Part shown: positions 1 to 64,000 of the stretch, piece after piece | How the letters are laid out: every line of letters starts with the position of its first letter | Numbering within the stretch: the stretch's first letter is position 1 | Source: a virus | DNA: 64,000 bases | Reading direction: 5' to 3' (one strand) | Virus record (IMG/VR): IMGVR_UViG_3300043786_001845 | Span: 1-64,000 of that record | Program-made: the position numbers and the translations under genes | Notes under the pieces: model-generated | Database searches by the model: none | The model's input: the letters and a program-made list of their open reading frames with translations, nothing else | Told to the model about the DNA's origin: nothing

Positions 1-641
1 GCCATCGTGTTCCCGTCCGAGGACAGAGCGACCGACCAACCAAAATAGTCACTCGTCGCTACGTCCGATGCCTGCACCCGGGCCTGCTGCGTCCACGTCG
101 TCCCGGAGCGAGTAAACATGTACACAGTGCCACCGCTACCACTGCCAGACCAATATGCCCCCACCGCCATCGTGTTCCCGTCCGAGGACAGGGCGACAGA
201 GCGGCCGAAATAGTCAACGTAAGCTGCATCGGAGGCGTGTATTTTAGCCTGCTCCGTCCACGTCGTCCCAGAGCGGACGAACACGTAAGCAACTCCAATA
301 TTGGGGGTACCAATGTATTGCGCCCCCACCGCCAGCGTATTCCCGTCTGAGGACAAGGCGACAGACTTACCGAATACTTTATTTATCGCTTCAGAACCCT
401 GCAAACGGGCCTGCTGCGTCCACGTCGTCCCGGAGCGGACGAACACATACACGGAGCCAGCATCGGTACCGCCGGAGTTGTCGTCCCCGTTCGCCCCCAC
501 CGCCATCGTGTTCCCGTCCGAGGACAGGGCGACGGAGTAGCCGAAGCTATCGAGTGCTGCCGCGTCCAAAGCCTGCACTCGGGTCTGCTCCAGGTACATC
601 GGCAACTCGGCACTTCCGAGAATGATGTTGAGAATGCTCAT
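1..641 (-). CDS. FG-GAP beta-propeller repeat protein, C-terminus beyond left edge
   Basis: The frame is open from an ATG at 641 to the window edge, so about 213 residues are visible and the C-terminus is missing. After a short N-terminal segment (MSILNIILGSAELPMY) a unit of roughly 55 residues recurs, four copies visible. Each has SVALSSDGNTMAVGA followed by a VYVF-RSGTTW strand, the signature of FG-GAP/integrin-alpha type propeller blades. GGAG six bases upstream fixes the start. The copies are also repeated at the DNA level (near 1, 166, 330 and 501). It lies directly downstream of tail-fibre genes on the same strand, so an adhesin-like or receptor-binding virion role is inferred. Confidence 0.8.
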   Translation of the reverse strand, partial: MSILNIILGSAELPMYLEQTRVQALDAAALDSFGYSVALSSDGNTMAVGANGDDNSGGTDAGSVYVFVRSGTTWTQQARLQGSEAINKVFGKSVALSSDGNTLAVGAQYIGTPNIGVAYVFVRSGTTWTEQAKIHASDAAYVDYFGRSVALSSDGNTMAVGAYWSGSGSGGTVYMFTRSGTTWTQQARVQASDVATSDYFGWSVALSSDGNTM

Positions 642-737
642 TCCATGCTCCAATCAAACCTTACACAATACATCCACATTTTCGATTTCATGCTGTATTC
701 CGGAATAAAGCTTATCCAGGAGCGATTGAGATTGTGT

Positions 738-770
738 ATCACTCCATCGAAACGGTTTCGATGGAGTGAT
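738..770. other. Perfect 16-bp inverted repeat
   Basis: Arms 738-753 and 755-770 are perfectly complementary around a single central base. The hairpin lies between the FG-GAP remnant and the start of the FG-GAP gene. A T-run is absent on the minus side and short on the plus side, so it may be a weak terminator, an mRNA-stabilising hairpin or an operator. Confidence 0.6.
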
Positions 771-776
771 TTCCCT

Positions 777-923
777 CTACCGATGAAGCACGTAGACATC
801 GGCATTACCACTGCCGAAGAAATCATCCTGATGTGCTCCTACTACCATCGTGCTTCGAGATTCACACACTGGTCTGTCAAAATACATCGACACCTCGGCG
901 GTACCGGTGATGAGGGTGGTAAT
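777..923 (-). pseudogene. Short degenerate FG-GAP-like reading frame
   Basis: A 48-codon frame reads ITTLITGTAEVSMYF, then TMVVGAHQDD and ADVYVLHR, and stops. It matches the N-terminus and first blade of the FG-GAP protein starting at 641 (IILGSAELPMY, TMAVGANGDD, SVYVF). There is no ATG at the matching position; an in-frame TAG lies just upstream and the first standard starts are an internal GTG and ATG. It is probably a remnant of a duplicated FG-GAP gene, although an ATT start cannot be excluded. Confidence 0.45.
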
Positions 924-937
924 CTCGTCGCCCTATC

Positions 938-3418
938 TCACAGCACATTTTTTGCGATGACAGTTCCGATCCACGATGAGCCGTCATGCGAGTAGAAGCC
1001 GAGTACGTCCTTACCACTGACGGTCAGCGTCGGAGCCACGCCGCCCGCCCACTTCACGTCGCTCCACCAAGTAATGACGTGGCCTCCGCCGTTGATGACC
1101 TCCAGAATGAAGGAGTCCACCACGCTGTCGCCGGACTTGTTCTGGAGGGTGAACGTCGTCGCTCCGGTGACGGTCTTCGTGAAGACGTTGCCGGCGCTCA
1201 CGTCCACTATCGTGTTGACGGTGTCGGGTCGCTTCAGCTTGACAGCACTGTTGGCGATGATGTTCCCGGTCAGATTCGTGAACGGGATGGCGATGTTCGC
1301 AGATCCGTCGAAGGGTACACCCGCGATGTTGACGGCCGTCTGCAGCTTCGTCGCCGTCGCAGCGTTGCCGGTGATCGTCGTCTGGGCCGGGTGGACGTGG
1401 TCGGAGCGAGCGGCCGTCGCGGCGGTACCGGCAGCAGCGGTACCGGCAGCAGCGCCGGCCGTCAAGCCCAGCGTTAATGCATCGGTGATGCCATATCCGG
1501 AAATCGTCGTCGGATTCGTGCCGGCGGTGACGCGGCCGTAGGCGTCCACGGAGACCGAGCGGTACGTGCTGGGGGTCACGCCGCTAGTGGCGAGGGAGAC
1601 CTGCATCCCGCTTATGCTGATACCACTACCTGCCGTCACGGTGCCCGCGCCGCTGAACTGGGTCCACGTCACAGCAGTCGTGTCGACCGTTCCGCCCTGG
1701 TCGGACGTGCAGACCCAGCCGGTGTCCTTATTCACTGTGCCCTGCTCGACGAAGACGAACGCCCCGGGGAATTCGCCCCAGTAACTCATTTCGGCAACTC
1801 GAGTCCACGCACCAGAAGCTGCTTCGTAAATACCGTTCTGCGATGGAACCGTCTGGTTTTTCACCAGCACGCGGACGCTGCTCCCGACTGAGACGCCGTC
1901 GATAGTCTGGGAAGAGCCTGACAAAGTGATATTAGCCGTCGTGGCAACGCGGACGCTGCCCTTCGGGGTCAGACCGGTGGCCACCGTGTCCACGTATTGC
2001 TTCGTGGCTGCGTGCATGGCGCTCATGGGATCAACATATAGCGTCAGATTGCCGGTCATCACCCCGCCAGACAGCGGCAGCTTCGTCGGATCGGCGACGA
2101 TCAACCCGGGCCCGCTGAACTGGGTCCACGTCACAGCAGTCGTGTCGACCGTTCCGCCCTGGTCGGACGTGCAGACCCAGCCGGTGTCCTTATTCACTGT
2201 GCCCTGCTCGACGAAGACGAACGCCCCGGGGAATTCGCCCCAGCTATCCAAGTCGGCAGCGCGCGTCCACGTGGTGGGTGCCACCACGTAGATGCCGTTC
2301 TGCGACGGCGTCGTCTGATTCTTCACCAGCACGCGGTCGCCGGTCGCGACGGAGATACCGTCAATGGTCTGCCCGCCGCTCAGAGTGATGTTGCCAATCG
2401 TGGCAACGCGGACGCCATTGCTGGCTGCCATTCCCGGCCCGCTGAACTGCTTCCAGGAAACAACCGATGCTTCAAGTATGTCCGTACTGTTAGCTGTGCA
2501 AACCCATCCCGTGTCCGCGTTGACCGTGCCCTCCGCGACGAAGCAGTGCGCCCCTACGAGCTCAGCGGTGGTATTAGCATCGGCAGCTCGAGTCCACGTA
2601 CTGGGATCCACCACGTAGATACCGTTCTTCGACGAAGTCGTCTGATTCTTCACCAGCACGCGGTCGCCGGTCGCGACGGAGATACCGTCAATGGTCTGCC
2701 CGCCGCTCAGAGTGATGTTGCCAATCGTGGCAACGCGGACGGCGCTCTTCGGGCCGAGGCCGGTGACCATGTTGTCCACGTACTTCTTCGTGGCCGCGTG
2801 CAGGTCGACGGTCGGGTCCCCGCTCAGCGTCAGGGCGCCAGTCATCGTCCCGCCGGCCAGGGGCAGCACCTTCTCCAGAGCGTTCTGCACCGTAGTGGTG
2901 GAGGGTAGGCCGGTGATCGCGCCGATGGTGATGGCTGCTGCCTGGCCGCCGAAGCCGCCGTTCGCCATGAAGAAGCGGTTGACCAGCTGCTGGGCGAACG
3001 TCGAGGTGAAGTTGCCCGGGAGCGCGTCGGGGAGCGGGAAGATGACCGGCATCCCGCCGACCTCTTCGAAGAGGACGCCGACGCCGTTCGGGATTGCGGA
3101 GTCGCCGCCCTGGTTCGGGTCGAGGGCTGCGTTCATCGCCCCATGGGCGTCTTCGAGCACGCAAGCCACGGTGCCGGCGGTCTGCGAGGTGACGGACTTC
3201 ACACGGAGACACGCGCCGGAGTTCGACGTAGAGACCCAGTCTCCGACTTTCACATCCCGGCCGTCGTAGAAACCACCGTTGCCGAAAGTCAAGGAGCTGT
3301 GGGGCTGCGGAGTAATCGACAGGCTGGCGTTCCACGCGACCGGGGAGCCGTTGACGCTGGCGGAGACGGAGCCGAAGGTGCAGAACACCTTCAAGAGTTT
3401 GGCTGGCTTAGTTGCCAT
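938..3418 (-). CDS. Tail-fibre-like protein with repeated modules
   Basis: 826 residues. The N-terminal 190 residues (MATKPAKLLKVFCTFGSV onward) are shared with the next gene upstream and probably form the attachment domain. Two LPLSGG-MTG-L-L...HAATK-YVD modules typical of phage tail fibres follow, then three copies of a VRVATIGNITLSGGQTIDG module with a conserved W, and a GYGITDALTLG/RSDHVHPAQT segment found in fibre shafts. The C-terminus (VINGGGHVITWWSDVKW) may be the receptor-binding tip. SD CTGGAG precedes ATG 3418. Perfect internal DNA repeats show recent module duplication. Confidence 0.8.
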   Translation of the reverse strand: MATKPAKLLKVFCTFGSVSASVNGSPVAWNASLSITPQPHSSLTFGNGGFYDGRDVKVGDWVSTSNSGACLRVKSVTSQTAGTVACVLEDAHGAMNAALDPNQGGDSAIPNGVGVLFEEVGGMPVIFPLPDALPGNFTSTFAQQLVNRFFMANGGFGGQAAAITIGAITGLPSTTTVQNALEKVLPLAGGTMTGALTLSGDPTVDLHAATKKYVDNMVTGLGPKSAVRVATIGNITLSGGQTIDGISVATGDRVLVKNQTTSSKNGIYVVDPSTWTRAADANTTAELVGAHCFVAEGTVNADTGWVCTANSTDILEASVVSWKQFSGPGMAASNGVRVATIGNITLSGGQTIDGISVATGDRVLVKNQTTPSQNGIYVVAPTTWTRAADLDSWGEFPGAFVFVEQGTVNKDTGWVCTSDQGGTVDTTAVTWTQFSGPGLIVADPTKLPLSGGVMTGNLTLYVDPMSAMHAATKQYVDTVATGLTPKGSVRVATTANITLSGSSQTIDGVSVGSSVRVLVKNQTVPSQNGIYEAASGAWTRVAEMSYWGEFPGAFVFVEQGTVNKDTGWVCTSDQGGTVDTTAVTWTQFSGAGTVTAGSGISISGMQVSLATSGVTPSTYRSVSVDAYGRVTAGTNPTTISGYGITDALTLGLTAGAAAGTAAAGTAATAARSDHVHPAQTTITGNAATATKLQTAVNIAGVPFDGSANIAIPFTNLTGNIIANSAVKLKRPDTVNTIVDVSAGNVFTKTVTGATTFTLQNKSGDSVVDSFILEVINGGGHVITWWSDVKWAGGVAPTLTVSGKDVLGFYSHDGSSWIGTVIAKNVL
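1650..2243. repeat. Perfect 132-bp direct repeat pair in tail-fibre gene
   Basis: Positions 1650-1781 and 2112-2243 are identical over 132 bases. They encode the same end of two fibre modules (GEFPGAFVFVEQGTVNKDTG region). Identity at third codon positions points to recent duplication or gene conversion. Confidence 0.85.
2310..2741. repeat. Perfect 105-bp direct repeat pair in tail-fibre gene
   Basis: Positions 2310-2414 and 2637-2741 are identical over 105 bases and encode two copies of the RVATIGNITLSGGQTIDG module start. Together with the 132-bp pair this makes the gene prone to module gain or loss by recombination. Confidence 0.85.
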
Positions 3419-3444
3419 TAGATTCTCCAGATGTAGTCACTGTA

Positions 3445-4770
3445 TCAAAAGAAGACGTTGATGATCGCCTTGCCGCCGAGGTCTGCCGCCGCCACGCTGG
3501 TGGTGAGCGCGAACGTGAATTTCGTCGTGCTCGCGGAGTCCAGGATCGTCAGCTCGTTGGCAGCGGTCGGGAAGCGGAACCGCCAGGTGGCAGTACCCGA
3601 ACCAGTGTTGTATCCCATGTAGCTCACCATGGCCGGGGCGCGGCCGACGGTGTGGGTGATCGTCACGTAGCTCCCGCTGAAAGTCGCACTCCAGCCGGCC
3701 GGGAGGGATCCGATGATGGACGTCGGATCCATATTGGTGAACTGGACTGTGAACTTGTACGCCAGCATGACGTCGGCCGGCTTGTTGGCGATGTCAGCCC
3801 AGTCGACGTCGCCCCAGGAGATGGTACCGGCCGTCGCGCCGGCCTTCAGCACCTTCTTGTTGTTGGTCGTTCCGGTGGCCGGCACGTGCAGATTGCCGTC
3901 GCCCGCCGGGTGCGAGTACGCGGTTGGCAAGCCAGTGAGGTTCGCGTACGGAATGGCGATGTTCGCGGAACCGTCAAAAGACACTCCCGCGATGGTCCGC
4001 GCCGTCTGCAGCTTCGTGGCCGTCGCAGCGTTGCCAGACACAGAGGTCTGGGCTGGGTGGACGTGGTCGGAGCGGGCGGCGGTTGTCGCGGTGCCGGCGG
4101 CGGCGGTGCCGGCGGCGGTGCCGGCGACCGAGCCCAGCGCCAGAGCGTCATTGATGCCATAGCCGGAGATCGTCGTCGGCTTCCCCGTCACGCTCGTCCA
4201 GGTCGGGGCTGCGCCGGCCGCGCTCGCTACCTCGACCAGGGCCGCCTGGACCGTGGTGGCGACCAGACCGGGGATCGCGTCGATGGCGACGGCCGCCGCC
4301 TTGCCGCCGAAGCCGCCGTTCGCTGTGAAGAAGCGGTTGATCAGCTGCTGGGCGAACGTCGGAGTGAAGACGCCGGGGAGGGCCTCGGGGAGCGGGAAGA
4401 TGACCGGCATCCCGTTGACCTCCTCGAAGACGACGCCCTCTCCGCTCGGAATCGCGGAGTCACCACCCTGGTTCGGGTCGAGGACGGCGTTCATCGCCTC
4501 GTGGGCGTCCTCGACGACGGCGACCACGGTGGTCGAGTTCTGAGATCCGATGGTCTTGATGCGGAGGCAGTTTCCTCCGTTGGATGTCGCCAGCCAGTCG
4601 CCGACTTTCACGTCGCGCCCGTCGTAGTACATCCCATGGCCGTTGTTCGGGTCGGAGTGGGGCTGGGGCGTGACAACGAGGGTGACGTTCCAGGACCGCG
4701 CCGGGGCAGTCCCGACCACGGTCCCGAAGGTTACGTACACGCGCAGCAGCTTGGCCGCTTTGATTGACAT
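3445..4770 (-). CDS. Tail-fibre-like protein, paralogue
   Basis: 441 residues. The N-terminal half (AAKLLRVYVTFGTV...GRDVKVGDWLATSN...NQGGDSAIPSGEGVVFEEV) parallels the 826-residue neighbour. The middle carries the GYGINDALALG / AARSDHVHPAQTS fibre segment, and the last 110 residues (LPAGWSATFSG, GYNTGSGTATWRFRFPTAANE, AAADLGGKAI) match the C-terminus of the next fibre gene. It is therefore a mosaic of both neighbours. ATG 4770 has a GGAGTAA sequence upstream. A structural role in the tail fibre assembly is inferred from module type and context. Confidence 0.75.
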   Translation of the reverse strand: MSIKAAKLLRVYVTFGTVVGTAPARSWNVTLVVTPQPHSDPNNGHGMYYDGRDVKVGDWLATSNGGNCLRIKTIGSQNSTTVVAVVEDAHEAMNAVLDPNQGGDSAIPSGEGVVFEEVNGMPVIFPLPEALPGVFTPTFAQQLINRFFTANGGFGGKAAAVAIDAIPGLVATTVQAALVEVASAAGAAPTWTSVTGKPTTISGYGINDALALGSVAGTAAGTAAAGTATTAARSDHVHPAQTSVSGNAATATKLQTARTIAGVSFDGSANIAIPYANLTGLPTAYSHPAGDGNLHVPATGTTNNKKVLKAGATAGTISWGDVDWADIANKPADVMLAYKFTVQFTNMDPTSIIGSLPAGWSATFSGSYVTITHTVGRAPAMVSYMGYNTGSGTATWRFRFPTAANELTILDSASTTKFTFALTTSVAAADLGGKAIINVFF

Positions 4771-4788
4771 GGATTACTCCTTGGAAGC

Positions 4789-6084
4789 TCAGAATTGGAC
4801 GGTCACGAGGGCCTTGCCGCCGAGGTCGGCCGCGGAGATGCTCGTGTTGAGGACGAACGAGAACACGCTCGTCTTCGAGGCGTCGACCACCAGCATCTCG
4901 TTCGCGGCCGTCGGCAGGCGATAGCGCCACGTCGGAGTGCCGGAGCCAGTGTTGTAGCCGAAGTACGAAATCGAGGTGGGCATCTTCGCCACGGAGTGGG
5001 TGATCTGCAAGGTGGTACCGCTGATCGATGCGCTCCATCCGGCTGGAAGGCCGGTCACGGAGCCCGGGTCGGAGCCCGTGAAGTTCACCTGGAAGGTGAA
5101 CGAGCGTGTGCCAGAGGACGGCAGATTGGCCTCGGAAATGCGCGCGTTGGCATCCAGCCCGGCCACGCCGTTGGCGACGCCGATGGACGCGGAGAGGATG
5201 GCGTCGGCAGCAGCGGGGAGCTGGGATGTCGGAACCTTCCCGGTGGAATCCAGGGACGCCACGCCATTGGCGGCGCCGCGGGTGGTGGTGGCTAGGGCGC
5301 CGACGTCGGTCGCGCTCAGTGTGACGCTGCCGCCAGTTTTACCATTCACGCTGGCGATGAACTTCGTGTCGAGGTAGCCGTAGAGCGCGGACTTCATGCG
5401 GCCGTTGCTCTCGACGGTGAAGACCGACGCGCCCGCGACCGAGACGCTGAGGGAGCCGCCGGTACCGAGGTCGAAGTACGAACTGACGGCGGCGATGCGG
5501 AGGGAGCCGCTGACTTCGGAGAGGGAGCCGGCGGTGCCGACGCTCAGCGAGGTGACCGAGGCATCACCGGCCACACCGCCGCCGCCACTGCCGCCCTCGG
5601 AGCCGATCTTCTTGAAGGCGACGGCGGAGCTACCGAGAGTGCCGCCGCGGTCGGACGTGCACATCCACAGGGTGTCACCACCGATGGCGCCCTGCTCGAC
5701 GACGACGAGTGTGCCGGCGAGGGAGTCCATGTCGCCGATGCCGACGTAACGCACCCAGGCGGAGACGGCAGCGTAGTAGAGGCCGTTCTTCGTGATGTCA
5801 GACTGGTCCTTCACCATCACCAGATCCTTGTCCTGCAGGAAGACGCCGTCGATGCTCTGCAGCCCGGCCAGCGTGATGGGAGCGGTGGAAGCTGCGCGGA
5901 CCTTGACGGAGTTGGCCGCGTTCCCGATACTGATCAGGGGCGCGCTGTTGTCGCCGTCGGGGCGCTTGACGAGGGAGTTCGTCTCGATAGCGATGGCGAC
6001 CTCGCCCTCGGCGAGACCCACGGGCGGTGCGGAGGAGAGGACGGCAAAAGGAGCGCGCCAGATCTTGAGTTGGATGCGTGCCAT
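4789..6084 (-). CDS. Tail-fibre-like protein
   Basis: 431 residues, starting MARIQLKIWRAPFAVLSS with SD AAGGA before ATG 6084; an upstream in-frame ATG at 6126 lacks a ribosome site. It contains one copy of the SVKVRAASTAPITLAGLQSIDG module, a glycine-rich linker near residue 180, a shaft-like region with GYLDTKF and GSVTLSATDVGAL, and the shared C-terminal domain (LPAGWSASISG, GYNTGSGTPTWRYRLPTAANE). First gene of the fibre run after the 807-residue virion-like gene; same direction, close spacing. Confidence 0.75.
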   Translation of the reverse strand: MARIQLKIWRAPFAVLSSAPPVGLAEGEVAIAIETNSLVKRPDGDNSAPLISIGNAANSVKVRAASTAPITLAGLQSIDGVFLQDKDLVMVKDQSDITKNGLYYAAVSAWVRYVGIGDMDSLAGTLVVVEQGAIGGDTLWMCTSDRGGTLGSSAVAFKKIGSEGGSGGGGVAGDASVTSLSVGTAGSLSEVSGSLRIAAVSSYFDLGTGGSLSVSVAGASVFTVESNGRMKSALYGYLDTKFIASVNGKTGGSVTLSATDVGALATTTRGAANGVASLDSTGKVPTSQLPAAADAILSASIGVANGVAGLDANARISEANLPSSGTRSFTFQVNFTGSDPGSVTGLPAGWSASISGTTLQITHSVAKMPTSISYFGYNTGSGTPTWRYRLPTAANEMLVVDASKTSVFSFVLNTSISAADLGGKALVTVQF

Positions 6085-6183
6085 ACGAAGGGTTCCTTTA
6101 TCACAATTTGAATGAATGAAGTACATGGCGACTGCGGTCGCGGTCGCTTCTCAGACTTGCTCGGACGTGTCAGGGGGCGCTTT

Positions 6184-8607
6184 TCATCCACCCTCCCGGA
6201 GGTCTAGGTCGACGTTGCCGAAATCCCCGATGAACTGCGGCGACCCTCTGGCGTCAACGACTACCAGGAGTGGCTCACGCCACCACGGCTCGGTGGCCGA
6301 TGGGGGTTCTGCCAGACCACGCAAATCAACGATCGTCCCAAGCGAAGCGACAAACTCGGCCGATGGGTACGTCACGATGGTGGCGTCCTCGGCGTCCCCG
6401 CGCAGGTCCGCCGGAACGGTCGCCAAGCCGGGACCGAAGAGCTGCTCGCGCCCGTCCAGGACCACGTTCCCCTCGTCGTCGCGCCGCCACGGGGCCAGTG
6501 CGACGGGGACGCCGACGTTGCGGGCGTCAGCCGTCAGTCCGATGGCACTGACGAACTCGCTCGACGGGTACGGAGCGGCAGCGCCGATCATCGTCTCCGG
6601 GGAGCGGAAATCGGCGGCGGAGCTCGTGTCTATCAGATGGTACTGCTCGCGCCCGTCCAGGACCACGTTCCCCGCGTCGTCGCGCCGCCAGTCATTCAAG
6701 AAGTACGAAGGTGGCGTCCCGCGCGCGTCGGCCGTGCTGCCAAGAGCGATCACGAAAGCCGCGGAGGTATATGGAACGACGGTCTGCTCGGCGTAGATCT
6801 CGCCGCGGAAGTCGAGCGAGACATTCACCGTCGGCCCGTGGTCCTGAGGGCGGCAGTCGAGATCAATCCTACCTCCCTGCCGCCACGGCCCCATTGCTCC
6901 CGTCCCTCCGCCGTCCCTCCCCCAGAAATAAGTCGCTGGAAAGTGGCGACGGTCTCGGCGCGGCAGCACGCCGCTCGGAAGCGGCGGCGTCGGGTGGTTA
7001 CGGCGGTGGATCTCGACGAGATCCCACATGTCAGTGCGGCAGGGTGTATAGCCGGCACATGGATCCGCGCCCTCTCGGAAGTCAGCAGTGCCCTCTTCGT
7101 GAGCCCCCTCGCGGAGGTCCATCGCCCCGACTCCACCGGGCCCGTCGGAGCGGAAGTCTCCACTGTACCACTCGCGGCTGAAGGAGCCGTCCGGCGGCAC
7201 GGCTCCGACGGTCCTGGCGAAGCGCTCGAGGACTGTCGGGACCTCCGTCTGGCGCATGGCCGACTCGAGGGTCTCCGGCGAGAAGACGAACCTCGCCCGG
7301 TACCGGAACTCGTCCCGGTCCCGCAGGCCGTCGAAGTGGAGCGCCAGATTGTCAGCGACGGTCTCGATGCCGTCACCGGCCAGCTCCAGGAACCCGGAGG
7401 AGAAGACCAGGCCCACGTTCTCGACGAGCCTCAGGCGACGAGCACGCGGGTCGAATCGCACCACCGCGTCGGCGTTGGGGACCGCATCCCTGACCATCTC
7501 GATAGAGGAGTCGTCGTCGCGCGGGGCGCCCGACACGGCAAGAAGATGGACGTCGCCGTAGTGGACGTCCTCGAAGACGATTCGCGGTGGGACGTCCGGA
7601 AACTCCGGGTCGCCCAGCTCCAGCCAGTAGTCGACGCCGTGCGTCAGGAGGCGCCCGCCAGCCCAGACGTCGACGTCGTCCGGCTCGTAGACGGGAGCCG
7701 GCATCCCGGTGCCGTCGACCAGATCGATCTTCCAGATGCTCTCGTCCGGGGCGACCGCTGCGTCCACTTCGTACTTCCAGAACTCGGCCGAGTCGACCGC
7801 CACGAACTCGTAGCCGCCAGACGCATACTCGCCGACGATGCCGAACACCGCCAGATCGTAGGCCGGGGTCGCACGCACAGACCAGGCAGACCGCGGGACC
7901 GGGCGATAGTAGGCGTCACCAGATCTCCTGGTGAACAAGCGATAGTACCGAACGTCGTGGACGTGCCCCAAGTCGCCGAGGCGAAAGACCACGGAGGCGA
8001 CGGCAGAGCCGTCGGGCGCCGGCGCCTCGGCAGTTGCCGATTTGCCGGGAGGGATGGACGGGAAGGACGCCCCACGCTCGTTGAACTTTCGCAGGACAAC
8101 CACGCGGACGCGCGTCCCGACGGTGACGAGCACCTCGCGGACATATACCGCGAAGCCGCCCTGAGAGGGATGGACGTGGTAGTCGCTCGGTCGGACGAGC
8201 GCGCCGTCGACGAACACGAGCAGTTGAATCGCCGCAGCGAGGAGCTCGCTGCCGCAGTCGTTGCAGTACAGAACCGTGCGGGCCTCTGGGAACCCGAGCT
8301 CCGCCCCGGCTGGGTCGTAACCGCGCCTGTAGCGCAGGGCGACTAGGTCGGTCTGGGAGAGGGTGAACTTCTTCGAGTACGCCACCTCCCAGAACGGGAG
8401 GACGAAGTCTCGGAAGTGGGTTCCGTCCGGCTGTGACGCGTAGACGGCGCTGAGCGCCATCGCGGTCGTCCTCTGGTTGGACCGGATCGCGGCGAAGCGC
8501 GCGTTCAGACCCTCGACGCTGATCTCATTCTCGTCGGCCAGACCGGTGAGCAGCTGCTCCGGGTAGAGCCGGTCGAAGAGGTCGACGTAATTGACAGGTG
8601 TCAGCAT
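6184..8607 (-). CDS. Large virion-like protein with C-terminal repeats, function unknown
   Basis: 807 residues from ATG 8607 (MLTPVNYVDLFDRLYP). The upstream open frame overlaps the divergent lysis promoter region and is not used here. No enzyme motif was recognised. The last 200 residues contain three imperfect copies of a unit built on EFV-ALG-T-DARG and WRRDD-GNVVLDGREQ, which looks like a repetitive appendage. Its N-terminus resembles the MLSDLL... start of the 425-residue protein at 11775 only weakly. Position next to fibre genes suggests a tail or baseplate component; this is inference. Confidence 0.6.
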   Translation of the reverse strand: MLTPVNYVDLFDRLYPEQLLTGLADENEISVEGLNARFAAIRSNQRTTAMALSAVYASQPDGTHFRDFVLPFWEVAYSKKFTLSQTDLVALRYRRGYDPAGAELGFPEARTVLYCNDCGSELLAAAIQLLVFVDGALVRPSDYHVHPSQGGFAVYVREVLVTVGTRVRVVVLRKFNERGASFPSIPPGKSATAEAPAPDGSAVASVVFRLGDLGHVHDVRYYRLFTRRSGDAYYRPVPRSAWSVRATPAYDLAVFGIVGEYASGGYEFVAVDSAEFWKYEVDAAVAPDESIWKIDLVDGTGMPAPVYEPDDVDVWAGGRLLTHGVDYWLELGDPEFPDVPPRIVFEDVHYGDVHLLAVSGAPRDDDSSIEMVRDAVPNADAVVRFDPRARRLRLVENVGLVFSSGFLELAGDGIETVADNLALHFDGLRDRDEFRYRARFVFSPETLESAMRQTEVPTVLERFARTVGAVPPDGSFSREWYSGDFRSDGPGGVGAMDLREGAHEEGTADFREGADPCAGYTPCRTDMWDLVEIHRRNHPTPPLPSGVLPRRDRRHFPATYFWGRDGGGTGAMGPWRQGGRIDLDCRPQDHGPTVNVSLDFRGEIYAEQTVVPYTSAAFVIALGSTADARGTPPSYFLNDWRRDDAGNVVLDGREQYHLIDTSSAADFRSPETMIGAAAPYPSSEFVSAIGLTADARNVGVPVALAPWRRDDEGNVVLDGREQLFGPGLATVPADLRGDAEDATIVTYPSAEFVASLGTIVDLRGLAEPPSATEPWWREPLLVVVDARGSPQFIGDFGNVDLDLREGG

Positions 8608-8742
8608 TTCTACGTCCGTTTGAACTAAGACTAAATCACTGTTACGCAGACCCATTTCTCGAGCGTTTCCCCGGTGGGGCAGCGCAGCAGGTCGAATTCC
8701 CAACAGAAACTTAGACGGAAAGAGAAAAAGGAAAGGTGTGCA
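8608..8742. promoter_or_regulatory. Divergent intergenic region upstream of lysis cassette
   Basis: 135 bases separate the minus-strand virion gene from the plus-strand lysis genes, so both directions must start transcription here or read through. It is less GC-rich around 8620-8645 and purine-rich (AGAGAAAAAGGAAAGG) before the endolysin ATG. No confident -35/-10 pair was identified. Confidence 0.35.
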
Positions 8743-9417
8743 ATGATTCTGACCCAGAAACAACTTCTCAACATCATGCCGAGGGCCGGCGCGAGGGCCT
8801 CCTACTACATCGTCCCCCTGAACGCAGCCATGGAGCGTTTCGGCATAACAACCCCGCTGCGAGCCCAGATGTTCATCGCCCAGGTGGCGCACGAGAGCGG
8901 CGAGCTGCAGTACACGGTCGAGAATCTCAACTACTCGGCGCTCGGCCTGTGCCAGACCTGGCCTAAGCGATTCGCGGAGCACGACGCGAATGGCAAGGCG
9001 TTTCCGTCCCGGCCGAACCAGCTCGCCGTCCGGATCGCACGAAACGCCGAGGCGATCGCTAACTACGTGTACGCGAACCGCATGGGCAACGGCGACTCCG
9101 CATCCGGCGACGGGTGGGCGTACCGCGGGCGCGGCCTGATCCAGCTGACCGGCCGGGACAACTACGTGAGGGCCGCCGCCGGCACGGGCCGCCCGTACGT
9201 GGCCGAGCCGGCCCTGGTGGCCGAGCCGGATGACGCGGCAATGACCGCGGCCTGGTTCTGGGATGCCAACGGCCTGAGCAATTTCGCCGACAAGAACGAC
9301 TTCGATGGCGTGTGCGACGCCATCAACGTCGGACGGAAGACGGAGGCGATCGGCGACTCCATTGGATACAAGGAGCGCCTCGCCTACTTCAAACGGGCGC
9401 AGCAGCTGATCCCATGA
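8743..9417 (+). CDS. Endolysin, GH19 (chitinase-like) muramidase/lysozyme
   Basis: 224 residues from ATG 8743, chosen because GGAAAGG lies just upstream; a longer in-frame ORF lacks this. The GH19 fold is shown by AQVAHESGELQYT (catalytic Glu 51), the second acidic residue in VENLNYSALGL, and the family hallmark RGRGLIQLTGRDNY, with the C-terminal IGYKERLAYF helix. It hydrolyses peptidoglycan glycan strands at the end of infection. No signal peptide is visible, so export through the holin encoded next door is expected. The stop overlaps the downstream ATG (ATGA), giving translational coupling. Confidence 0.92.
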   Translation: MILTQKQLLNIMPRAGARASYYIVPLNAAMERFGITTPLRAQMFIAQVAHESGELQYTVENLNYSALGLCQTWPKRFAEHDANGKAFPSRPNQLAVRIARNAEAIANYVYANRMGNGDSASGDGWAYRGRGLIQLTGRDNYVRAAAGTGRPYVAEPALVAEPDDAAMTAAWFWDANGLSNFADKNDFDGVCDAINVGRKTEAIGDSIGYKERLAYFKRAQQLIP

Positions 9418-9893
9418 GCGCTGCTCTCGACATCCCGGCGCTGACGGCGATGCTGTTCGCTGCTCTCGACATCCCGGCGCTGACGGCGATGCTGTTCGGG
9501 GTCCTCCTCCTTGCCGTGTTGATAAAGTGGCACGTCGACGAGACTCCGTTCGACATACGCCACGTGCTCATCGACATCGAGACGGGGAGGGTCAGCCTGC
9601 ACAAGTTCGGCCAGTTCCTGGCCCTGTTCACTTCCACCGGGCTCCTCTGGTACGAGGCGGTCAACGGCCGCCTCAGCGAGTGGCTGTTCGGCGGCTACAT
9701 GGTGGCATGGGCCGGAGTGGCCCTCGGGAACTCATGGCTGAAGAACCAGAAGGGGTCTTCTTCCCCTGACTGGGAGGCGGGCAGGAGCACGGAGCGGCGA
9801 GAAGCTGAGCGCCGACAGATGGCGGCAGAGGATTGGGAAGCCGACAGCGAGAATGCCCCGCAGCGGAGGCATTCCAGAAACGAGGAGGACTGA
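9414..9893 (+). CDS. Putative holin, small membrane protein
   Basis: 159 residues, starting at an ATG that overlaps the endolysin stop (ATGA). Hydrophobic segments lie at about residues 28-38 (FGVLLLAVLIKW), 63-78 (FGQFLALFTSTGLLWY) and 90-106 (FGGYMVAWAGVALGNSW), followed by a charged, arginine- and glutamate-rich tail from 110 on. That topology, and the position between endolysin and spanin, fit a holin; there is no sequence signature proving it. The first 30 residues contain an exact tandem duplication of 13 residues. Confidence 0.6.
   Translation: MSAALDIPALTAMLFAALDIPALTAMLFGVLLLAVLIKWHVDETPFDIRHVLIDIETGRVSLHKFGQFLALFTSTGLLWYEAVNGRLSEWLFGGYMVAWAGVALGNSWLKNQKGSSSPDWEAGRSTERREAERRQMAAEDWEADSENAPQRRHSRNEED
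9421..9498. repeat. Perfect 39-bp tandem duplication in holin-like gene
   Basis: 9421-9459 and 9460-9498 are identical and in frame, duplicating the residues AALDIPALTAMLF at the start of the first hydrophobic segment. Exact identity implies a recent slippage or assembly artefact. Confidence 0.9.
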
Positions 9894-9896
9894 AAG

Positions 9897-10457
9897 ATGG
9901 TACCATTACTGGCAGCGGGCGCGATCAGCAAGCTCTCAATCGGCCGGAAGTTGCTGATCGCAACGGTGATCGCGCTTGTCGCACTGGCGATGATCGGCAC
10001 TGCCTGCTATTTCGTGTGGCAGGCCGGGGCCGACTCGGTGCGCATCAAGTGGGAGGAGGAGAGGACCCGGGAGGCCGCGGAGGCCGCGCGTCGCAAGGGG
10101 GAGGCTGGCAAGGTCACCCTCAAGGAAGTCACCAAGTACGTCGACCGAATGCGCACCGTCTACAAGAGCGGCGACACCATCATCAAGGAGATTCCAGTCT
10201 ATGTCACCAAGCAGAATGATGCTCGTTGCACTGTCAACGATGGCTTTGTCAGCGTGTGGAACTTGTCCAACCAAGGTGAGCTTCCCGGCCCCCCCGGCCC
10301 AGCTGATGCAGCCCCCTCCGCCGTTGTCCTCTCAGATATTGCGACCCAGCACACCAGAGAGTCGACCCAGTGCAGAGCGGTAGAAGCCCAGCTCATCGCC
10401 CTCGAGGCCTGGATAACCAAGCAGTGCGCGATCCACGACTGCTACGCCTCTGAGTGA
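9897..10457 (+). CDS. Rz: Inner-membrane spanin (Rz-like)
   Basis: 186 residues. A single transmembrane anchor at about 19-41 (LLIATVIALVALAMIGTACYFVW) is followed by a charged helical stretch (WEEERTREAAEAARRKGEAG) and a conserved periplasmic part KSGDTIIKEIPVYVTKQNDA-RCTVNDGFV typical of Rz proteins. Spanins fuse inner and outer membranes in the last lysis step and are known only for phages of Gram-negative hosts. A lipoprotein frame is embedded inside it, the classic Rz/Rz1 arrangement. GAGGAGG lies upstream of the start. Confidence 0.88.
   Translation: MVPLLAAGAISKLSIGRKLLIATVIALVALAMIGTACYFVWQAGADSVRIKWEEERTREAAEAARRKGEAGKVTLKEVTKYVDRMRTVYKSGDTIIKEIPVYVTKQNDARCTVNDGFVSVWNLSNQGELPGPPGPADAAPSAVVLSDIATQHTRESTQCRAVEAQLIALEAWITKQCAIHDCYASE
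10201..10383 (+). CDS. Rz1: Outer-membrane lipoprotein spanin (Rz1-like), embedded in Rz
   Basis: 60 residues in a shifted frame wholly inside Rz. It begins MSPSRMMLVALSTMALSAC, a lipoprotein signal with lipobox ALSAC, so Cys19 would be lipidated. The mature part is proline-rich (FPAPPAQLMQPPPPL), as in known Rz1 proteins. Initiation could be ATG 10201 or the ATG pair at 10216. The combination of embedded position, lipobox and prolines makes this a real gene rather than a shadow frame. Confidence 0.85.
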   Translation: MSPSRMMLVALSTMALSACGTCPTKVSFPAPPAQLMQPPPPLSSQILRPSTPESRPSAER

Positions 10458-10463
10458 TCGGAC

Positions 10464-10494
10464 GCCCCATCCCCGCTTGGGGGTGGGGCTTTCC
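10464..10494 (+). terminator. Terminator-like hairpin after lysis cassette
   Basis: A GC-rich stem (GCCCCATCCCC / GGGGTGGGGC) with a short loop ends in TTTCC. It sits between convergent genes and probably stops the lysis transcript. Confidence 0.65.
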
Positions 10495-10497
10495 AGC

Positions 10498-11775
10498 TCA
10501 GTACAGGGGCGACGGCGTGGGCGCCCGGGTGGTGCGCCGGTCCTTCACCGCCTTCCACTCGGTCAAGTCACAGTAGACGCCGAGGTGGTACTCGTAGTTG
10601 TAATACAGCCCGGGCGGGAAGATGGTGAGTTCCCACGTCAGCGGGTCGAAATTCCACTGGTCGTCCGGAACCTCGACACCGCCGCGCCACAAGATGGCCG
10701 CGACAGAGTCGGGATCGGCCCCGAGCGCGTGGGCGGTCACAAACTCCTTCAGGTCGTCCGGCAGGAAGCTGCCGAGGGCGGTCACGTCCGGTGCCGGGGT
10801 CTCCCCCACGGCGGCCGGGCGGGCACCCGACAGGAGCGCGGTGTGGTAGGCCAGCCCAAGGCGGTCCCGGATGACGGACGGAGCCCGGAGGACCACCGTG
10901 TTGGTGAAGTAGACGGAGCTCCCCGCGATCCCGAAATCGGGCGCCACGGGCTCCGGGAGCAAGGCCCGCTTCTGCTGGTACGCGTACGCCACGGGGATCT
11001 CCAGGTCGGCAGTCATCGAGAAGTCCACCTGGGCTGAGCGCACCACGTTCCCATCACGATTCACCGAGATGGACGGGGCGTCGATCACGAGGATCGGGTT
11101 GCAGAAGTACCCGAAGCTGAAGGCGGTGCGCCCTGACGCAGAATTGATGGTGCGGCGCACGTCTCCGGCCGTGACGGCGCTGAGGTACTCCTGGAAGCGA
11201 TCGGAGTCGGTCGGGTCAGAGCCGTCGCCGAGCCCCATGTCGGCCCACACCTGGCGGAGGATGTCGGTCGGGATCTCCGTGTAGATCACGACGTCGTTCA
11301 GGAAGACCTTGTAGTTCGTCGGCATCGCGCGCCGGAGATACATCAGGACCTCCCGCGCCTTGAGGTCGGTCTCGACCACGAGGGAGACGGCGAAGCGCAC
11401 CACGATTCGATCCGACTGGTAGCCGGCGTACCGCAGATGGTTGTCGTCGTGGATGAGTCTCGCGAGCCTGTCCGGCTGGAGGAGGAAACGGTTCCCGGTG
11501 TGCCAGCTGACCCCGGTGGCGAAGTCTGACACGTCGGCGGTCGGTTCCATTCGGACGGACAGCAGCGGGAGGCGCCGGGTGGCGAGTTGGCTAGAAGAGA
11601 ACGGGCGAAAGTGGCGCCGCCGCCGCAGCATCGGCAGCTCCGAGTCGACCGAGTAATCGTGCAGGTAGCCGGCCGGCATGAGGCCCTCGATGTACCCCCG
11701 CGTCGCGCCGAGCAGGCTGCTCAGCATCGGAGTTACGGATGACACCGGGCGCGAAGTCAGAAGATCGCTCAGCAT
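10498..11775 (-). CDS. Virion-like protein of unknown function
   Basis: 425 residues. SD GAGGAAA precedes ATG 11775. No catalytic motif, signal peptide or membrane segment was recognised. The sequence alternates predicted beta-rich stretches (YKVFLNDVVIYTEIP, YEYHLGVYCDLTEW) with short helices, as in baseplate or neck proteins of large myophages. It is bracketed by terminators on both sides, so it may be a single-gene transcript. Assignment as structural rests on context only. Confidence 0.55.
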   Translation of the reverse strand: MLSDLLTSRPVSSVTPMLSSLLGATRGYIEGLMPAGYLHDYSVDSELPMLRRRRHFRPFSSSQLATRRLPLLSVRMEPTADVSDFATGVSWHTGNRFLLQPDRLARLIHDDNHLRYAGYQSDRIVVRFAVSLVVETDLKAREVLMYLRRAMPTNYKVFLNDVVIYTEIPTDILRQVWADMGLGDGSDPTDSDRFQEYLSAVTAGDVRRTINSASGRTAFSFGYFCNPILVIDAPSISVNRDGNVVRSAQVDFSMTADLEIPVAYAYQQKRALLPEPVAPDFGIAGSSVYFTNTVVLRAPSVIRDRLGLAYHTALLSGARPAAVGETPAPDVTALGSFLPDDLKEFVTAHALGADPDSVAAILWRGGVEVPDDQWNFDPLTWELTIFPPGLYYNYEYHLGVYCDLTEWKAVKDRRTTRAPTPSPLY

Positions 11776-11812
11776 TTAATTTCCTCAAGTCTCATTTCTT
11801 ATTAGGCTGTTC

Positions 11813-11844
11813 AAAAAAAAAAGGAGAGGGTACACCCTCTCCTT
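11813..11844 (-). terminator. Rho-independent terminator of the E1-E2-JAB operon
   Basis: On the minus strand an AAAGGAGAGGG / CCCTCTCCTTT stem with a four-base loop is followed by ten T residues (the A-run at 11813-11822). It lies directly after the JAB gene and marks the end of the six-gene operon. Confidence 0.9.
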
Positions 11845-11867
11845 TCTCACTGCTGCCGTCCGAAGCG

Positions 11868-12542
11868 CTACCGGCCGAAGAGCTCGTGCTGAGACGAGTC
11901 GTCCCCGGCATACACGTCGCCGAGGTCGCTGCTTTCAACCATTCGGAGGCCGAGCTCGTTCAGCGGGCGCCCGCCGTTCTTCCGCTTCTGAGATGCGAAC
12001 CGGAGAGGATTAGGCGACAGGACAGGCTGGAGTTCCTGCAGACGCGTCTCGACCGCCCTGCGAAGCGCGTCGCTCGGCTCCAGAATGCCACCGTGCACGA
12101 CGACCCTGGCGGGGGCCTGAAGCTTCGATCCGACAACCAGCGGCACGTTCACGACCGCGGACGGGAACTCCCACGGCGGAATGAACAGGATGGAAGCCAG
12201 GAACTCCTCGTTGATGCTGTTCCGGTCGACCGTGCTGAACTGGCGGTAGTTCTCGGGGTGTCGGTGCATGATGACGTTCCACTCCGGGCTCGGAGGGGGC
12301 TCGGTGAACTGGATGCTCGTGGAGGTCGTCGTCTGGAACGGAAAGTACACCTCACCGGGCGCGATCGTGACGGTCGCGGCGGCGGCGTCCCAGGTCCCCT
12401 TCAGGTAGACCCCATACTCCAGGGACGGCGACGGGAGCGCGGGCTGGATGGACAGCATCGTGCGGGCCACATCCGCCGGGATTATCACCGTTGCTGCATG
12501 GTGGATAGCCAGCCCGGTGCTAATGAGATGGGGGTTGACCAT
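11868..12542 (-). CDS. JAMM/JAB-family metallo-isopeptidase-like protein
   Basis: 224 residues. The JAMM zinc motif is complete: H93-x-H95-P-x6-S103-x2-D106 (MHRHPENYRQFSTVD), with Glu42 in LEYGVYLKG as the upstream catalytic acid. In other systems this family removes ubiquitin-like tags (e.g. CBASS Cap3) or trims their tails. It is the last gene of the operon, one base after the stop of the Ala/Pro-linker protein, and is followed by a strong terminator. Association with E1- and E2-like genes favours a deconjugating or maturing role over a lambda K-like tail-tip role; substrate unknown. Confidence 0.82.
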   Translation of the reverse strand: MVNPHLISTGLAIHHAATVIIPADVARTMLSIQPALPSPSLEYGVYLKGTWDAAAATVTIAPGEVYFPFQTTTSTSIQFTEPPPSPEWNVIMHRHPENYRQFSTVDRNSINEEFLASILFIPPWEFPSAVVNVPLVVGSKLQAPARVVVHGGILEPSDALRRAVETRLQELQPVLSPNPLRFASQKRKNGGRPLNELGLRMVESSDLGDVYAGDDSSQHELFGR

Positions 12543-12543
12543 C

Positions 12544-13290
12544 TCAGGCCCCGGCAGCAGTGAGCTGCGGCGTGACCTTGTACTTGCCGCCGTTCACAAA
12601 GTCGGCCAGACCGACCAGCCGCCCGGACCGGTCCGAGATCAGCATCTTGCTGAGATTGAGCTCGCGCAGCTTGAGCATGAACTTGTCAGTGGCTTCACCG
12701 ATGGTAGCCCCGCTGAATTGGTAGTACTGGTTGTAGATCGTGGCATCGAACCCCACCACGCCAGGCTTGCCGGCCGGAGTGGCATTGGGAACGGCGGTCG
12801 CGGGGGCGGCGGTCGCGGGGGCGGCGGTCGCGGGGGCGGCGGTCTTGTCAGTCGCACCGCCACCGATGGCGCCGGAGGCAACGGCAGTCTCGCCGATGGC
12901 GCCGGAGGCAACGGCAGTCTCGTCGGGCTTGCTCCCGGCCCCGCTCATTTCTCGCGTGGCGTCGAGCATAGAGGGGGCGGCGTTGACCAGGCCGGATGAC
13001 GAGTCGACCTTGGGCGTCGTGCTCGGCTTCGGGACGACGGTGCCGTCCGAGCGCCACGCAGCGGCCTCAGGCGTGAGCTCGGAGGCCGCGAGTTCCCGGG
13101 GACATCCGCCCGAGCGCCCGCCCACCCGCATCTCCACGGTGAGGTGCTTCTTGAGGCGGTCGCTGCGGAGCTTCACACCGATGGCGGTCCAGTCGGTGTC
13201 CAGCTTCTGCATCACATCGTCGTTGGTGAGCTTCGCGTCGTTGTAAGCGGTGAGAAATTCACTATCAGTAATCTGGCTGGCACCACGCAT
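12544..13290 (-). CDS. Candidate ubiquitin-like protein with helical N-terminus and low-complexity linker
   Basis: 248 residues. Residues 1-55 look helical (DSEFLTAYNDAKLTNDDVMQ). Residues 85-175 are a linker with two exact ETAVASGAIG repeats and three APATA repeats. The last 70 residues read as strand-strand (GFDATIYNQYYQFSG), helix (IGEATDKFMLKLRELN), strand (KMLISDRSGRLVG), strand (GKYKVTPQL) and a flexible TAAGA end, the order expected of a beta-grasp fold. Between E1/E2 and JAB genes, it is the best candidate for the modifier, but it lacks a terminal GG and the fold is not proven. Good SD (AGGAGAAGAGG). Confidence 0.55.
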   Translation of the reverse strand: MRGASQITDSEFLTAYNDAKLTNDDVMQKLDTDWTAIGVKLRSDRLKKHLTVEMRVGGRSGGCPRELAASELTPEAAAWRSDGTVVPKPSTTPKVDSSSGLVNAAPSMLDATREMSGAGSKPDETAVASGAIGETAVASGAIGGGATDKTAAPATAAPATAAPATAVPNATPAGKPGVVGFDATIYNQYYQFSGATIGEATDKFMLKLRELNLSKMLISDRSGRLVGLADFVNGGKYKVTPQLTAAGA

Positions 13291-13305
13291 GCCTCTTCTC
13301 CTAAA

Positions 13306-13983
13306 TCAAGTTTCAAAACCCCGGAAGAATATCCGGAGCATATTGAGTTCGGCGGCCGAGACATCAACTCCGAGCCGCACGTTGGACATCAGGTCCCGCA
13401 CTGTAATAACGTCGCCGATCATGCTCGGCCCATCCTCCGAGCTGAGCGAATTGAGCAGCTCAGCGTTTGCGAACAGAATCCACGCGCCCCGCGAGGCGCG
13501 TATTGCGATCTCCAAACGGTCCAGCAGCTTTCTCTGGACCAGCAGCTTTCTCTGGATTTCATACGCGACATCGAAGACTATCGTCCATTCGACGAATTCG
13601 ATCTCCTCCGAGCCAGTCTGCGTCTGAACTCTTTCCACGGTGCCGAGCATGAGTGACTGGGAGTATGAAGCCTGTCTGACGCAGTACCCGGCTACAGCCA
13701 GCTCCGCCACGAACTGCTGAAGGTCGTCGACGCAGAGCCCGGTGACCTCCTCGGCGGCGTACCGCTCGTCCAAAGTGAGTGCTGCGACGATGCCGATATT
13801 GCAGGTGAATTTAGTGAGTTCTCGAAACGACTCACTGCTGCGCTTCGTGGACGACACCGCCGTTGCGTAGAGCTCGCGGAGCCGCTCGAGGCAGGCTGCC
13901 GGTCCGGCGTCCGCCAGGGTCATGGCCTCGTCGTATGCGGCCTTGTTGCGCTCGAAGATCTCGTCCGTAATGGTGTTAAGCAT
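13306..13983 (-). CDS. Unknown, mostly helical protein of the E1-E2-JAB operon
   Basis: 225 residues, not recognised. Helical character predominates (FERNKAAYDEAMTLADAG, DLQQFVAELAVAGYCV), with a central strand region around EEIEFVEWTIVFDVAYEI. A nearly tandem KLLVQRKLLDRLE stretch reflects a short DNA duplication (CAGCAGCTTTCTCTGGA twice near 13523-13560). The start codon overlaps the E1 stop (TAATG), so it is translationally coupled and likely needed in fixed ratio with the adenylating enzyme. Confidence 0.6.
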   Translation of the reverse strand: MLNTITDEIFERNKAAYDEAMTLADAGPAACLERLRELYATAVSSTKRSSESFRELTKFTCNIGIVAALTLDERYAAEEVTGLCVDDLQQFVAELAVAGYCVRQASYSQSLMLGTVERVQTQTGSEEIEFVEWTIVFDVAYEIQRKLLVQRKLLDRLEIAIRASRGAWILFANAELLNSLSSEDGPSMIGDVITVRDLMSNVRLGVDVSAAELNMLRIFFRGFET

Positions 13984-14702
13984 TATTCGTCCTCCTCACC
14001 GTCTGGAGACCAGGCGAACGAGACCGAGCGCGCGAGCTCGTCGATGTCCGTGGTGTAGGTCCCCGCACGATGCTCCGTGATGTCTGCGAAGTTCCGGAAC
14101 TCGAGAAAGCGGATCGCCATCAGGGCCAGAATGGCGGCCGGAACGTAGAAGCTGGGGGTCACGGCGTAGGAGTTGCCGCCCTGTAGGACGACGACCTTCT
14201 TGGCCACGATGTCCGGCCGGAAGGTGAAGCTCATCGCGGACCCGCCGTCGTAGGCGAGCTTTAGCCACGTCCCCGGAATCATGCAGCTGGGGTCGATGGT
14301 GTCGCGGGCGTCGATGATGGTCCCGGTGGTCAGCTTCGTCTCGGGTCCGACCCGCTCGGTCGAAGCATCGGCGAGAGCTCGGGTGGCGTCGTTTCCGCCG
14401 TTGGTGATGGTGGCGAGCGCCTCCCTGATCGCGTTCACCTTCTCAGTGCGCCCGACCGCGTCGAGCCTGAACAGCTGGGTGCGGTTGAGATTGTGCAGCT
14501 CGACCGTGTCGTGGTCGTACACGCGGAACATCATGCGCTCGTACATGGAATTGTACGTTCTCGTCCGTGCCGCGAACCTGAGGACATTCGAGCCGACGCC
14601 GCCCGCACCGAGCAGATTGATCCGGTGGCGCATCTTGCCGCCGCCGATTCGCTGCCTCGCGAGGTTCCGCACGTCCTCTCTGCTGATATCAGGCATTCTC
14701 AT
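13983..14702 (-). CDS. ThiF/E1-like adenylating enzyme
   Basis: 239 residues. The Rossmann-type ATP site is GAGGVGS (32-38), followed by the E1 signature DHDTVELHNLNRTQ (63-76: Asp65, Glu68, Asn71, Arg74, Gln76), a Lys at 88 and IIDARDTID near 129-137, the usual place of the Mg-binding Asp. The only cysteine is Cys140, right after that Asp segment, a candidate thioester site. E1-like enzymes adenylate the C-terminus of a beta-grasp protein. Overlap with the E2-like gene upstream (14 bases) and with the helical gene downstream shows tight coupling. MoeB/ThiF-type biosynthesis is the alternative but no sulfur-carrier pathway genes are nearby. Confidence 0.85.
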   Translation of the reverse strand: MRMPDISREDVRNLARQRIGGGKMRHRINLLGAGGVGSNVLRFAARTRTYNSMYERMMFRVYDHDTVELHNLNRTQLFRLDAVGRTEKVNAIREALATITNGGNDATRALADASTERVGPETKLTTGTIIDARDTIDPSCMIPGTWLKLAYDGGSAMSFTFRPDIVAKKVVVLQGGNSYAVTPSFYVPAAILALMAIRFLEFRNFADITEHRAGTYTTDIDELARSVSFAWSPDGEEDE

Positions 14703-16416
14703 TCATCCTTCTGTCTAGTTCGGCGAAGCTGGCTGCGGTTATCGCGCCCAGCTCCCGCAGGCCGGGGACCGTCACCTCAGGATTCTGCTTCCCAAAGTCC
14801 CTCCAATCATCATCGGAAATCATCCCAGGATGTTCCAGCACGAAGCCCCTCTCGGAATTGTATGCGCTGTCCAGATTGCACTGGCGGAGCATCTGGATGA
14901 ACTCCTCGAGGGTGGCGTGGCGAAATCCGCCGCGCGATTGCACCTCCATGTCCGACATCGTTCTATTGATGTCTCCGAGGCACACAGCCCCGCTCGACGA
15001 GATGTTGGTGTGTTTGGCCGAGATCGTACACTTCTTGTCGCTGTACGCCTGCGCGCTCGGGAAGCTGGTATTGTTCTTGGCGAACTTCAAGTCGAACGCG
15101 TGGATCCCTAGCTCGTGGTGCAGCGTCCCGGGAATGTCCTCGATGTAGGTGCGCCCGCGGCGGACGACCGTGACCGGTCGGACGAACTCCCTCAACACCA
15201 CGCGCAAGACCGCCGCGCTGATCGAGGTCACGCTCTCCACAAACGGGTGGTCGGTCATTTCCTCCTTGAAGAACTTCGCGAGGTTGGCGGTGTTGACCTC
15301 GATCCTCGCGTAGCCGTTGACGTACCTCACGAAGTTCGAAGCCATATTTCCGAGCTCGGGTCTTGCCAGCCAGCCCAGCAGAGACTTCGCCCAGTCTGTG
15401 TGGGTGATGGTGACGCCGAATCCATTTGATGCCATCTCCGGAATGTGCGCGAGCAGCGTTTCCCATTGGGCGAGGTCGTTGATAGACCAGGTGCCGCACT
15501 GGGAGAGAATGAAATCAAGCGTGACGCCGCTCTCGCGTATGCGCTCCCGCAGCTCTCCTAGCGGATCAGCCCTGTTCGCGATGTTCAGCGTCTTGATGGT
15601 GGTGTTGTTGGACTGGAATTTATCGAAGAGGCGACAGATGGCATTGTGCGCGGTCGGAAGACTACTCGCGTCCATATCGTACTTTCGCCATGTTATCTGC
15701 CCGGAGCGGTCGACGTAGGCGAGCCGCGTCTCCCCAGCCCGCCACTCGACGCGCTCGAGGCGCCCGAGGATCGGGTCGGAGATTCCCCACTCCGCGACCA
15801 TGGCGCCGGTGTGGGAGAGCTCGCAGTATCGGAACCGCGGCGACGGGATTCCGAGAATGCCGCAAGCCGCCGCCAGGTCCAGAGAATTCACCAGTATTTC
15901 CTGGCCGGCATGGAACCAGTTGATCAAGTCGTCCACGTTGCTCCGCGGCGGGGTGCCCCAGCTCCAGATGAACCTGAAGGCGTCGCCGGGGTTGAGTGCG
16001 TCCAGGTCCTGCACCAGCTCGTAGCTGCATGAAGCCAGGAAAATCACTGCGAATCGGAGATCGTCCGACATCATCCACGAGTCGTAGGGGAATGACACCA
16101 TGCGCCGTGGGCGATCGAACGACGGACCGGTGACCAGAATCATGTTCCACGTTGTGTGGCGATTGGAGAAGCGCGTCTCGCCTTCCCCCGCTCTGACGAT
16201 GATCTGCGAGACGGCGACCCTCTCGGTCCCGCCCGGTGGAATGCAGTGCATGTCCATCCAGGACACGTCGATGGCGATCTCGGAAGGCTGCTGCTCGCGG
16301 TGACGAGCGAGCACTTCGTCGTACTTCCCCCTCACGACGGAGGAGGGAACCACGGTCGGCCTGAAGGAATGACCGGGGTAGCGGCTCTCCGGCATCCGCG
16401 CTGGGAGGCTTCTCAT
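14689..16416 (-). CDS. Large protein with C-terminal E2 (UBC)-like active site
   Basis: 575 residues from ATG 16416, chosen because it overlaps the upstream stop (ATGA). Residues 469-481 read HTNISSSGAVCLG, matching the E2 signature H-P-N-[IV]-x3-G-x-[IV]-C-L with Cys479 as the thioester residue and His469 before it. Prokaryotic E2s of this shape occur next to ThiF and JAB genes, as in the PRTRC cassette and CBASS. The first 400 residues are not recognised and contain RRMVSFPYDSWMM and WSWGTPP segments; they may be a target-recognition or scaffold domain. Such a large N-terminal extension is unusual for a bacterial E2. Confidence 0.72.
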   Translation of the reverse strand: MRSLPARMPESRYPGHSFRPTVVPSSVVRGKYDEVLARHREQQPSEIAIDVSWMDMHCIPPGGTERVAVSQIIVRAGEGETRFSNRHTTWNMILVTGPSFDRPRRMVSFPYDSWMMSDDLRFAVIFLASCSYELVQDLDALNPGDAFRFIWSWGTPPRSNVDDLINWFHAGQEILVNSLDLAAACGILGIPSPRFRYCELSHTGAMVAEWGISDPILGRLERVEWRAGETRLAYVDRSGQITWRKYDMDASSLPTAHNAICRLFDKFQSNNTTIKTLNIANRADPLGELRERIRESGVTLDFILSQCGTWSINDLAQWETLLAHIPEMASNGFGVTITHTDWAKSLLGWLARPELGNMASNFVRYVNGYARIEVNTANLAKFFKEEMTDHPFVESVTSISAAVLRVVLREFVRPVTVVRRGRTYIEDIPGTLHHELGIHAFDLKFAKNNTSFPSAQAYSDKKCTISAKHTNISSSGAVCLGDINRTMSDMEVQSRGGFRHATLEEFIQMLRQCNLDSAYNSERGFVLEHPGMISDDDWRDFGKQNPEVTVPGLRELGAITAASFAELDRRMNENA

Positions 16417-17126
16417 GACGCTGCCCCTGCTGTCGGGACCGAGCTCTCCCACCTGGCCCGCAGCTGGAAGTTGTTGAACGCCTCGGCCACCAGCTGGTCG
16501 GCGAAGTCGCCGGTGAATAGCAAACTGTCCTCCACGAAGGACTCCGGCTTGCACAGCATGTTCACGGAGAGCAGCACGATCAGCTGCCTGAGTATCTCAG
16601 CCGAGACGATGTCCTTCCAGTGCGGCTGGTCCCAGACCGCCTCCGCGGCGGAGACCGCGTCGCGGAGCATCTGAGACGGGCGGGACGTCTTCCCGACGAG
16701 CCCGCTCTCCACGTCCACCGCGATGCACCACTCGTCCTCCCCCCAGGGAGGAGTCACCAGGGGGCCGTCCTCTCCCCGCAGGTAGAGACCGCGGCCGGCC
16801 AGGACGCTGTCCGCATTCGCCCTCATGAAGTTCTCGTCACACACGATCGCCGTGAAGTAGGGCCGCGTTTCACGACAGACGCGGATGAAGTTGCCGAAAT
16901 AGGTGATGGCGCTCTGGAGGGCCGAACGCTCGTTCTCTGGATCAGAAAGCGAGCGGAGCACGACGGAGATGCCGCGCACGCCGACCGTGGCGATGGCCTC
17001 CGCCATGTCGACCAGAAACGAATTGTCGAGTGACTTGACACTCTCGAACGAGACGAACATGGTCACCCACTCCGGGATGACGAGCCCCGGTGGATGCCTC
17101 CCAAAGAGTCCTACTTGTTGCGACAT
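16413..17126 (-). CDS. Unknown first gene of the E1-E2-JAB operon
   Basis: 237 residues from ATG 17126, which has a strong GGAGGAAA upstream; a longer ORF to 17180 lacks one. No known domain was recognised. Predicted strands (GISVVLRSL, YFTAIVCDE, EWCIAVDVE) alternate with helices, giving an alpha/beta impression, then a helical C-terminus (DAVSAAEAVWD, AEILRQLIVLLSVNML). Its stop overlaps the E2-like start, so it belongs to the same translational unit. It could be a substrate, adaptor or toxin-like partner; no evidence decides. Confidence 0.6.
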   Translation of the reverse strand: MSQQVGLFGRHPPGLVIPEWVTMFVSFESVKSLDNSFLVDMAEAIATVGVRGISVVLRSLSDPENERSALQSAITYFGNFIRVCRETRPYFTAIVCDENFMRANADSVLAGRGLYLRGEDGPLVTPPWGEDEWCIAVDVESGLVGKTSRPSQMLRDAVSAAEAVWDQPHWKDIVSAEILRQLIVLLSVNMLCKPESFVEDSLLFTGDFADQLVAEAFNNFQLRARWESSVPTAGAAS

Positions 17127-17148
17127 GTGAGGTTTCCTCCAATACAGA

Positions 17149-17171
17149 CCCGTTTCCGAACTGGAAACGGG
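17149..17171. promoter_or_regulatory. Inverted repeat in leader of the E1-E2-JAB operon
   Basis: CCCGTTTCC and GGAAACGGG (9 bp, 5-base loop) lie 22 bases upstream of the first ATG of the operon, inside the 69-base gap after the exonuclease gene. No T-run follows. It could attenuate read-through or act as an operator. Confidence 0.5.
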
Positions 17172-17195
17172 CGCTATCACAGAGATAATATAAAG

Positions 17196-18038
17196 CTAAG
17201 TCGGAGCTTTGAATTGGGACCGCTCGACGATGTTCTGGAGCCACCGCCACTGGGGGTCCGTCGGAGAGAGGTGGCCGTCCTTCTTCAGCTTGTCGACCAT
17301 CTGCTGCACGAAGTCCCCTTCCTTGCTACCACTCTTTGCCACGAGGACAGCCTGCCCGAGGACCGCTCGGACCTCCGCCTGGTCTCGCTCGCCCTCCGTA
17401 GGCGGCAGGACTGGGGGCTGAGGGGTTACGCCGAGGGCGCGGAGCGCGAAGAAGACCGTCGCGCAGGCGCGCACGTCAGCCAGGGCGTCATGCGCGCCGG
17501 AGAAGTCACTCCCGGCGAGATGGCGGTGGGCCTCGGTCAGGGTGGGCCTCTTGTACCCGCTCCCCCCGTTCACCTTGGGAAGCCGGCAGACCTCCACGGA
17601 GGAGACCATCGTGTCATAAGCCGGGAGCTCGAGGAAGTAGTCAGCGGCTGCCTTTTGTCCGAGCTCGAGGAACATCCGCCGCAGGACGCGGATGTCGAAT
17701 CCGAGATTGTGTCCGACGAGGACGCACCCCTTGCTCGCCCCGACGGCGAGTAGCAGCTCTCGTACCTTGTCGGGTGCGATGCCCCGGGCGCGGTGCTCTC
17801 GGGAGATGCCGTGTATCCCAGCCGACTCCGTCGTGACGTCCGGCCAGCCAGGGAGCGGGGCGACGATCGCCGACGCGGCGGTGATCTCCCGGCCGCGCTC
17901 GTCGTAAGTCGCGAACGCCACCTGGATGGGGCGGGGCTGACGCGGGTCCGTCTCGGCGGCGCCGGAGACCCAGAGCCGGTCGGTCTCCGTGTCGGCAAAG
18001 AGGTACTTCATTGGGACTTCTGCTGTTGGTTGGGTCAT
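17196..18038 (-). CDS. DnaQ-like 3'-5' exonuclease (DEDDh)
   Basis: 280 residues. Exo motifs in order: FADTETD (Asp/Glu pair near residue 15), VGHNLGFDIRVL (second Asp near 115), and GAHDALADVRA (His and Asp near 184-189), giving DEDDh. The spacing matches proofreading epsilon or RNase T type exonucleases. A C-terminal 70-residue tail (VDKLKKDGHLSPTDPQWRWL) is not part of the nuclease fold. A polymerase was not seen in the window. GAGAGAG precedes ATG 18038; ATG 18011 is an alternative. Confidence 0.88.
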   Translation of the reverse strand: MTQPTAEVPMKYLFADTETDRLWVSGAAETDPRQPRPIQVAFATYDERGREITAASAIVAPLPGWPDVTTESAGIHGISREHRARGIAPDKVRELLLAVGASKGCVLVGHNLGFDIRVLRRMFLELGQKAAADYFLELPAYDTMVSSVEVCRLPKVNGGSGYKRPTLTEAHRHLAGSDFSGAHDALADVRACATVFFALRALGVTPQPPVLPPTEGERDQAEVRAVLGQAVLVAKSGSKEGDFVQQMVDKLKKDGHLSPTDPQWRWLQNIVERSQFKAPT

Positions 18039-18047
18039 GTGACTCTC

Positions 18048-18550
18048 TCAGGTGATTTTTCGGAGGCGGAGCGGGCGCTGACCAGAGCCGCTGTGCCGGT
18101 GGAACACGAACTCCCCGATCCGGGCGGTCCGCTTCATCTTGCCCGCCCAGCCGGGTGGCCCCTTGTAGTCGAGCTTCTTGCGCAGCTTCGGGGTCCAGAA
18201 GTGGGTGGCGCCCCCGGTGGGGTCCGGGATGCGACCCGCGTAGACCAAGGCACCAAAGGCCTGGATGCGGCGGTGTTCGTGGGCATCCTTCTTCTTCGGG
18301 GCGCTGGCGTGCTGGGGGGAAATTGCCCCTTCTGGTGCGTGACGGCGCAGACCGTCCGCGGGTAGACCGGGCTCCTGGTCCGGTTCATGATGGCGTACAT
18401 GACCGCGGCAACCTCCGCCATGGGCCGCCCCCGCGCCTCAATCCAGGCGGCCCTGGTGAGGCACCCGAGCTCAGACTTGGACGCCTGCGCGCATTGTGAA
18501 ACGACGATGCCGATCAGCATCGCGACGATCATCTTTGTGTGCTTTTTCAT
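18048..18550 (-). CDS. SleB-type cell-wall hydrolase interrupted by a -1 frameshift
   Basis: The first frame starts at ATG 18550 (SD GAGGAA) with a signal peptide (MKKHTKMIVAMLIGIVVS), then LGCLTRAAWIEARGRPM with the family's catalytic Glu, and VYPRTVCAVTHQKGQF. The rest of the fold (AFGALVYAGRIPDPTGGATHF, ARIGEFVFHR) continues in the -1 frame down to 18048. The switch is at six C residues (18314-18319). Slipping back one base there restores a 167-residue protein. Either a programmed -1 shift, a real inactivating deletion or a homopolymer error. The protein would cleave peptidoglycan after export. Confidence 0.7.
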
Positions 18551-18655
18551 ACAGTTCCTCAGTGATGAGGACCGCGCCGTCGTGGAGACTGTCAAGGTCC
18601 GGCGCGGTCGGTGGTCAGTGGTTGTGTCGCGAGTGCGCGATTGCTCCTTCGGATG

Positions 18656-18683
18656 ATAGAAAAGCCGCCCTCGTTGGGCGGGT
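18656..18683 (-). terminator. Terminator-like hairpin
   Basis: On the minus strand CCGCCC-AACGA-GGGCGG is followed by CTTTTCT. It lies directly after the stop of the 182-residue gene and would end the RNA polymerase gene transcript. Confidence 0.7.
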
Positions 18684-18689
18684 CGCCGC

Positions 18690-19238
18690 TCAATTCGGTA
18701 GCGGGTCCTCGATCAACTCACCATCCTGGTTGTAAAGCTCATCCAGCGTGTAATGCACGATATGCGTACAATCCTGCTTGGTAATCTTGGTAAAGGCCAG
18801 TTCCACACCGTCGTCGCCATCGGGATCTGCCTTGGCGTAGTCATCGACCAGCGAGAGCGGGATGAGTACGAATCGGCCAACACCGTTGTAGTCGCCACCG
18901 ATATAGAGCGGATCGTACTCGACACGAATGTGGACTTGCCGCTCAGCCAGCACATCACGAGCATGCCTGTCGATGGCCGTCCAGTCGGATTCCTTGCATT
19001 CGTAGTCCTGGATGAAGCGCGCAATAGCTTGGCGTTTCTCCCCTTCGGTCAGACCCATTTCGTCGCCGTTATCAACATCAGACGACGACCAGAAAGCCGG
19101 CGAGCCAAAGTTTTCGAATTCGCGCAGTGCCTTTTCGAGCACGGTCCTTTCTGGATCGGGCAGATGGGGCATGGCGGCCATACAGGCATTCAGCAGATCC
19201 TCGACGGAGGAGGACTGCGGCATGAAGTTGAAGTTCAT
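18690..19238 (-). CDS. Hypothetical protein in repeat-bounded segment
   Basis: 182 residues with a strong SD (AAAAAGGAGCAG). No family recognised; acidic, with DPDGDDGVELAF and EDPLPN at the end. Codon use is less GC-biased than in neighbouring genes. Its last codons (LIEDPLPN) coincide with a 22-base repeat also present at the end of the RNAP exon (LTEDPLPKM), suggesting the gene came in with an insertion. A role cannot be proposed. Confidence 0.6.
   Translation of the reverse strand: MNFNFMPQSSSVEDLLNACMAAMPHLPDPERTVLEKALREFENFGSPAFWSSSDVDNGDEMGLTEGEKRQAIARFIQDYECKESDWTAIDRHARDVLAERQVHIRVEYDPLYIGGDYNGVGRFVLIPLSLVDDYAKADPDGDDGVELAFTKITKQDCTHIVHYTLDELYNQDGELIEDPLPN
18694..18715. repeat. 22-bp imperfect direct repeat, left copy
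   Basis: TTCGG-AGCGGGTCCTCG-TCA matches 19556-19577 with two mismatches. The two copies bound a segment of about 860 bases with lower GC than its surroundings. Confidence 0.65.
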
Positions 19239-19318
19239 TTACTCACTGCTCCTTTTTGAAAATGAAGGAGGAGTCCTGACCCGGAGGGGCTAAAGACCCC
19301 TCGTGGGTGGTTAAATTC

Positions 19319-19555
19319 TTAGTGACTATTACAGGAACCTTTGCGCTTGTGCTCCATCCACTCAGCAAATCCGAGCTTGGTGTTACCCTCGCTCACTTGG
19401 AACTGCCAATCCTTGATTGCCACATAGACAGCGTTACCGTCTGCGCAAGCATCGCAGATCAAGCCAACACTAGTCTGGACGCCGTTTTCGATGTCAGATC
19501 GTCCGCCGTAGTGCGGGCAAACAAACTGGTCATCAACTGCCAGGTTGGCTACATC
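19319..19555 (-). pseudogene. Orphan coding frame with paired cysteines, no start codon
   Basis: 78 codons read as plausible protein (VDDQFVCPHYGGRSD, LICDACADG, KDWQFQVSEG, GFAEWMEHKR) up to a TAA at 19319. CPHYGG and CDAC could be half of a small zinc-binding fold. No ATG or GTG start lies at its beginning, and its upstream part collides with the end of the RNAP exon. It looks like a gene truncated when the 860-base segment joined the RNAP gene. Confidence 0.45.
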
Positions 19556-22247
19556 TTCGGCAGCGGGTCCTCGGTCAGGACCGAGACGCCAAGCGCGTGG
19601 TCCTTGTCCAATTTCATAGCCCCGTTGAGGCCCGAGCCGCACCGACTGACGTACATCGTCCGCGGGTCGAACACCCGGTACGCCTCCGCCAGATCTCGGT
19701 CGAGCAATGGGACTAGGGAGAGCACGTCTCCGTCGTAGTCGCCACCCATGAGTTTGAGAACGCCGTTGTGGATGCTCATAGTCAGGTCGCGCATATCCCG
19801 TTTGACGTCGGTGATGCGCACCCGGAGGATCGAACCGTAATTGCAATATTGTTCACGCAGTCTTCGCTAGAGACGCGCCGCCCTCGGATCCTCTGCCGAG
19901 AGCCGCCCGCCGATTTCCGGCGGGGACAGACTATATCTTCTCCGGACGGACCGGAGCTCCGCGCTTGGGGGCCGCTTGGCCCCTACTCTACTCGGTTCGC
20001 CTTCCGGCGCCTTTCGATAGTCGTTGAACCTTCGCCTCGATGAGGACGCTCGGCTGCTGATTACCCAATCCCCCGCTTTCTCGAACCGTCACGCTCGCCC
20101 TCGCGGGCCACGTTGTGGTAGAGGAGGCTTCAGGGCGTCCCAGCAATTCACGGAGTTTTACGACGACCAATTTTCTTTCCGGCAGCCCTGCCGAAATACA
20201 GTGTAGTGATGTCTGGACGGTATGTGCAGTTCTTGAACTTGCAGAATATCGTGCGCCAACCGAGACGCAGCCCGTTTTCCTGGATGATGTCCAAGTAGGC
20301 TTTTCCGTCTCGTATCTCGGTACAGATCTTGTGGATCTGGGCGTCGGTCAAGCGCTGATTGGAGGTCGGCCTGAGACCCAGCTTGACCGCGTGCTGCAAA
20401 TTTTCCGCAGCGGTTACCCATTCGAGATTCGAAGCGGCGTTGTTGGTCTTGACGCCGTCGATGTGGTTGACCTGCAAGTTCGGCTCGTAGTCCTCGCCCT
20501 TGAACACCTTGGCGAGGACGATGTGCAGCGTGTAGTTGACGCCGCCCACCTCGAAGCGGATGTAGCCGTTCACGGTGGCCGGCGACCTGAGCTGCAGCAG
20601 ACGCTGGAACTTCAGGTTGCGCACGCGGCCGCTGGAGCTGAACTCGTAGTTCGCGAAGATCCTCGCTTCCTCGGGGAACAGGAGCGGGTCGAACCGTCTC
20701 CACTCCTCCAGGTCGCACTGCTCCGCGTCCTGCTCGCCCAGGCCCTCGTCGACGTACTTGCGAGTCTTCGACAGGCCGAGCTTGCTCAGGATCGAGTAGA
20801 GCTTCGTCGCCCTGTCGACACCCAGCTCTCGCGCGAGCTCCTTGACATTGCTGCCGTCGTAGTTGTCGCGCAGGAACTGGCAACGCTCCTCCGTCCAGAA
20901 GCGCTCGCGCCCCGTGCCGCGGCCCTGCACCAGGCCCAGCTCGGAGCACTTCCGGGTGACGACCTTGCGGTCGACCCCCAGCGCGTCAGCGAGCTCCTGG
21001 CGGCTCATGCTGTCGTGGTTGGCGACCAGGAAGTCCACATTGTCCTTCGTCCATTTCACTGCTAACTGTAAATCGGGCATAAAGCTAACCTTCGAGTGTG
21101 TGAGAACAATCGAATGTTAGTGCTTGAGGCTTGAAAGTTCGGGAATCGTCGGGTTCCGATTCAATAAACACGGCAGGCCGCCGCTCTCGCTGCGCTTGAT
21201 CATTTCCTTCATGGCCTGGTACACGGATCGGTCGAACTTCGTCTGAGCGCGACTCCACACCGCGTTGGCCTCCCGCACGTCCACGCCGCGCAGCCGGCTG
21301 ATCAGATTCGTCAGCTGGAAGCGATACAGCTCCAGGAACGCCAGGTATGGAATCTCGACCTCGTCCTGCTCGTGGCCCGGACGCAGCGGGACGATGACGC
21401 AGCGAGACGAGAAGTTCACGCGGACGCCGAGGAGGCTGCTGCGCAGGTAACCACCCTTCCCGGAGAGGACGTGAAGGACGTGCTCGAAGACCTCGTTGGC
21501 CCGCTCCTGGATACGCCAGAGGACGCTGTTGATGTTCGCCTCGGTGCGCTCCGCGTCGCTGTACTCGTCGAGAGCCTGGACATTCGCCACCAGTAGGTTG
21601 AAGACGTTGTTGACCTCGTCGAAGATCAGCTGGCGGTCGACCACCAGGGCCGGCCTCAGGATGTGGCTGAACACCGGGATCTTGCTGGTGAGGAGCTTGT
21701 CGGCGTTCTCGCGGATGAGGGTGGCGTACTCGGAGACCCGTGGGTCCTGGCGGCCGCGCTTCTGCTCGTAGTGGTCGAGGACCTCTTCCCATCGCTGCTC
21801 GAAGCCGAGGATGCCGATTCCGTCGTACGGCCCGGCTGACTCGTCCTCGCGGGTGAGACCGTCCACCGTGAGGATCTTCTTCTGGTGGAGGATGCGGATC
21901 AGCTGGGAGGGGCCGACGACCTTGCCGACGTAGGTGAAGAACAGCGGGCTGAGGATCTTGTAACCGCCGAGGTCGACCCAGCCTCGCTTGCTGAACACGG
22001 TGTCGCGGCAGGTGACGACGGTGTCGCACTTCTGGCACGTCGTGCCCTCGTGGAATCGGCCCTCGACGGCGCCGCACTCGCACGCGTATTCCCGTCCCGA
22101 GCTGGGCATCCTCCCGAAGATCCGCTCGCTGAAGACGCCACCGTCCGAGAACTTCCCGCTCCTCTCGACGACTGGCGTGGGGTCGTCGACGACCCCGTCC
22201 TCTCGGAACCCATCATCCAAATTGATCAGACTCACAAACACTTCCAT
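19549..22247 (-). CDS. RNA polymerase beta-prime subunit, N-terminal part, split by a group I intron
   Basis: Exon 1 runs from ATG 22247 (SD AGAGGAGAG) to about 21145, exon 2 from about 19843 to the stop at 19549; joined they give 465 residues. Recognisable parts: FSERIFGR and a zinc site (Cys56, 58, 71, 74); GGYLRSSLLGVRVNFSSRCV (switch/rudder region); LLNRNPTI; and in exon 2 GGDYDGD (Asp403, 405, 407), the metal-binding catalytic triad. The C-terminal half is a separate gene at 27119-28387. Split, virus-encoded beta-prime chains are known from phiKZ-like phages and transcribe phage genes independently of the host. Without splicing exon 1 ends prematurely, before the catalytic site. Confidence 0.85.
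19556..19577. repeat. 22-bp imperfect direct repeat, right copy
   Basis: Counterpart of 18694-18715. It overlaps the last codons of RNAP exon 2, so the present stop (PLPKM) may differ from the ancestral one (PLPN). Confidence 0.65.
19844..21144 (-). mobile_element. Group I intron with HNH endonuclease in RNAP beta-prime gene
   Basis: About 1.3 kb between two exons that join in frame as NRNPT-I-NYGSILRV. The 3' 300 bases hold the group I core in order on the minus strand: AATTGCTGGGA (P), AATCAGCAGCC (Q), GTTCAACGACTATCG (R, near 20030-20015) and AAGATATAGTCTG (S, near 19938-19926); GACTAT and ATAGTC can pair as P7. Choosing exon 1 ending in T and the intron ending in G gives these limits; they are certain to within a base or two. 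The order and sequence resemble phage subgroup IA2 introns such as T4 td. Confidence 0.85.
20148..21080 (-). CDS. Intron-encoded HNH homing endonuclease
   Basis: 310 residues. Two N-terminal helix-turn-helix repeats (SRQELADALGVDRKVVTRKC and VKELARELGVD) can read DNA. A NUMOD4-like part (FPEEARIFANYEFSSSGRVR) precedes the HNH core LQVNHIDGVKTNNAASNLEW, which has the family's His, Asn and Asn/His residues. It would cut intronless RNAP alleles and spread the intron. It lies entirely inside the intron, start ATG 21080 with AAGG upstream. Confidence 0.88.
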   Translation of the reverse strand: MPDLQLAVKWTKDNVDFLVANHDSMSRQELADALGVDRKVVTRKCSELGLVQGRGTGRERFWTEERCQFLRDNYDGSNVKELARELGVDRATKLYSILSKLGLSKTRKYVDEGLGEQDAEQCDLEEWRRFDPLLFPEEARIFANYEFSSSGRVRNLKFQRLLQLRSPATVNGYIRFEVGGVNYTLHIVLAKVFKGEDYEPNLQVNHIDGVKTNNAASNLEWVTAAENLQHAVKLGLRPTSNQRLTDAQIHKICTEIRDGKAYLDIIQENGLRLGWRTIFCKFKNCTYRPDITTLYFGRAAGKKIGRRKTP

Positions 22248-22402
22248 CTCTCCTCTAATACATCCAGGATCTGGATAAAATATCGTTCACGATATTTACT
22301 AAATTAAATTTAGTCTAATATCATAGTAATAGTAGTCTCACCTTTTCCTTTACGGAGAAGGTTCTTTCAACTTCATGATATATCACTCTAAAGGAATATC
22401 AA
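22248..22402. promoter_or_regulatory. AT-rich divergent promoter region
   Basis: 155 bases between the RNAP gene (minus) and the kinase-like gene (plus), strikingly AT-rich in a GC-rich genome. It contains two inverted repeats on its left side: AAATATCG-TTCA-CGATATTT and ACTAAATT-A-AATTTAGT, and a CCTTTTCC/GGAGAAGG pair. These are plausible operators or phage promoter elements for both directions; no consensus was assigned. Confidence 0.5.
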
Positions 22403-23644
22403 ATGGAGAAGCTAATAGTGGCGTTCGCGGGCCCGAGCGGTGCCGGAAAATCGGAGCTCGCCAACTTGCTCCTCAAGGCACACCCCGAGGTCTGCACGCG
22501 GTGGAGGCAGTTCACGACGCGAGCGCGCCGCCACCTCCAGGAAGAGTACGTCTTCCTGGATGACGCACGATACGAGGCCATCGCGGATCTGCTCACCTGC
22601 CGGACGCACTTCGGCGGCAACAACTACGGGACCCTCCCTGAGGAGGTAGGTGCGGAAGCAGTCGTGCTGACCATCGTCGACGTCGCGGGGCTGAGCGACC
22701 TCCGAGAAGACGTGGCGCGGCACAACACCGATCTCGACGAGACCGGCCGCGGGAAATTCGGCTCGAGCCCGGTCCGCCTCCTGCAGGTCCTCGTCCACTA
22801 CGACGTAAACGACGACAGTATCGAGCGCCGCGGTCGCAAGTCTCGCGGCACCGAGAGCATCCAGAAGGAGCTCGAGAGGCTACTCCGCCTCTTCCAGTGG
22901 GACGACTCTGTGGACACGACGTCGGCGTGGCCCGATCCGGCCCACTTCTTCCAGACAGTCATCGAGCCGGCAATTTCAGCGCGCTCGCGGCAGTCTGTGG
23001 CCTCGGGCATCTGGAAGCTCGTGTCGGAAATCGAGGAGAGTCAGCTGGATACGGTCTCCGACGCCAACCTCGTCGCCGCTCAAAAACTGCTCCAGCAGGC
23101 AACCGCTCTCCTGCTTCCCACCCCCACCCCCTCCAGCGACGCGCGGGACGCCGACATGGTGGACTCCATCCTGAGCCACACCGACATGGGGGGCGACGCC
23201 CACAGCGGGGAGCTGGAAGTGACGACGGAATACCTCAATGACCGGGTGACTGATCCGCTACAGTCTGAGAGCGGGCCGACCGATGACAAGGCGACGGAAT
23301 CGCCACAGTCTGATGGCGAGACCCCTAGCGACGAAGACTCGGCAGCTCGGCCGCCGGAGATTTCCGACCTCATCACCGCCAGTTTCGAGCCGTGGCTTCT
23401 GGAGAACGGGATCGGGGCCAAGGCGTTCAATTCCATAGAGGCATTCACCGCCGCCATCCTCGACTTTCTCGGTGATGCGTCTGTCCGCGTGAAAGAGAGC
23501 GATCTGTCCGTCACCCGCAGCATGGAAGAGAGCGATAGTGGCCCGGTTGTCCGCTTCTGCGGCATCTTCGATTCCGGTGCGAGCTTCGAGATCGTCTACA
23601 GCGATCGCCTCCGGCGGATCGTCGGTATCATGGGCGAGGGTTGA
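22403..23644 (+). CDS. Guanylate-kinase-like P-loop protein with long C-terminal region
   Basis: 413 residues. Residues 1-190 resemble guanylate kinase: Walker A GPSGAGKSELANLL at 10-23, then TRWRQFTTRARRH (the R-TTR nucleotide-binding segment), YVFLD, and IVDVAGL. The rest is acidic and low-complexity (TPTPSSDARD, SPQSDGETPSDED) with a small C-terminal domain (FEPWLLENGIGAKAFNS...FEIVYSDRLRRIVG). It may phosphorylate nucleotides or have lost that function. Starts 155 bases from the RNAP gene in the opposite direction. Confidence 0.65.
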   Translation: MEKLIVAFAGPSGAGKSELANLLLKAHPEVCTRWRQFTTRARRHLQEEYVFLDDARYEAIADLLTCRTHFGGNNYGTLPEEVGAEAVVLTIVDVAGLSDLREDVARHNTDLDETGRGKFGSSPVRLLQVLVHYDVNDDSIERRGRKSRGTESIQKELERLLRLFQWDDSVDTTSAWPDPAHFFQTVIEPAISARSRQSVASGIWKLVSEIEESQLDTVSDANLVAAQKLLQQATALLLPTPTPSSDARDADMVDSILSHTDMGGDAHSGELEVTTEYLNDRVTDPLQSESGPTDDKATESPQSDGETPSDEDSAARPPEISDLITASFEPWLLENGIGAKAFNSIEAFTAAILDFLGDASVRVKESDLSVTRSMEESDSGPVVRFCGIFDSGASFEIVYSDRLRRIVGIMGEG

Positions 23645-23647
23645 GCC

Positions 23648-23938
23648 ATGGAGGCATCCGACCGCAAGGTGCTGATAGAAGCACTGGCAGAGCACTCGTT
23701 TCTGGATCTCACGAACCCCGCGAATTCCATCAAGCTCCGTTCATTCATCAAGAACGGGTTCGACGGCCTGAACGACATGAGCAACCCGGAACTGCGCGAG
23801 TTGGCCGGGATCCTCAATCTGAGGACCCATCCGAAGTTGCCGCCTGCAATGTGCGCGGCGGTGCGCGCCGCCCTCGACGCGCCTCCCAGCCAGCGGCCCT
23901 CATGGCGGGAGAGATTCGTCCGCTGGCTGGCAGCGTGA
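23648..23938 (+). CDS. Small hypothetical protein
   Basis: 96 residues, beginning four bases after the kinase-like stop. Helical composition (KVLIEALAEHSFLDL, NPELRELAGILNLRTHPKL), no family recognised. Clear codon bias and close spacing support a real gene in the same operon. Confidence 0.55.
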   Translation: MEASDRKVLIEALAEHSFLDLTNPANSIKLRSFIKNGFDGLNDMSNPELRELAGILNLRTHPKLPPAMCAAVRAALDAPPSQRPSWRERFVRWLAA

Positions 23939-23949
23939 GACTCCCGGGG

Positions 23950-24705
23950 ATGAACTGGACGGCCGACGTCGACGTGCTCGCCGGCATCCAGATCACGGAG
24001 GTGGACATGGCCGATGCCGGGATGACGGTGATCCGCCAGGAGCGTCTCCTTGACCCGGCGGAGATAGCCAGGCTGGAGGCGCTCCCGAAGGCTGAGCGGG
24101 CGATCATGGTCGGTCGCCGTTCCAGAGACCCCGGATACGAGCGCCTGGGGGAGATGATCACCCAGGGGATTCGGAGGAGGGTCGAGAGCCTCCTCGACGC
24201 GAACGACATCGGGATCGACCGCCTGCTCTCCGTGAAGAGGGACGCGGTGTTCGTGACTGGGCCGTCCCCGGCCCGGGTCATCCTGCAGGACGGGACAGTG
24301 TTCAAAAAGAAGAACGGCTATACCGCGTTCGCCAGGCTCGGGCGCGTGGAAGTGTACGCGGTCCCGAAGCGCGGGGCCTTCGATCTGAAAGGGATCCCCG
24401 GAGAGAAGCGCGAGCTGCACCGCGAGAGCACAATGCGGATGGTGCTCGATGTGCTCGGGCTGCTCGAGCTCGGGCGCATCGACGAGGCGGCGGACACGCT
24501 GCGCCTCTTCCGAGAGGACTACGTGAGCCGCCGGTTGCCCGTGGCTTTCTACAGAGAGTTCAACGCCGACAGCGCCTTCGCCATGCGAGGCGGGAAGAAG
24601 GTGTTCCTTTTTGACGGCACCGGGGGCGACCTCGACCCGGCCGATCTCGAAATCTCGCACAACATCCATCACGTCATCGGGCCCCTCGTCAGGGCGCTCG
24701 CTTGA
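23950..24705 (+). CDS. Conserved-looking hypothetical protein
   Basis: About 251 residues from ATG 23950; GTG 23935 (overlapping the previous stop) and ATG 23902 are alternatives, none with a good SD. The central part is dense in conserved-looking motifs: TGPSPARVILQDGTVFKKKN, VEVYAVPKRGAFDLKGIPG, EKRELHRESTM and LPVAFYREFNADSAF. No catalytic signature was assigned. Located in the plus-strand block between the two halves of the RNAP beta-prime gene. Confidence 0.6.
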   Translation: MNWTADVDVLAGIQITEVDMADAGMTVIRQERLLDPAEIARLEALPKAERAIMVGRRSRDPGYERLGEMITQGIRRRVESLLDANDIGIDRLLSVKRDAVFVTGPSPARVILQDGTVFKKKNGYTAFARLGRVEVYAVPKRGAFDLKGIPGEKRELHRESTMRMVLDVLGLLELGRIDEAADTLRLFREDYVSRRLPVAFYREFNADSAFAMRGGKKVFLFDGTGGDLDPADLEISHNIHHVIGPLVRALA

Positions 24706-24736
24706 CACTTTGCACACTCCACTCTGAGAATTTCCA

Positions 24737-25243
24737 ATGGAACTCTGGTTCTTCAATCGAACAAGAATGCTGTCCGTTCGCCTCGCCAAACCCTGCCAGT
24801 GGCGACTCTTGCCGAGAGTCGTCACGGCTGACTTCACGAAGAAGTGGAAGCGAACGCGAATGCGCCGCAGGCTCGGCTCGACCACATTCCACTGGTTGTG
24901 CACCGTCATCGACGTCTCAACGTGGACCGGGCTCGAGTACGCGGAGGTGCAGCTCTGGCCTAGCGACTACCACAACATGCTCGCCGGCGGGCCGATCGTG
25001 CACGTGGGACCGCTCGATCTCCCGTCCCCGTCTTCTGGAGACGTCATCAGAGTCACGGAGGTGATCCCGCCACTCCAGATGGGCACGGGGCGCAGTTTCG
25101 AGGCCGTCGTCAAGCGCGTCCTGGGTGTCAGGGTCACTTCGATGGTCGAATTGCGCAGGACTGAGTTGGAAATCTGGCCCGCGGACTGGCTCCGCGTCTT
25201 CATCTTCAAACTGCGAAAGTCCTGGCCCCTGGTGAGCCGATAA
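24737..25243 (+). CDS. Hypothetical protein
   Basis: 168 residues, not recognised. Strongly basic N-terminus (FTKKWKRTRMRRRLGS) and beta-rich remainder with repeated LWP/IWP motifs (VQLWPSDY, LEIWPADW), suggesting an internally duplicated small domain. Last gene before a strong plus-strand terminator. Confidence 0.5.
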   Translation: MELWFFNRTRMLSVRLAKPCQWRLLPRVVTADFTKKWKRTRMRRRLGSTTFHWLCTVIDVSTWTGLEYAEVQLWPSDYHNMLAGGPIVHVGPLDLPSPSSGDVIRVTEVIPPLQMGTGRSFEAVVKRVLGVRVTSMVELRRTELEIWPADWLRVFIFKLRKSWPLVSR

Positions 25244-25250
25244 GTCGATA

Positions 25251-25283
25251 GCAGGAACGGGTGCGCCCGTTCCTGCTTTTTTT
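25251..25283 (+). terminator. Rho-independent terminator
   Basis: GCAGGAACGGG-TGCG-CCCGTTCCTGC followed by seven T. Ends the plus-strand operon that begins at 22403. Confidence 0.92.
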
Positions 25284-27033
25284 ATTTGAGCTTATAGACG
25301 TAGCGCAGCTGCCCGCAGTCCCAGAGGCGCGCGTACCCGAGTGCCTGGGCCATCTGCCACTCGGTCATGGACGCGTCGAAGCTCGGCTCCATGGCGAGCA
25401 GCTTGTGCCGCTGCAGGCTGGAGCGGTGGAGGCGCTTGTTCGAGTCGTTCTTGTGCACGTAGTCGTAGGAGACCTTCGTCTGCCTCTCCAGCCGGAAACC
25501 GACGAGCTCGTAGCCTCGGCTGCCCCGGAGGGGGGTCCACCGGAGATCCGCGTACGTTACTAATTCCTCGTGGTCGGAGAGGTCGTACGAGCGCCGGAAA
25601 GCCGCGATGATGCGCCCCAGCGCGCCCCGGACGACGCTGCCGCCGACGGTGCAGAAGCGCAGCAGCTCGAGCTGCCGCCCGGCCGAGCCGCCGGTGATCG
25701 CCCTCTCCCCGAAGGTCGCCAGGGCCAGCAGGAGGCCGTCGTCTCCACGGAGACCGACTGCCGCCTCGAGGAGGGGGATGCTCCCCTGGAGGTGGTTCGC
25801 GTCCAGGAAGGCGCGGGCCTCGCGAGCTGGGACGAAGGCGTCGACGGTCGTCTTCCTGGCGTCGAAGACCGCCAGCGGACGGCAGAGAATGGCGCGCAGG
25901 CGGGACTCCACCGTGGAGCGCCGACCCGCCCACTCGTCGGAGTAGACTCGGATCAGCTGGACGCCCAGGTCAGCCAGCCGCCGCGTCTTCTCCAGGGCAG
26001 CCCCCGGGCGGGCGGCCTCCCTCCCGCTGAACCACCGCTCCCTCGAGCGGCCCTCCGAGTGCCACCAGACGCCGTCGAAATCTATCGCCACCCCCCTCTC
26101 GGGAATGTACATGTCGACCTTGACCCTCGGGCTCTCCGGCATGAGCCCGGGGAAGTCGGATTGGACCCCGGGCGCGAGACCTCGGACGAAGTCGAGCAGC
26201 TGCAGCTGCCCGCGGGACGCCCGTCCCAGGCGCGCGCACGCCGGGCAGCGCACGCCGCCCTCGTCCCTCTGGAAGTTGTCCGGCCTGGCACGCCACTCGG
26301 TCCCGCAGGTCTTGTGCCGGTGGAGCACGGGAGTCTTCCCGGTCCTGTACGGCTCGAGCAACTCGTACTCGCCGAGGGACCGCACGAAGGCCGCGTAGGG
26401 CTCGCCGTACCTCTGGCACGCGCACTGCCTCGACGCGGTGGAGCCCTCGTCGAAGGTCTCCCGCACGCGCACCCAGGTCACGCTCTTCGTCTCGCCGCAC
26501 GACGTGCACGCGAACGAGATGGTAGTCTTCTCGGAGGCGGCGGTGGCTTTCCAGGTGGTGCCGCGCTCGTAGGCGGCCACGACGTCGCCGATGACGTGGT
26601 CCTGGGGATTGCCCGAGCAGGATGGGCAGCGCTGCCCTCCCCGCAGATTGGACGGCGACACCCTGAACATCCGGTCGGCGTGCGCCGCGCAGCGGAAGAC
26701 CACCGGCTCGAAGAGGCCGCGGTACTCGCTCTCGATCTCGTATCCCAGTTCGGCGCAGAGCGCCTCGAGCCGCGCCCGGCCGGCGTCGCGGTTCTTGTCG
26801 GCGGTCCTCCGGGCGGCACACGCCGGGCAGCCGCTTTTCTTTTTGTCGTTTCTGACCACGCTGTGGATTTCCGTCTGCCACGTGGAGTCGCAGTGGAGGC
26901 ACCGGAAACTGGCGAGCGTCCGGATGGTCGCCCCGTCCAGGTGCGAGGGGGACACGCGGACGAAGTGCCCCTCGAGGCACGCGGCCTCTAGGCGCATCGG
27001 CAGCGGGCGCGGATCTTTCGTGCTTGTTTTCAT
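25282..27033 (-). CDS. Zinc-ribbon, EDxHD/Vsr-like free-standing homing endonuclease
   Basis: 583 residues. The N-terminal half has at least four zinc-ribbon-like CxxC pairs (CLHC, CPAC, CPSC, CTSC, CPAC). The nuclease core is VKVDMYIPERGVAIDFDGVWW followed by H, then RLADLGVQLIRVYSDEW, the layout of the EDxHD/Vsr branch of PD-(D/E)XK enzymes. The C-terminal part (FLDANHLQGSIPL, ELLRFC, YADLRW, DYVHKND, DCGQLRYVYK) is a domain common in such phage endonucleases. It lies just downstream of the C-terminal RNAP beta-prime gene, so it probably homes into a nearby site. Confidence 0.8.
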   Translation of the reverse strand: MKTSTKDPRPLPMRLEAACLEGHFVRVSPSHLDGATIRTLASFRCLHCDSTWQTEIHSVVRNDKKKSGCPACAARRTADKNRDAGRARLEALCAELGYEIESEYRGLFEPVVFRCAAHADRMFRVSPSNLRGGQRCPSCSGNPQDHVIGDVVAAYERGTTWKATAASEKTTISFACTSCGETKSVTWVRVRETFDEGSTASRQCACQRYGEPYAAFVRSLGEYELLEPYRTGKTPVLHRHKTCGTEWRARPDNFQRDEGGVRCPACARLGRASRGQLQLLDFVRGLAPGVQSDFPGLMPESPRVKVDMYIPERGVAIDFDGVWWHSEGRSRERWFSGREAARPGAALEKTRRLADLGVQLIRVYSDEWAGRRSTVESRLRAILCRPLAVFDARKTTVDAFVPAREARAFLDANHLQGSIPLLEAAVGLRGDDGLLLALATFGERAITGGSAGRQLELLRFCTVGGSVVRGALGRIIAAFRRSYDLSDHEELVTYADLRWTPLRGSRGYELVGFRLERQTKVSYDYVHKNDSNKRLHRSSLQRHKLLAMEPSFDASMTEWQMAQALGYARLWDCGQLRYVYKLK

Positions 27034-27118
27034 GAAGGTGTTTCCAACTGGAGACGGGTGGGATGGGCGAGCCGGGTGACTCGCCTATCACACTATTCCC
27101 TCGGCTTCACCGTTTAAT

Positions 27119-28387
27119 TTACCGCAGCTCGCGCGTGTACTTCGCAAAGTCAATTTTTGCATGCTTTAGCGAGGTGTCGTGGAATGCCTTCAAACTTGCG
27201 TTCAACAGCACAGTTCCCACTCGGCTCGCCACCAGCCCGATGTTGGTTATGCCCATGCGGTAATGGAGCGTGCCGGCGCACCTCGAGCAGATGCCCTTCT
27301 TCGACCCGCAGAACAGCGGACTGCGGAGCTGCAGGGTCTTCCCCTTGATCGTCCCCGCCGACTCCGCCGTGATCTCGACGAGCTTCCCCCCCTCCTTGTA
27401 GAATCGGTACAGGTACTCGCGCGGCTCGTCCACCTCGACCCGCAGCGTGAGCGGCGTCCTGCAGTCCGACTCCGGGTCCGGGTCGAGCTGGAGGCCCTGG
27501 AACGCGGCGTTCAGCTGCTTTGCGATGTAGCCGCCCTGGGCGGTCATCATGGAGCGGCCGTACGACGCCTGGACGATGAGGTCGGCGTACGCCGGAATCT
27601 CCCTCTGCGGAATCCCCTCCTCCAGCGACGCCGTCGAGACCGTGATCTTCGACGGGTCGTCGGACTTGCGCATCGCGCCGCGCATCAGCGCCGTCGACTT
27701 GAAGTTGTTGCCGAGGGACCCCCTGGCCCCAGACGCGAAGATGTCGTACCCGGGGTCCTTCCCGTCGAGCTCCTTCGTCGACACCGCGATCAGCTCCTTC
27801 TCGGCGGCCGCCAGCTCCTTCAAGTCGCCGCCGCGGATCCGGTCCCCGCGCTCTCCGGAGAGGATCTCCTTCTTGAGCCTCCGCGCGGCCGCGGGCGCCC
27901 GGATGGTGTCGATGGTCATGGACGGGGCCAGGAACGAGGTCGGGGCGTAGCCGAGCCACTGCATCCGGTCGATCGCCCACGCCATGTCCTCGTGATCGAT
28001 CTTGCCGTCGAGGCGCGCGTCGACGAGCTGCTGCTCGATTTTCTTGATCGTCTTGCCGTCCCACGGCTGGTCGTGGTACGGAATCGCGGAGCGGAGAGCC
28101 CTGGACCTGGAGAAGATCAGATTGTTGGCCAGGAATCGGCCGACGGTCGTGCTCCTCACGGACTCCCATCCCGGAGACCAGCGGACGTCCCACTCCCCAG
28201 TCCCGCGGTTGCCGGGCGGGGGGCTGCGGAAGTCGGCCGGGATGTCGAGGATGGCCTGGGGGTCGTACTTGGACGAGCCCTTCCGCGTGGCGGCCAGCCA
28301 CGAGCGGAGCAGCGAGAGCGTGTAGTCGCCGGGCTGGACGCGCACCAGCTCGGCGGCATCCGCGGCCTGGGTGATCTTGCGTTCCAT
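27119..28387 (-). CDS. RNA polymerase beta-prime subunit, C-terminal part
   Basis: 422 residues from ATG 28387, one base after the upstream stop. It contains the bridge-helix/trigger-loop region: ASGARGSLGNNFKSTALMRG, then SLEEGIPQREIPAY and MMTAQGGYIAKQLN, a late CSRCAGTL cysteine pair, and VASRVGTVLLNASLKAFHD, the counterpart of the conserved C-terminal helix of beta-prime. It completes the enzyme whose metal site is in the intron-split gene at 19549-22247. Splitting of beta-prime at this level is a feature of giant-phage RNA polymerases. The beta chain is not in this window. Confidence 0.85.
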   Translation of the reverse strand: MERKITQAADAAELVRVQPGDYTLSLLRSWLAATRKGSSKYDPQAILDIPADFRSPPPGNRGTGEWDVRWSPGWESVRSTTVGRFLANNLIFSRSRALRSAIPYHDQPWDGKTIKKIEQQLVDARLDGKIDHEDMAWAIDRMQWLGYAPTSFLAPSMTIDTIRAPAAARRLKKEILSGERGDRIRGGDLKELAAAEKELIAVSTKELDGKDPGYDIFASGARGSLGNNFKSTALMRGAMRKSDDPSKITVSTASLEEGIPQREIPAYADLIVQASYGRSMMTAQGGYIAKQLNAAFQGLQLDPDPESDCRTPLTLRVEVDEPREYLYRFYKEGGKLVEITAESAGTIKGKTLQLRSPLFCGSKKGICSRCAGTLHYRMGITNIGLVASRVGTVLLNASLKAFHDTSLKHAKIDFAKYTRELR

Positions 28388-28388
28388 C

Positions 28389-28880
28389 TCAGGCCTCCGA
28401 GGCGCGGAATCCGGCCTCGCCGAGCAGTTTCGCGAGCTCGGCGCGCCCATTGGATGCCGTTCCGCCCAGGTACCGCAGCCGCACCTTCAGGCAGCCGTCC
28501 TCGGATGCGAACGAGCACGCGCCGTCCGGTGCCTCGCCGGAGAAGGCGGCCCGCGCGGCGTCCGCGTCTGGGCTGGCAGCCGGGGCCGTTATCTCGGCGT
28601 CCGCGATTGCCCTGCGGAGCGCCCACTCCCGCCCGCCGGCGCCCTCGTCGTGGTCCGCGTCGACCAGCCTGGCCGCGCAGGCGTCCTTTCCGTCCCACCC
28701 ACCTGCCCGCAGCGCCGCGGGCAGTCGCCCGAGAAGCGCCGCGAGCCTGGCTGGCCCGTCGACGCGGCCGGCCGCGGCCCGCAGGCGCTCACCGACCTCG
28801 GCGCTGGCGGTGAAGCCAGCGGTGGAGTGGGAGTGCTCCCAAAGGCCGAGCTCAAGCATCAATTCAATTTCGTCACTCAT
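28389..28880 (-). CDS. Hypothetical protein
   Basis: 163 residues, start ATG 28880 with GGAGACAGAG upstream. Alanine- and arginine-rich, helical (SAEVGERLRAAAGRVDGPAR), ending in a beta-rich CLKVRLRYLGGTASNG segment. Stop-to-start distance to the RNAP gene is one base, so the two are co-translated; a small RNAP-associated role is possible but unsupported. Confidence 0.55.
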   Translation of the reverse strand: MSDEIELMLELGLWEHSHSTAGFTASAEVGERLRAAAGRVDGPARLAALLGRLPAALRAGGWDGKDACAARLVDADHDEGAGGREWALRRAIADAEITAPAASPDADAARAAFSGEAPDGACSFASEDGCLKVRLRYLGGTASNGRAELAKLLGEAGFRASEA

Positions 28881-28925
28881 TCTCTGTCTCCTAGACTGTC
28901 CAAGGAAATGTTCAGACGGATTGGA

Positions 28926-28947
28926 CGGATGGGCCCGGGCCCATCCG
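28926..28947. other. Perfect 22-bp palindrome
   Basis: CGGATGGGCCC and its exact complement abut with no spacer, in the 116-base gap after the 262-residue gene. No T-run is present. It may act as a terminator-like hairpin or a protein-binding site. Confidence 0.5.
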
Positions 28948-28996
28948 CCTTCCAGGTATGGAAACACCGTCTCCAATGGGCGCCGTAGGATCGCGT

Positions 28997-29785
28997 CTAC
29001 GCGTACACGTTGTACGTGATCTCCAGCGCCTTGTTCGCCGACAAGAACTCGGTCGGGAACGTGATGCGGGAGAACATCTCGGGGTTGTTGAACACCGAGC
29101 CGCCGCGGGCGTCGCGGTTGCCCGGGCGGGCGAAGTACAGGCAGAGCTCGTTGATCCAGTTCGACGTTGCCGTGCGGCAGTCGTCCGGCGTCACGCTCAT
29201 GATGATCTGCTTGTACACCGTGTTGGCGGCCTCGTCGAAGAACCACACCGGATCGCGGCTGTCGAAGTGCTTCAGGTAGTACTTGAAGCCGGAGCCGTCC
29301 GCCTCGGCGTTGCCGTAGTTCTCGATCTCGCCGGCCGGGACGTAGGTCAGCGGGTCGCCGTCGCTGATGGCGGCCTGGGAGTGGAAGCGGAACGGGACGC
29401 GGTCAGCCAGGCCTACACCGCTGGCGCCGATGGGCGGCGGGGCGTACGGAGAGAAGGGGTCGGAGGCGGGGGCGCCACCGCGGCCGACGCCGAAGGCGAT
29501 GATGCGGCGGTCCAGGTCGCTCACGTAGGGCCGGACGCCATCATTCACGCCGTAGGAGTCGATCGTGTCGTTGAACAGCCGCTCGAGGGCGAACGTCCGG
29601 CCGCGGAGGACGATGAGGTTGTGCCGCCGCGTGAAGCAGACGCGCCCGGTCTCGTCCCTCATCGTGACGATGCCGGTCATTCCACCGAGGGCGTCGCCCT
29701 GCTCGCGGACCTCCCGATTGACGTGCTCATCGCGGGCGATGTCCATCGCGTCCTCGAAGGTGATGCGCTTTGGTGTGATTTCCAT
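28997..29785 (-). CDS. Virion-like protein, probably tail or baseplate
   Basis: 262 residues from ATG 29785 (MEITPKRITFEDAMD; SD-like GGAACC). Not an enzyme by inspection. Features such as NLIVLRGRTFALERLFND, FGVGRGGAPASDPFSPY and NWINELCLYFA are reminiscent of giant-phage baseplate-associated proteins. It follows the 999-residue baseplate-like gene with 8 bases between, same direction, consistent with a morphogenetic operon. Confidence 0.55.
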   Translation of the reverse strand: MEITPKRITFEDAMDIARDEHVNREVREQGDALGGMTGIVTMRDETGRVCFTRRHNLIVLRGRTFALERLFNDTIDSYGVNDGVRPYVSDLDRRIIAFGVGRGGAPASDPFSPYAPPPIGASGVGLADRVPFRFHSQAAISDGDPLTYVPAGEIENYGNAEADGSGFKYYLKHFDSRDPVWFFDEAANTVYKQIIMSVTPDDCRTATSNWINELCLYFARPGNRDARGGSVFNNPEMFSRITFPTEFLSANKALEITYNVYA

Positions 29786-29793
29786 TTCGGTTC

Positions 29794-32793
29794 CTAGTGT
29801 TCTGTGATCTTCACGAGGTGGTCGTCCAGACCGTGGCCTCCTCGGCCAGGCCGGCCGAGGCCGCGGGTGCGAATGCAGAGCGAGTCCCGGCGCGGCACCC
29901 CGGCGCGGATGGCGATCGTGTCCCGCCAGCCCGCGGCCGGCGACACGCGCAGCCACGCCGTCCGGACGCGGCCGACGCGCTCCAGTATCTCGACAATTTC
30001 CTGTTTCCCGAGCTTGCCGAGGATGCCGCGGGCCTCCTCCAGCCAGACGCCCTCTTCCGACCTTGACCATTCGATCAGCCAGTCGTGGACCTCGAGGAGG
30101 CCCAGCGGGAGGTCGTCGCGGGTCCAAGACGCCTCGACGCCGGAGAGGAGGTTCATGAGCCGGAGAGACTCCACGGCCGGGCGGTCCACGAGGAAGAACG
30201 TGCTGAAGTCGTGCAGGTCGGTCGTGTAGGCCTTGAAGAATCGGACCATCCGCTCGACGTACACCTTCATGATGTCGAACGACCCCAGGACGGTGGAGAG
30301 GTCCACGAGGTCGGTGCCCTCGAGAGCGTCCTCGAGCAACACAACGATGTCGATCAGCCCGCGCTCGTGACCCCCGGTCGCGTCGACGGAGCGCACCCAG
30401 GCACCGAGCTCCGGGTTGGATCGGTCCAGCCACTCCGAGTACCGCTCGGCGCCGGCGAACGCCTCGGTCTGGTAGCGCGCGACGAACTTGTGATCCCACA
30501 GGCGGCGGACCTCGCCGTGCCACGCCTCGGCGGTCGACTCCTCGCCGCCGCGCAGCGGGTCGGCAGGACCAGCCACGCGTCCTATCACGGAATCTGCTCC
30601 GTCGATCTTCGTCGCAACATCGATATTGCGCTTGAGCACCTCGACGATGTTGCGCGGGACGAGCGGGTCCGGCTGCTCCGCGACGCGGGCGAGAGTGGTC
30701 GAGAACGGGAGGAGCGAGACCTCGCCCGGGAACGCGACGCCGTCGGTCCTGGCGGCAAGGACGGTGGCGACGCCACTCTCGCCGTGAGGGATGATGTCGT
30801 CGACGCCGAATCTCCAGAGGAGGACCGTCAGGGCGGCCACAAGCGCCTCCAGTAGATTCATCGAAGAGACACCGATGCCCACGGATCCGGACACGGCGAG
30901 CGCCCCGTCGCGACCGCGCACGGTCGCGTCCTTCAACGTCGACCACAGGATCGCCATCGCCATCCCATTTCCGACCGCGTCGAGCGCCGCGCTCAGCGAG
31001 AAGTACTTCGTCTGCAGGATGGAGAATGCTGTGTCCCTCGCCTCCTGTCGCGTTGTCTCCCACGTGGCGTCCGCCGACACGAACTCGTCGTAGTCGCGGA
31101 TGTAGGAGATGTCGACGTTGGCGATGGTGCTCTCGGCCAGCTGGTCGTCAATGTCCGCCTTCTGGAAGCCCACCTCCGGGCTGCCGAAGTCCACGGCGCC
31201 CGGAGTCACGGCGCCGAGCTCATTGGTGAGCAGGCTGTCAGCGTCGAGGAACGCCAGCCACGAGATGGCGATCTTCGTCTCCTGCTCCTTCAGAAGCGCA
31301 ATCAGTCCGCGACCGTCTCCGGTCGGACCGATTCGCGTCACGGCGGCGCTTTGTGAGAGGGCTACCGCTGCTTCTGTCGCCCACCCGGTATTTCCTCTGG
31401 TGCTCCTGAAGACCGTACCGTCCGTGAGCGCGAGCTCGACGACCTCGTCGGGGGTGGGGTCGCGGGGAAGGGACGCGACGACGGTCCGGTTCGGGAAGTA
31501 CTTTACGAGGTAGTGCGTCCAGATGCGAACGTCCCTGTTCAGGCCGAATAAGCTCAGGATGTCCAGGAAGACCTGCGGGGTCCCCTTGTTCCCGATCAGG
31601 CCCTCCAGGTTCTTCGCGAGCCGGCGGCGGTAGGCCAGTGGGATGTCGTCGAACTGGTAGATCCCGAAACTGTAGAGGAGGTTCGTGATCTCGTAGTCCG
31701 TCATGCGGTCGACGTTCCCGACGCCGGAAATGCGGTCATCCACAGTCCGCAGGACTGCCATCCAGGCGATGAACAGGCGGCAGTAGTTGTAGTACAGCGG
31801 GTCGCCCTCGAGCGCCTCGTTGTAGAACGCGCTCTTGAATACCTTCGCCGAGACGGAGTGGAGGCCGACGTATCGCTGGTAAGTCTCGCGCGGCAGTGCG
31901 GGGGACATCTGCCCCCACTCGAGGATCTCAAACTGCTCCGCGGTCCTGGCGACGAACGGGTCGATGTTGCCGTCCCGGACGAGGCGACGGTAGTAGCCGT
32001 TGAGCTCCCCGCGGTAAGCCACATCCACCACGCGGAGCGGGTTCACCATCGGCCGACCATCGTCGCCGAAGACGATGTTTCCGGACGGATCCCGGAGGAA
32101 TAGTGGCTGCCGTACGTCCTCCCACGGACCGACGGCCTCGAAGCTCGAAATGGCGGCGCGGAGCGCCACCTCCTCCGACGTGCCGAGACCACCGGCTGCG
32201 ATGGTCAGGCGGGCCGACACGTACTCCTGGGGGGTCGAGATTAGGCTGCTCAGCCCATCTGGGTAGACGATCGAGCCGTCAGCCCCGCCGACGAATTGGG
32301 ACCCACTAGCCGGGCCGAGAGTCGAGAACTCCCCGGTGACTGAGTCGTACCACACCAGGGTCGGGACAAGGACCCTCGCCTTGACGGCGTCCACGTAGCA
32401 CTCGCCCGCGGGGACCCGGAGATGGATCCACCCGTCAGGAACCGCGCTGCGGATCGACCCGGACGGGATGCACACCCACGAGTTCGTCCCAGTCTGCTCC
32501 CACAGCAGGCCGTCGACGTCCACCGCGAGCTCGGAAGCGGAGCTCGCCCCGCCTCGCCTGTACCAGCTCGGGTCCCTCTTCGTTTCGGTCGAGCCGTCGC
32601 TTCCGAAGTAGGCCACGATTTGCTGCCAGTTTCGAGGCTGGGCGTCGCCAGGGGCGTAGCCGGCCCCGGCTCGGACGAGCGCGTCCAACTCGTACGCGTC
32701 GGCCTCCTCCTGTTCCTTGACCACCATAGTCCTCGAGAAATCCACCAGAGCCCGGAGCTCGGCCGTAGTATTCAGTTCGAGCGCGCTCGCCAT
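29794..32793 (-). CDS. Large baseplate/tail-type structural protein
   Basis: 999 residues, start ATG 32793 (a TTG at 32805 is an alternative). The segment MTDYEITNLLYSFGIYQFDD followed by IPLAYRRRLAKNLEGLIGNK resembles the tail-protein-I/baseplate type found in contractile phages. Elsewhere there are alternating strands and helices without enzyme motifs; PHGESGV and ADSLLTNELGAV are unremarkable. Size, position beside another virion-like gene and lack of signal peptide support a baseplate component. Confidence 0.6.
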   Translation of the reverse strand: MASALELNTTAELRALVDFSRTMVVKEQEEADAYELDALVRAGAGYAPGDAQPRNWQQIVAYFGSDGSTETKRDPSWYRRGGASSASELAVDVDGLLWEQTGTNSWVCIPSGSIRSAVPDGWIHLRVPAGECYVDAVKARVLVPTLVWYDSVTGEFSTLGPASGSQFVGGADGSIVYPDGLSSLISTPQEYVSARLTIAAGGLGTSEEVALRAAISSFEAVGPWEDVRQPLFLRDPSGNIVFGDDGRPMVNPLRVVDVAYRGELNGYYRRLVRDGNIDPFVARTAEQFEILEWGQMSPALPRETYQRYVGLHSVSAKVFKSAFYNEALEGDPLYYNYCRLFIAWMAVLRTVDDRISGVGNVDRMTDYEITNLLYSFGIYQFDDIPLAYRRRLAKNLEGLIGNKGTPQVFLDILSLFGLNRDVRIWTHYLVKYFPNRTVVASLPRDPTPDEVVELALTDGTVFRSTRGNTGWATEAAVALSQSAAVTRIGPTGDGRGLIALLKEQETKIAISWLAFLDADSLLTNELGAVTPGAVDFGSPEVGFQKADIDDQLAESTIANVDISYIRDYDEFVSADATWETTRQEARDTAFSILQTKYFSLSAALDAVGNGMAMAILWSTLKDATVRGRDGALAVSGSVGIGVSSMNLLEALVAALTVLLWRFGVDDIIPHGESGVATVLAARTDGVAFPGEVSLLPFSTTLARVAEQPDPLVPRNIVEVLKRNIDVATKIDGADSVIGRVAGPADPLRGGEESTAEAWHGEVRRLWDHKFVARYQTEAFAGAERYSEWLDRSNPELGAWVRSVDATGGHERGLIDIVVLLEDALEGTDLVDLSTVLGSFDIMKVYVERMVRFFKAYTTDLHDFSTFFLVDRPAVESLRLMNLLSGVEASWTRDDLPLGLLEVHDWLIEWSRSEEGVWLEEARGILGKLGKQEIVEILERVGRVRTAWLRVSPAAGWRDTIAIRAGVPRRDSLCIRTRGLGRPGRGGHGLDDHLVKITEH

Positions 32794-32818
32794 TGTCGGT
32801 CCCAACCCAGTATGTGTC

Positions 32819-32867
32819 TAAGCATCTGTTCGATTTTCACGCCATTGACGAAATGAACAGATGCTTA
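32819..32867. promoter_or_regulatory. Inverted repeat in divergent intergenic region
   Basis: TAAGCATCTGTTC (32819-32831) is exactly complementary to GAACAGATGCTTA (32855-32867), with further pairing (ATTT/AAAT) inside the loop. It lies between the minus-strand baseplate gene and the plus-strand Acb2 block, so it may be an operator or a leader hairpin for the plus-strand genes. Confidence 0.6.
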
Positions 32868-32894
32868 AATTTCGGAAAGGCTTTCGAGGGACAA

Positions 32895-33635
32895 ATGATG
32901 ACGACCAGACAACCAACGCCAACTGCGGGGCTGCCGGTGCCGGCGGCGGTCTCTACCGGCCTAGAGGCGATACGGTCATTCGAGGGCCGCGACGAGGAGC
33001 TGTGCATCACCGCCGGCGGGTTCTTCGAGGAGCCGTTCATGACGGGCCAGATGGTGACCGCGGAGGAGGTGACCCGGTTCATCAAGAAGACGGAAGCGCT
33101 AGTGCGCGGATGCCGGGAGTACAAGGCTTTCATCGCGCACCTGCGGATCGACCTCGGGATGGACCGTTGCTCGTTCCTCGCGAACGCGGACGTGAGCGAC
33201 GGCGTCGCGCTCGAGTTCCACCACTGCCCGCTGAACCTGTACGAGATCATCGACCTCATCCTGACTCACCGGCTCGCCCGCGGTCAGGCGGTGACGAGCA
33301 TGACCGTCGCGGACGAGGTCCTGCAGGCCCACTTCGCCGGAATGGTCGGCGTGGTCCCGCTGCTGCGCAGCATCCACAAGCTGGTGCACGGCGGGACGCT
33401 GAAGATCCACCCCGCGATGGTGCACGGGAACTGGCTGGAGCTTCTGCGGTCGTACCCGGACGGCGCCAGCGAGGAGATCGTCGCCAAGCTCATCGCGTTC
33501 TGCGAGACTTCCGAGGAGGAGGTAGCGGCGGCGGCCGCCCGCGTCGACGGGGCCACCGCCAGCCCGCGGCTGCGCGGTGACTCCGTCCCGACTCCGGGGC
33601 AGATCGGCCTGCTCCTGACGCTTCCCGCCGCCTAA
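32895..33635 (+). CDS. Unknown protein, paralogue of the gene at 34076
   Basis: 246 residues from ATG 32895 (GAGGGA upstream). The core is shared with the 231-residue neighbour: a residue-100 helix (YKAFIAHLRIDLGMDRC), ALEFHHCPLNLYEIIDL, VVPLLRSIHKLVH and IHPAMVHGNWLELL. The paired His in E-x-HH and the later HGNW recall ββα-metal (HNH-like) sites, but the spacing is not diagnostic. The two paralogues bracket the Acb2-like gene. Confidence 0.6.
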   Translation: MMTTRQPTPTAGLPVPAAVSTGLEAIRSFEGRDEELCITAGGFFEEPFMTGQMVTAEEVTRFIKKTEALVRGCREYKAFIAHLRIDLGMDRCSFLANADVSDGVALEFHHCPLNLYEIIDLILTHRLARGQAVTSMTVADEVLQAHFAGMVGVVPLLRSIHKLVHGGTLKIHPAMVHGNWLELLRSYPDGASEEIVAKLIAFCETSEEEVAAAAARVDGATASPRLRGDSVPTPGQIGLLLTLPAA

Positions 33636-33676
33636 TGAGTACCGTTTCCCAACCACTGATGTAAAAAGGAGCACAC

Positions 33677-33982
33677 ATGAGCGTCGAAGAGCAGAAATTC
33701 ACCCCGCCGCCCATCAAGGGCTACCGGTCTCTCACCCAGACCGAGGTCGACCTGATGAACGAGATCAAGCAGAAGGGCATCGAACTCCAGGAATTGATCC
33801 TTCTGGTACAGAATCACATCATTGCCCAGCAGAATAAGGCGGACGCCTCACCGTATGGGGCAGAGGAGTGGGAACGTCTCGACGCTGCGCAGCCGGAGCG
33901 CTGGATGGCCATCGGTCGCACCCACTTCCAGGAGGGCCTCATGGCACTGACTCGCTCGGTGGCGCAGCCGGGCTTCTTCTAA
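33677..33982 (+). CDS. acb2: Acb2/Tad1-hairpin family protein, likely anti-CBASS cyclic-nucleotide sponge
   Basis: 101 residues with a strong SD (AAAAGGAG). The pattern GYRSLTQTEVDLMNEIKQKG near the N-terminus and RWMAIGRTHFQEGLMALTRS-VAQPGFF at the end match the family that includes phage Acb2, which binds cyclic di- and trinucleotide signals and so blocks CBASS immunity. In known members the helical hairpins assemble into a hexamer. Recognition is from the two conserved blocks; ligand specificity cannot be read from sequence. Confidence 0.78.
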   Translation: MSVEEQKFTPPPIKGYRSLTQTEVDLMNEIKQKGIELQELILLVQNHIIAQQNKADASPYGAEEWERLDAAQPERWMAIGRTHFQEGLMALTRSVAQPGFF

Positions 33983-33999
33983 AATAAAATTGAGAGATG

Positions 34000-34025
34000 C
34001 AGGTGGAGCCGCGAGGCTCCACCTG
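34000..34025. terminator. Hairpin after acb2
   Basis: CAGGTGGAGCC-GCGA-GGCTCCACCTG, 11 bp. No T-run follows on the plus strand, so termination may be partial; it separates acb2 from the second paralogue. Confidence 0.5.
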
Positions 34026-34075
34026 GAATTCCATCACTCACACAAGAGTAAGACCTTAGAGGACTCTCACGCCTC

Positions 34076-34771
34076 ATGAATAATGCCGACACCCAAACCC
34101 GGACACCGCCCCAGGAAAACGACGCCGTCGTGACGCTCCCGACGTACGGCACTCCGTCCTTCTACGGCGGCGCCCTCCTCGACGAGGCCGAGCGGACGAA
34201 GTTCCTGAAGGAGATCGTGTCGACGGCTCGCAAGAGTCCGGAGTATGCCAGGTACCGCCAGTTTCTCATCGAGAATCTCGACATGGGCAACTGCTCCATC
34301 CTCTCCGGGCTCTCGGACGAGGAGTCGCGGACAGCCGGGCTCGAGCTCCACCACGCCCCCCTCGACCTCTACTCCATCGCCGAGCTCGTCCTCGGCCAGA
34401 TGGAGTACGACGGCGACAGAATCACCACCATGGCAGCGGCGAACCGCGTCATGGCGTACCACTGGCGGGGAATGGTCGGGCTCGTCCCGGTCGTAGAGTC
34501 CGTCCACGAGATGCTCCACACCGGACAGCTCCGGCTCGACCCGCGCATGATCCACGGAAACTGGCAGGGCCTGCTCAGCGAGTGCGCACACGGCATCACC
34601 GAGCACCTGGCGGAGAAGCTGCGGACCATGGCCGAGACGTGGAGCGAGGGAGTGGCGGAGTACAATGCCCAGGCGCTGTCTGTGAACCTGCAGCGCTGGG
34701 TTGCCCTGCCGGTGACTACGGAGATGCTACTAGAGGGGCCGCCAGATGGTGCCGACGAAGAAGCCGGCTAG
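34076..34771 (+). CDS. Unknown protein, paralogue of the gene at 32895
   Basis: 231 residues. Shared blocks with the 246-residue protein: YRQFLIENLDMGNCSILSGL, GLELHHAPLDLYSIAELVLG, MVGLVPVVESVHEMLH and LDPRMIHGNWQGLL. The N- and C-terminal tails differ. E-x-HH and HGNW are conserved between the copies, pointing to functional residues. The gene overlaps the next one by 26 bases. Confidence 0.6.
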   Translation: MNNADTQTRTPPQENDAVVTLPTYGTPSFYGGALLDEAERTKFLKEIVSTARKSPEYARYRQFLIENLDMGNCSILSGLSDEESRTAGLELHHAPLDLYSIAELVLGQMEYDGDRITTMAAANRVMAYHWRGMVGLVPVVESVHEMLHTGQLRLDPRMIHGNWQGLLSECAHGITEHLAEKLRTMAETWSEGVAEYNAQALSVNLQRWVALPVTTEMLLEGPPDGADEEAG

Positions 34772-35246
34772 CCCGGCAAGGGCGGTTGTCGAGGCCCTCG
34801 TGGCGGGGGGACTGATCCCCCAAGAGCGAGTCGAGGACGCGGTCCGAATCGCGGAGGCGAAGCTCCCCCGCCAGTCGGCCCCCCAGTCGTTCACTGCGGA
34901 TACCGAGTTCCTCCACGCCTCGCTGGGGCACCACGTCACGTCGTACTTCAAGCAGGTCATGGCACCGCTGGCCCGCACCCACCACGCGAAGGACCGCACC
35001 GGGCGCCTGCTGAAAGACGCCGAGGTCGAGGAGGCGGCCGTGACCATCGCGTCCCTCGTGGTGGGAGAGCTCGGCGAGAGCTACCTGGAGCATCTCTTCC
35101 GCTACTTCGGCGACGGGGAGGGCCTGGCGGCCTACGTCTTCACGCGCGTCCGCGACCGCCTGCTGGATGAGGCGACGAAGCACAACGAGGAGTATCTGAA
35201 TTCGATCGCCCGAAACACCGGGTTCAGGAAGATAGCCGAGGCGTGA
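34746..35246 (+). CDS. Hypothetical protein
   Basis: 166 residues, starting inside the end of the previous gene. Mostly helical (ARAVVEALVAGGLIPQERVE, TSYFKQVMAPLARTHHAKD, FTRVRDRLLDEATKHNEEYL). No family recognised. Last gene of the plus-strand block before the 35246-35284 hairpin. Confidence 0.55.
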   Translation: MVPTKKPASPARAVVEALVAGGLIPQERVEDAVRIAEAKLPRQSAPQSFTADTEFLHASLGHHVTSYFKQVMAPLARTHHAKDRTGRLLKDAEVEEAAVTIASLVVGELGESYLEHLFRYFGDGEGLAAYVFTRVRDRLLDEATKHNEEYLNSIARNTGFRKIAEA

Positions 35247-35284
35247 AAAAAGAAACCCCGATCAGACATCCTGATCGGGGTTTC
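35246..35284. terminator. Bidirectional terminator between convergent genes
   Basis: GAAACCCCGATCAG-ACATC-CTGATCGGGGTTTC is a perfect 14-bp stem. On the minus strand it is followed by six T, so it stops the minus-strand transcripts well; the plus side has only the stem's own T residues. Confidence 0.85.
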
Positions 35285-35298
35285 TACATTCACCGAGC

Positions 35299-35640
35299 TC
35301 AATCGAGAACCGGCCGGCCGATCATGCGACAGACCCCCAGGATCTCCCCAGGGGACGCCATCCGAAATTTCTCAGATCGGCCGTGCGCGCAGTATTCGTC
35401 AACTGGCATCGTTTTCCAGTCGGGGTTCGGTCGATCGTCGCACATGATCCACACACACTGCTCGGACGCGCGGTGATACACATCGACGCTTATCGATTGG
35501 TGAATGGCAGACTGGTACTGGGCCACTATCTTCACCTGGGATCCGTCGGGCCGCGTGATGACCCTCGTGACTTTTGACACCGTGGAATGCCCCAATGAAT
35601 TCTCCGTTTCGTTTCGGATGATGCGCCAGTGGCGCATCAT
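35299..35640 (-). CDS. Hypothetical protein
   Basis: 113 residues (ATG 35640 or 35637). Contains VIRPDGS-like beta segments and a Cys/Asp-rich stretch (EQCVWIMCDDRPNPDW). No known family. It is the last gene of the minus-strand run before the bidirectional terminator; the short gap and same strand suggest co-transcription with the genes upstream. Confidence 0.5.
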   Translation of the reverse strand: MMRHWRIIRNETENSLGHSTVSKVTRVITRPDGSQVKIVAQYQSAIHQSISVDVYHRASEQCVWIMCDDRPNPDWKTMPVDEYCAHGRSEKFRMASPGEILGVCRMIGRPVLD

Positions 35641-35652
35641 CCGCTTTCATCG

Positions 35653-35931
35653 TCAGGCCTGCACCCACACCCAGGCGGAGATCCACACTCCGTCTCCGGC
35701 GTCGCTCGTAACTGGCTTGTCGTCGATTGCGAGGTCGTCGTCGACGTATTCCTCCCGAGCCCTGGCGATCTCGCTCTTGTGGAAGGCGCGGTAGGCGGCG
35801 GCCTTTTCGCACTCACCCAGGGCCTCGGAGAGCTCCTGACATTCGATGCCGTTCGCGCCCAGCGCCGCGGCGGCCGCCTTCGCCGCCTGGTAGAGACGCT
35901 CAGCCGGCTCGTACGTCATGAAGTCGCTCAT
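35653..35931 (-). CDS. Small hypothetical protein
   Basis: 92 residues; the ATG overlaps the RNase H stop (ATGA). Helical, alanine-rich (YQAAKAAAAALGANGIECQE, AAYRAFHKSEIARAREEYV) with an acidic end. Not recognised. Confidence 0.55.
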   Translation of the reverse strand: MSDFMTYEPAERLYQAAKAAAAALGANGIECQELSEALGECEKAAAYRAFHKSEIARAREEYVDDDLAIDDKPVTSDAGDGVWISAWVWVQA

Positions 35932-36527
35932 GCCGCACCCCCGTTCTTTCCGATCGTCGCCAGCTCGTCGGCCCGCTCGTTCATGACATCCCCGGAGTGG
36001 CCCTTCACTTTGCAGAAGACGACGTTGAGACCGCCCAGCGACTGGGCTAGGACGATGGCGTCCTCGGCCCGCAGCCGCGCCAGCGTCCTCGGCCCGATCG
36101 GTCCGAGCTTGGATGCGTAGTGGTCGGCAGCGTGGTTCGTCATGGAGATGAGCGCTCTCCAGAGGCCGATGTTCTCGACGTCCTTCCCGGACGAGTTCTT
36201 CCATCCAGTTTTCGTCATCCAGTTGAACCACCAGTTCTTGCCGAAGCAGTTCACCAGGTACGCACTGTCGGAGAACAGGATCACCGAGCGGACTCGGTAG
36301 TGGTCTCGCACGACGCTGAGCCCGTCGATCGCCGCCTGGAGTTCCATTCGCTGATTGGTCGTCTGCTGCGGGTAGAACACGGAATTCTCGAACAGCGTGT
36401 CGCCGGTGTCGTCGCATACCGCGACGAAGCCGGTGCCGCCGTAGCCGGTGCCCAGGGGCATGGACGGATCCGGGCGGATGCCGCCGTCGGTGTAGAGATG
36501 AATCGTGCTGAACTTGGCGGCTGTCAT
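35928..36527 (-). CDS. rnhA: Ribonuclease HI
   Basis: 199 residues from ATG 36527 (ATGA overlap with the previous stop). Active-site carboxylates are visible in order: LYTDGG (Asp14), NQRMELQAAI (Glu), LFSDSAYLV (Asp) and MNERADELA (Asp), with KVKGHSGD carrying the conserved His. It degrades RNA in RNA-DNA hybrids, probably primers or R-loops during phage replication. The domain is complete and slightly longer than bacterial RNase HI because of inserts after GIRPDPSMP. Confidence 0.92.
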   Translation of the reverse strand: MTAAKFSTIHLYTDGGIRPDPSMPLGTGYGGTGFVAVCDDTGDTLFENSVFYPQQTTNQRMELQAAIDGLSVVRDHYRVRSVILFSDSAYLVNCFGKNWWFNWMTKTGWKNSSGKDVENIGLWRALISMTNHAADHYASKLGPIGPRTLARLRAEDAIVLAQSLGGLNVVFCKVKGHSGDVMNERADELATIGKNGGAA

Positions 36528-36799
36528 GCTGCGACCCACCGCTGTCTGGCAAAATTCCCCATCCACCCCTCGACGGACGCGCGCATCTCCGCCGACGGAC
36601 CCTGGGGCATCTGCGCGATCGCGTCGTCGGACAACCAGCTGTGCATGAGAGGCGTGGCGTCGAGCGCGTCGACCGGGCGGTAGGTGAAGCTCCAACGCTG
36701 GCCACCCGGAACGGGAGTGGGCGAGAAGGTGACCGTGGCAAATGGGAATCGCGCTTCAAGCTCGGCGGCGTACCGCTCGAACGCTCCGATGTCGATCAT
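36524..36799 (-). CDS. Small hypothetical protein
   Basis: 91 residues from ATG 36799, which overlaps the dCTP-deaminase-like stop. Sequence FPFATVTFSPTPVPGGQRWS and a helical C-terminus; no family recognised. Coupled on both sides by ATGA overlaps, so it is expressed with the nucleotide-metabolism genes. Confidence 0.55.
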   Translation of the reverse strand: MIDIGAFERYAAELEARFPFATVTFSPTPVPGGQRWSFTYRPVDALDATPLMHSWLSDDAIAQMPQGPSAEMRASVEGWMGNFARQRWVAA

Positions 36800-37434
36800 G
36801 GCGTGCCCCGCTGGTGACGCGCGAAGAGCTCGGCCTGCTGGCCGTTGTAGACGCCGCTGTACAGCTTCGATGGGACCGCCGCCGTCCTGGCGAACGCGAT
36901 CTGCATGACCCGCATCCCACTGCGAATCGAGTATGGGCGAGGGCCGTTGTTGCGCAGCTCGTAGGTGATCGTCCCCTGGAAGCCGGGCTGGATGAAGTCG
37001 GCGGCCGAGTGGTCGAGCCACTCGCGAGCGTACGTGCTGCGCAGGGCGAGTATTCCGACCGCGCCCGGCGGAATGCGCACGTACTCGGCGGAGTGACAGA
37101 GGAGGACCTGGTTGGGCTCGAGAAGAACCTCCACGGCCTCGCCCGGGCGGAGCTGGTCGGTCGCGTCGAACTCGACCGGGGACTGCATAGCGAGGGTCCT
37201 GGACCGCTCGGCCCCACGGACGATGTAGGCGTTCAGGGCCTGGGGGCTAGCGAAGCGAGATCCCACGCTGAGGTCGTACGAGGCCGGACCGAGAAACTGG
37301 CTGGAGAAGGGCTCGATCAGCGGCCCCGCACCCTCGAGCGGGAGCTCTTGCCCCACGCCCTCGCCGTGAGACGGGGACCACGTCAGTGACGGGTGCTCGC
37401 ACATCTCGGCTATCTGAAAGTCAACTAGGAACAT
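36796..37434 (-). CDS. dcd: dCTP deaminase / dUTPase family protein
   Basis: 212 residues. Family motifs: PASYDLSVGSRF, VGILALRSTYAREWLDHS with the active-site Arg-Ser, DFIQPGFQGTITYELRN, and SIRSGMRVMQIAFAR. The trimer-forming beta-fold of this family either deaminates dCTP to dUTP or hydrolyses dUTP; the RSTYAR segment fits the deaminase branch. It would supply dTTP precursors or keep uracil out of phage DNA. Confidence 0.82.
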   Translation of the reverse strand: MFLVDFQIAEMCEHPSLTWSPSHGEGVGQELPLEGAGPLIEPFSSQFLGPASYDLSVGSRFASPQALNAYIVRGAERSRTLAMQSPVEFDATDQLRPGEAVEVLLEPNQVLLCHSAEYVRIPPGAVGILALRSTYAREWLDHSAADFIQPGFQGTITYELRNNGPRPYSIRSGMRVMQIAFARTAAVPSKLYSGVYNGQQAELFARHQRGTP

Positions 37435-37453
37435 GGCTTCTCCTATAGAAGGG

Positions 37454-37481
37454 GGCGGAGCACCCGGATGGGCACTCCGCC
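37454..37481 (-). terminator. Terminator-like hairpin after cold-shock gene
   Basis: GGCGGAG and CTCCGCC arms with additional internal pairing (GTGCCC/GGGTGC on the minus strand). Only CTTCT follows, so efficiency is uncertain. Confidence 0.5.
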
Positions 37482-37503
37482 TCGTGGACGCGATAATAGA
37501 CCG

Positions 37504-37731
37504 TCAGGCCGCCAAATTGGCGAAGCTCACGTTGGTGGCTTTCTCTTTACCGGTTTTGCCGTCGGTGCCGAGCTGGAAGGAGAGCACGTCGCCCTCGTTC
37601 ACGGTCTCGATCCCGGAGCGCCGCAGGTCAGAGATGTGCAAGAATACGTCCTTGTCACCCTCGGTGCTGATAAAGCCGTATCCCTTGCTGGGTTTGAACC
37701 ACTTCACTTTTCCTTGCTTGGTGTCACTCAT
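37504..37731 (-). CDS. csp: Cold-shock domain protein
   Basis: 75 residues, full-length CSD. GKVKWFKPSKGYGFISTE contains RNP1 (KGYGFIS) and VFLHISDL contains RNP2. Binds single-stranded RNA/DNA and would act as an RNA chaperone. It stands alone between two hairpin/AT-rich gaps, so it may have its own promoter. Confidence 0.93.
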   Translation of the reverse strand: MSDTKQGKVKWFKPSKGYGFISTEGDKDVFLHISDLRRSGIETVNEGDVLSFQLGTDGKTGKEKATNVSFANLAA

Positions 37732-37846
37732 TGTAGCGATCTCCGCATTACGTTGATGAAATGTTTGACGCTCAGTCTTTTGTTGGCACGCGATCGTCCC
37801 TCGTCGGTGCAGAATCTCGACTTCCTTGATCGCGCGTGCTGCTGTA

Positions 37847-38224
37847 CTACTTCCTCCACTCCTTGCACGGATTGGGGCAAATCTCGCTCACGCAGTAGCT
37901 GGGGCTGGGGGCCGCCAGAATGCACCCCCAAGGGCGCGGCGTCTTGTCGATGCTCCAATTGTGCGGCACCGGGATGTGTTGCGCCGCCAGGGTGCAGATC
38001 TCCTGCAGCCGGTTGGAGGCCGCCATTGCCTTCGCGCTCATCTGCCGCTTCAGCTCTGCGTATTCTTCCTCGTTCAGTAAATACTGCATGGTCTTCTTCT
38101 CCTCTACTTCGAGCGCCGGCAACAGCGCGTTCCTGATGCGCTCGCGAAGTTGCTGCGTGTAACCATACTTCTTGGCGACACGCGTCAGCTCGTCTACCAA
38201 CTGGCGCTTTTCATGGTCCAACAT
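37847..38224 (-). CDS. Hypothetical protein
   Basis: 125 residues from ATG 38224 (AGGA upstream). N-terminal half is helical and charged (KRQLVDELTRVAKKYGYTQQ, EEYAELKRQMSAKAM); the C-terminal half has four cysteines (GCILAAP, YCVSEICPNPC) that might bind metal. Base composition is less GC-rich than the phage core genes. Confidence 0.55.
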   Translation of the reverse strand: MLDHEKRQLVDELTRVAKKYGYTQQLRERIRNALLPALEVEEKKTMQYLLNEEEYAELKRQMSAKAMAASNRLQEICTLAAQHIPVPHNWSIDKTPRPWGCILAAPSPSYCVSEICPNPCKEWRK

Positions 38225-38234
38225 GTTTCGCGTC

Positions 38235-38450
38235 CTAGTGTCCCAGCGCGCCAGCCGCCGTTTCCTCAAGCATGTCCAGGTCGGTGTCCAATACTTCACA
38301 CCACACGGGTCTCGGGTCACCGATCTTCGCGAACTGGTGCCAATAGCCATTACCGCTCCAGTTCTTACCCAGGTAGATAAGCCGATCCGGCTGGCCCTTC
38401 CAGTTGTAGTGACCGCCGCGCTTCATCACCTCGGGCGTCAGGTTGCTCAT
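38235..38450 (-). CDS. Small hypothetical protein
   Basis: 71 residues with strong SD (AAGGAGA) before ATG 38450. Sequence MKRGGHYNWKGQPDRLIYLG and GYWHQFAKIGDPRPVWCEV suggests a compact SH3-like or KOW-like beta domain often seen in small phage proteins; not confirmed. Confidence 0.55.
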   Translation of the reverse strand: MSNLTPEVMKRGGHYNWKGQPDRLIYLGKNWSGNGYWHQFAKIGDPRPVWCEVLDTDLDMLEETAAGALGH

Positions 38451-38491
38451 CTTCAGTCTCCTTGTTCTGCCACAAAGTGGTAGACACTTCG

Positions 38492-38725
38492 TCAGAGAAA
38501 GCGTGCCGAGACGGCCGCGATGGCCGCCATGTCCACGACCGTGCGGCAAATCTCTTCGGTGCCGTCATCGTCACGGACATACGCGTCCATGACGATGTAG
38601 TCATCGTCAAGGAGTGTAAGCGGTCCCTCGAGGACCGCCCCACCGATGAGCGTGACCCTGAGGTCGTACGCCGCCCCATCCTGGTCCATCGGACCAACGA
38701 GCGCGGCCAGTCCGGTCGGGCTCAC
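38492..38725 (-). CDS. Small hypothetical protein, GTG start
   Basis: 77 residues from GTG 38725, which overlaps the upstream stop (GTGA) and is preceded by GGGGGG. The beta-rich AYDLRVTLIGGAVLEGPLTL and DDDYIVMDAYVRDDDG recall Sm-like folds, but no family is claimed. Confidence 0.5.
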   Translation of the reverse strand: MSPTGLAALVGPMDQDGAAYDLRVTLIGGAVLEGPLTLLDDDYIVMDAYVRDDDGTEEICRTVVDMAAIAAVSARFL

Positions 38726-39024
38726 TGCTGCCCCCCGCCCGACTGCACTCGATAGAAACTGCATGGCGGGGCATCCGTCTGGGTCTGGACCTTGATTTTC
38801 TCGCGCACGGCGTCCCATGGCGTCTTGAGGGTCGCGTCGGTGTAGACTTGGCCGAGCCCGGTTGTCTCGAGGTACTCGAGGACATCGTTGAAGGTCTTGA
38901 AGAAGCGCGGCGTCTTCCCGTCCTTAATGGTCTTCCAATAGAGCCCGGCGAACCCCTCCAGCTCTATCTGCCAGGCGCCGGCAGTGGTGTTGAATCGGGC
39001 ACGCAAAATTGTTCTTCCACTCAT
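38722..39024 (-). CDS. Small hypothetical protein
   Basis: 100 residues, SD GAGAGGAA before ATG 39024. WQIELEGFAGLYWKTIKDGK and a helix FKTFNDVLEYLETTG; no family recognised. Translationally coupled to the next gene. Confidence 0.55.
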   Translation of the reverse strand: MSGRTILRARFNTTAGAWQIELEGFAGLYWKTIKDGKTPRFFKTFNDVLEYLETTGLGQVYTDATLKTPWDAVREKIKVQTQTDAPPCSFYRVQSGGGQQ

Positions 39025-39053
39025 TCTTATTCCTCTCTAGATAAAGTAAGGCT

Positions 39054-39314
39054 CTACGGAGCGCCAGTCTCAGACCCGGGTTTGCACTCTGCACGCATGG
39101 CTTCGCGGAACTCCACGGTGCGCGTCACGTCTCCGTCATGTGTATAGGCACCGAACGTCGCACATATTTCCACAGCCGCGCTTTCCTGCCCGGCATCAAC
39201 GGGATAGATCCTCACCCCGCCGACTGTCTCCCCGCACTCAATACCCGCATCGCGCAGCGCATCACGCAGCGCGATGACCACTGCGTACTTGAGACGCATC
39301 GTTTCAGCAATCAT
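39054..39314 (-). CDS. Small hypothetical protein
   Basis: 86 residues, SD AAGGAG before ATG 39314. Helix LKYAVVIALRDALRDAG then strands VRIYPVDAG and AVEICATFGAYTHDGD. Not recognised. Confidence 0.55.
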   Translation of the reverse strand: MIAETMRLKYAVVIALRDALRDAGIECGETVGGVRIYPVDAGQESAAVEICATFGAYTHDGDVTRTVEFREAMRAECKPGSETGAP

Positions 39315-39375
39315 CGATTCACTCCTTGGAGGTATCTAACCGCCAATGTCAAATCTCCCGCCGCGCACCCCTGCT

Positions 39376-39828
39376 TCAGTAGGTGTCGACGTCTATGGCG
39401 TGCTGAATCACTTCGACGCCTGAACCGGCCGTCAATAGGCCATCGCCGACTGCGCGCTCGCACTCTCTGTGCACTGCCGCCTCCATGACGGCGATGTCCT
39501 CTCCGTTCAGATCGTACTCGACGTCGATGATGATGCGCAGCCTGGAGTGTGGCGGATGGGGGATCGGGCCACCACCCTCGATGTGCACGTCCCTCTCCAG
39601 AAATAGCGCCCCGCTATCAGTAACGAATACGCGTCCGAGACCGTTGTCGTGGTTCACCGGCTTCTGCGAGTTCCAATCGATGCGCGTCTCTCCCTCGTAT
39701 ACGATATCCATGGTTCCACCATCCTCAGTGACTCCGAGGATGCCGGCGACTCCGAGGACCGTGTCGAGAGTTCCGACGATCTTCTCGCCGTTAGGTCCTA
39801 CAAGCGTTTTGACTTCCAGTTCAGGCAT
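39376..39828 (-). CDS. Hypothetical protein
   Basis: 150 residues. Beta-rich (ILGVTEDGGTMDIVYEG, RVFVTDSGALFLERDV, RLRIIIDVEYDLNGED) with a C-terminal helix containing HRECERAVG. No known domain recognised; single small gene downstream of the primase, same strand. Confidence 0.5.
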   Translation of the reverse strand: MPELEVKTLVGPNGEKIVGTLDTVLGVAGILGVTEDGGTMDIVYEGETRIDWNSQKPVNHDNGLGRVFVTDSGALFLERDVHIEGGGPIPHPPHSRLRIIIDVEYDLNGEDIAVMEAAVHRECERAVGDGLLTAGSGVEVIQHAIDVDTY

Positions 39829-39865
39829 TCCTTACTCCAATCAGATAATGCGAAATTATGGTCAC

Positions 39866-40936
39866 TCACACCTTCACCTGGACCCGGCGTATGAATTCCC
39901 GCCGGACACCCATGTCCTTGACGGGCTGACCCTTGTGGTCCACCCCTGCGAAGGTGTTTTGAAAGACGCGCATGCGAAAGCCGGGGGTGCGAAAGAACGG
40001 ACTCGCGCCGGGGATTCGCCTGACGCGTTCCAGCATTCCGGACTCACGGTCAATGTACAGATCGACGTCGAGCGTGAGCAGGCCGGCGGCCGTCACCTGG
40101 CGGAGTATCGTCTCGTGGCTCGCGCCGCAGGTCGCCAGCCCGACGAAGTCCGGCTCCCAACGCTTCTCAGTATAGAACACACGCTCCGTCTGGATCAGGT
40201 CAATGATGCCCTCGGTCACGACGACGCGGTGCGACGGTGCGAGCAGGCTGACGTCCGCGCGGCAGGCGAATGACTTGCTACCCTCCCACTCGGGCCAGAC
40301 GCGATAGTTGGTGTAGCGGCGACCCCTGTGGTTCGGGTCTACCGAACGAAAGATGACGTACGACTCGTCTGAAGACAAGAACCCCACGCAAGTCTCGTTC
40401 AGGCGGTCAGCCTCCCGCTGAGACTGGGTTAGAGACCCTACCCCGTTCGCCTCGAGGAAACCATAGAGACCGCACGCGATGATCTTGTAGCGCTGGATTT
40501 CAGCATGGCTCAGTGGATCGCCACCGATTCGATCCTCGATGTACTCCAGAGCCATGAGGTCCAGCGGATCGCTCCTGCTCGGTTCTGGGATCACCAATCT
40601 GCCGGCCCCCGGCCCCAGGGTCGCAGCCTGCCTGCGCTTGGATCTACCGGAGCGGCGCTCCGCCTTCTCTACCTCTCGCACGTAGACGGCCGCGTCCCGC
40701 TCGGCGGCTCCGAGTCCGTCCAGAATCTCGACGGTCAGGTGTCCGCCCTTCGCGCCGCACCTCTGGCACATGTACGGATGGGGCGGGGTCAGGCTCAGGT
40801 AGAAATGGTGGTGGAGGGCATTCTTCGTGCTGTCGCCGCATATCGGACACCGCGTCGAAATCTCGCCATTCCTGACGAAACAGGGGCGCCCCGACCGCTC
40901 GACGGCCGCCACCACCGCTTCTATCCCCCCGCTCAC
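39866..40936 (-). CDS. DNA primase (DnaG-type zinc finger plus TOPRIM-like domain)
   Basis: 356 residues from GTG 40936, overlapping the upstream stop (GTGA). The N-terminal zinc ribbon is TRCPICGDSTKNALHHHF...YMCQRCGAKGG (CxxC, His, CxxC). The C-terminal half carries VVVTEGIIDLIQTERV, the TOPRIM glutamate motif, and LLTLDVDLYIDRESG, the D-x-D part. It would lay RNA primers for phage DNA synthesis. A helicase domain is absent, so a separate helicase is expected elsewhere. Confidence 0.78.
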   Translation of the reverse strand: MSGGIEAVVAAVERSGRPCFVRNGEISTRCPICGDSTKNALHHHFYLSLTPPHPYMCQRCGAKGGHLTVEILDGLGAAERDAAVYVREVEKAERRSGRSKRRQAATLGPGAGRLVIPEPSRSDPLDLMALEYIEDRIGGDPLSHAEIQRYKIIACGLYGFLEANGVGSLTQSQREADRLNETCVGFLSSDESYVIFRSVDPNHRGRRYTNYRVWPEWEGSKSFACRADVSLLAPSHRVVVTEGIIDLIQTERVFYTEKRWEPDFVGLATCGASHETILRQVTAAGLLTLDVDLYIDRESGMLERVRRIPGASPFFRTPGFRMRVFQNTFAGVDHKGQPVKDMGVRREFIRRVQVKV

Positions 40937-41271
40937 GAGCTGGAGTCCTCCAGCTCCCACCAGGAGAAGGTGACGCCGGCGACGGACCTGCCATCCGCGT
41001 TGTCCACGCCGATCTCGAACGCGGCCTCTTTGGGGATGTCGATTTGAGCTTCAGCAATCACCTTACATTGCTCTTTCAGCAAGTCAAATTGGACATGCAG
41101 GACTCCTGGAGTGTCGGCTGTTTTCCCGATGACCACACGTACGGATCGCCCGTGCTTGTTTTCTGGTAACATCAGCGTGCCCGCCCTCGCTGCCCTCGCC
41201 GCCTCGCGCACCTCAGTGCGGCTCAGGAGCACACGTACCAGAGTGCCGTGCTTACGGCGTTCTATTCTCAC
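40933..41271 (-). CDS. Hypothetical protein, GTG start
   Basis: 112 residues from GTG 41271 with AAGGAG six bases upstream. Basic N-terminus (RIERRKHGTLVRVLLSRTEV), then beta-rich (RSVRVVIGKTADTPGVLHVQ). Coupled to the primase by stop-start overlap; may be a replication accessory factor. Confidence 0.55.
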   Translation of the reverse strand: MRIERRKHGTLVRVLLSRTEVREAARAARAGTLMLPENKHGRSVRVVIGKTADTPGVLHVQFDLLKEQCKVIAEAQIDIPKEAAFEIGVDNADGRSVAGVTFSWWELEDSSS

Positions 41272-41288
41272 TTGAATCTCCTTAATTT

Positions 41289-41316
41289 GGACCCTCCAAC
41301 TTTCGCCGGAGGGTCC
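41289..41316 (-). terminator. Terminator-like hairpin
   Basis: GGACCCTCC and GGAGGGTCC, 9 bp around a 10-base loop, followed on the minus strand by AAATTAAG rather than a T-run. It lies between the 497-residue gene and the primase operon and may separate them. Confidence 0.55.
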
Positions 41317-41335
41317 GATGTGAGTCGATGGATGA

Positions 41336-42829
41336 TCAGCGAACGCCGACCGAATGTGCGGCGAACCGCAGTACCTCCTGGGCCACAGTCTCGATACGAT
41401 GCTCGACGATGCGGTGGTCGGGCTCGCACCCGCGTTCAGGTAGGCTCTCGAACACGCCGCTGTGAACGGCTCCGATCATCTCGATGATCACGCCGCTGTC
41501 GATGATGGACTGGCTGGTCTGCCCATACAGGCTACCGAGCAATTCCTTGTATTGGGCACTGTCCATGAACTCCCGGATGAACTTCTTCCGACTCAGCAGG
41601 CGCCGACCGTCGGCGGCCTCGACTACGCGCGCCCCGGCGTAGTCGTAGAGCGCCGGGAAGTCATTCACTGCCAGCCAGTGTCGCACAGTGAGGAGCATCC
41701 GGACGTAGTCATTGATCGTTCGCGTCTTGATCATGTCGATGCGGCCGACCTTGGGGGCGAAGAACTTCGCCACAAGGCCTCGCTGCCACGAGCTTATACC
41801 GCTCTCACGGAGAACCGTGGACCAGTGCAGGACGTCCTCAGCGTCTGGTTGCCAGTGCAGCTCCCGGTACGTCCCGTGGAGGGCTGAAACGAACACCACA
41901 TCTCCAAGGACGGCGAGACCCTCGTCCTTGCGCACGAGCTCGGTCTCCAGGTGCTCCATCGCACCGACGCCCTCTCCGTCCATCACGTCAGGTCTCACCG
42001 GCTTGTAGTGCATCCCGAACTTGGCCGTGAACTGGAACTTGATCTGGTTCTTCAAGAATGCCTGGAAGAACTTGATGATGTTCGTCCCCTGCTCCAGCTT
42101 CGGAATGCCCTCCGCGATGAATTTGCGGAAGAGACGGTCGATGAAGATCTGCGGGTCCACGGCGATGTTGCGCAGGTAGTTCCACATCACCTTGTCGGAG
42201 TACCGGGTCTGAAGGACTCGCGACTCCACCAATTTCTTGATCTTGGCGAAGATGTCCACGCTACCGTCAGCCGGCTCGAAGCGAGCCAGCAGGGCACCGA
42301 AGCAGCTGACGATGACGCCGACGGAGTCGCGCGCTTGAATGTCGCGCTCGTCCATGAATGCCGTGATGACCGGCACTATCGCCACGCAGGCGTACGACCA
42401 GCGCAGTATGATGAGGGCGTGCTCGTTCGTGAATTGCAATTCCTCATTGTTGCGCCCGTCGTGCTCCGTGTCGATGTCAATTCCCTCGTCCTCGTACACG
42501 GCGTCGACGATGCCCGCGATGCGGGCCACCGTCGCGTGGTCGAAGAGGTCGCACATCCTCTCCGGCAGCTGATCGTCGGAGATGAAATCGGGGTCGTCGG
42601 GCGGCATCGCCATGTCAAAACGAAGGGCGAGGAGCCCCCATGTGAAGTCCTCGTCCTCCGTCAGCCTCTCCAGCGCGTCCTTGCTCCGCTCCGCCAGGCC
42701 AAGGAAGTTACGCTTCCTCGCCATCGGGAAATGGCAGTGGTCTTCGATGTTTCTCCGGAAGTGCCCCGCGAAGTCGATGTGGATACCACCTTCGACTAGT
42801 GTCACTACCGGCCTGCTCGTTCCATCCAT
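41336..42829 (-). CDS. Large hypothetical protein
   Basis: 497 residues with SD GAAGGA before ATG 42829. Mainly helical; segments such as EDFTWGLLALRFDMAMPPDD, IILRWSYACVAIVPVITAFM and KFFQAFLKNQIKFQFTAKFG are not diagnostic. One hydrophobic stretch around residue 150 could be buried or membrane-associated. No enzyme motif found; virion or head morphogenesis role is possible given the chaperonin and hub genes upstream. Confidence 0.5.
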   Translation of the reverse strand: MDGTSRPVVTLVEGGIHIDFAGHFRRNIEDHCHFPMARKRNFLGLAERSKDALERLTEDEDFTWGLLALRFDMAMPPDDPDFISDDQLPERMCDLFDHATVARIAGIVDAVYEDEGIDIDTEHDGRNNEELQFTNEHALIILRWSYACVAIVPVITAFMDERDIQARDSVGVIVSCFGALLARFEPADGSVDIFAKIKKLVESRVLQTRYSDKVMWNYLRNIAVDPQIFIDRLFRKFIAEGIPKLEQGTNIIKFFQAFLKNQIKFQFTAKFGMHYKPVRPDVMDGEGVGAMEHLETELVRKDEGLAVLGDVVFVSALHGTYRELHWQPDAEDVLHWSTVLRESGISSWQRGLVAKFFAPKVGRIDMIKTRTINDYVRMLLTVRHWLAVNDFPALYDYAGARVVEAADGRRLLSRKKFIREFMDSAQYKELLGSLYGQTSQSIIDSGVIIEMIGAVHSGVFESLPERGCEPDHRIVEHRIETVAQEVLRFAAHSVGVR

Positions 42830-42897
42830 TTGTTTTCCTTCAATGGTCTTCTGGTTGATGGGATATCGAAGAAATTATATCCGCGCGAAGCCGGTCT

Positions 42898-43695
42898 TCA
42901 GATTTTCTTCCTGGGGCGCCCAGACCCGACGCTGCGCACGCGCTTGGCGGCGAGAGCCTGACGGCCGACCTTCGCGGCCTTCCCGGTCTTGGCCGTGCCC
43001 TGCTTGACGGCGGACTCGAGGGCTCGGTCGGCAGCCGCCTTCCGAACTGCCGCCGCCTTGGCAGAGCGCGCGGCCGCGACTGCCTTTTCTCTCTCGCGCT
43101 CGTACTCGAACATCTTCGCCTCCGCGGACAGGGACGAGTCGCGCGGATCGGGCGGCTGCGACTTCCGGACTGCCTCGAGGTCTGCAAGCGTGACTAGCCC
43201 GCCTGGCCCGTTCAGATACATGATGGCCTTGTGAGTCACCTTGTCAAATCCGTATTGCAGATCCTTGTTGACGCTCGACGGCGGCTCGACGGCGGCTCGA
43301 CCAAGCGCCCCCTTCCAGCCTCGGGCGAGAAGGTCGGTCTTGGTTGCGACGTACCCGAGCGTGAAGACCCAGCTCGGAGAGTTGCAGTACAATCGGACGG
43401 CCGCCGACATGACCGATCGAACGCCGTCGCCGAATGACAGTACCAGCACTACGTCGTATTCGATGTCGTACTTCTCCGACGGAACCTTGACCCACACCGT
43501 GTACGCGCCGTCGCCGGCCTCCGAGACGGAGAGCTTGTACCGGGGCCGGACAGCCGCGTCCGCGATCGATTCTCTGTACTTCCTGTCGAGCGCGTCGCGC
43601 AGCATGTACCGCGCGCCGACGTTACGCGTGCCCTTTCCGGGCGGGTTGGTCACGAGATCGCGGAGCGTGACCGGGGCCGGTGTTATCTGGGACAT
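42898..43695 (-). CDS. Hypothetical protein with basic coiled C-terminus
   Basis: 265 residues. The first 150 are beta-rich (YKLSVSEAGDGAYTVWVKVP, YDIEYDVVLVLSFGDGVRS); the last 90 are Lys/Arg/Ala-rich and helical (REREKAVAAARSAKAAAVRK, ending GSGRPRKKI), which could bind nucleic acid. Lies five bases after the chaperonin stop, same strand. Confidence 0.5.
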   Translation of the reverse strand: MSQITPAPVTLRDLVTNPPGKGTRNVGARYMLRDALDRKYRESIADAAVRPRYKLSVSEAGDGAYTVWVKVPSEKYDIEYDVVLVLSFGDGVRSVMSAAVRLYCNSPSWVFTLGYVATKTDLLARGWKGALGRAAVEPPSSVNKDLQYGFDKVTHKAIMYLNGPGGLVTLADLEAVRKSQPPDPRDSSLSAEAKMFEYEREREKAVAAARSAKAAAVRKAAADRALESAVKQGTAKTGKAAKVGRQALAAKRVRSVGSGRPRKKI

Positions 43696-43699
43696 CGGG

Positions 43700-45502
43700 T
43701 TAGTCCAGGCCGCCGCCGGCGACGGGTCTGGTCAGCACGATCTGGTTGCTGGAGATGAACAGGGACACGATGCTGGCTGCACCGCGGAGCACTTCCACGT
43801 CAGTGTCCACCGGGTTGATGACCTGCGTCCCCTTGACTGGCGAGTACGTCCGAGTGAGGGCGTTGTAGGCCACGCCGTCCCGGACGCACTGCGCGATTAC
43901 AGCCTGCGGATTATCGATGCCGGCATTGACCAAAACACGAGATGCGGCTTCGATATAGGCATTGTAGAACGCCTGCAGCGTCGCGAGAGCGAGGGTCTCG
44001 CACTCTGCCTCCGGGAGATTCGTGCGCAGCGAAATGCGATGGCCGACGTCGTCCGCGACGGCGTCGTCCGTGTAGAGAATGCGGACGGCAGTCATCCCCA
44101 TCCCCTCGACGGTGCCGGACGAAATAGCAGCGCGAACGGCCAGGACGGCATCATCGATGAGAAATGCCAGGGCGCGTCGCTCCTGCTCGGTTGGGCCGCC
44201 CACAGCGACGGTCACCTGGGAGCCCTGGAGGGCGCGGATTCTCGATCGCAGTTCATGGATCTCCTCCGACAGTGCCTCGGCATTGTTGGACTCGTCCAGC
44301 CTGATGAGCTGCGCACCAAGTTCGGTCGCCCGCGCGTCCGCCCCGGCAGTCGTCTCGCTGCCGAACGAGAACACGGTCTCGGAGCGCGTCGACTTGGCCG
44401 CGCGCGCAAAGCCGCAACATGACAGCACGTTGTACTCTTCGGTCGGGCAGTTGTCCCGCGTGATCACGGAGGCGCCGAGGACCGCGGCGAGATCGCCGAG
44501 ACGGGCACGCGCCCCCCTCGTGCTCCCGGAATGGTCCACGAGGAGAATCTTGGCGGATGGTGTCTCCGAGCGGAATTTTGAGATGGCCGCCACGACGTCG
44601 TCCGTGAACTGGTGAGACACGGCCACAAAGGCCCGCCCGTCCGTCAGGCAGCGGTTCATCGCCATCGCCACGACCCTGTTGAACATGGGCTGGTCCACGA
44701 TGAGATCCAGCACGAGCACGACGGCATCGGTGAGGCGACAAACCGTCGGAGTGACGCCGTCGGGCCCGACCTCGTTGGCGAAGCAGTCGTGGACCATCCC
44801 GCGCAGCACGCGGAACCCGGCCTCCGGTACGATCTGGATGCCCCTTTCCGATTGAGAGGTTGTCACGTTCACGCCGACGTCGGATCCGTACTCGCTGTAC
44901 AGCGCCGCTATCAGCTTCCCAACTTCGGGATCATTGTTGGCGGAGATGGTGGCAACTGCACCAACTGTCTCGTCGGTGGTGCTGAGAGCCGCCTTGCCGA
45001 TACGCTCAGCGAGGCTGTCGGCGACGGCGCCGATGGCGGCCTGGATGGAGCCCGGGGCGAAGCGCTGTGAGACTCTGCTTTCGAGGAGGGAGGAGTAGAG
45101 CGCGTCTGCCATCACGACCGCGCTGGTGGAGCCATCCCCTACCTTCCGGACCATGGCGCGGCTGACGGACCGCACGTGATCCAGAACCATCGTGGCGGTC
45201 TCCTGGACGTACGTCAGTCGTTGAAGGACGGTGTAGCCGTCCTTGGTGGCGAAGTGGTCGCCTCCCTCGTCACGCACCAGGACGTTGGCGCCGCCTGGGC
45301 CGAGAGTCCGGCCGACGGTGTCGGCCACGGCGGAGAGGGCGGATGAGACGGCCTCAATGTGATCCTGCCCGGAAAGCACATTGCCGCGCGGAGGCACAGC
45401 TCGGCTCGTCTTTGTCTCGCCCACCAGAGGGCGGGCGGCGAGAGCCAGCGCCTCCTCCAGGTGGCTGCCGGCGGCCGGCCGAATGTGTGCGCTGTCCTTC
45501 AT
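43700..45502 (-). CDS. groEL-like: GroEL-like chaperonin (Hsp60)
   Basis: 600 residues from ATG 45502 (GGAG upstream). ATP-site motifs: VADTVGRTLGPGGANVLVRD, the GDGSTSAVVMADAL phosphate loop, ISANNDPEVG, and near the end DNPQAVIAQCVRDGVAYNAL with VINPVDTDVEVLRGA. The flexible GGM tail of bacterial GroEL is absent and no GroES is visible. Phage chaperonins of this type (e.g. in phages EL and OBP) fold viral proteins without a co-chaperonin. The apical and intermediate domains are divergent from host GroEL, arguing against recent host capture. Confidence 0.88.
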   Translation of the reverse strand: MKDSAHIRPAAGSHLEEALALAARPLVGETKTSRAVPPRGNVLSGQDHIEAVSSALSAVADTVGRTLGPGGANVLVRDEGGDHFATKDGYTVLQRLTYVQETATMVLDHVRSVSRAMVRKVGDGSTSAVVMADALYSSLLESRVSQRFAPGSIQAAIGAVADSLAERIGKAALSTTDETVGAVATISANNDPEVGKLIAALYSEYGSDVGVNVTTSQSERGIQIVPEAGFRVLRGMVHDCFANEVGPDGVTPTVCRLTDAVVLVLDLIVDQPMFNRVVAMAMNRCLTDGRAFVAVSHQFTDDVVAAISKFRSETPSAKILLVDHSGSTRGARARLGDLAAVLGASVITRDNCPTEEYNVLSCCGFARAAKSTRSETVFSFGSETTAGADARATELGAQLIRLDESNNAEALSEEIHELRSRIRALQGSQVTVAVGGPTEQERRALAFLIDDAVLAVRAAISSGTVEGMGMTAVRILYTDDAVADDVGHRISLRTNLPEAECETLALATLQAFYNAYIEAASRVLVNAGIDNPQAVIAQCVRDGVAYNALTRTYSPVKGTQVINPVDTDVEVLRGAASIVSLFISSNQIVLTRPVAGGGLD

Positions 45503-45519
45503 ATGTATCTCCATCGTGG

Positions 45520-45545
45520 AAAGAACTATCGATTGATAGTTCTTT
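45520..45545. promoter_or_regulatory. Perfect hairpin in the chaperonin leader
   Basis: AAAGAACTATC-GATT-GATAGTTCTTT, 11 bp, 18 bases upstream of the chaperonin ATG. It is not the CIRCE heat-shock operator sequence. It may regulate chaperonin translation or end transcripts from upstream. Confidence 0.6.
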
Positions 45546-45555
45546 CTGATTTAAG

Positions 45556-45590
45556 AATGAAAAGGAGAATCGCCAAGTGGCGATCCTCCT
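45556..45590 (-). terminator. Rho-independent terminator
   Basis: On the minus strand GGAGGATCGCCA-CTT-GGCGATTCTCC is followed by TTTTCATTC. It ends the baseplate-like operon (45612-47842) just before the chaperonin leader. Confidence 0.75.
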
Positions 45591-45611
45591 TTCTTAATAG
45601 GCAGTTGAAAG

Positions 45612-45941
45612 CTAGACTGCAATGGCGACATCCAAAATTCTCCCTGTGGAGAGAACTTTCACCTTGGCCGCACGGAACTCGCAGACGCCGTCCGGGACGC
45701 CGTCCGGGATGACTTCCATGACTTCCACAATCAGCCCGAGGTCGACGAAACCGCAGATCACTTCGATCTCGCCCTCCAAGCGGATTAATGGTTCGAGGAC
45801 CTCCTCGAACAGCCGGCGGGCATTGCGCCGGAAACGGCCGGCGCGCATGAAGTTCGCGTCGCCGTGCAACTGCTGGAGATTGTCATCAGGAAAGGTCGTC
45901 AGCTCCCGGAGGACTGCGTCCCAAGTCGTATCGAGTTTCAT
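45612..45941 (-). CDS. Hypothetical protein
   Basis: 109 residues. N-terminus helical (WDAVLRELTTFPDDNLQQLH, RRNARRLFEEVLEPLIRLEG) and C-terminus beta-rich (EIEVICGFVDLGLIVEVMEV). Not recognised. Immediately after the small -1-frame ORF and likely co-translated in the baseplate operon. Confidence 0.55.
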   Translation of the reverse strand: MKLDTTWDAVLRELTTFPDDNLQQLHGDANFMRAGRFRRNARRLFEEVLEPLIRLEGEIEVICGFVDLGLIVEVMEVIPDGVPDGVCEFRAAKVKVLSTGRILDVAIAV

Positions 45942-45955
45942 GGTGGGTCTTAGTC

Positions 45956-46135
45956 CTAGTAAATCTGGCCTTTCTTATTGAGCTTTTCCATCTCTCTGGC
46001 AGCTCTCTGCGCCTTGCTCTTGCTTTCCTCCAGTCGGATCTTGGCTCTGACGAGATCCATCACGAAGGGAAGCTCCATTTTCATCACCTGCTCCGGGCTA
46101 AGGGCTCCCTCGAGCACGTCGAGCACGCTGACCAC
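45956..46135 (-). CDS. Small ORF, possible -1 frameshift extension of the upstream baseplate gene
   Basis: 59 residues if GTG 46135 is used: VVSVLDVLEGALSPEQVMK, then a basic coiled segment RLEESKSKAQRAAREMEKLN. The frame stays open upstream through the stop of the 395-residue gene into its last 16 codons with no ATG, GTG or TTG, passing CTTTTTA. It may therefore be reached by a -1 ribosomal frameshift, giving an extended protein, or by the GTG start. Confidence 0.5.
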   Translation of the reverse strand: MVSVLDVLEGALSPEQVMKMELPFVMDLVRAKIRLEESKSKAQRAAREMEKLNKKGQIY

Positions 46136-46164
46136 GAAGTCAGCGTGCCGATGACGTGCCTGAG

Positions 46165-47352
46165 TTACTCCTTCTCCCGGAGCTTGATAAAAAGCAACGT
46201 CTCGAAGTCCAACACAAGATCCTCGTTCCGCTTACCGCACGCTGCACAGTTGTAGTCCGGGAGCTTGTAGGACACCTCGAGTTTCTTGGTGTCGGAGTCG
46301 ACGGCCTCCACCAGGCTATTCCCGTCGGCCCGCGACAGTCGTCCGATGAGGTTCGACCTGTCCTGCTGGGAAGTGACCGGGAAGAACTGGGAGGTGTTCG
46401 GAACCGGCACTAGCAGCCGCGTGACGTACATCGTCAGCGTGCGAATCGTCTCGGCCCCAGCCAATTCCTGCGGCAGAGCACCGGTGTTCTTGTCCTGGGA
46501 CGTGACGAACCACTGGACTCCGTCGAGATAGTCCTGGATGGACGGGTTGCGAATCTCGGCGACGATGCCGGAGTTCGGCAATTTGTACTGAACAGTGCGC
46601 CCGACGAGCGACCCGGCGATGGCGCCGCGGAAGTCGGTGCGGGGGTCCAGCAGGGTGCGGATCTGGGAGTAGACGTCGTCGCTCTCGGCCCGGACCAGGG
46701 TATTGACATCGGCCCGGATCTTGTTCTCGTGCCCGCAGTGGCGGCAGCGAACGTCAAAGTCGTTGTCGCCGGGGTAGGTGGCGGCATAGAGTCCGTACAT
46801 CAGCGTATCGTAGTCGCCCTGGGCAGTCTGCTTCAGCCAGTCCGCGAACTTCATCTGGCCGCAGCTGAACTCGCGGATCATACCGAAGAGCGTTCTCAGA
46901 AGCTTCATGCGGGCCGCGTGGGCGTCGACGGATGAGGACTGCAACCGCGCGATATCCTCGAATGCCAGCGCCCCGATCTCGGCGGTGTACCCGGACTGGA
47001 GAGCTGCGATCTTGAATACCGCGCCGGAATTGGCGCCCACAGCTTTTGTCAGCGCCTCGTGCAGATAGAGCGAGGAAGGGGCGCTGACGATGTCGCTGGC
47101 CACCACATTCACGGGAGTCAGTTTCGCACCGGAGGGCGCGCTGACTGCCTTGGGCATTTCAATTACAGTCTGGGAGGCAGGCTCTTCGAGTACATTCTCG
47201 GCACTGAATGCGGCTTCCGAGCTGGTCTCTTCGGCGGCGCCGAGAGCGGCGTCGATCTCATCTTCGTCGACCTGGGTGGCAGGTGAAGATGCCGCAGCGT
47301 TCTCGCGCGCTTGCTGCATGGCACGTTGGAGATTGGAGGGATTTGGTTTCAT
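46165..47352 (-). CDS. Baseplate protein resembling T4 gp26 family
   Basis: 395 residues from ATG 47352. After an acidic, alanine-rich N-terminus (residues 1-75) the body resembles the T4-type baseplate hub/assembly family: FSCGQMKFADWLKQTAQGDY, MYGLYAATYPGDNDFDV, zinc-ribbon RCRHCGHENK, NPSIQDYLDGVQWF, and a second CxxC pair (CAACGKRNED) near the end, so one zinc ion may be held. Contractile-tail morphogenesis is the likely role. Downstream ORF in the -1 frame is unusual. Confidence 0.6.
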   Translation of the reverse strand: MKPNPSNLQRAMQQARENAAASSPATQVDEDEIDAALGAAEETSSEAAFSAENVLEEPASQTVIEMPKAVSAPSGAKLTPVNVVASDIVSAPSSLYLHEALTKAVGANSGAVFKIAALQSGYTAEIGALAFEDIARLQSSSVDAHAARMKLLRTLFGMIREFSCGQMKFADWLKQTAQGDYDTLMYGLYAATYPGDNDFDVRCRHCGHENKIRADVNTLVRAESDDVYSQIRTLLDPRTDFRGAIAGSLVGRTVQYKLPNSGIVAEIRNPSIQDYLDGVQWFVTSQDKNTGALPQELAGAETIRTLTMYVTRLLVPVPNTSQFFPVTSQQDRSNLIGRLSRADGNSLVEAVDSDTKKLEVSYKLPDYNCAACGKRNEDLVLDFETLLFIKLREKE

Positions 47353-47410
47353 CAATTTTCCATCGGAGACAGCGGGGATCCGCCAATATCTACGAGTTCG
47401 GACCCGCGCT

Positions 47411-47842
47411 TTAGAGCACCAAGGTCGAGACCACGGATCTCTTCGTGGTTCTCGAGGCAGTCAATGCGAAATCGAATGTCGAGCCGTCGCTCTCCCCGAG
47501 AGATATTCCGACGAGAAGCGTGTTGGTGCCGCCCCTCCCGGTCCTGTCTCGCTTCGCGTCGAGCTTCTCCACGATGAGCGCGGCGATACGAACTCCTGGA
47601 CAGTACGTAGATATGAGACGCGAGGCCTCGTCCTGGATTTCGCTGATGGTCTGGTCGTCTGCGAGCTCCATCAGATAGGTATTCTGGACGTTCAGTCCGA
47701 ACGAGCCGTCTCCAGCTCTGGCGCTCCCGAAGAGCACGTTCTGGATGCGTCGGGCGTCAGCTGCGCTACCGCTCAATGTCTCCACGCCGCCGCGGTCATT
47801 GTATGCCAACTTGAATTCGGTGAGTCCTGGCTTTTTCGGCAT
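47411..47842 (-). CDS. Baseplate-wedge gp25-like protein
   Basis: 143 residues. RIQNVLFGSARAGDGSFGLN, TISEIQDEASRLISTYCPGV and RIAALIVEKLDAKRDRTG have the layout of the GPW/gp25 baseplate wedge family (N-terminal helix, glycine turn, C-terminal strands). Similarity was judged by eye and is moderate. First gene of the minus-strand baseplate operon to the left of the AT-rich island. Confidence 0.5.
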   Translation of the reverse strand: MPKKPGLTEFKLAYNDRGGVETLSGSAADARRIQNVLFGSARAGDGSFGLNVQNTYLMELADDQTISEIQDEASRLISTYCPGVRIAALIVEKLDAKRDRTGRGGTNTLLVGISLGESDGSTFDFALTASRTTKRSVVSTLVL

Positions 47843-48182
47843 CTGGTTTCTCTTATCGGAGCTTCTCGCACATTATCCGAATGTTCGCGCCTGCGCGCGC
47901 TCACGCGCGGTACTGCGGTATAATCTCCTAAAAGGTCTTTATCTCTCTCATCTATCTGAGAAAATTAGGAGAAAAAAGGAGAAGTAGAAAACAGTAGAGT
48001 AAGGGGTTTTGAAGTATTATGTATATAAGTAATATACCTTATATAGATTTACTTTATAGAATATAAGAAAATAGAAATTCCGGATAGCGCGCGTGAGCGC
48101 GCGCTCACGCGCGCTGGCGAGAGAAAGAACGCAGTCAGAGCCTCAGGTGAGAAAGCTCCAATTCCAGATATAGGACGCGACG
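47843..48182. promoter_or_regulatory. AT-rich island bounded by GC-rich palindromic elements; origin or divergent promoter candidate
   Basis: No gene. The core 47911-48085 is very AT-rich, with a TATAAT at 47919-47924 on the plus strand and an inverted repeat TATATAAG/CTTATATA (48022-48029 and 48038-48045). GCGCGCGCTCACGCGCG (47893-47909) stands on the left and a 30-bp perfect palindrome of the same sequence family (48086-48115) on the right. Genes diverge from it in both directions. Such layout is typical of DNA-unwinding elements or paired promoters; function is inferred. Confidence 0.55.
48086..48115. repeat. 30-bp perfect GC-rich palindrome
   Basis: A run of alternating G and C with TGAG/CTCA placed symmetrically; the right half recurs at 47893-47909. 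It could extrude as a cruciform or bind a dimeric protein. Confidence 0.85.
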
Positions 48183-48944
48183 ATGAACAAGAGAAAATTC
48201 AGAGATCCGCTGTCGGGACGACGCTTCGCCAGCGAGAAATCCTGCATCGAGGCGCTGGAGCGAGACCACGGCCCCCAGCTGTCCGCATTCCGCGTGACTG
48301 CCAGGCAGCTCTGCTTCAATTCCAGAAATCGACTCGCACTCGGCACCAGGAATGGAAAGAGCGTCCTGAGTGGACGCCCGACGGAATGGAACGAGAAAGC
48401 CGGACGCTACGAGCGCTTCGCCGATGATGCTGAGCGCCAGCAATACAGAAAGATGTTCCTGGAGAGAATGAGATCGACCTACGGAAAAGACCATCTACTG
48501 GACGATCCAGACCGCCAGCGAATGATGCTTGCGAACCGGTCCATATCTGGGAAATACCGCTTCGCCGACGGCTCGGAGAAGACGTACACCGGCCAGGAGG
48601 AGCTCGCTCTTCTCCGATTCCTAAACGAGGCACTGGAGTGGCCGGGCGCCGACGTCCACTGCCCGGCCCCCCAGAACTTCCCCTACGAGGACGGTGACGG
48701 AGCCCGCCACTGGTACATCCCAGACGCTTACATCGAGACTCTCAATCTCGTGGTGGAGGTCAAGGGAGAAATGCACGACGGCTATCGCTCCAGAGACATC
48801 GCTGTGGAGAGGACGAAAGATGAGATACTCGGCACGAGCGGCTTCGCCTACGTGAAAGTGGAGAGCCAGGACTACGCCGATTTGCTGGACGCAATGGCCT
48901 CCGCCTCCGCGAAGCTGGAAACGAGCACGGACGGCGGAAGGTAG
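48183..48944 (+). CDS. PD-(D/E)XK-type nuclease-like protein
   Basis: 253 residues, first gene to the right of the AT-rich island. The nuclease motif is HWYIPDAYIETLNLVVEVKG (Asp, then Glu-Val-Lys), followed by a basic helix (RSRDIAVERTKDEIL) and FAYVKVESQDY. An N-terminal 60 residues with FRDPLSGRRFASEKSCIEAL may recognise DNA. It could be a homing or repair nuclease or a resolvase. Position beside the putative origin is notable but does not decide. Confidence 0.7.
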   Translation: MNKRKFRDPLSGRRFASEKSCIEALERDHGPQLSAFRVTARQLCFNSRNRLALGTRNGKSVLSGRPTEWNEKAGRYERFADDAERQQYRKMFLERMRSTYGKDHLLDDPDRQRMMLANRSISGKYRFADGSEKTYTGQEELALLRFLNEALEWPGADVHCPAPQNFPYEDGDGARHWYIPDAYIETLNLVVEVKGEMHDGYRSRDIAVERTKDEILGTSGFAYVKVESQDYADLLDAMASASAKLETSTDGGR

Positions 48945-49047
48945 GGACGCATCGTCGGATAAATTACAATACAGCCTTCACGGTCAAGGGTGGGACAATG
49001 CGATTACCAATCGCTTTCCAAGCCAATTTCAAATGAAGGAAGAATGC

Positions 49048-49461
49048 ATGATACACGATGCATTTCTCAGGATGCTTGCGATCGACCCACGCGATTACGA
49101 CGACTTCCTCTATCGTGTTCCAGCCGATGCCAAGGAGCGCGCCCTCCAGGATGCCATCCGCACCCTGGAGGATCTCGTAAATGTATTCGAATTGAACATT
49201 GAAAATGCTTTCGCAAGGCTGGACAGGAAAATAGCGGCGGTGACGGCGCTCCTGGCGGCCATCGAGAGCGACCAGGCCATCTTCTTCAGCCCGGCGGCCA
49301 TCGAGGAGCGGCAGCTCGAGAAGGAATTCAATATGTGGAAGGAGCGCAACAGGTCCAAGCTTGAGGGAAAGTACGGCAAGAGATGGGAGACGGTCGTGTC
49401 CGCCGCGGCCATTCGCGTCTACGGCTCCCAGTGGAAGAAAATCATTCTTGAAAAGGAATAA
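49048..49461 (+). CDS. Hypothetical protein
   Basis: 137 residues from ATG 49048 (GAAGGAAG upstream; an earlier in-frame ATG at 49033 is possible). Long helices (ALQDAIRTLEDLVNVFELNI, ARLDRKIAAVTALLAAIESD) suggest a coiled coil. Unrecognised. Five bases before dps, so co-transcribed. Confidence 0.55.
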   Translation: MIHDAFLRMLAIDPRDYDDFLYRVPADAKERALQDAIRTLEDLVNVFELNIENAFARLDRKIAAVTALLAAIESDQAIFFSPAAIEERQLEKEFNMWKERNRSKLEGKYGKRWETVVSAAAIRVYGSQWKKIILEKE

Positions 49462-49466
49462 GGTAA

Positions 49467-49970
49467 ATGATCATGGAAGATTTCATCATAATGGATCTCC
49501 GCGAGGACACGCACTACAGCGGCGGGACGACGGTCGCAGCCCGGCTGGTCCGCACCGTCGCCGATCTCTACGCCACGATGTACCTCTCCCACGCGGCCCA
49601 CTGGAACGTCATGGGCTCCGGCTTCCAGCACTATCACGCTCTCTTCAAAGAGTCCTACGAGCAAGTTTACGACGCGATAGACGATACGGCGGAGCAAGCT
49701 CGAATGATGGGGGCGTTCCTCCCCAGATCCATCCCGGACCTTCTTGCTACATCGGCCGTCCCGCTCCCGGCTTCAGAAGACAATGTTGAATCTCACGTCA
49801 CAGCCCTTATCGGGGCGCACTCTGCCCTCAAGCAGAAATGGGACGACCTGGCAACCAACTCCGGTGGGGACGCCGGACTGAACGACCTCGCCGGAAGAAT
49901 GTCTGGAATGCACTCGAAGATGATGTGGAAGCTACGCAGTTCCCTTGGTCCTGCCAGAACAGCACCATAA
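49467..49970 (+). CDS. dps: Dps-like ferritin-fold protein
   Basis: 167 residues with SD AAGGAATAAGG. The ferroxidase-site pattern is visible: SHAAHWNVMGSGFQHYHALF (two His on one helix, Trp), YEQVYDAIDDTAEQARMMG (Asp, Glu) and the usual third and fourth helices (VTALIGAHSALKQKWDDL). Dps proteins form 12-mers that oxidise iron and protect DNA. A phage copy could protect DNA in the cell or be packaged in the virion. Confidence 0.85.
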   Translation: MIMEDFIIMDLREDTHYSGGTTVAARLVRTVADLYATMYLSHAAHWNVMGSGFQHYHALFKESYEQVYDAIDDTAEQARMMGAFLPRSIPDLLATSAVPLPASEDNVESHVTALIGAHSALKQKWDDLATNSGGDAGLNDLAGRMSGMHSKMMWKLRSSLGPARTAP

Positions 49971-50024
49971 GAATGGCCGCCTCATTGGTCCTTTTCGCTT
50001 CCCGCAAATCTCCCAGCCCTGATT

Positions 50025-50663
50025 ATGAGCCAACTTCCCTTCGGGCCGCAGGTGCTCCCGCAGCCCCCCGCTCATAGCGCGGCCTCGGGAGACCTGGCGC
50101 TGGCCTACATCAATTCACTGACCTCACGCATCGAGCGCACCGAGGACGATTTCGTAAACCATATCAAGAAGATCGAGAACAGACTTGACCAGCTGATCGA
50201 TCTGATGAAGGCGGTCGCCACGCTCCAGCAGCAGATCGCCACGCACTCTGACGTTCTGACCGAGCTGCGTTCGTCGCAGCGAGACCAGTCCGCCCGTCTT
50301 GAACAGAATTTGGTGCGTGCCCACGAACGGGTCGACGAAGCGATCGACAGCATCTCCGGTAAGGTCGCGAATACCACCTCGAAGTTCGAAGAGAAAGTGG
50401 CCGCGTTGGACAAGAACGTCGCAGAGAGCGAGCGCAGCCTTCAGAAATGGCTGAACCGCGGCTTCGGCGCCTGGGCCGTCTCGGTGCTGGTTCTCGGGTC
50501 GGTCCAGTTCTTCGGGTCCAGGTGGCTCGATCGCATCGACCAGGACCGGGCCGAGACCCAGGCCGCGATCGCCTCTCTCAAGATCGAGACGAGCGAGATG
50601 AAGCACACCCTGCAGATGCTCCTCGAGGACCGCCACGAGAAAAACTCCGTCAAGAAGGACTGA
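50025..50663 (+). CDS. Coiled-coil protein with one membrane segment
   Basis: 212 residues. Residues 25-140 are a long heptad-rich coil (IERTEDDFVNHIKKIENRLD, MKAVATLQQQIATHSDVLTE). One hydrophobic stretch at about 148-164 (GAWAVSVLVLGSVQFFG) is followed by another short coil. A membrane-anchored rod is suggested; no family was recognised. Confidence 0.6.
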   Translation: MSQLPFGPQVLPQPPAHSAASGDLALAYINSLTSRIERTEDDFVNHIKKIENRLDQLIDLMKAVATLQQQIATHSDVLTELRSSQRDQSARLEQNLVRAHERVDEAIDSISGKVANTTSKFEEKVAALDKNVAESERSLQKWLNRGFGAWAVSVLVLGSVQFFGSRWLDRIDQDRAETQAAIASLKIETSEMKHTLQMLLEDRHEKNSVKKD

Positions 50664-50687
50664 GACGGTTCCCATTCAAACTTCCAG

Positions 50688-51152
50688 ATGGTAATTCTCA
50701 TGGCACTATTCATCCTCAGGGAACACGACTCCCGAAGCATTCTCCGGGAGGGGGCCACCCAGGTGCTCCGCAACCTCGCTACCGGCAACATCGAGGAAGA
50801 AATCGACGAGCTCGAAAAGGACGCGAAGGACATCCACACGCCGGAGCAGCAGCGACTGGTCGTGACGAAGATCGCCCGTCTCATCGAGAAGTTGGTCGTT
50901 CTCCGGCACAATCCCGGCTTTGTCCAGAAAACCGTGCACGACTCCATCTCCTGGTTCGGCCGCGTCGTTGGCCGCGACGATGCCGCGAAGGAGCTCAGTA
51001 CACGCACCTCCGAGGAGCTTCGGCGTCTGGCTACGTTGCGCGATCGCGTGCTGGCGAAGAAGTGGTCCGACGACGCTTCCAACGAGAAGCTCGAGAACTT
51101 GAAGAAGCAAGCTGAAGATCTGATCGACGGCGCCGCGCGGCAGGAGCTGTGA
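50688..51152 (+). CDS. Hypothetical helical protein
   Basis: 154 residues (ATG 50688; ATG 50700 also possible). Helical and charged (IEEEIDELEKDAKDIHTPEQ, KTVHDSISWFGRVVGRDDAA, NEKLENLKKQAEDLIDGAAR). Not recognised. Three bases before the next gene, same strand. Confidence 0.55.
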   Translation: MVILMALFILREHDSRSILREGATQVLRNLATGNIEEEIDELEKDAKDIHTPEQQRLVVTKIARLIEKLVVLRHNPGFVQKTVHDSISWFGRVVGRDDAAKELSTRTSEELRRLATLRDRVLAKKWSDDASNEKLENLKKQAEDLIDGAARQEL

Positions 51153-51155
51153 GTC

Positions 51156-52553
51156 ATGTCGAAGCTCTACCTGCTCGCCACCAATACGAAGAAGGTGATC
51201 TCCCACCTCATCACTGGCGTGACGGGCGAGCGCTTCAATCACGCGTCAGTGGCCCTCGACCCGAGTCTCCGCGAGTGCTATTCGTTCTCGATGGGAGCGG
51301 GCGGGTTCGTCGTTGAGAATCCGTCAGTGTGGCCAAGTGGTACGGAGTTTCTGCTCCACGAGGTCGAGGTCACGCCAGCCGGCCTTCGCGCCGCGCGGTC
51401 TCGAATCGAGAAGGAAGCTGCCGGCGAGCGTGGGTTTTCCTACACCGGCATGCTGGGAGTGGTCCTTCGGCGGCCGATCGAGAGTGACGACGCGCTTTTC
51501 TGTTCAGAATTCGTCGAACGCGTTTGCGTGGCCGCCGGACTCGCTCCGTCGGTCGCCAATCCGGCCCTGGCGACACCGGTTGGAGTGGTCGCCCGCGCCG
51601 ATTCTAAAAAGATCGCCAGCGGCATGCTGCACCGTTACATAGCTGCGCATCAAGTAGAGAGAAATTTCCCGATGATCCTCCGAACAGAGACTGCCGAATA
51701 CGAAATGGGAGCCCTTACGGAGGGCGTGCTCGGAGACTGGTCCAAGAAGATCTCCGACCTCTCGAAGTCCAGCATCGACGCCGCGGTCTCCTCGTGGGAG
51801 AAGAAGGTGGCGGAGTCGGAGGCCGGTCTTGCGAAGGGCGGATTCGACATGGCGCGGTTCAGGGCGCACTGCGAGAAAGAAGCCTCGCGACTGGAGCGGA
51901 TCTTCGCGCCGACTGGCGGTTTCAGAGAGAGTGTTGGGGAAAATGCCGCGCCGACCTTTCAGAAACTCTCGAAGGAGGTCTCCCTCAGCTTCTCCACCGT
52001 GTTCAGGTCCATGTACGACGACCTCGGGGAGGAGGGTGAAATACCCGCCGGACTGGCTATGTTCATGGTGATACTGGCCGCCCAGATTATCGTCGCCCCT
52101 ATCGGATTCCTATTGTTAGGACCGTGGGGGGGACAGGTGTTCCTCGCCGTGGTCGCGGCTCCGCTGACCGAGGAGCTGGGGCGGCGCCTGCTCATCAAGC
52201 AGGGAAAGGGGCTGGCCGCCTACACGCTCACGATCAACGTCTTCGAGTTCCTCACCTACACCCGGACCATGCTCGCAATGGGTTACAGCCTGGGCTCCGC
52301 TGTGCTCATCAGGGGCACGGTCGCCGTGATCCACCAGCTTCTCGGCGCTCTTCAGAAGTGGGGCTACATCCGGGACCTGCAGATGGGGGTGAGCCCGGAG
52401 AAGGCTGGTGAGAAAGAATTCTACCTGGCTATTCTCGCGCACTCTCTCTACAACCTATTCAGTACTCCGATATGGGACGCCATCGTTCCCCCTCCCGTAA
52501 GAGAGTCTGCATCGGACGAGTACTTCGCGACCTCGCTGGAGCTCGCCATCTAG
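51156..52553 (+). CDS. Fusion of NlpC/P60-YiiX-like cysteine-peptidase domain and CPBP-type intramembrane protease domain
   Basis: 465 residues. Residues 20-130 resemble permuted NlpC/P60 (YiiX-like) proteins: RFNHASVALDPSLRECYSFS with the His, and ALFCSEFVERVCVAAGL with the Cys. Residues 175-285 are a charged helical linker. The C-terminal part has hydrophobic helices (AMFMVILAAQIIVAPIGFLL and others) and the CPBP/CAAX signature APLTEELGRRLL (E-E-x3-R) plus ILAHSLYNLF (H-x3-N). Two protease-like folds in one membrane protein is rare. Possible roles: host-envelope remodelling or cleaving membrane proteins; unproven. Confidence 0.6.
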   Translation: MSKLYLLATNTKKVISHLITGVTGERFNHASVALDPSLRECYSFSMGAGGFVVENPSVWPSGTEFLLHEVEVTPAGLRAARSRIEKEAAGERGFSYTGMLGVVLRRPIESDDALFCSEFVERVCVAAGLAPSVANPALATPVGVVARADSKKIASGMLHRYIAAHQVERNFPMILRTETAEYEMGALTEGVLGDWSKKISDLSKSSIDAAVSSWEKKVAESEAGLAKGGFDMARFRAHCEKEASRLERIFAPTGGFRESVGENAAPTFQKLSKEVSLSFSTVFRSMYDDLGEEGEIPAGLAMFMVILAAQIIVAPIGFLLLGPWGGQVFLAVVAAPLTEELGRRLLIKQGKGLAAYTLTINVFEFLTYTRTMLAMGYSLGSAVLIRGTVAVIHQLLGALQKWGYIRDLQMGVSPEKAGEKEFYLAILAHSLYNLFSTPIWDAIVPPPVRESASDEYFATSLELAI

Positions 52554-52621
52554 TGCGGCGCGACTTTTAGAGCGGACAGACTCATGCTTAACATTCTTCT
52601 GATACTACCTCGGAGGAATGT

Positions 52622-53767
52622 ATGACACACCAGCACTCGTTCGGATCGCCCGAGGGCCAGTCGGCCCTCGGGTCCCTCATCGGCCTGCGCCGCCCCCGCT
52701 ACGATGTCCTCGACGAGGTCCTCGCGCCATTTCTGGATGCCCAGACCACGGGTGAGGACCTGTACGTCTTCATCAATCTCAACTCAGCTCTCCGCCAGCT
52801 GTTCAGCGAGTACACCGTCGCGAAGCTCACGCGCGGCGAGCTGAACCGGCACCCGCGCGTCCTCGCCGCGGAGCTGGTCAATCTCGCAGGCCACTACAGG
52901 AACTACGCCTGGAAGATGTTCAACAAGAGGACGACCGTCCTTCTCTACCACTCCACGTGCCGGTGCGACCGGAAGATCGCCGTGTCCGCCGACTACAAGG
53001 AGAGGCTGTACGCGAAACGGCTTGGGCCGGTCGCCGACGAGTACGAGGTCATCCGACGGTACGTGGCCTTCAACCTCCTCATCGCCCGCGAGCTGTTCGA
53101 CCGCGTCCCACACATGCACCTGGTCGACACCGGGCAGATCGACCCGGAGGCGTGGCCCGAGACGCTCCTCGCGGCGGGGCGCGTCCCCGGCCCGTCGCTG
53201 ATCCTGAGCTCGTGGAACTGCGACCTCGCCTACGCCGCGAGGCCTGCCGAGGTGGGGTCGGGGCGAGGCATCGCTGTGATCAAGGCGGCCGGAGACCACA
53301 CACGCGTCATTACGCACGAAGGCGTGTTCCTGGAGGCGCTCCGCGGGTCGAAGACGGCCGAGGCTCTCTCCTCCAGGCTGGACCCCGGCCACTTCCCATA
53401 CGTCCTCACCCTCGCCGGAGAGGAGGACCTCGGAGTGCGCGGCATCCAGAAGGTCGGCATGTCCCGCGCCGCCAAGCTCGTGGCCGACCGCGTGGCCGAG
53501 GGCCGCCTTCCCCCGGACGCGCCGTCGCTCGGGGCGCTGCTCGAGGACGGGAAAATCGCGGTGGAGAACCATTCGATAGTGGAGGCCAGCTGGCGGCTGC
53601 TGGTTCACACCTCACACGCGGCCGAGGTTCAGCCGGCCGAGGAGGCATCGATCGATGCTCAGCTCGTCAATCGCAGCGGTATCGGCGAGCTGGAGCAGGC
53701 AAACGCGAAGTACTTCCACGGCTCTCCGGTGAATCTCGAGATGTGCTACGCCGGCGAGACGTACTGA
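52622..53767 (+). CDS. Possible FEN/PIN-like protein, degenerate
   Basis: 381 residues, good SD (GGAGGA). The segment VLTLAGEEDLGVRGIQKVGM followed by SRAAKLV resembles the helix-hairpin-helix of 5'-3' exonucleases (GD-D-IPGI-GIG), and the N-terminal LYVFINLNSALRQLF and HYRNYAWKMF recall phage 5' nuclease folds. Several usual active-site acids (the MD-x-D and SGD-D positions) are not evident, so it may bind rather than cut. Alternative: unrelated phage DNA-metabolism protein. Confidence 0.4.
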   Translation: MTHQHSFGSPEGQSALGSLIGLRRPRYDVLDEVLAPFLDAQTTGEDLYVFINLNSALRQLFSEYTVAKLTRGELNRHPRVLAAELVNLAGHYRNYAWKMFNKRTTVLLYHSTCRCDRKIAVSADYKERLYAKRLGPVADEYEVIRRYVAFNLLIARELFDRVPHMHLVDTGQIDPEAWPETLLAAGRVPGPSLILSSWNCDLAYAARPAEVGSGRGIAVIKAAGDHTRVITHEGVFLEALRGSKTAEALSSRLDPGHFPYVLTLAGEEDLGVRGIQKVGMSRAAKLVADRVAEGRLPPDAPSLGALLEDGKIAVENHSIVEASWRLLVHTSHAAEVQPAEEASIDAQLVNRSGIGELEQANAKYFHGSPVNLEMCYAGETY

Positions 53768-53774
53768 CCGCATC

Positions 53775-53801
53775 GCCCGGGCGCCATGGCGCTCGGGCTT
53801 T
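53775..53801 (+). terminator. Terminator-like hairpin
   Basis: GCCCGGGCGC-CAT-GCGCTCGGGC with one G-U pair, followed by TTTGTCTCTTC. Ends the transcript of the FEN-like gene. Confidence 0.7.
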
Positions 53802-53828
53802 GTCTCTTCATTTTTATTGTGTACAGCG

Positions 53829-55604
53829 ATGACCATGCCAGAGATACAAGGAAAATTCCGGAGACACCGATACACAGTCAGCCTGGTTCTCGTCCCGAGC
53901 GGGGCTGGAGAGGCCGACGCGGTCCTCCTCGACAGAGCGGTGACCGAGCTTCGGATCTACAAGGACTACGACAACCACGTCTTCCCATACCTCCGGCTCG
54001 AGCTCGGCGTGTCCACGGCCCAGGCCAGAACCATCCAGGCCGAGTGGCGGACCGCCCGCCTGTACCTGGGCGTCAAGAAGTGGTACGTGTCCGACGGTGC
54101 GGCGGACTCCGGCGAGCTGGTGGACGCATTCGATGACTACCTGAAGAACGCCGAGTTCCAGATCATGACGCTGGAGGGAGGGCTTCCCAGGACCCCGTTC
54201 TATCAGGAAAACGACATCCCGGAGGACCTCCCGGCCACGATCATGACGATGGAGATCGCGCCCACCATCGCGCTGTCCATCAACAAGCGGATAAACAACG
54301 GCGTGTACCACGCCACGACTCTCGGCGAGGTGGTGATGCACCTCACCGCGGACAACAAGCCGGAGGCGAAGCGCTACCCGTTCTTCTTCGCTCCGCCGGA
54401 CAATCCGAAGAAGTACGAGAACGTGCTGGTCCCGCCGCTGACGTACGTCCGGGCTCTGCGGTACCTCGACGAGGTGCACGGTCTGTACGCCGGGACCCTC
54501 TCCGTGTTCCTCGACACGAGCGCCGGGTACGTCCTGAGCTCCGCCAAGAAGATCACCCCAGACAGCGGGATCAAGTCTGTCGTCCTCGAGCTCATGTCTG
54601 CCGACGAGGCCGGCCCGGGTGACGTGTTCGGGAGTGCCAGTGACGAGGGCGGCACGGCCCGCCTGCGGACCGGGCAGCGGATAGCGATGAGCGCCGACGG
54701 GCCGGCGCGCAAGGAGACGATCGGAGAGGCGGTGAAGCTCGTCGAGGCGAACCACCGCGAGAAATCCGGGAGCGACTGCCGGAGCCTCGTACCGGACGGT
54801 GTGCTATCGTCGAAGACCCCGAAGGAACGCGTGGCCTGGCAGGCGTACGACAATCCGATGACGGCAGAGAAGCTGCGCGTCGCCGCTCGCGAGGCGTATG
54901 CTCCGGCCACCGTGCGGTTCGACGGGGTGGACCTGGCGGCCTTCGCGCCTGGGCTCGAGTGGTCGGTCATCACCGCTGACCCGACCCTCACGCCGCTGAC
55001 CGGGGCGTGGCGGGTGAAGGCCGTCGAGATCGTCCTCCAGTCGAGCGCCGGGTCGGACGAGTCGGCTGAGCCGCACGTCTCCGCGACGATCGTCCCGACG
55101 GCCCTGGCGAAGGACTCCGCCGGAAAGACGGCCGCGCCACAAGGTCTCCCCCCGGGCTCCCCCATGAACGTCGCGGCAGCCCCCGCCCTCCGCACCGAGA
55201 CTGCCCCACCGGCCACTGCAGCGGAGGCCGCGTACAACAGTGGAGGGGGCGCCCCACCGAGGCAGCCGTCGGCACAGTCTGGGCCAACGGCGACGGCCGT
55301 CTCGCCGGTGGCCCTCGCGGCAGCCGGGCCTTCGCCAGCGACGAGCCTCTCCCAGGCTGGCGCAGAGGACGAGCAAAAATACAAAGAGATGGCGCTCGCC
55401 GATACCTGGAATCGGAAGAGTAGGGCGGAAGCCGAGATCGGCGAGATCTCTCAGGATTCTCAGCGCCTGCAGGACAAGCTGGCGGTGGAGCGAAGCCCGA
55501 TCGTCCGCGCCGAGCTCCGCGGGCTCCTGAGGGAGAACGAAGAGAGGACTGCGACCCTCCAGAGTGCGGTCACTGCGTATGACCAGTTCATCGAGTCGGT
55601 GTGA
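53829..55604 (+). CDS. Virion-like protein, possibly baseplate hub
   Basis: 591 residues from ATG 53829 (no good SD; ATG 53835 and TTG 53817 are alternatives). The first 300 residues are beta-rich (VTELRIYKDYDNHVFPYLRL, ATIMTMEIAPTIALSINKRI, AGTLSVFLDTSAGYVLSS), as in hub proteins. Residues 300-420 contain NPMTAEKLRVAAREAYAPAT, then an Ala/Pro-rich linker (470-545) and a C-terminal coil. Single gene before a bidirectional terminator. Structural assignment is contextual. Confidence 0.5.
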   Translation: MTMPEIQGKFRRHRYTVSLVLVPSGAGEADAVLLDRAVTELRIYKDYDNHVFPYLRLELGVSTAQARTIQAEWRTARLYLGVKKWYVSDGAADSGELVDAFDDYLKNAEFQIMTLEGGLPRTPFYQENDIPEDLPATIMTMEIAPTIALSINKRINNGVYHATTLGEVVMHLTADNKPEAKRYPFFFAPPDNPKKYENVLVPPLTYVRALRYLDEVHGLYAGTLSVFLDTSAGYVLSSAKKITPDSGIKSVVLELMSADEAGPGDVFGSASDEGGTARLRTGQRIAMSADGPARKETIGEAVKLVEANHREKSGSDCRSLVPDGVLSSKTPKERVAWQAYDNPMTAEKLRVAAREAYAPATVRFDGVDLAAFAPGLEWSVITADPTLTPLTGAWRVKAVEIVLQSSAGSDESAEPHVSATIVPTALAKDSAGKTAAPQGLPPGSPMNVAAAPALRTETAPPATAAEAAYNSGGGAPPRQPSAQSGPTATAVSPVALAAAGPSPATSLSQAGAEDEQKYKEMALADTWNRKSRAEAEIGEISQDSQRLQDKLAVERSPIVRAELRGLLRENEERTATLQSAVTAYDQFIESV

Positions 55605-55634
55605 GAAAAGCCCCATCCCTCGCGGGATGGGGCT
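55605..55634. terminator. Bidirectional terminator
   Basis: AGCCCCATCCC-TCGC-GGGATGGGGCT between convergent genes; the minus side is followed by TTTTCTC. Ends the hub-like gene and the internal-head-like operon. Confidence 0.8.
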
Positions 55635-55656
55635 CGTCTTACTTCTTGCGCGGGAA

Positions 55657-56631
55657 TTACATGTAGGCGGCCAGGATGCCGGCGGCCTCATCTTTGCTGC
55701 TGATGGCGTGGCTCTTGCCGGCGCGCAGGGCGCTCACCAGATAGCCCATGGACTGAGCATTGACCTTGGAGACGGCGCTGATGACGGCGCTGATGGAGCT
55801 CTGGACGACCGGGCCGATGGTGGTGAGTGCCTCCAACTTGCGGTTGAGGCTCTCCTTGCCGTCCTTGTCTTCCTGGCTGTCACCGCGGCCCTTCGAGTTG
55901 GCCCAGACCGTGGTGTAGCCCTCGGCCTTCTTCACGAAGGAGTCGGCGATCTGCTTCGCATGGGGGAGGTCCTCCATGTCCTTGAAGGCGGCATGGGCGA
56001 CCTTGATCATCGCCTTGACGCCGGCGGCATCGATTGCCACTTCCTTCTCGTCGCCGATGATGTCGTCCTGGAGGCTCTTGGTGAGAGAGCCATCCTTGTC
56101 GCCACTGCGGCCGTAGAGCTCTTCCACCTTCTTCTTCAGTTCTTCGCGGTCGACCTTGTCGCCGACGTCGTTGGACAGAGTGAGAGCTTTCTGAGCCTTC
56201 TCGGCAAATTCCTTGAACTTCGTGCCGGAGTAGGCCATGACCTTGCTGCCGAAGGAGTACTTGGCGTCGCCGAAGCTGGTCAGCTTCACAAGCTCGGCCT
56301 CGTTCTTCTTCAGCCACTCGGTACGGGGGCCGAAAACCTTGCTCCGGATGCTCTCGAACGCGGCGGAGATCCAGTTCACGAACTTCTTCCAGTACTTGAC
56401 GATGGTGTCTTTGACGCGGCCAAAGAATTCCTTGATGCCCTCGTTGAGGGTCTCGGGGCTGGCGCTCTCCACAATGCAGTGGTGCTCCAGGCGTGCCATG
56501 GCGATGTTGAGGTTACCGATGGTGACCATCGATTCCATGGTGTTCTCGATCAATTCCTGCGGCTCGCCGACGAAATCGCCGATGCCAACGGACTTTCCAG
56601 CCAGGGCAGGCAGGTTGTTTTCCAAGATCAT
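55657..56631 (-). CDS. phiKZ internal-head-protein-like paralogue A
   Basis: 324 residues from ATG 56631 (AGGAG upstream). After MILENN a helical body follows: ELIENTMESMVTIGNLNIAM, FFGRVKDTIVKYWKKFVNWI, WLKKNEAELVKLTSFGDAKY, then VQSSISAVISAVSKVNAQSM. This resembles the phiKZ-like internal (inner-body) head protein family, whose N-terminal part is often processed. It is nearly identical to the next gene upstream. Codon use is neat and AT-shifted; expression is expected to be high. Confidence 0.6.
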   Translation of the reverse strand: MILENNLPALAGKSVGIGDFVGEPQELIENTMESMVTIGNLNIAMARLEHHCIVESASPETLNEGIKEFFGRVKDTIVKYWKKFVNWISAAFESIRSKVFGPRTEWLKKNEAELVKLTSFGDAKYSFGSKVMAYSGTKFKEFAEKAQKALTLSNDVGDKVDREELKKKVEELYGRSGDKDGSLTKSLQDDIIGDEKEVAIDAAGVKAMIKVAHAAFKDMEDLPHAKQIADSFVKKAEGYTTVWANSKGRGDSQEDKDGKESLNRKLEALTTIGPVVQSSISAVISAVSKVNAQSMGYLVSALRAGKSHAISSKDEAAGILAAYM

Positions 56632-56697
56632 TACGAAACTCCTAAGGGTTGATTTACAAATTTGCAAACAGAGACGGGACGGGACGCGACGCGGGAA

Positions 56698-57660
56698 TTA
56701 CATGTAGGCGGCCAGGATGCCGGCGGACTCTTTTTTGCCACTCAGGGCGTGGGAGCGGCCTGCGCCCAGGGCGTGTACCAGATAGCCCATGGACTGAGCA
56801 TTGACCTTGGAGACGGCGCTGATGACGGCGCTGATGGAGCTCTGGACGACCGGGCCGATGGTGGAGATCGCTTCCAGTCGGCGGTTGATGCTCTTCTTGC
56901 CGTCCTTGTCGTCATCACCTTTCGAGTTGGCCCACATTGCGGTGTAGCCCTCGGCCTTCTTCACGAAGGAGTCGGCGATCTTCTTCGTCTGGGGGAGGTT
57001 TTCCATGTCCTTGAAGGCAGCGTGGGCGACTTTGATCATCGCCTTGACGCCGGCGGCATCGATTGCCACTTCCTTCTCGTCGCCGATGATGTCGTCCTGG
57101 AGGCTCTTGGTGAGGGAGCTGTCCTTCCCATCGCCGCGACCGTAGAGCTCTTCCACCTTCTTCTTCAGTTCTTCGCGGTCGACCTTGTCGCCGACGCTGT
57201 CAACCAGATTCAGAGCGTGCTGGGCCTTGTCGGTGAAGCTCTGGCATACGGTGCCGGAGTAGGCCATGACCTTGCTGCCGAAGGAGTACTTGGCGTCGCC
57301 GAAGCTGGTCAGTTTCACCAATTCGGCCTCGTTCTTCTTCAGCCACTCGGTACGGGGGCCAAAGATCTTGCTCCGGATGCTCTCGAACGCGGCGGAGATC
57401 CAGTTCACGAACTTCTTCCAGTACTTGACGATGGTGTCTTTGATACCGCTGAAGAATTCCTTGATGCCCTCGTTGAGGGTCTCGGGGCTGGCGCTCTCCA
57501 CAATGCAGTGGTGCTCCAGGCGTGCCATGGCGATGTTGAGGTTACCGACTGCAACCATCGATTCCATGGTGTTCTCGATCAATTCCTGCGGCTCGCCGAC
57601 GAAATCGCCGACGCCGGCAGATGTTTTGCCCGGGGTGAACGTGTGGTTTTCGAGGATCAT
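56698..57660 (-). CDS. phiKZ internal-head-protein-like paralogue B
   Basis: 320 residues, roughly 85 percent identical by eye to the adjacent copy, including leader (AGGAGTTTT). Differences cluster at residues 5-15, around SGTVCQSFTDKAQHALNLV and KGDDDKDGKKSINRRLEAI, while MARLEHHCIVESASPETLNE is unchanged. Tandem duplication of capsid-interior proteins is common in giant phages. Confidence 0.6.
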   Translation of the reverse strand: MILENHTFTPGKTSAGVGDFVGEPQELIENTMESMVAVGNLNIAMARLEHHCIVESASPETLNEGIKEFFSGIKDTIVKYWKKFVNWISAAFESIRSKIFGPRTEWLKKNEAELVKLTSFGDAKYSFGSKVMAYSGTVCQSFTDKAQHALNLVDSVGDKVDREELKKKVEELYGRGDGKDSSLTKSLQDDIIGDEKEVAIDAAGVKAMIKVAHAAFKDMENLPQTKKIADSFVKKAEGYTAMWANSKGDDDKDGKKSINRRLEAISTIGPVVQSSISAVISAVSKVNAQSMGYLVHALGAGRSHALSGKKESAGILAAYM

Positions 57661-57791
57661 TGGAAAACTCCTAAAAATTGCAAGGGGTAATGGCGGGACG
57701 GGACGCGGGGCCTATCAGCAGCTCCGACTCCGTCAGCTCGCCTAGCCCGCTAACTTCCTGTTTGACTTAGGTGGACCTTTCCCGCCAAATC

Positions 57792-58706
57792 TCACACGAC
57801 GGAGCCACCGCTCTGCGCGATGCTGAGATTCGGAGATGGGGTGATGGCCTTCTCCGCTGCCAGTGTTTGTCGCACCCCCTTCTCCGCGTCAGCATTGTCG
57901 ACGCGGACGGAGTCCGCGATCGCTCTTAGCCGTTTGGCGTACTGCTCCTGCCTGTCGCGACTGGAGGACTTGTCGACGCCGAGAGCTGAGGCGTTCATGT
58001 CGAGGAAGCTGGCCTGCAGGTCGAGCCAGCGGGCGAACGTCCCGCGGAGACGGTAGTAGTACTCCGCCATCTCGCGCGCCAGTCCGAGGAGGGCAACGAG
58101 GGCGACCGCGCCGCCCGCCGCTATGGCTATGACGGACCAGACCTCGCCGAGCAACTCGCTCTCCAAGGCCCTCGCCGTCTCGGTGACGGTCTGCTGGAAG
58201 CCGTACTTGTCCGCGGCCTCGACGAATCGGGCGAGGCGGGTCGCCGGGACCCCGGTCGCTACCGCGTCCGCGCCGGCGGCGTTCGCCACGGGCTGGTAGC
58301 GCCCGTCCGCGCCCTTCACGAAGATGACGCCCTCGGCGCAGAGGAGGGTGACGGTATGCCAGAGGGATGCGACGATCCCGACGTAAATGAGGCGGCTCGC
58401 CTCGCTGCCACCCTTGGCGAATGCCTTCTCGAAGGTCGGGCGCTGTCTCAGGAGCATGGTCTCGGCAGCGCGGGCGTCGCGGAGCGCCTTCCCGAGCGTC
58501 CCGCGGCCCCCGTCGATCGCGCTGAGGCGGGAGATGCAGCGGGAGAGGTTGTCGTAGCCTTCGACCCTCGTGACGTTGCCCTTGGAGGACATCGCGGCCT
58601 TAGCGATCTCGTGGTCGCTCTTGCCGCGCAGCCGGTCGATGAGCTCCGCCACCTGGCCGGGGGCCGCAGTCGACTGGACGGTGGACTTCTCTGTCAGATT
58701 CTTCAT
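57792..58706 (-). CDS. Virion-associated membrane-type protein, unknown
   Basis: 304 residues; start ATG 58706 overlaps the stop of the previous gene region by two bases. Two hydrophobic segments (about 104-120 LIYVGIVASLWHTVTLL and 190-210 WSVIAIAAGGAVALVALLGL) flank a middle domain. Charged ends. Could be an internal virion or membrane protein; no family recognised. Confidence 0.5.
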   Translation of the reverse strand: MKNLTEKSTVQSTAAPGQVAELIDRLRGKSDHEIAKAAMSSKGNVTRVEGYDNLSRCISRLSAIDGGRGTLGKALRDARAAETMLLRQRPTFEKAFAKGGSEASRLIYVGIVASLWHTVTLLCAEGVIFVKGADGRYQPVANAAGADAVATGVPATRLARFVEAADKYGFQQTVTETARALESELLGEVWSVIAIAAGGAVALVALLGLAREMAEYYYRLRGTFARWLDLQASFLDMNASALGVDKSSSRDRQEQYAKRLRAIADSVRVDNADAEKGVRQTLAAEKAITPSPNLSIAQSGGSVV

Positions 58707-58707
58707 T

Positions 58708-60249
58708 TCAGGTCCTCGCGAGGATGGTCATCATGTCCTTGACAGACGTTTGGCTGCCGCGCTCCTTGATCTCGCTCATCGGGATGCGGTCGAAGTCGCC
58801 GTCGCCGTCCTCGTAGAAGCGCACCAGGCCGATGCTCTCGTCGACGATCGCGAAACCCATGAGGTTGTGGCTCTTCAGGAGGTCGCGGGCCACGGCCGGC
58901 TTGGAGAAGTCGACGCCGTACAGGCCGCGGATGCGCTCCACCTCGTCGGCGGTCACGATGACGGTCGTGGTCGGGGGCACGAAGCCGCGCTTGGAGACGG
59001 CGGCGACGACCCAGGTGCGGCGCAGGTCGTTCCACTCGGCCTGGCGGCGGAGCGTCTCGAGCATCTTCGTCCCGCCGCTGGTCTTGCTGCTGGCGCGGGC
59101 CTTCGCGGCGCCGAGGTTCAGGACGAAGTCCTTCACGAAGGACGTCTCACCGCTCGTCAGGCGCATGAACTGCAGAAAGAGGCTGTCGCGCTGCAGCGCG
59201 GTGCCGAGGCCGGTCACGAGGTCGACGCTGGGGACGACGTGGGCCACAGCTTTCACGCCGATCATCATCTTGGTCTCGTGGACGTTGTCGCCGCTCTTGT
59301 GGTGGACGGTGAGGTCGAGCAGCACGGGCGGGAAGCGGTTCACCTTGTCGAACTCGGTCGGCTTCCAGCCGGATACCCTGGCCTCGTTGGTGTACACCTC
59401 CAGGGCGTCTTTGGGGAGCTTTTCCATGGACGCGATCAGGCCGACGACTCGCTCGTCGGTCTTCTTCATCTGGTTGAGCAGATCCCTCGCGTCACCGCGC
59501 TGCATGAGCTGGGCGACGAGGCGGGTGAGCTCCTCGCTGTCGTGTTTCGCGGTGCTGTGAGTCTTTACTTTTGCTTCCTGCTCCGCCATTTCAGCTTCCG
59601 GGCTGATCGGCGATCTAGGCTTTGAGCCGGCTCCCGGATTCGCGGAGATGTTGTTCGCCCACAGATTCTCCGCGTCCTTCCGGCTCATCGTGACGGGGTG
59701 CTGGCTCGAGCTTGGCGAGCTATTGGGCTTGAAGTTTCGTATGTTCGAGGTCCTGGGATCCTTCAGGGCTTCTGATAGTATGTGACGCTCCAGCGGCGGG
59801 CGGATCTCCAGCCCGCCGCCCATGGCGGACTCCACGAGGGACACGATGTTCTTCCGGACGTACGCTCCGACCTCGCTGGCGCTCTCGTCGAAGATGGCGT
59901 CCTTCAGCGACGACCCCTGCAGGGAGCTGACGATCGCGCCTTTCCCCCCGCCCTCCCGCGGGTCCAGGTTCGTCACGTAGAGTCGGACGTACTCGGTGGC
60001 GCGGACCTGGACGGCGCGGGAGATGGTCGCCACGGTCTCGGGCGAGAGCGACTCGGACCCGACGACCGGGAAGAGGAGGATGCTGCTCTTCGCCCTCTTG
60101 GCGACGGAGTCGATGGGGCGCTGCAAGAAGTCGTCCGGGCCGTTCAGGTCCCCGGCCGCCTTGTTGAGTTGGTCCGGGGCCGCCCGCAGGCCGCGGACCA
60201 CTCCGGTTAGCTCGCCTACGAGCTCTTTCATGTCATTCAGGAAGCCCAT
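58708..60249 (-). CDS. Large virion-like protein, unknown
   Basis: 513 residues. Starts MGFLNDMKELVGELTGVVRG, with a serine/proline/glutamine-rich linker near residue 180-230 (KPNSSPSSSQHPVTMS). Beta-rich C-terminal domain (TWVVAAVSKRGFVPPTTTVI, FAIVDESIGLVRFYEDGDGD). Neighbours are head-type genes, so a capsid or portal-accessory role is possible. No motif proves it. Confidence 0.5.
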   Translation of the reverse strand: MGFLNDMKELVGELTGVVRGLRAAPDQLNKAAGDLNGPDDFLQRPIDSVAKRAKSSILLFPVVGSESLSPETVATISRAVQVRATEYVRLYVTNLDPREGGGKGAIVSSLQGSSLKDAIFDESASEVGAYVRKNIVSLVESAMGGGLEIRPPLERHILSEALKDPRTSNIRNFKPNSSPSSSQHPVTMSRKDAENLWANNISANPGAGSKPRSPISPEAEMAEQEAKVKTHSTAKHDSEELTRLVAQLMQRGDARDLLNQMKKTDERVVGLIASMEKLPKDALEVYTNEARVSGWKPTEFDKVNRFPPVLLDLTVHHKSGDNVHETKMMIGVKAVAHVVPSVDLVTGLGTALQRDSLFLQFMRLTSGETSFVKDFVLNLGAAKARASSKTSGGTKMLETLRRQAEWNDLRRTWVVAAVSKRGFVPPTTTVIVTADEVERIRGLYGVDFSKPAVARDLLKSHNLMGFAIVDESIGLVRFYEDGDGDFDRIPMSEIKERGSQTSVKDMMTILART

Positions 60250-60254
60250 GTGGA

Positions 60255-60722
60255 TTATTCTCCGGAGGACGGTGTTGATCGATGTACAGCCAATGAATTG
60301 TTACCGGGACTCGCGCATCCCTCCAGGTAAGCGACCAGCTCCGCATCCGTCACCTCGGTCGGCGGCGGGACGAGCCCTTCGACGAAGATCTCGTGACTGG
60401 CGCGGGCGTACGGGCCGCAGAAGCGAATTCCCGAGACCGGCTTTCCGGCGAGGTAGTCCTCGGTGAGCAGGCGCAGCCCGGCCAGGCGCCGTCGGCCGAG
60501 GCCGCACGGGCGGAGGACCGCGAGGAGTGCGCCGTCGCTGACTGCGGTCAGGTCCTCCGGGCGGCCGACGAGCGAGAAGAAGTCCAGCAGGACCTTCTTC
60601 GCCTGGGCTCGCGTGGTCCGGTTCAGCATCAGGCAGCCCACGAGCAGGTGCCACGGGCCGACGGCTGCCAACGTTCTCTGCACGACGCACGGCCTACCGT
60701 CCTCTACGAATCGGATTTCCAT
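60255..60722 (-). CDS. HhH-GPD DNA glycosylase-like protein (MBD4-type)
   Basis: 155 residues. PWHLLVGCLMLNRTTRAQA and DLTAVSDGALLAVLRPCGLG match the start of the MBD4/endonuclease III glycosylase fold, followed by LLTEDYLAGKPVSGIRFCG. The usual catalytic Asp position in the motif G-x-Y-G-x-D-S-x-R-I-F appears as Ala-Ser (PYARASHEIF), so base-excision activity is uncertain. Could be a damage sensor or inactive remnant. Lacks the iron-sulfur cluster cysteines. Confidence 0.6.
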   Translation of the reverse strand: MEIRFVEDGRPCVVQRTLAAVGPWHLLVGCLMLNRTTRAQAKKVLLDFFSLVGRPEDLTAVSDGALLAVLRPCGLGRRRLAGLRLLTEDYLAGKPVSGIRFCGPYARASHEIFVEGLVPPPTEVTDAELVAYLEGCASPGNNSLAVHRSTPSSGE

Positions 60723-60732
60723 GTGTCCTCCG

Positions 60733-60792
60733 AAAAAAAAGAGGGCGGGACCCAGTCGGACTTATTCTTCGGTCCCGTCGGTCGCCCGCCCT
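60733..60792 (-). terminator. Rho-independent terminator with extended stem
   Basis: On the minus strand GGGCGGG ... CCCGCCC encloses a structured insert, followed by TCTTTTTTTT. Ends the 114-residue gene. Confidence 0.8.
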
Positions 60793-60795
60793 TTA

Positions 60796-61140
60796 CTACA
60801 TTACGAGATTGAAGTCTTGGACGACGTCCATCCCGTCCGGCACACGGATGTGAGACGGGATGCTCCCCAGCGCTATCTCCTGGTCGACCTCGTCACAGAC
60901 GAGTTTGGCCAGGTCGAAGACGTAGAAACCGACCACCCTCACGAAATAGTCCTTGAGGATGGGGGCGGTCGCCACCGTCTTAGTCCGTCCGCGGGATCCC
61001 TCCGCGGCTTCGGATAGGTTATGCAGCAGCTGGCGGGACAGCTTGAGGACGAAAACCGACGTGACGCAGTGATGCAGACTCGTCTTCCTCAACGTGACAG
61101 GGGTTCTTGAATTGCGTCCAGACTCGTTCAGGCGGTCCAC
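60796..61140 (-). CDS. Hypothetical protein
   Basis: About 114 residues from GTG 61140; the frame stays open farther upstream (another GTG in the VRTDSRKALW segment near 61224), so the start is unsure. SVFVLKLSRQLLHNLSEAAE and PILKDYFVRVVGFYVFDLAK are coherent helices and strands. No family recognised. It faces the plus-strand virion genes. Confidence 0.5.
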   Translation of the reverse strand: MDRLNESGRNSRTPVTLRKTSLHHCVTSVFVLKLSRQLLHNLSEAAEGSRGRTKTVATAPILKDYFVRVVGFYVFDLAKLVCDEVDQEIALGSIPSHIRVPDGMDVVQDFNLVM

Positions 61141-61284
61141 TGGGCCGCCGCTGCGAGGCGGCGGCTGCGGTTGGATTGCATAGATCTCTCCTACCCATAG
61201 TGCTTTCCGGGAATCGGTCCGCACAAAATGATGATATTCGGGTGAGAGAACAGTTCGTTGTTCAGCTTCCAAGGAGAGCGCCAG

Positions 61285-62181
61285 ATGGCAGTTCCCACCG
61301 ACGGCGGGGGGCCCGACCTCCAGAGAATCTTGAATTCTCGTTTCGTCACTCCGTCCGATCTCATCGACACATTCAACCCGGAGCGCCTCAGCGCCCACGG
61401 GGCCGGCGGGCCGGGCATCGGTCCGGACCCGGCGTCCACGGGGCCGTTCTACGTGTTCGTGACGACGCCGGACCTCAACCTCGACGACAAGGACGCCGGG
61501 CTGAAGCTCGGCATCGGCACGCCGACGGCGCCGCTCGCCATCGCCCGCAAGCTGACCGGGGCGTCGGGATTCATCAAGCTGCTCACGAACATGGCCGAGT
61601 CCTACTCGGTCCAGGACATCGTGATGGACGTCCACCAGATCGCCGACGGCTGGGACGGCTCGCGCCTCACCGTGCCGAAGCACACGCTCAACAGCCGCCA
61701 GGACGGCACCGTGCAGATCGAGTACGCGGAGTGGTCCGGGACCCCGGTGACGACCCTCCACAAGGTGTGGGTGGACTACATCGAGGCCGTGACAAAGGGC
61801 TTCATCTACCCCAAGCAAGACAGCGTGAAGCGGTACATCACTGGTACCATCCTCGACTACGCCAGCTCGATCTACTGCTTCCAGTTGCGGGCAGACGGGC
61901 GAACCATCGAATTCGGAATGCGCTACACCGGGTGCTTCCCGACCGCCATTCCGTACTCGCCCTGGAGCGGCCGCGTCGGCAACCCGGAGGGAATCAAGGT
62001 CACGGTCCCGTACGCGTACTCCTACCTGGAGGTCATGGATATGGCCATCTTCGGCGACTTCAACAGGGCCGCCGGCGGCGCGGGTGTTGTTATCAGCGTG
62101 GAGACGCCCCCCGGAGCCGTCAGATCCACTCTCTGTCTCAACTTCTCCGAGGGCAAACGACTGACCCCGGACGGGGTCTGA
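61285..62181 (+). CDS. Virion-like protein
   Basis: 298 residues with SD GGAG before ATG 61285. Glycine-rich N-terminus, then SVQDIVMDVHQIADGWDGSR, YIEAVTKGFIYPKQDSVKRY, YASSIYCFQLRADGRTIEFG and a beta-rich end. No enzyme motif; style resembles tail-tube or neck proteins of giant phages. 33 bases before the next gene. Confidence 0.55.
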   Translation: MAVPTDGGGPDLQRILNSRFVTPSDLIDTFNPERLSAHGAGGPGIGPDPASTGPFYVFVTTPDLNLDDKDAGLKLGIGTPTAPLAIARKLTGASGFIKLLTNMAESYSVQDIVMDVHQIADGWDGSRLTVPKHTLNSRQDGTVQIEYAEWSGTPVTTLHKVWVDYIEAVTKGFIYPKQDSVKRYITGTILDYASSIYCFQLRADGRTIEFGMRYTGCFPTAIPYSPWSGRVGNPEGIKVTVPYAYSYLEVMDMAIFGDFNRAAGGAGVVISVETPPGAVRSTLCLNFSEGKRLTPDGV

Positions 62182-62214
62182 CTCCATCAAACATTCCGAA
62201 GGAACACCTGGACA

Positions 62215-64000
62215 ATGGCCAACACCAGTTTCTCCCCATCCGTGTATGGGGCTGAGAGCGCCTTGCTCGACCTCGCGGACCACTATCTCGAACCGGGTAC
62301 CTACTCCACACTCAAGAGCGGCCTGTTTGGCTACATGACCGCAGCCATGGCCCAGGTCGCCGCCGAGGGTGCGTACCACCGCAATCTGCTGTACCGCGAG
62401 AACTTTCTCAACACGGCGACGCTCCCGCGGTCTGTCTACAACTACGCCAAGGTCTATGACTACCAGATCGCCGCGGCGACCCCCGCTTCCTGCCGGGCGC
62501 TCATCGGGCTGTACCTGGACGAGGTCCGCGCGGCATTCGGCTCTGAGACTGGCATCTTCTCGATCCCGCGCGGCCACACGGTCTACCTCGGGAAGACCCC
62601 GTTCATCGTGGCCGGGCGCGTTGACCTCACCCTGTTCGGCGGCACCCGCGTCGCCGCCGCATACAACGCTGCGGAGATGGACTTTCCGGACGCAACTGGA
62701 GCGACCCACGTCAGAACGTACATCGCCCCCCAGGTGGTCGACACGACGGGCACCACGAGGTCGGTGGTGTACATGGAAGTGCGCTTGCACCAGGCGGTGA
62801 GAACCGCCGTCGAGTTCCAAGTCGTGTCGTCGAGCACGCTGGAGACGACGTTTTTCCGAGTCGCGGTCCCAGCTGGGTCCCAGCTGGCCGGCTTCGACGT
62901 CTTCTACCTCGGGCCGGGCGAGACGTCCTGGAGGCCGCTGACGGCCGTCTTCAACGAGACCGGTGACCCGCCGATCGAGGACTTCTGCTACTACTCCTAC
63001 ACGGGTGACGGCGCGATCGAGATCTACTTCGTGCCAGTCTCTGGGTACTTCCGCCCGGCCTTCAACAGCCAGCTCCGCGTCGAGCTGGTGCTGACGGAGG
63101 GCGCTGTAGGCAACTTCCAGTTCTCAGGCACGGCCGTGTCCGCCTTCCCCGGTCAGCTCTCCTCTATGGTCGTCCTGAGCGAGCTCTTGACCCACCCGTC
63201 TGGAGGTACTGATGCTGAGAACCTCTTGCAGGTCAAGAAGGGGATCATGCGCAAGATCCTTCTCCGGCGCAACATCGTCATGGAGAGCGACCTCGAGTCA
63301 TACCTCTCCACGGCGGTTGAGCGTGACCGTGTGAACGACTCCATCACGACCTTCATCAAGCGTCGCGACGACGTGCAGACTCGCCTCTTCTCCGCGTTCC
63401 TCCTGCTCAAGGATGCGACCGGGCACGTCGTGCCGACGAACACCGCCCCTATGGACATCGAGCTGGCAGACCTGGACGCGCGGGGGTGGAGCGTGCGCCC
63501 GGGAAGTCTCATCGTCTACGACCGGCGCGCCGGCATATACCGACTGCTGGCCGCCGGCGAGTACCCGGACCGCATGATCTCCGACCCGAACTCGTTCGTG
63601 TACTGCGTGCCGTTCCTGATGTCGTTCCGCCTCTACCCATTCCCGCGGCTCGTGTACTACCGCCTTGCGGCGGCCATCGACTCGGCGGTGGTGACGACTC
63701 CCGGGGACGTGATCGTCACCGACTCCTTCCTCGCGAACTCCATCACGGTGACTCGCAACGCGGTGTACGACGCCGGATACACTATCCGCATTCCAATCGC
63801 GTCGACACTGGACGTGGCCGCCATCGGCGCCCGGTGCCTCGTCCGGTTCAGATTCCTTTCCACGAAGGGCGACGATCTCGGATACGTGGAGGCTGAGGTT
63901 GTGCAGGAAACCAACGTCTTCCAGGCCTTCGTCTCGACGGAGGACCGGTTCGACGACTACAGCCGCATGCTCCTCGTCGACTCGCTTCGGTCCGAGTTGA
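62215..64000 (+). CDS. Baseplate wedge gp6/J-like protein, C-terminus beyond right edge
   Basis: 595 codons are visible, open at the window edge. The N-terminus (LKSGLFGYMTAAMAQVAAEG, YRENFLNTATLPRSVYNYAK) has the heptad-like helices followed by a beta-rich body (YLDEVRAAFGSETGIFSIPR, GAIEIYFVPVSGYFRPAFNS) as in baseplate wedge proteins of contractile phages. SD GGAACACCTGG before ATG 62215. It pairs with the previous virion gene in one transcript. Confidence 0.6.
   Translation, partial: MANTSFSPSVYGAESALLDLADHYLEPGTYSTLKSGLFGYMTAAMAQVAAEGAYHRNLLYRENFLNTATLPRSVYNYAKVYDYQIAAATPASCRALIGLYLDEVRAAFGSETGIFSIPRGHTVYLGKTPFIVAGRVDLTLFGGTRVAAAYNAAEMDFPDATGATHVRTYIAPQVVDTTGTTRSVVYMEVRLHQAVRTAVEFQVVSSSTLETTFFRVAVPAGSQLAGFDVFYLGPGETSWRPLTAVFNETGDPPIEDFCYYSYTGDGAIEIYFVPVSGYFRPAFNSQLRVELVLTEGAVGNFQFSGTAVSAFPGQLSSMVVLSELLTHPSGGTDAENLLQVKKGIMRKILLRRNIVMESDLESYLSTAVERDRVNDSITTFIKRRDDVQTRLFSAFLLLKDATGHVVPTNTAPMDIELADLDARGWSVRPGSLIVYDRRAGIYRLLAAGEYPDRMISDPNSFVYCVPFLMSFRLYPFPRLVYYRLAAAIDSAVVTTPGDVIVTDSFLANSITVTRNAVYDAGYTIRIPIASTLDVAAIGARCLVRFRFLSTKGDDLGYVEAEVVQETNVFQAFVSTEDRFDDYSRMLLVDSLRSEL

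Follow-up and report, generated by a model that had tools for sequence, protein, structure and literature searches.

The interrupted RNA polymerase gene

The window analysed here is a stretch of 64,000 nucleotides of DNA from a 64,289-bp virus record, and has a GC content of 63%. On its minus strand lies a gene for an RNA polymerase subunit that is divided into two exons, with a putative homing endonuclease encoded between them (Table 1). Exon 1 corresponds to positions 32-388 and exon 2 to positions 392-450 of the phrog_2987 (RNA polymerase subunit) profile, and exon 2 stops close to where the intronless homologues stop. When joined (22247-21145 and 19843-19549) the exons encode a protein of 465 aa, which is 35% identical to phiR1-37 g274 ('RpoC N-terminus') over 98% of the length and also matches proteins of Bacillus, Listeria and Staphylococcus jumbo phages. 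The family profile fits the non-virion RNA polymerase (nvRNAP) structures of AR9 (7s00) and phiKZ (7ogp) much more closely than it does those of cellular polymerases. Homology to AR9 and phiKZ combined with a DxDGD motif, present in exon 2 as GGDYDGD, marks the nvRNAP beta-prime N subunit, and the interrupted gene most likely encodes the N-terminal beta-prime subunit of a non-virion-type polymerase. If the RNA were left unspliced, the frame would run to a stop at 21117 and yield a 376-aa fragment without the DYDGD catalytic motif.

The presumed partner, the beta-prime C-terminal subunit, is encoded without interruption; its product reaches position 430 of 433 in the phrog_2962 profile and its AR9 and BpSp homologues match at 38-39%. 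Directly downstream of this gene is an apparently free-standing ORF for a 583-aa endonuclease-like protein with treble-clef zinc fingers (25282-27033, minus strand; phrog_559, E 3e-69). The position of this ORF raised the question whether the beta-prime C gene might hold an intron too, which was ruled out by the full length of that gene.

Table 1. Positions in the window of the two beta-prime genes, the intron and the elements within it
Feature	Position	Strand	Support
Exon 1, codons 1-367 + 2 nt, ending ...NRNPT-I at CGACGAT	21145-22247	-	phrog_2987 E 2e-49; homologue alignment (AR9, phiR1-37, Goe21)
Group I intron, 1301 nt, last base G (omega-G)	19844-21144	-	RF00028; homologue junction; guide
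Hairpin burying the HNH ORF Shine-Dalgarno GAAGG (21093-21089)	21085-21120	-	Folding
Putative HNH homing endonuclease ORF, 310 aa	20148-21080	-	HNH_3 E 1.6e-10; phrog_59 E 1.5e-30; 1u3e E 2e-8
Guide: P10 strand AATTG (20172-20168) and internal guide sequence GTCGTCG (20167-20161)	20161-20172	-	Pairs with exon 2 CAATT and exon 1 CGACGAT
P3 5' strand CTCCGTG	20149-20155	-	RF00028; covariation
P4 5' strand TTGCTG (P element)	20141-20146	-	RF00028; covariation
P4 3' strand CAGCAG (Q element)	20054-20059	-	RF00028; covariation
P7 5' strand GACTAT (R element)	20017-20022	-	RF00028; covariation
P3 3' strand CGCGGAG	19957-19963	-	RF00028; covariation
P8 hairpin CTCCGG-TCCGT-CCGGAG	19940-19956	-	RF00028; folding; strand layout
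P7 3' strand ATAGTC (S element)	19929-19934	-	RF00028; covariation
Exon 2, resuming C-AAT-TAC (NYGSILRV...), with GGDYDGD, ending TAG	19549-19843	-	phrog_2987 E 2e-10
Beta-prime C-terminal subunit gene, uninterrupted, presumed partner	27119-28450	-	phrog_2962 E 9e-65

Identity and boundaries of the intron

An original prediction had placed a group I intron at 19844-21144, next to the catalytic site of a beta-prime gene, and had proposed a covariance-model search and an alignment with intronless phage polymerases. In the Rfam scan of the window RF00028 (group I intron) matched within that interval, at 19908-20199 on the minus strand, with 52.3 bits and E 2.1e-10 over the full model, and it is the sole family above the gathering score (50) anywhere in the window. 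The two boundaries, 21144 and 19844, have three supports, namely the protein alignment, the DNA of an intronless contig and the P1/P10 guide. Against six intronless homologues (phiR1-37, Goe21, BpSp, LPJP1, PALS_2 and Phabio) the joined protein aligns through NRNPTI-NYGS with zero indels, nothing being extra or missing at the junction, and none of these homologues has in-frame residues corresponding to the insert. In L015, the closest intronless contig at 41% identity, the DNA across the site is CCCGACGAT/CAAC, and the window after joining reads CCCGACGAT/CAAT. The intron is inserted in phase 2, following the second base of the codon after PT, about 35 residues ahead of the DYDGD metal site, and its 3' end reads ...ATTG with the terminal omega-G in place. 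The predicted interval was in this way borne out to the base.

Jumbo phage RNA polymerases are naturally split into several polypeptides, and the interruption could in principle represent a subunit of this kind with an endonuclease gene between its parts, or else a frameshift or an assembly break; the natural split, however, lies after the DPBB domain and not at NRNPT (PMC7598289). The RF00028 match, the guide and the exact match of the exons also argue against any such reading, and we give it almost no weight. We are highly confident, from the sequence features described here, that the gene is interrupted by a group I intron, which is predicted to be mobile and to splice itself and may well belong to subgroup IA. 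Introns of this subgroup are distinguished by the extra elements P7.1/P7.2 between the P7 and P3 3' strands. About 53 nt lie between the P7 5' and P3 3' strands in the window and could form hairpins, as judged from folding and strand layout.

Guide pairing and covariation in the core

The guide AATTG/GTCGTCG forms 12 consecutive pairs over the spliced exons CGACGAT/CAATT (seven in P1 and five in P10), with a U.G pair at the splice site. When the 80-nt guide region was scored, 9 of 1338 decoy junctions equalled the true score, all of them no more than 5 nt away and reusing the same duplex. The test is specific only in this expected region, because over the whole 1301-nt intron, including the HNH ORF, 70 of the 1338 decoys reach the true guide score. 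The P1 of the Rfam model, a local hairpin at about 20195-20175 inside the HNH ORF, was dropped, the exon-guide pairing at 20167-20161 being taken as the real P1. With 20167-20161 paired to the 5' exon in this way, the HNH ORF sits in the P1 loop.

The P, Q, R and S elements that had been recognised by eye are present as AATTGCTGGGA, AATCAGCAGCC, GTTCAACGACTA and AAGATATAGTC. Strands of P3, P4 and P7 were cut by hand from six introns (the window, the IMG/VR contigs L040, L053 and L043, and the phiKZ relatives T2P and PA7), and were found in order in all six. In this small, hand-cut alignment 94.7% of cells pair and eight pairs have changed on both sides; neither value was matched in any of 500 shuffles, and slid controls pair at 36-62%. 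Two compensatory changes fall in P7, the guanosine site, where L043 has GAUCAU/AUGAUC, which backs the GACTAT/ATAGTC helix of the original prediction. The global folding energy of the 333-nt 3' part is no better than that of shuffles (z -1.1), and minimum free energy is uninformative for this core. Folding energies near those of shuffles can occur for GC-rich RNA.

The endonuclease and the hairpin at its start

The presence of an HNH endonuclease in the intron, also part of the prediction, is upheld by the HNH_3 match of the ORF at 20148-21080. The protein is laid out as two N-terminal HTH units, a NUMOD4-like part, HNH_3 and a C-terminal HTH-like part. It resembles I-HmuI, the intron enzyme of phage SPO1, over the NUMOD4-HNH part (1u3e, E 2e-8), but differs from it in the extra N-terminal HTH units and in being nearly double the length. 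The catalytic His and Asn of the HNH motif are intact (HIDGVKTNN...NLEWVT...EN in sequence), and its GC3 of 0.84 is similar to that of the exons. A protein-pattern search of viral contigs found no close relative of the HNH protein. An antisense ORF at 20115-21065 (plus strand) was dismissed as a mirror of the HNH codon bias.

The final codons of the ORF, ATT GGT CGT CGT AAA ACT CCG TGA, constitute the guide and most of P3, so that the guide bases also code for IGRR in the protein tail and the stop codon overlaps P3. At the other end of the ORF, the hairpin at 21120-21085 has a folding energy of -13.4 kcal/mol (z -2.3), with 4 of 200 shuffles as good. In the T4 td intron a hairpin over the ribosome-binding site and an ORF whose 3' end lies in the ribozyme core are known, and loss of the hairpin impairs splicing (PMC2988022; PMC3073962). 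The td intron with I-TevI shares both of these features with the window, but its enzyme is of the GIY-YIG type, its ORF lies in the P6 loop and its host gene is that for thymidylate synthase. By analogy with td, the hairpin and the overlap of ORF and core in the window may act in the same manner.

Relatives of the gene in metagenomes

An alignment search of IMG/VR recovered 80 loci with the beta-prime N gene, most of them uninterrupted and a few split according to profile mapping; a protein-pattern search of viral contigs with the single joined protein returned no close relative. In two of the contigs, L040 and L053, the gene is broken after NRNPT at the same phase-2 position as in the window. 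Their introns have guide, P3, P4 and P7 in a layout equal to that of the window, with P1/P10 guides of 15 pairs in L040 and nine in L053, but are only 549 and 521 nt long and A+T-rich, and their ORFs are short and placed between the strands of P4 and P7, whereas the window has a full HNH ORF in the P1 loop. The introns of the window and L040 can be aligned in two segments, one running from the guide through P3 to P4 (40 nt, 80%) and the other at P7 (23 nt, 91%), which suggests a common descent of the two ribozymes. At the gathering score and at E up to 1, RF00028 detected no intron in L040, L053, L033, L059 or AR9, so that core strands, guides or exon structure served to judge these five; the group I identity of L040 and L053 thus rests on their conserved core strands and guides. 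A further contig, L033, is about 96% identical to L040 and is without the 549-nt insert at the intron position of the window, so providing a natural empty site.

The ORF of L040 appears by eye to be a short NUMOD4-like remnant, and decay does seem to occur at this site. It could be asked whether the intron of the window is likewise a degenerating element, the ribozyme of which still splices while the endonuclease no longer homes. Its ORF is open over 310 aa, has the HNH residues intact and shows a coding-type GC3, which makes this unlikely.

Other insertions interrupt the gene elsewhere. L043 has an RF00028 intron (56.5 bits) about 11 nt upstream of the site in the window, at NR/NPS. L033 and L040 have an extra insert just before LPGLNADFDGD (approximately 6090-7950 and 6640-8500, respectively), with no RF00028 match. 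A second insert in L053 (5735-6868), at the conserved NFTAR/NV(I) motif, gives the beta-prime gene three exons, and in L059 (3688-4923) the break in the gene comes further upstream, near position 180-206 of the profile.

Comparison with known phage introns

Introns in the same gene are already known from AR9/PBS1, relatives of phiKZ and Staphylococcus jumbo phages, some 30-40 codons downstream at DxDGD; no prior record of an intron at the exact NRNPT site was found in the openly accessible literature. In AR9 the beta-prime N gene is annotated as a two-part CDS (BI022_gp269) around the HNH gene gp270. AR9/PBS1 resembles the window in the gene affected, in having an HNH_3 and NUMOD4-type enzyme in the intron and in the existence of an intronless sister phage, Goe21. 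It differs in its site (DYDG/D, about 38 codons downstream) and its ORF, and has no RF00028 score above threshold. Three Staphylococcus phages (PB50, AH12 and Machias) have the gene split at or near DxDGD. RF00028 introns are present in the nvRNAP beta-prime N gene of T2P and PA7, two relatives of phiKZ (80.4 and 74.8 bits), and in phiKZ itself the HNH gene PHIKZ056 precedes PHIKZ056.1 and lies between exons, the solved chain 7ogp_A joining PHIKZ055 and PHIKZ056.1. The sites in these phages are at or just before DFDGD, and their introns are only distantly similar to that of the window.

Function of the intron

The best-supported reading of function is that of a mobile intron at a site conserved at the protein level. 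We infer a scheme in which the guide 5'-AAUUG/GUCGUCG-3' would bring the two exons together by pairing with CGACGAU of the 5' exon, with a U.G pair at the splice site, and with CAAUU of the 3' exon. A guanosine bound in P7 would attack the 5' site, the exons then being joined in frame as NRNPTI-NYGS. The HNH enzyme would be translated from unspliced RNA and might nick the gene of co-infecting relatives that have no intron in it, and repair would copy the intron in. The hairpin over its ribosome-binding site may limit HNH translation, and such a limit would matter, as the ORF runs at its end into the guide and P3.

The original prediction also proposed that splicing may time phage transcription. 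What it said of the group I intron, the beta-prime gene, the HNH endonuclease and the need for splicing to give an active polymerase agrees with our results, but the role of splicing as a timer finds no support in them. Under such a regulated switch the intron would delay the active non-virion polymerase and hence late transcription; the 376-aa product of unspliced RNA would fit this, as would the expectation that HNH translation through the guide and P3 opposes splicing, a conflict that has been shown for T4 td (PMC2988022). Close relatives nevertheless differ in whether they have an intron (L033 vs L040; Goe21 vs AR9), the majority of the recovered homologues are intronless, and insertion sites and ORFs vary. 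We therefore regard a timing switch as improbable. In a more elaborate version, HNH translation and polymerase splicing would be mutually exclusive, since the same bases serve as the end of the HNH ORF and as the splice guide and P3, with the start-site hairpin deciding between them and the intron coupling late transcription to the state of infection; this too we hold to be quite improbable. The differences in intron presence between close relatives suggest instead a dispensable mobile element.

A mobile intron may also serve as a weapon, its HNH enzyme cutting the polymerase gene of co-infecting intronless relatives. This would add to the preferred reading without excluding it. In phage PhiPA3 the virion RNA polymerase (vRNAP) beta gene has a group I intron that contains gp210, and the endonuclease lowers the titre of phiKZ (PMC11620839, Birkholz et al. 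2024). PhiPA3 thus shares with the window the arrangement of group I intron, HNH enzyme (a nickase in PhiPA3), multisubunit jumbo-phage polymerase gene and conserved catalytic motif, and the insertion site of the window is conserved in relatives. The PhiPA3 intron is nevertheless in another subunit and at another site, after two conserved aspartates, and the same facts would be explained by simple homing. Interference between phages by the HNH enzyme of the window is plausible, and we advance its use as a weapon tentatively, as a possible but doubtful addition.

With these results the catalytic segment of the jumbo-phage RNA polymerase gains one more intron site that is located to the base, in a gene that is hit at several neighbouring conserved positions. 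The same-site set, consisting of the window, L040, L053 and the empty sister L033, is a further addition and allows the histories of intron and endonuclease to be separated. Also added are the location of the HNH ORF in a loop different from that of the L040 ORF remnant, and the T4-like hairpin that covers the ribosome-binding site of this ORF. Provided that it is active, the HNH enzyme would be a natural candidate for the kind of interference between phages that is known from PhiPA3.

Other features of the window

Three further loci on the minus strand deserve mention. The region at 41336-42829 matches the RNA-polymerase-labelled phrog_25005 (E 4e-36) and may encode a further polymerase subunit, and that at 43700-45514 encodes a GroEL-like phage chaperonin (phrog_5725, E 2e-81). 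Two adjacent and highly similar proteins, encoded at 55657-56667 and 56698-57660, appear to have arisen from a recent tandem duplication.
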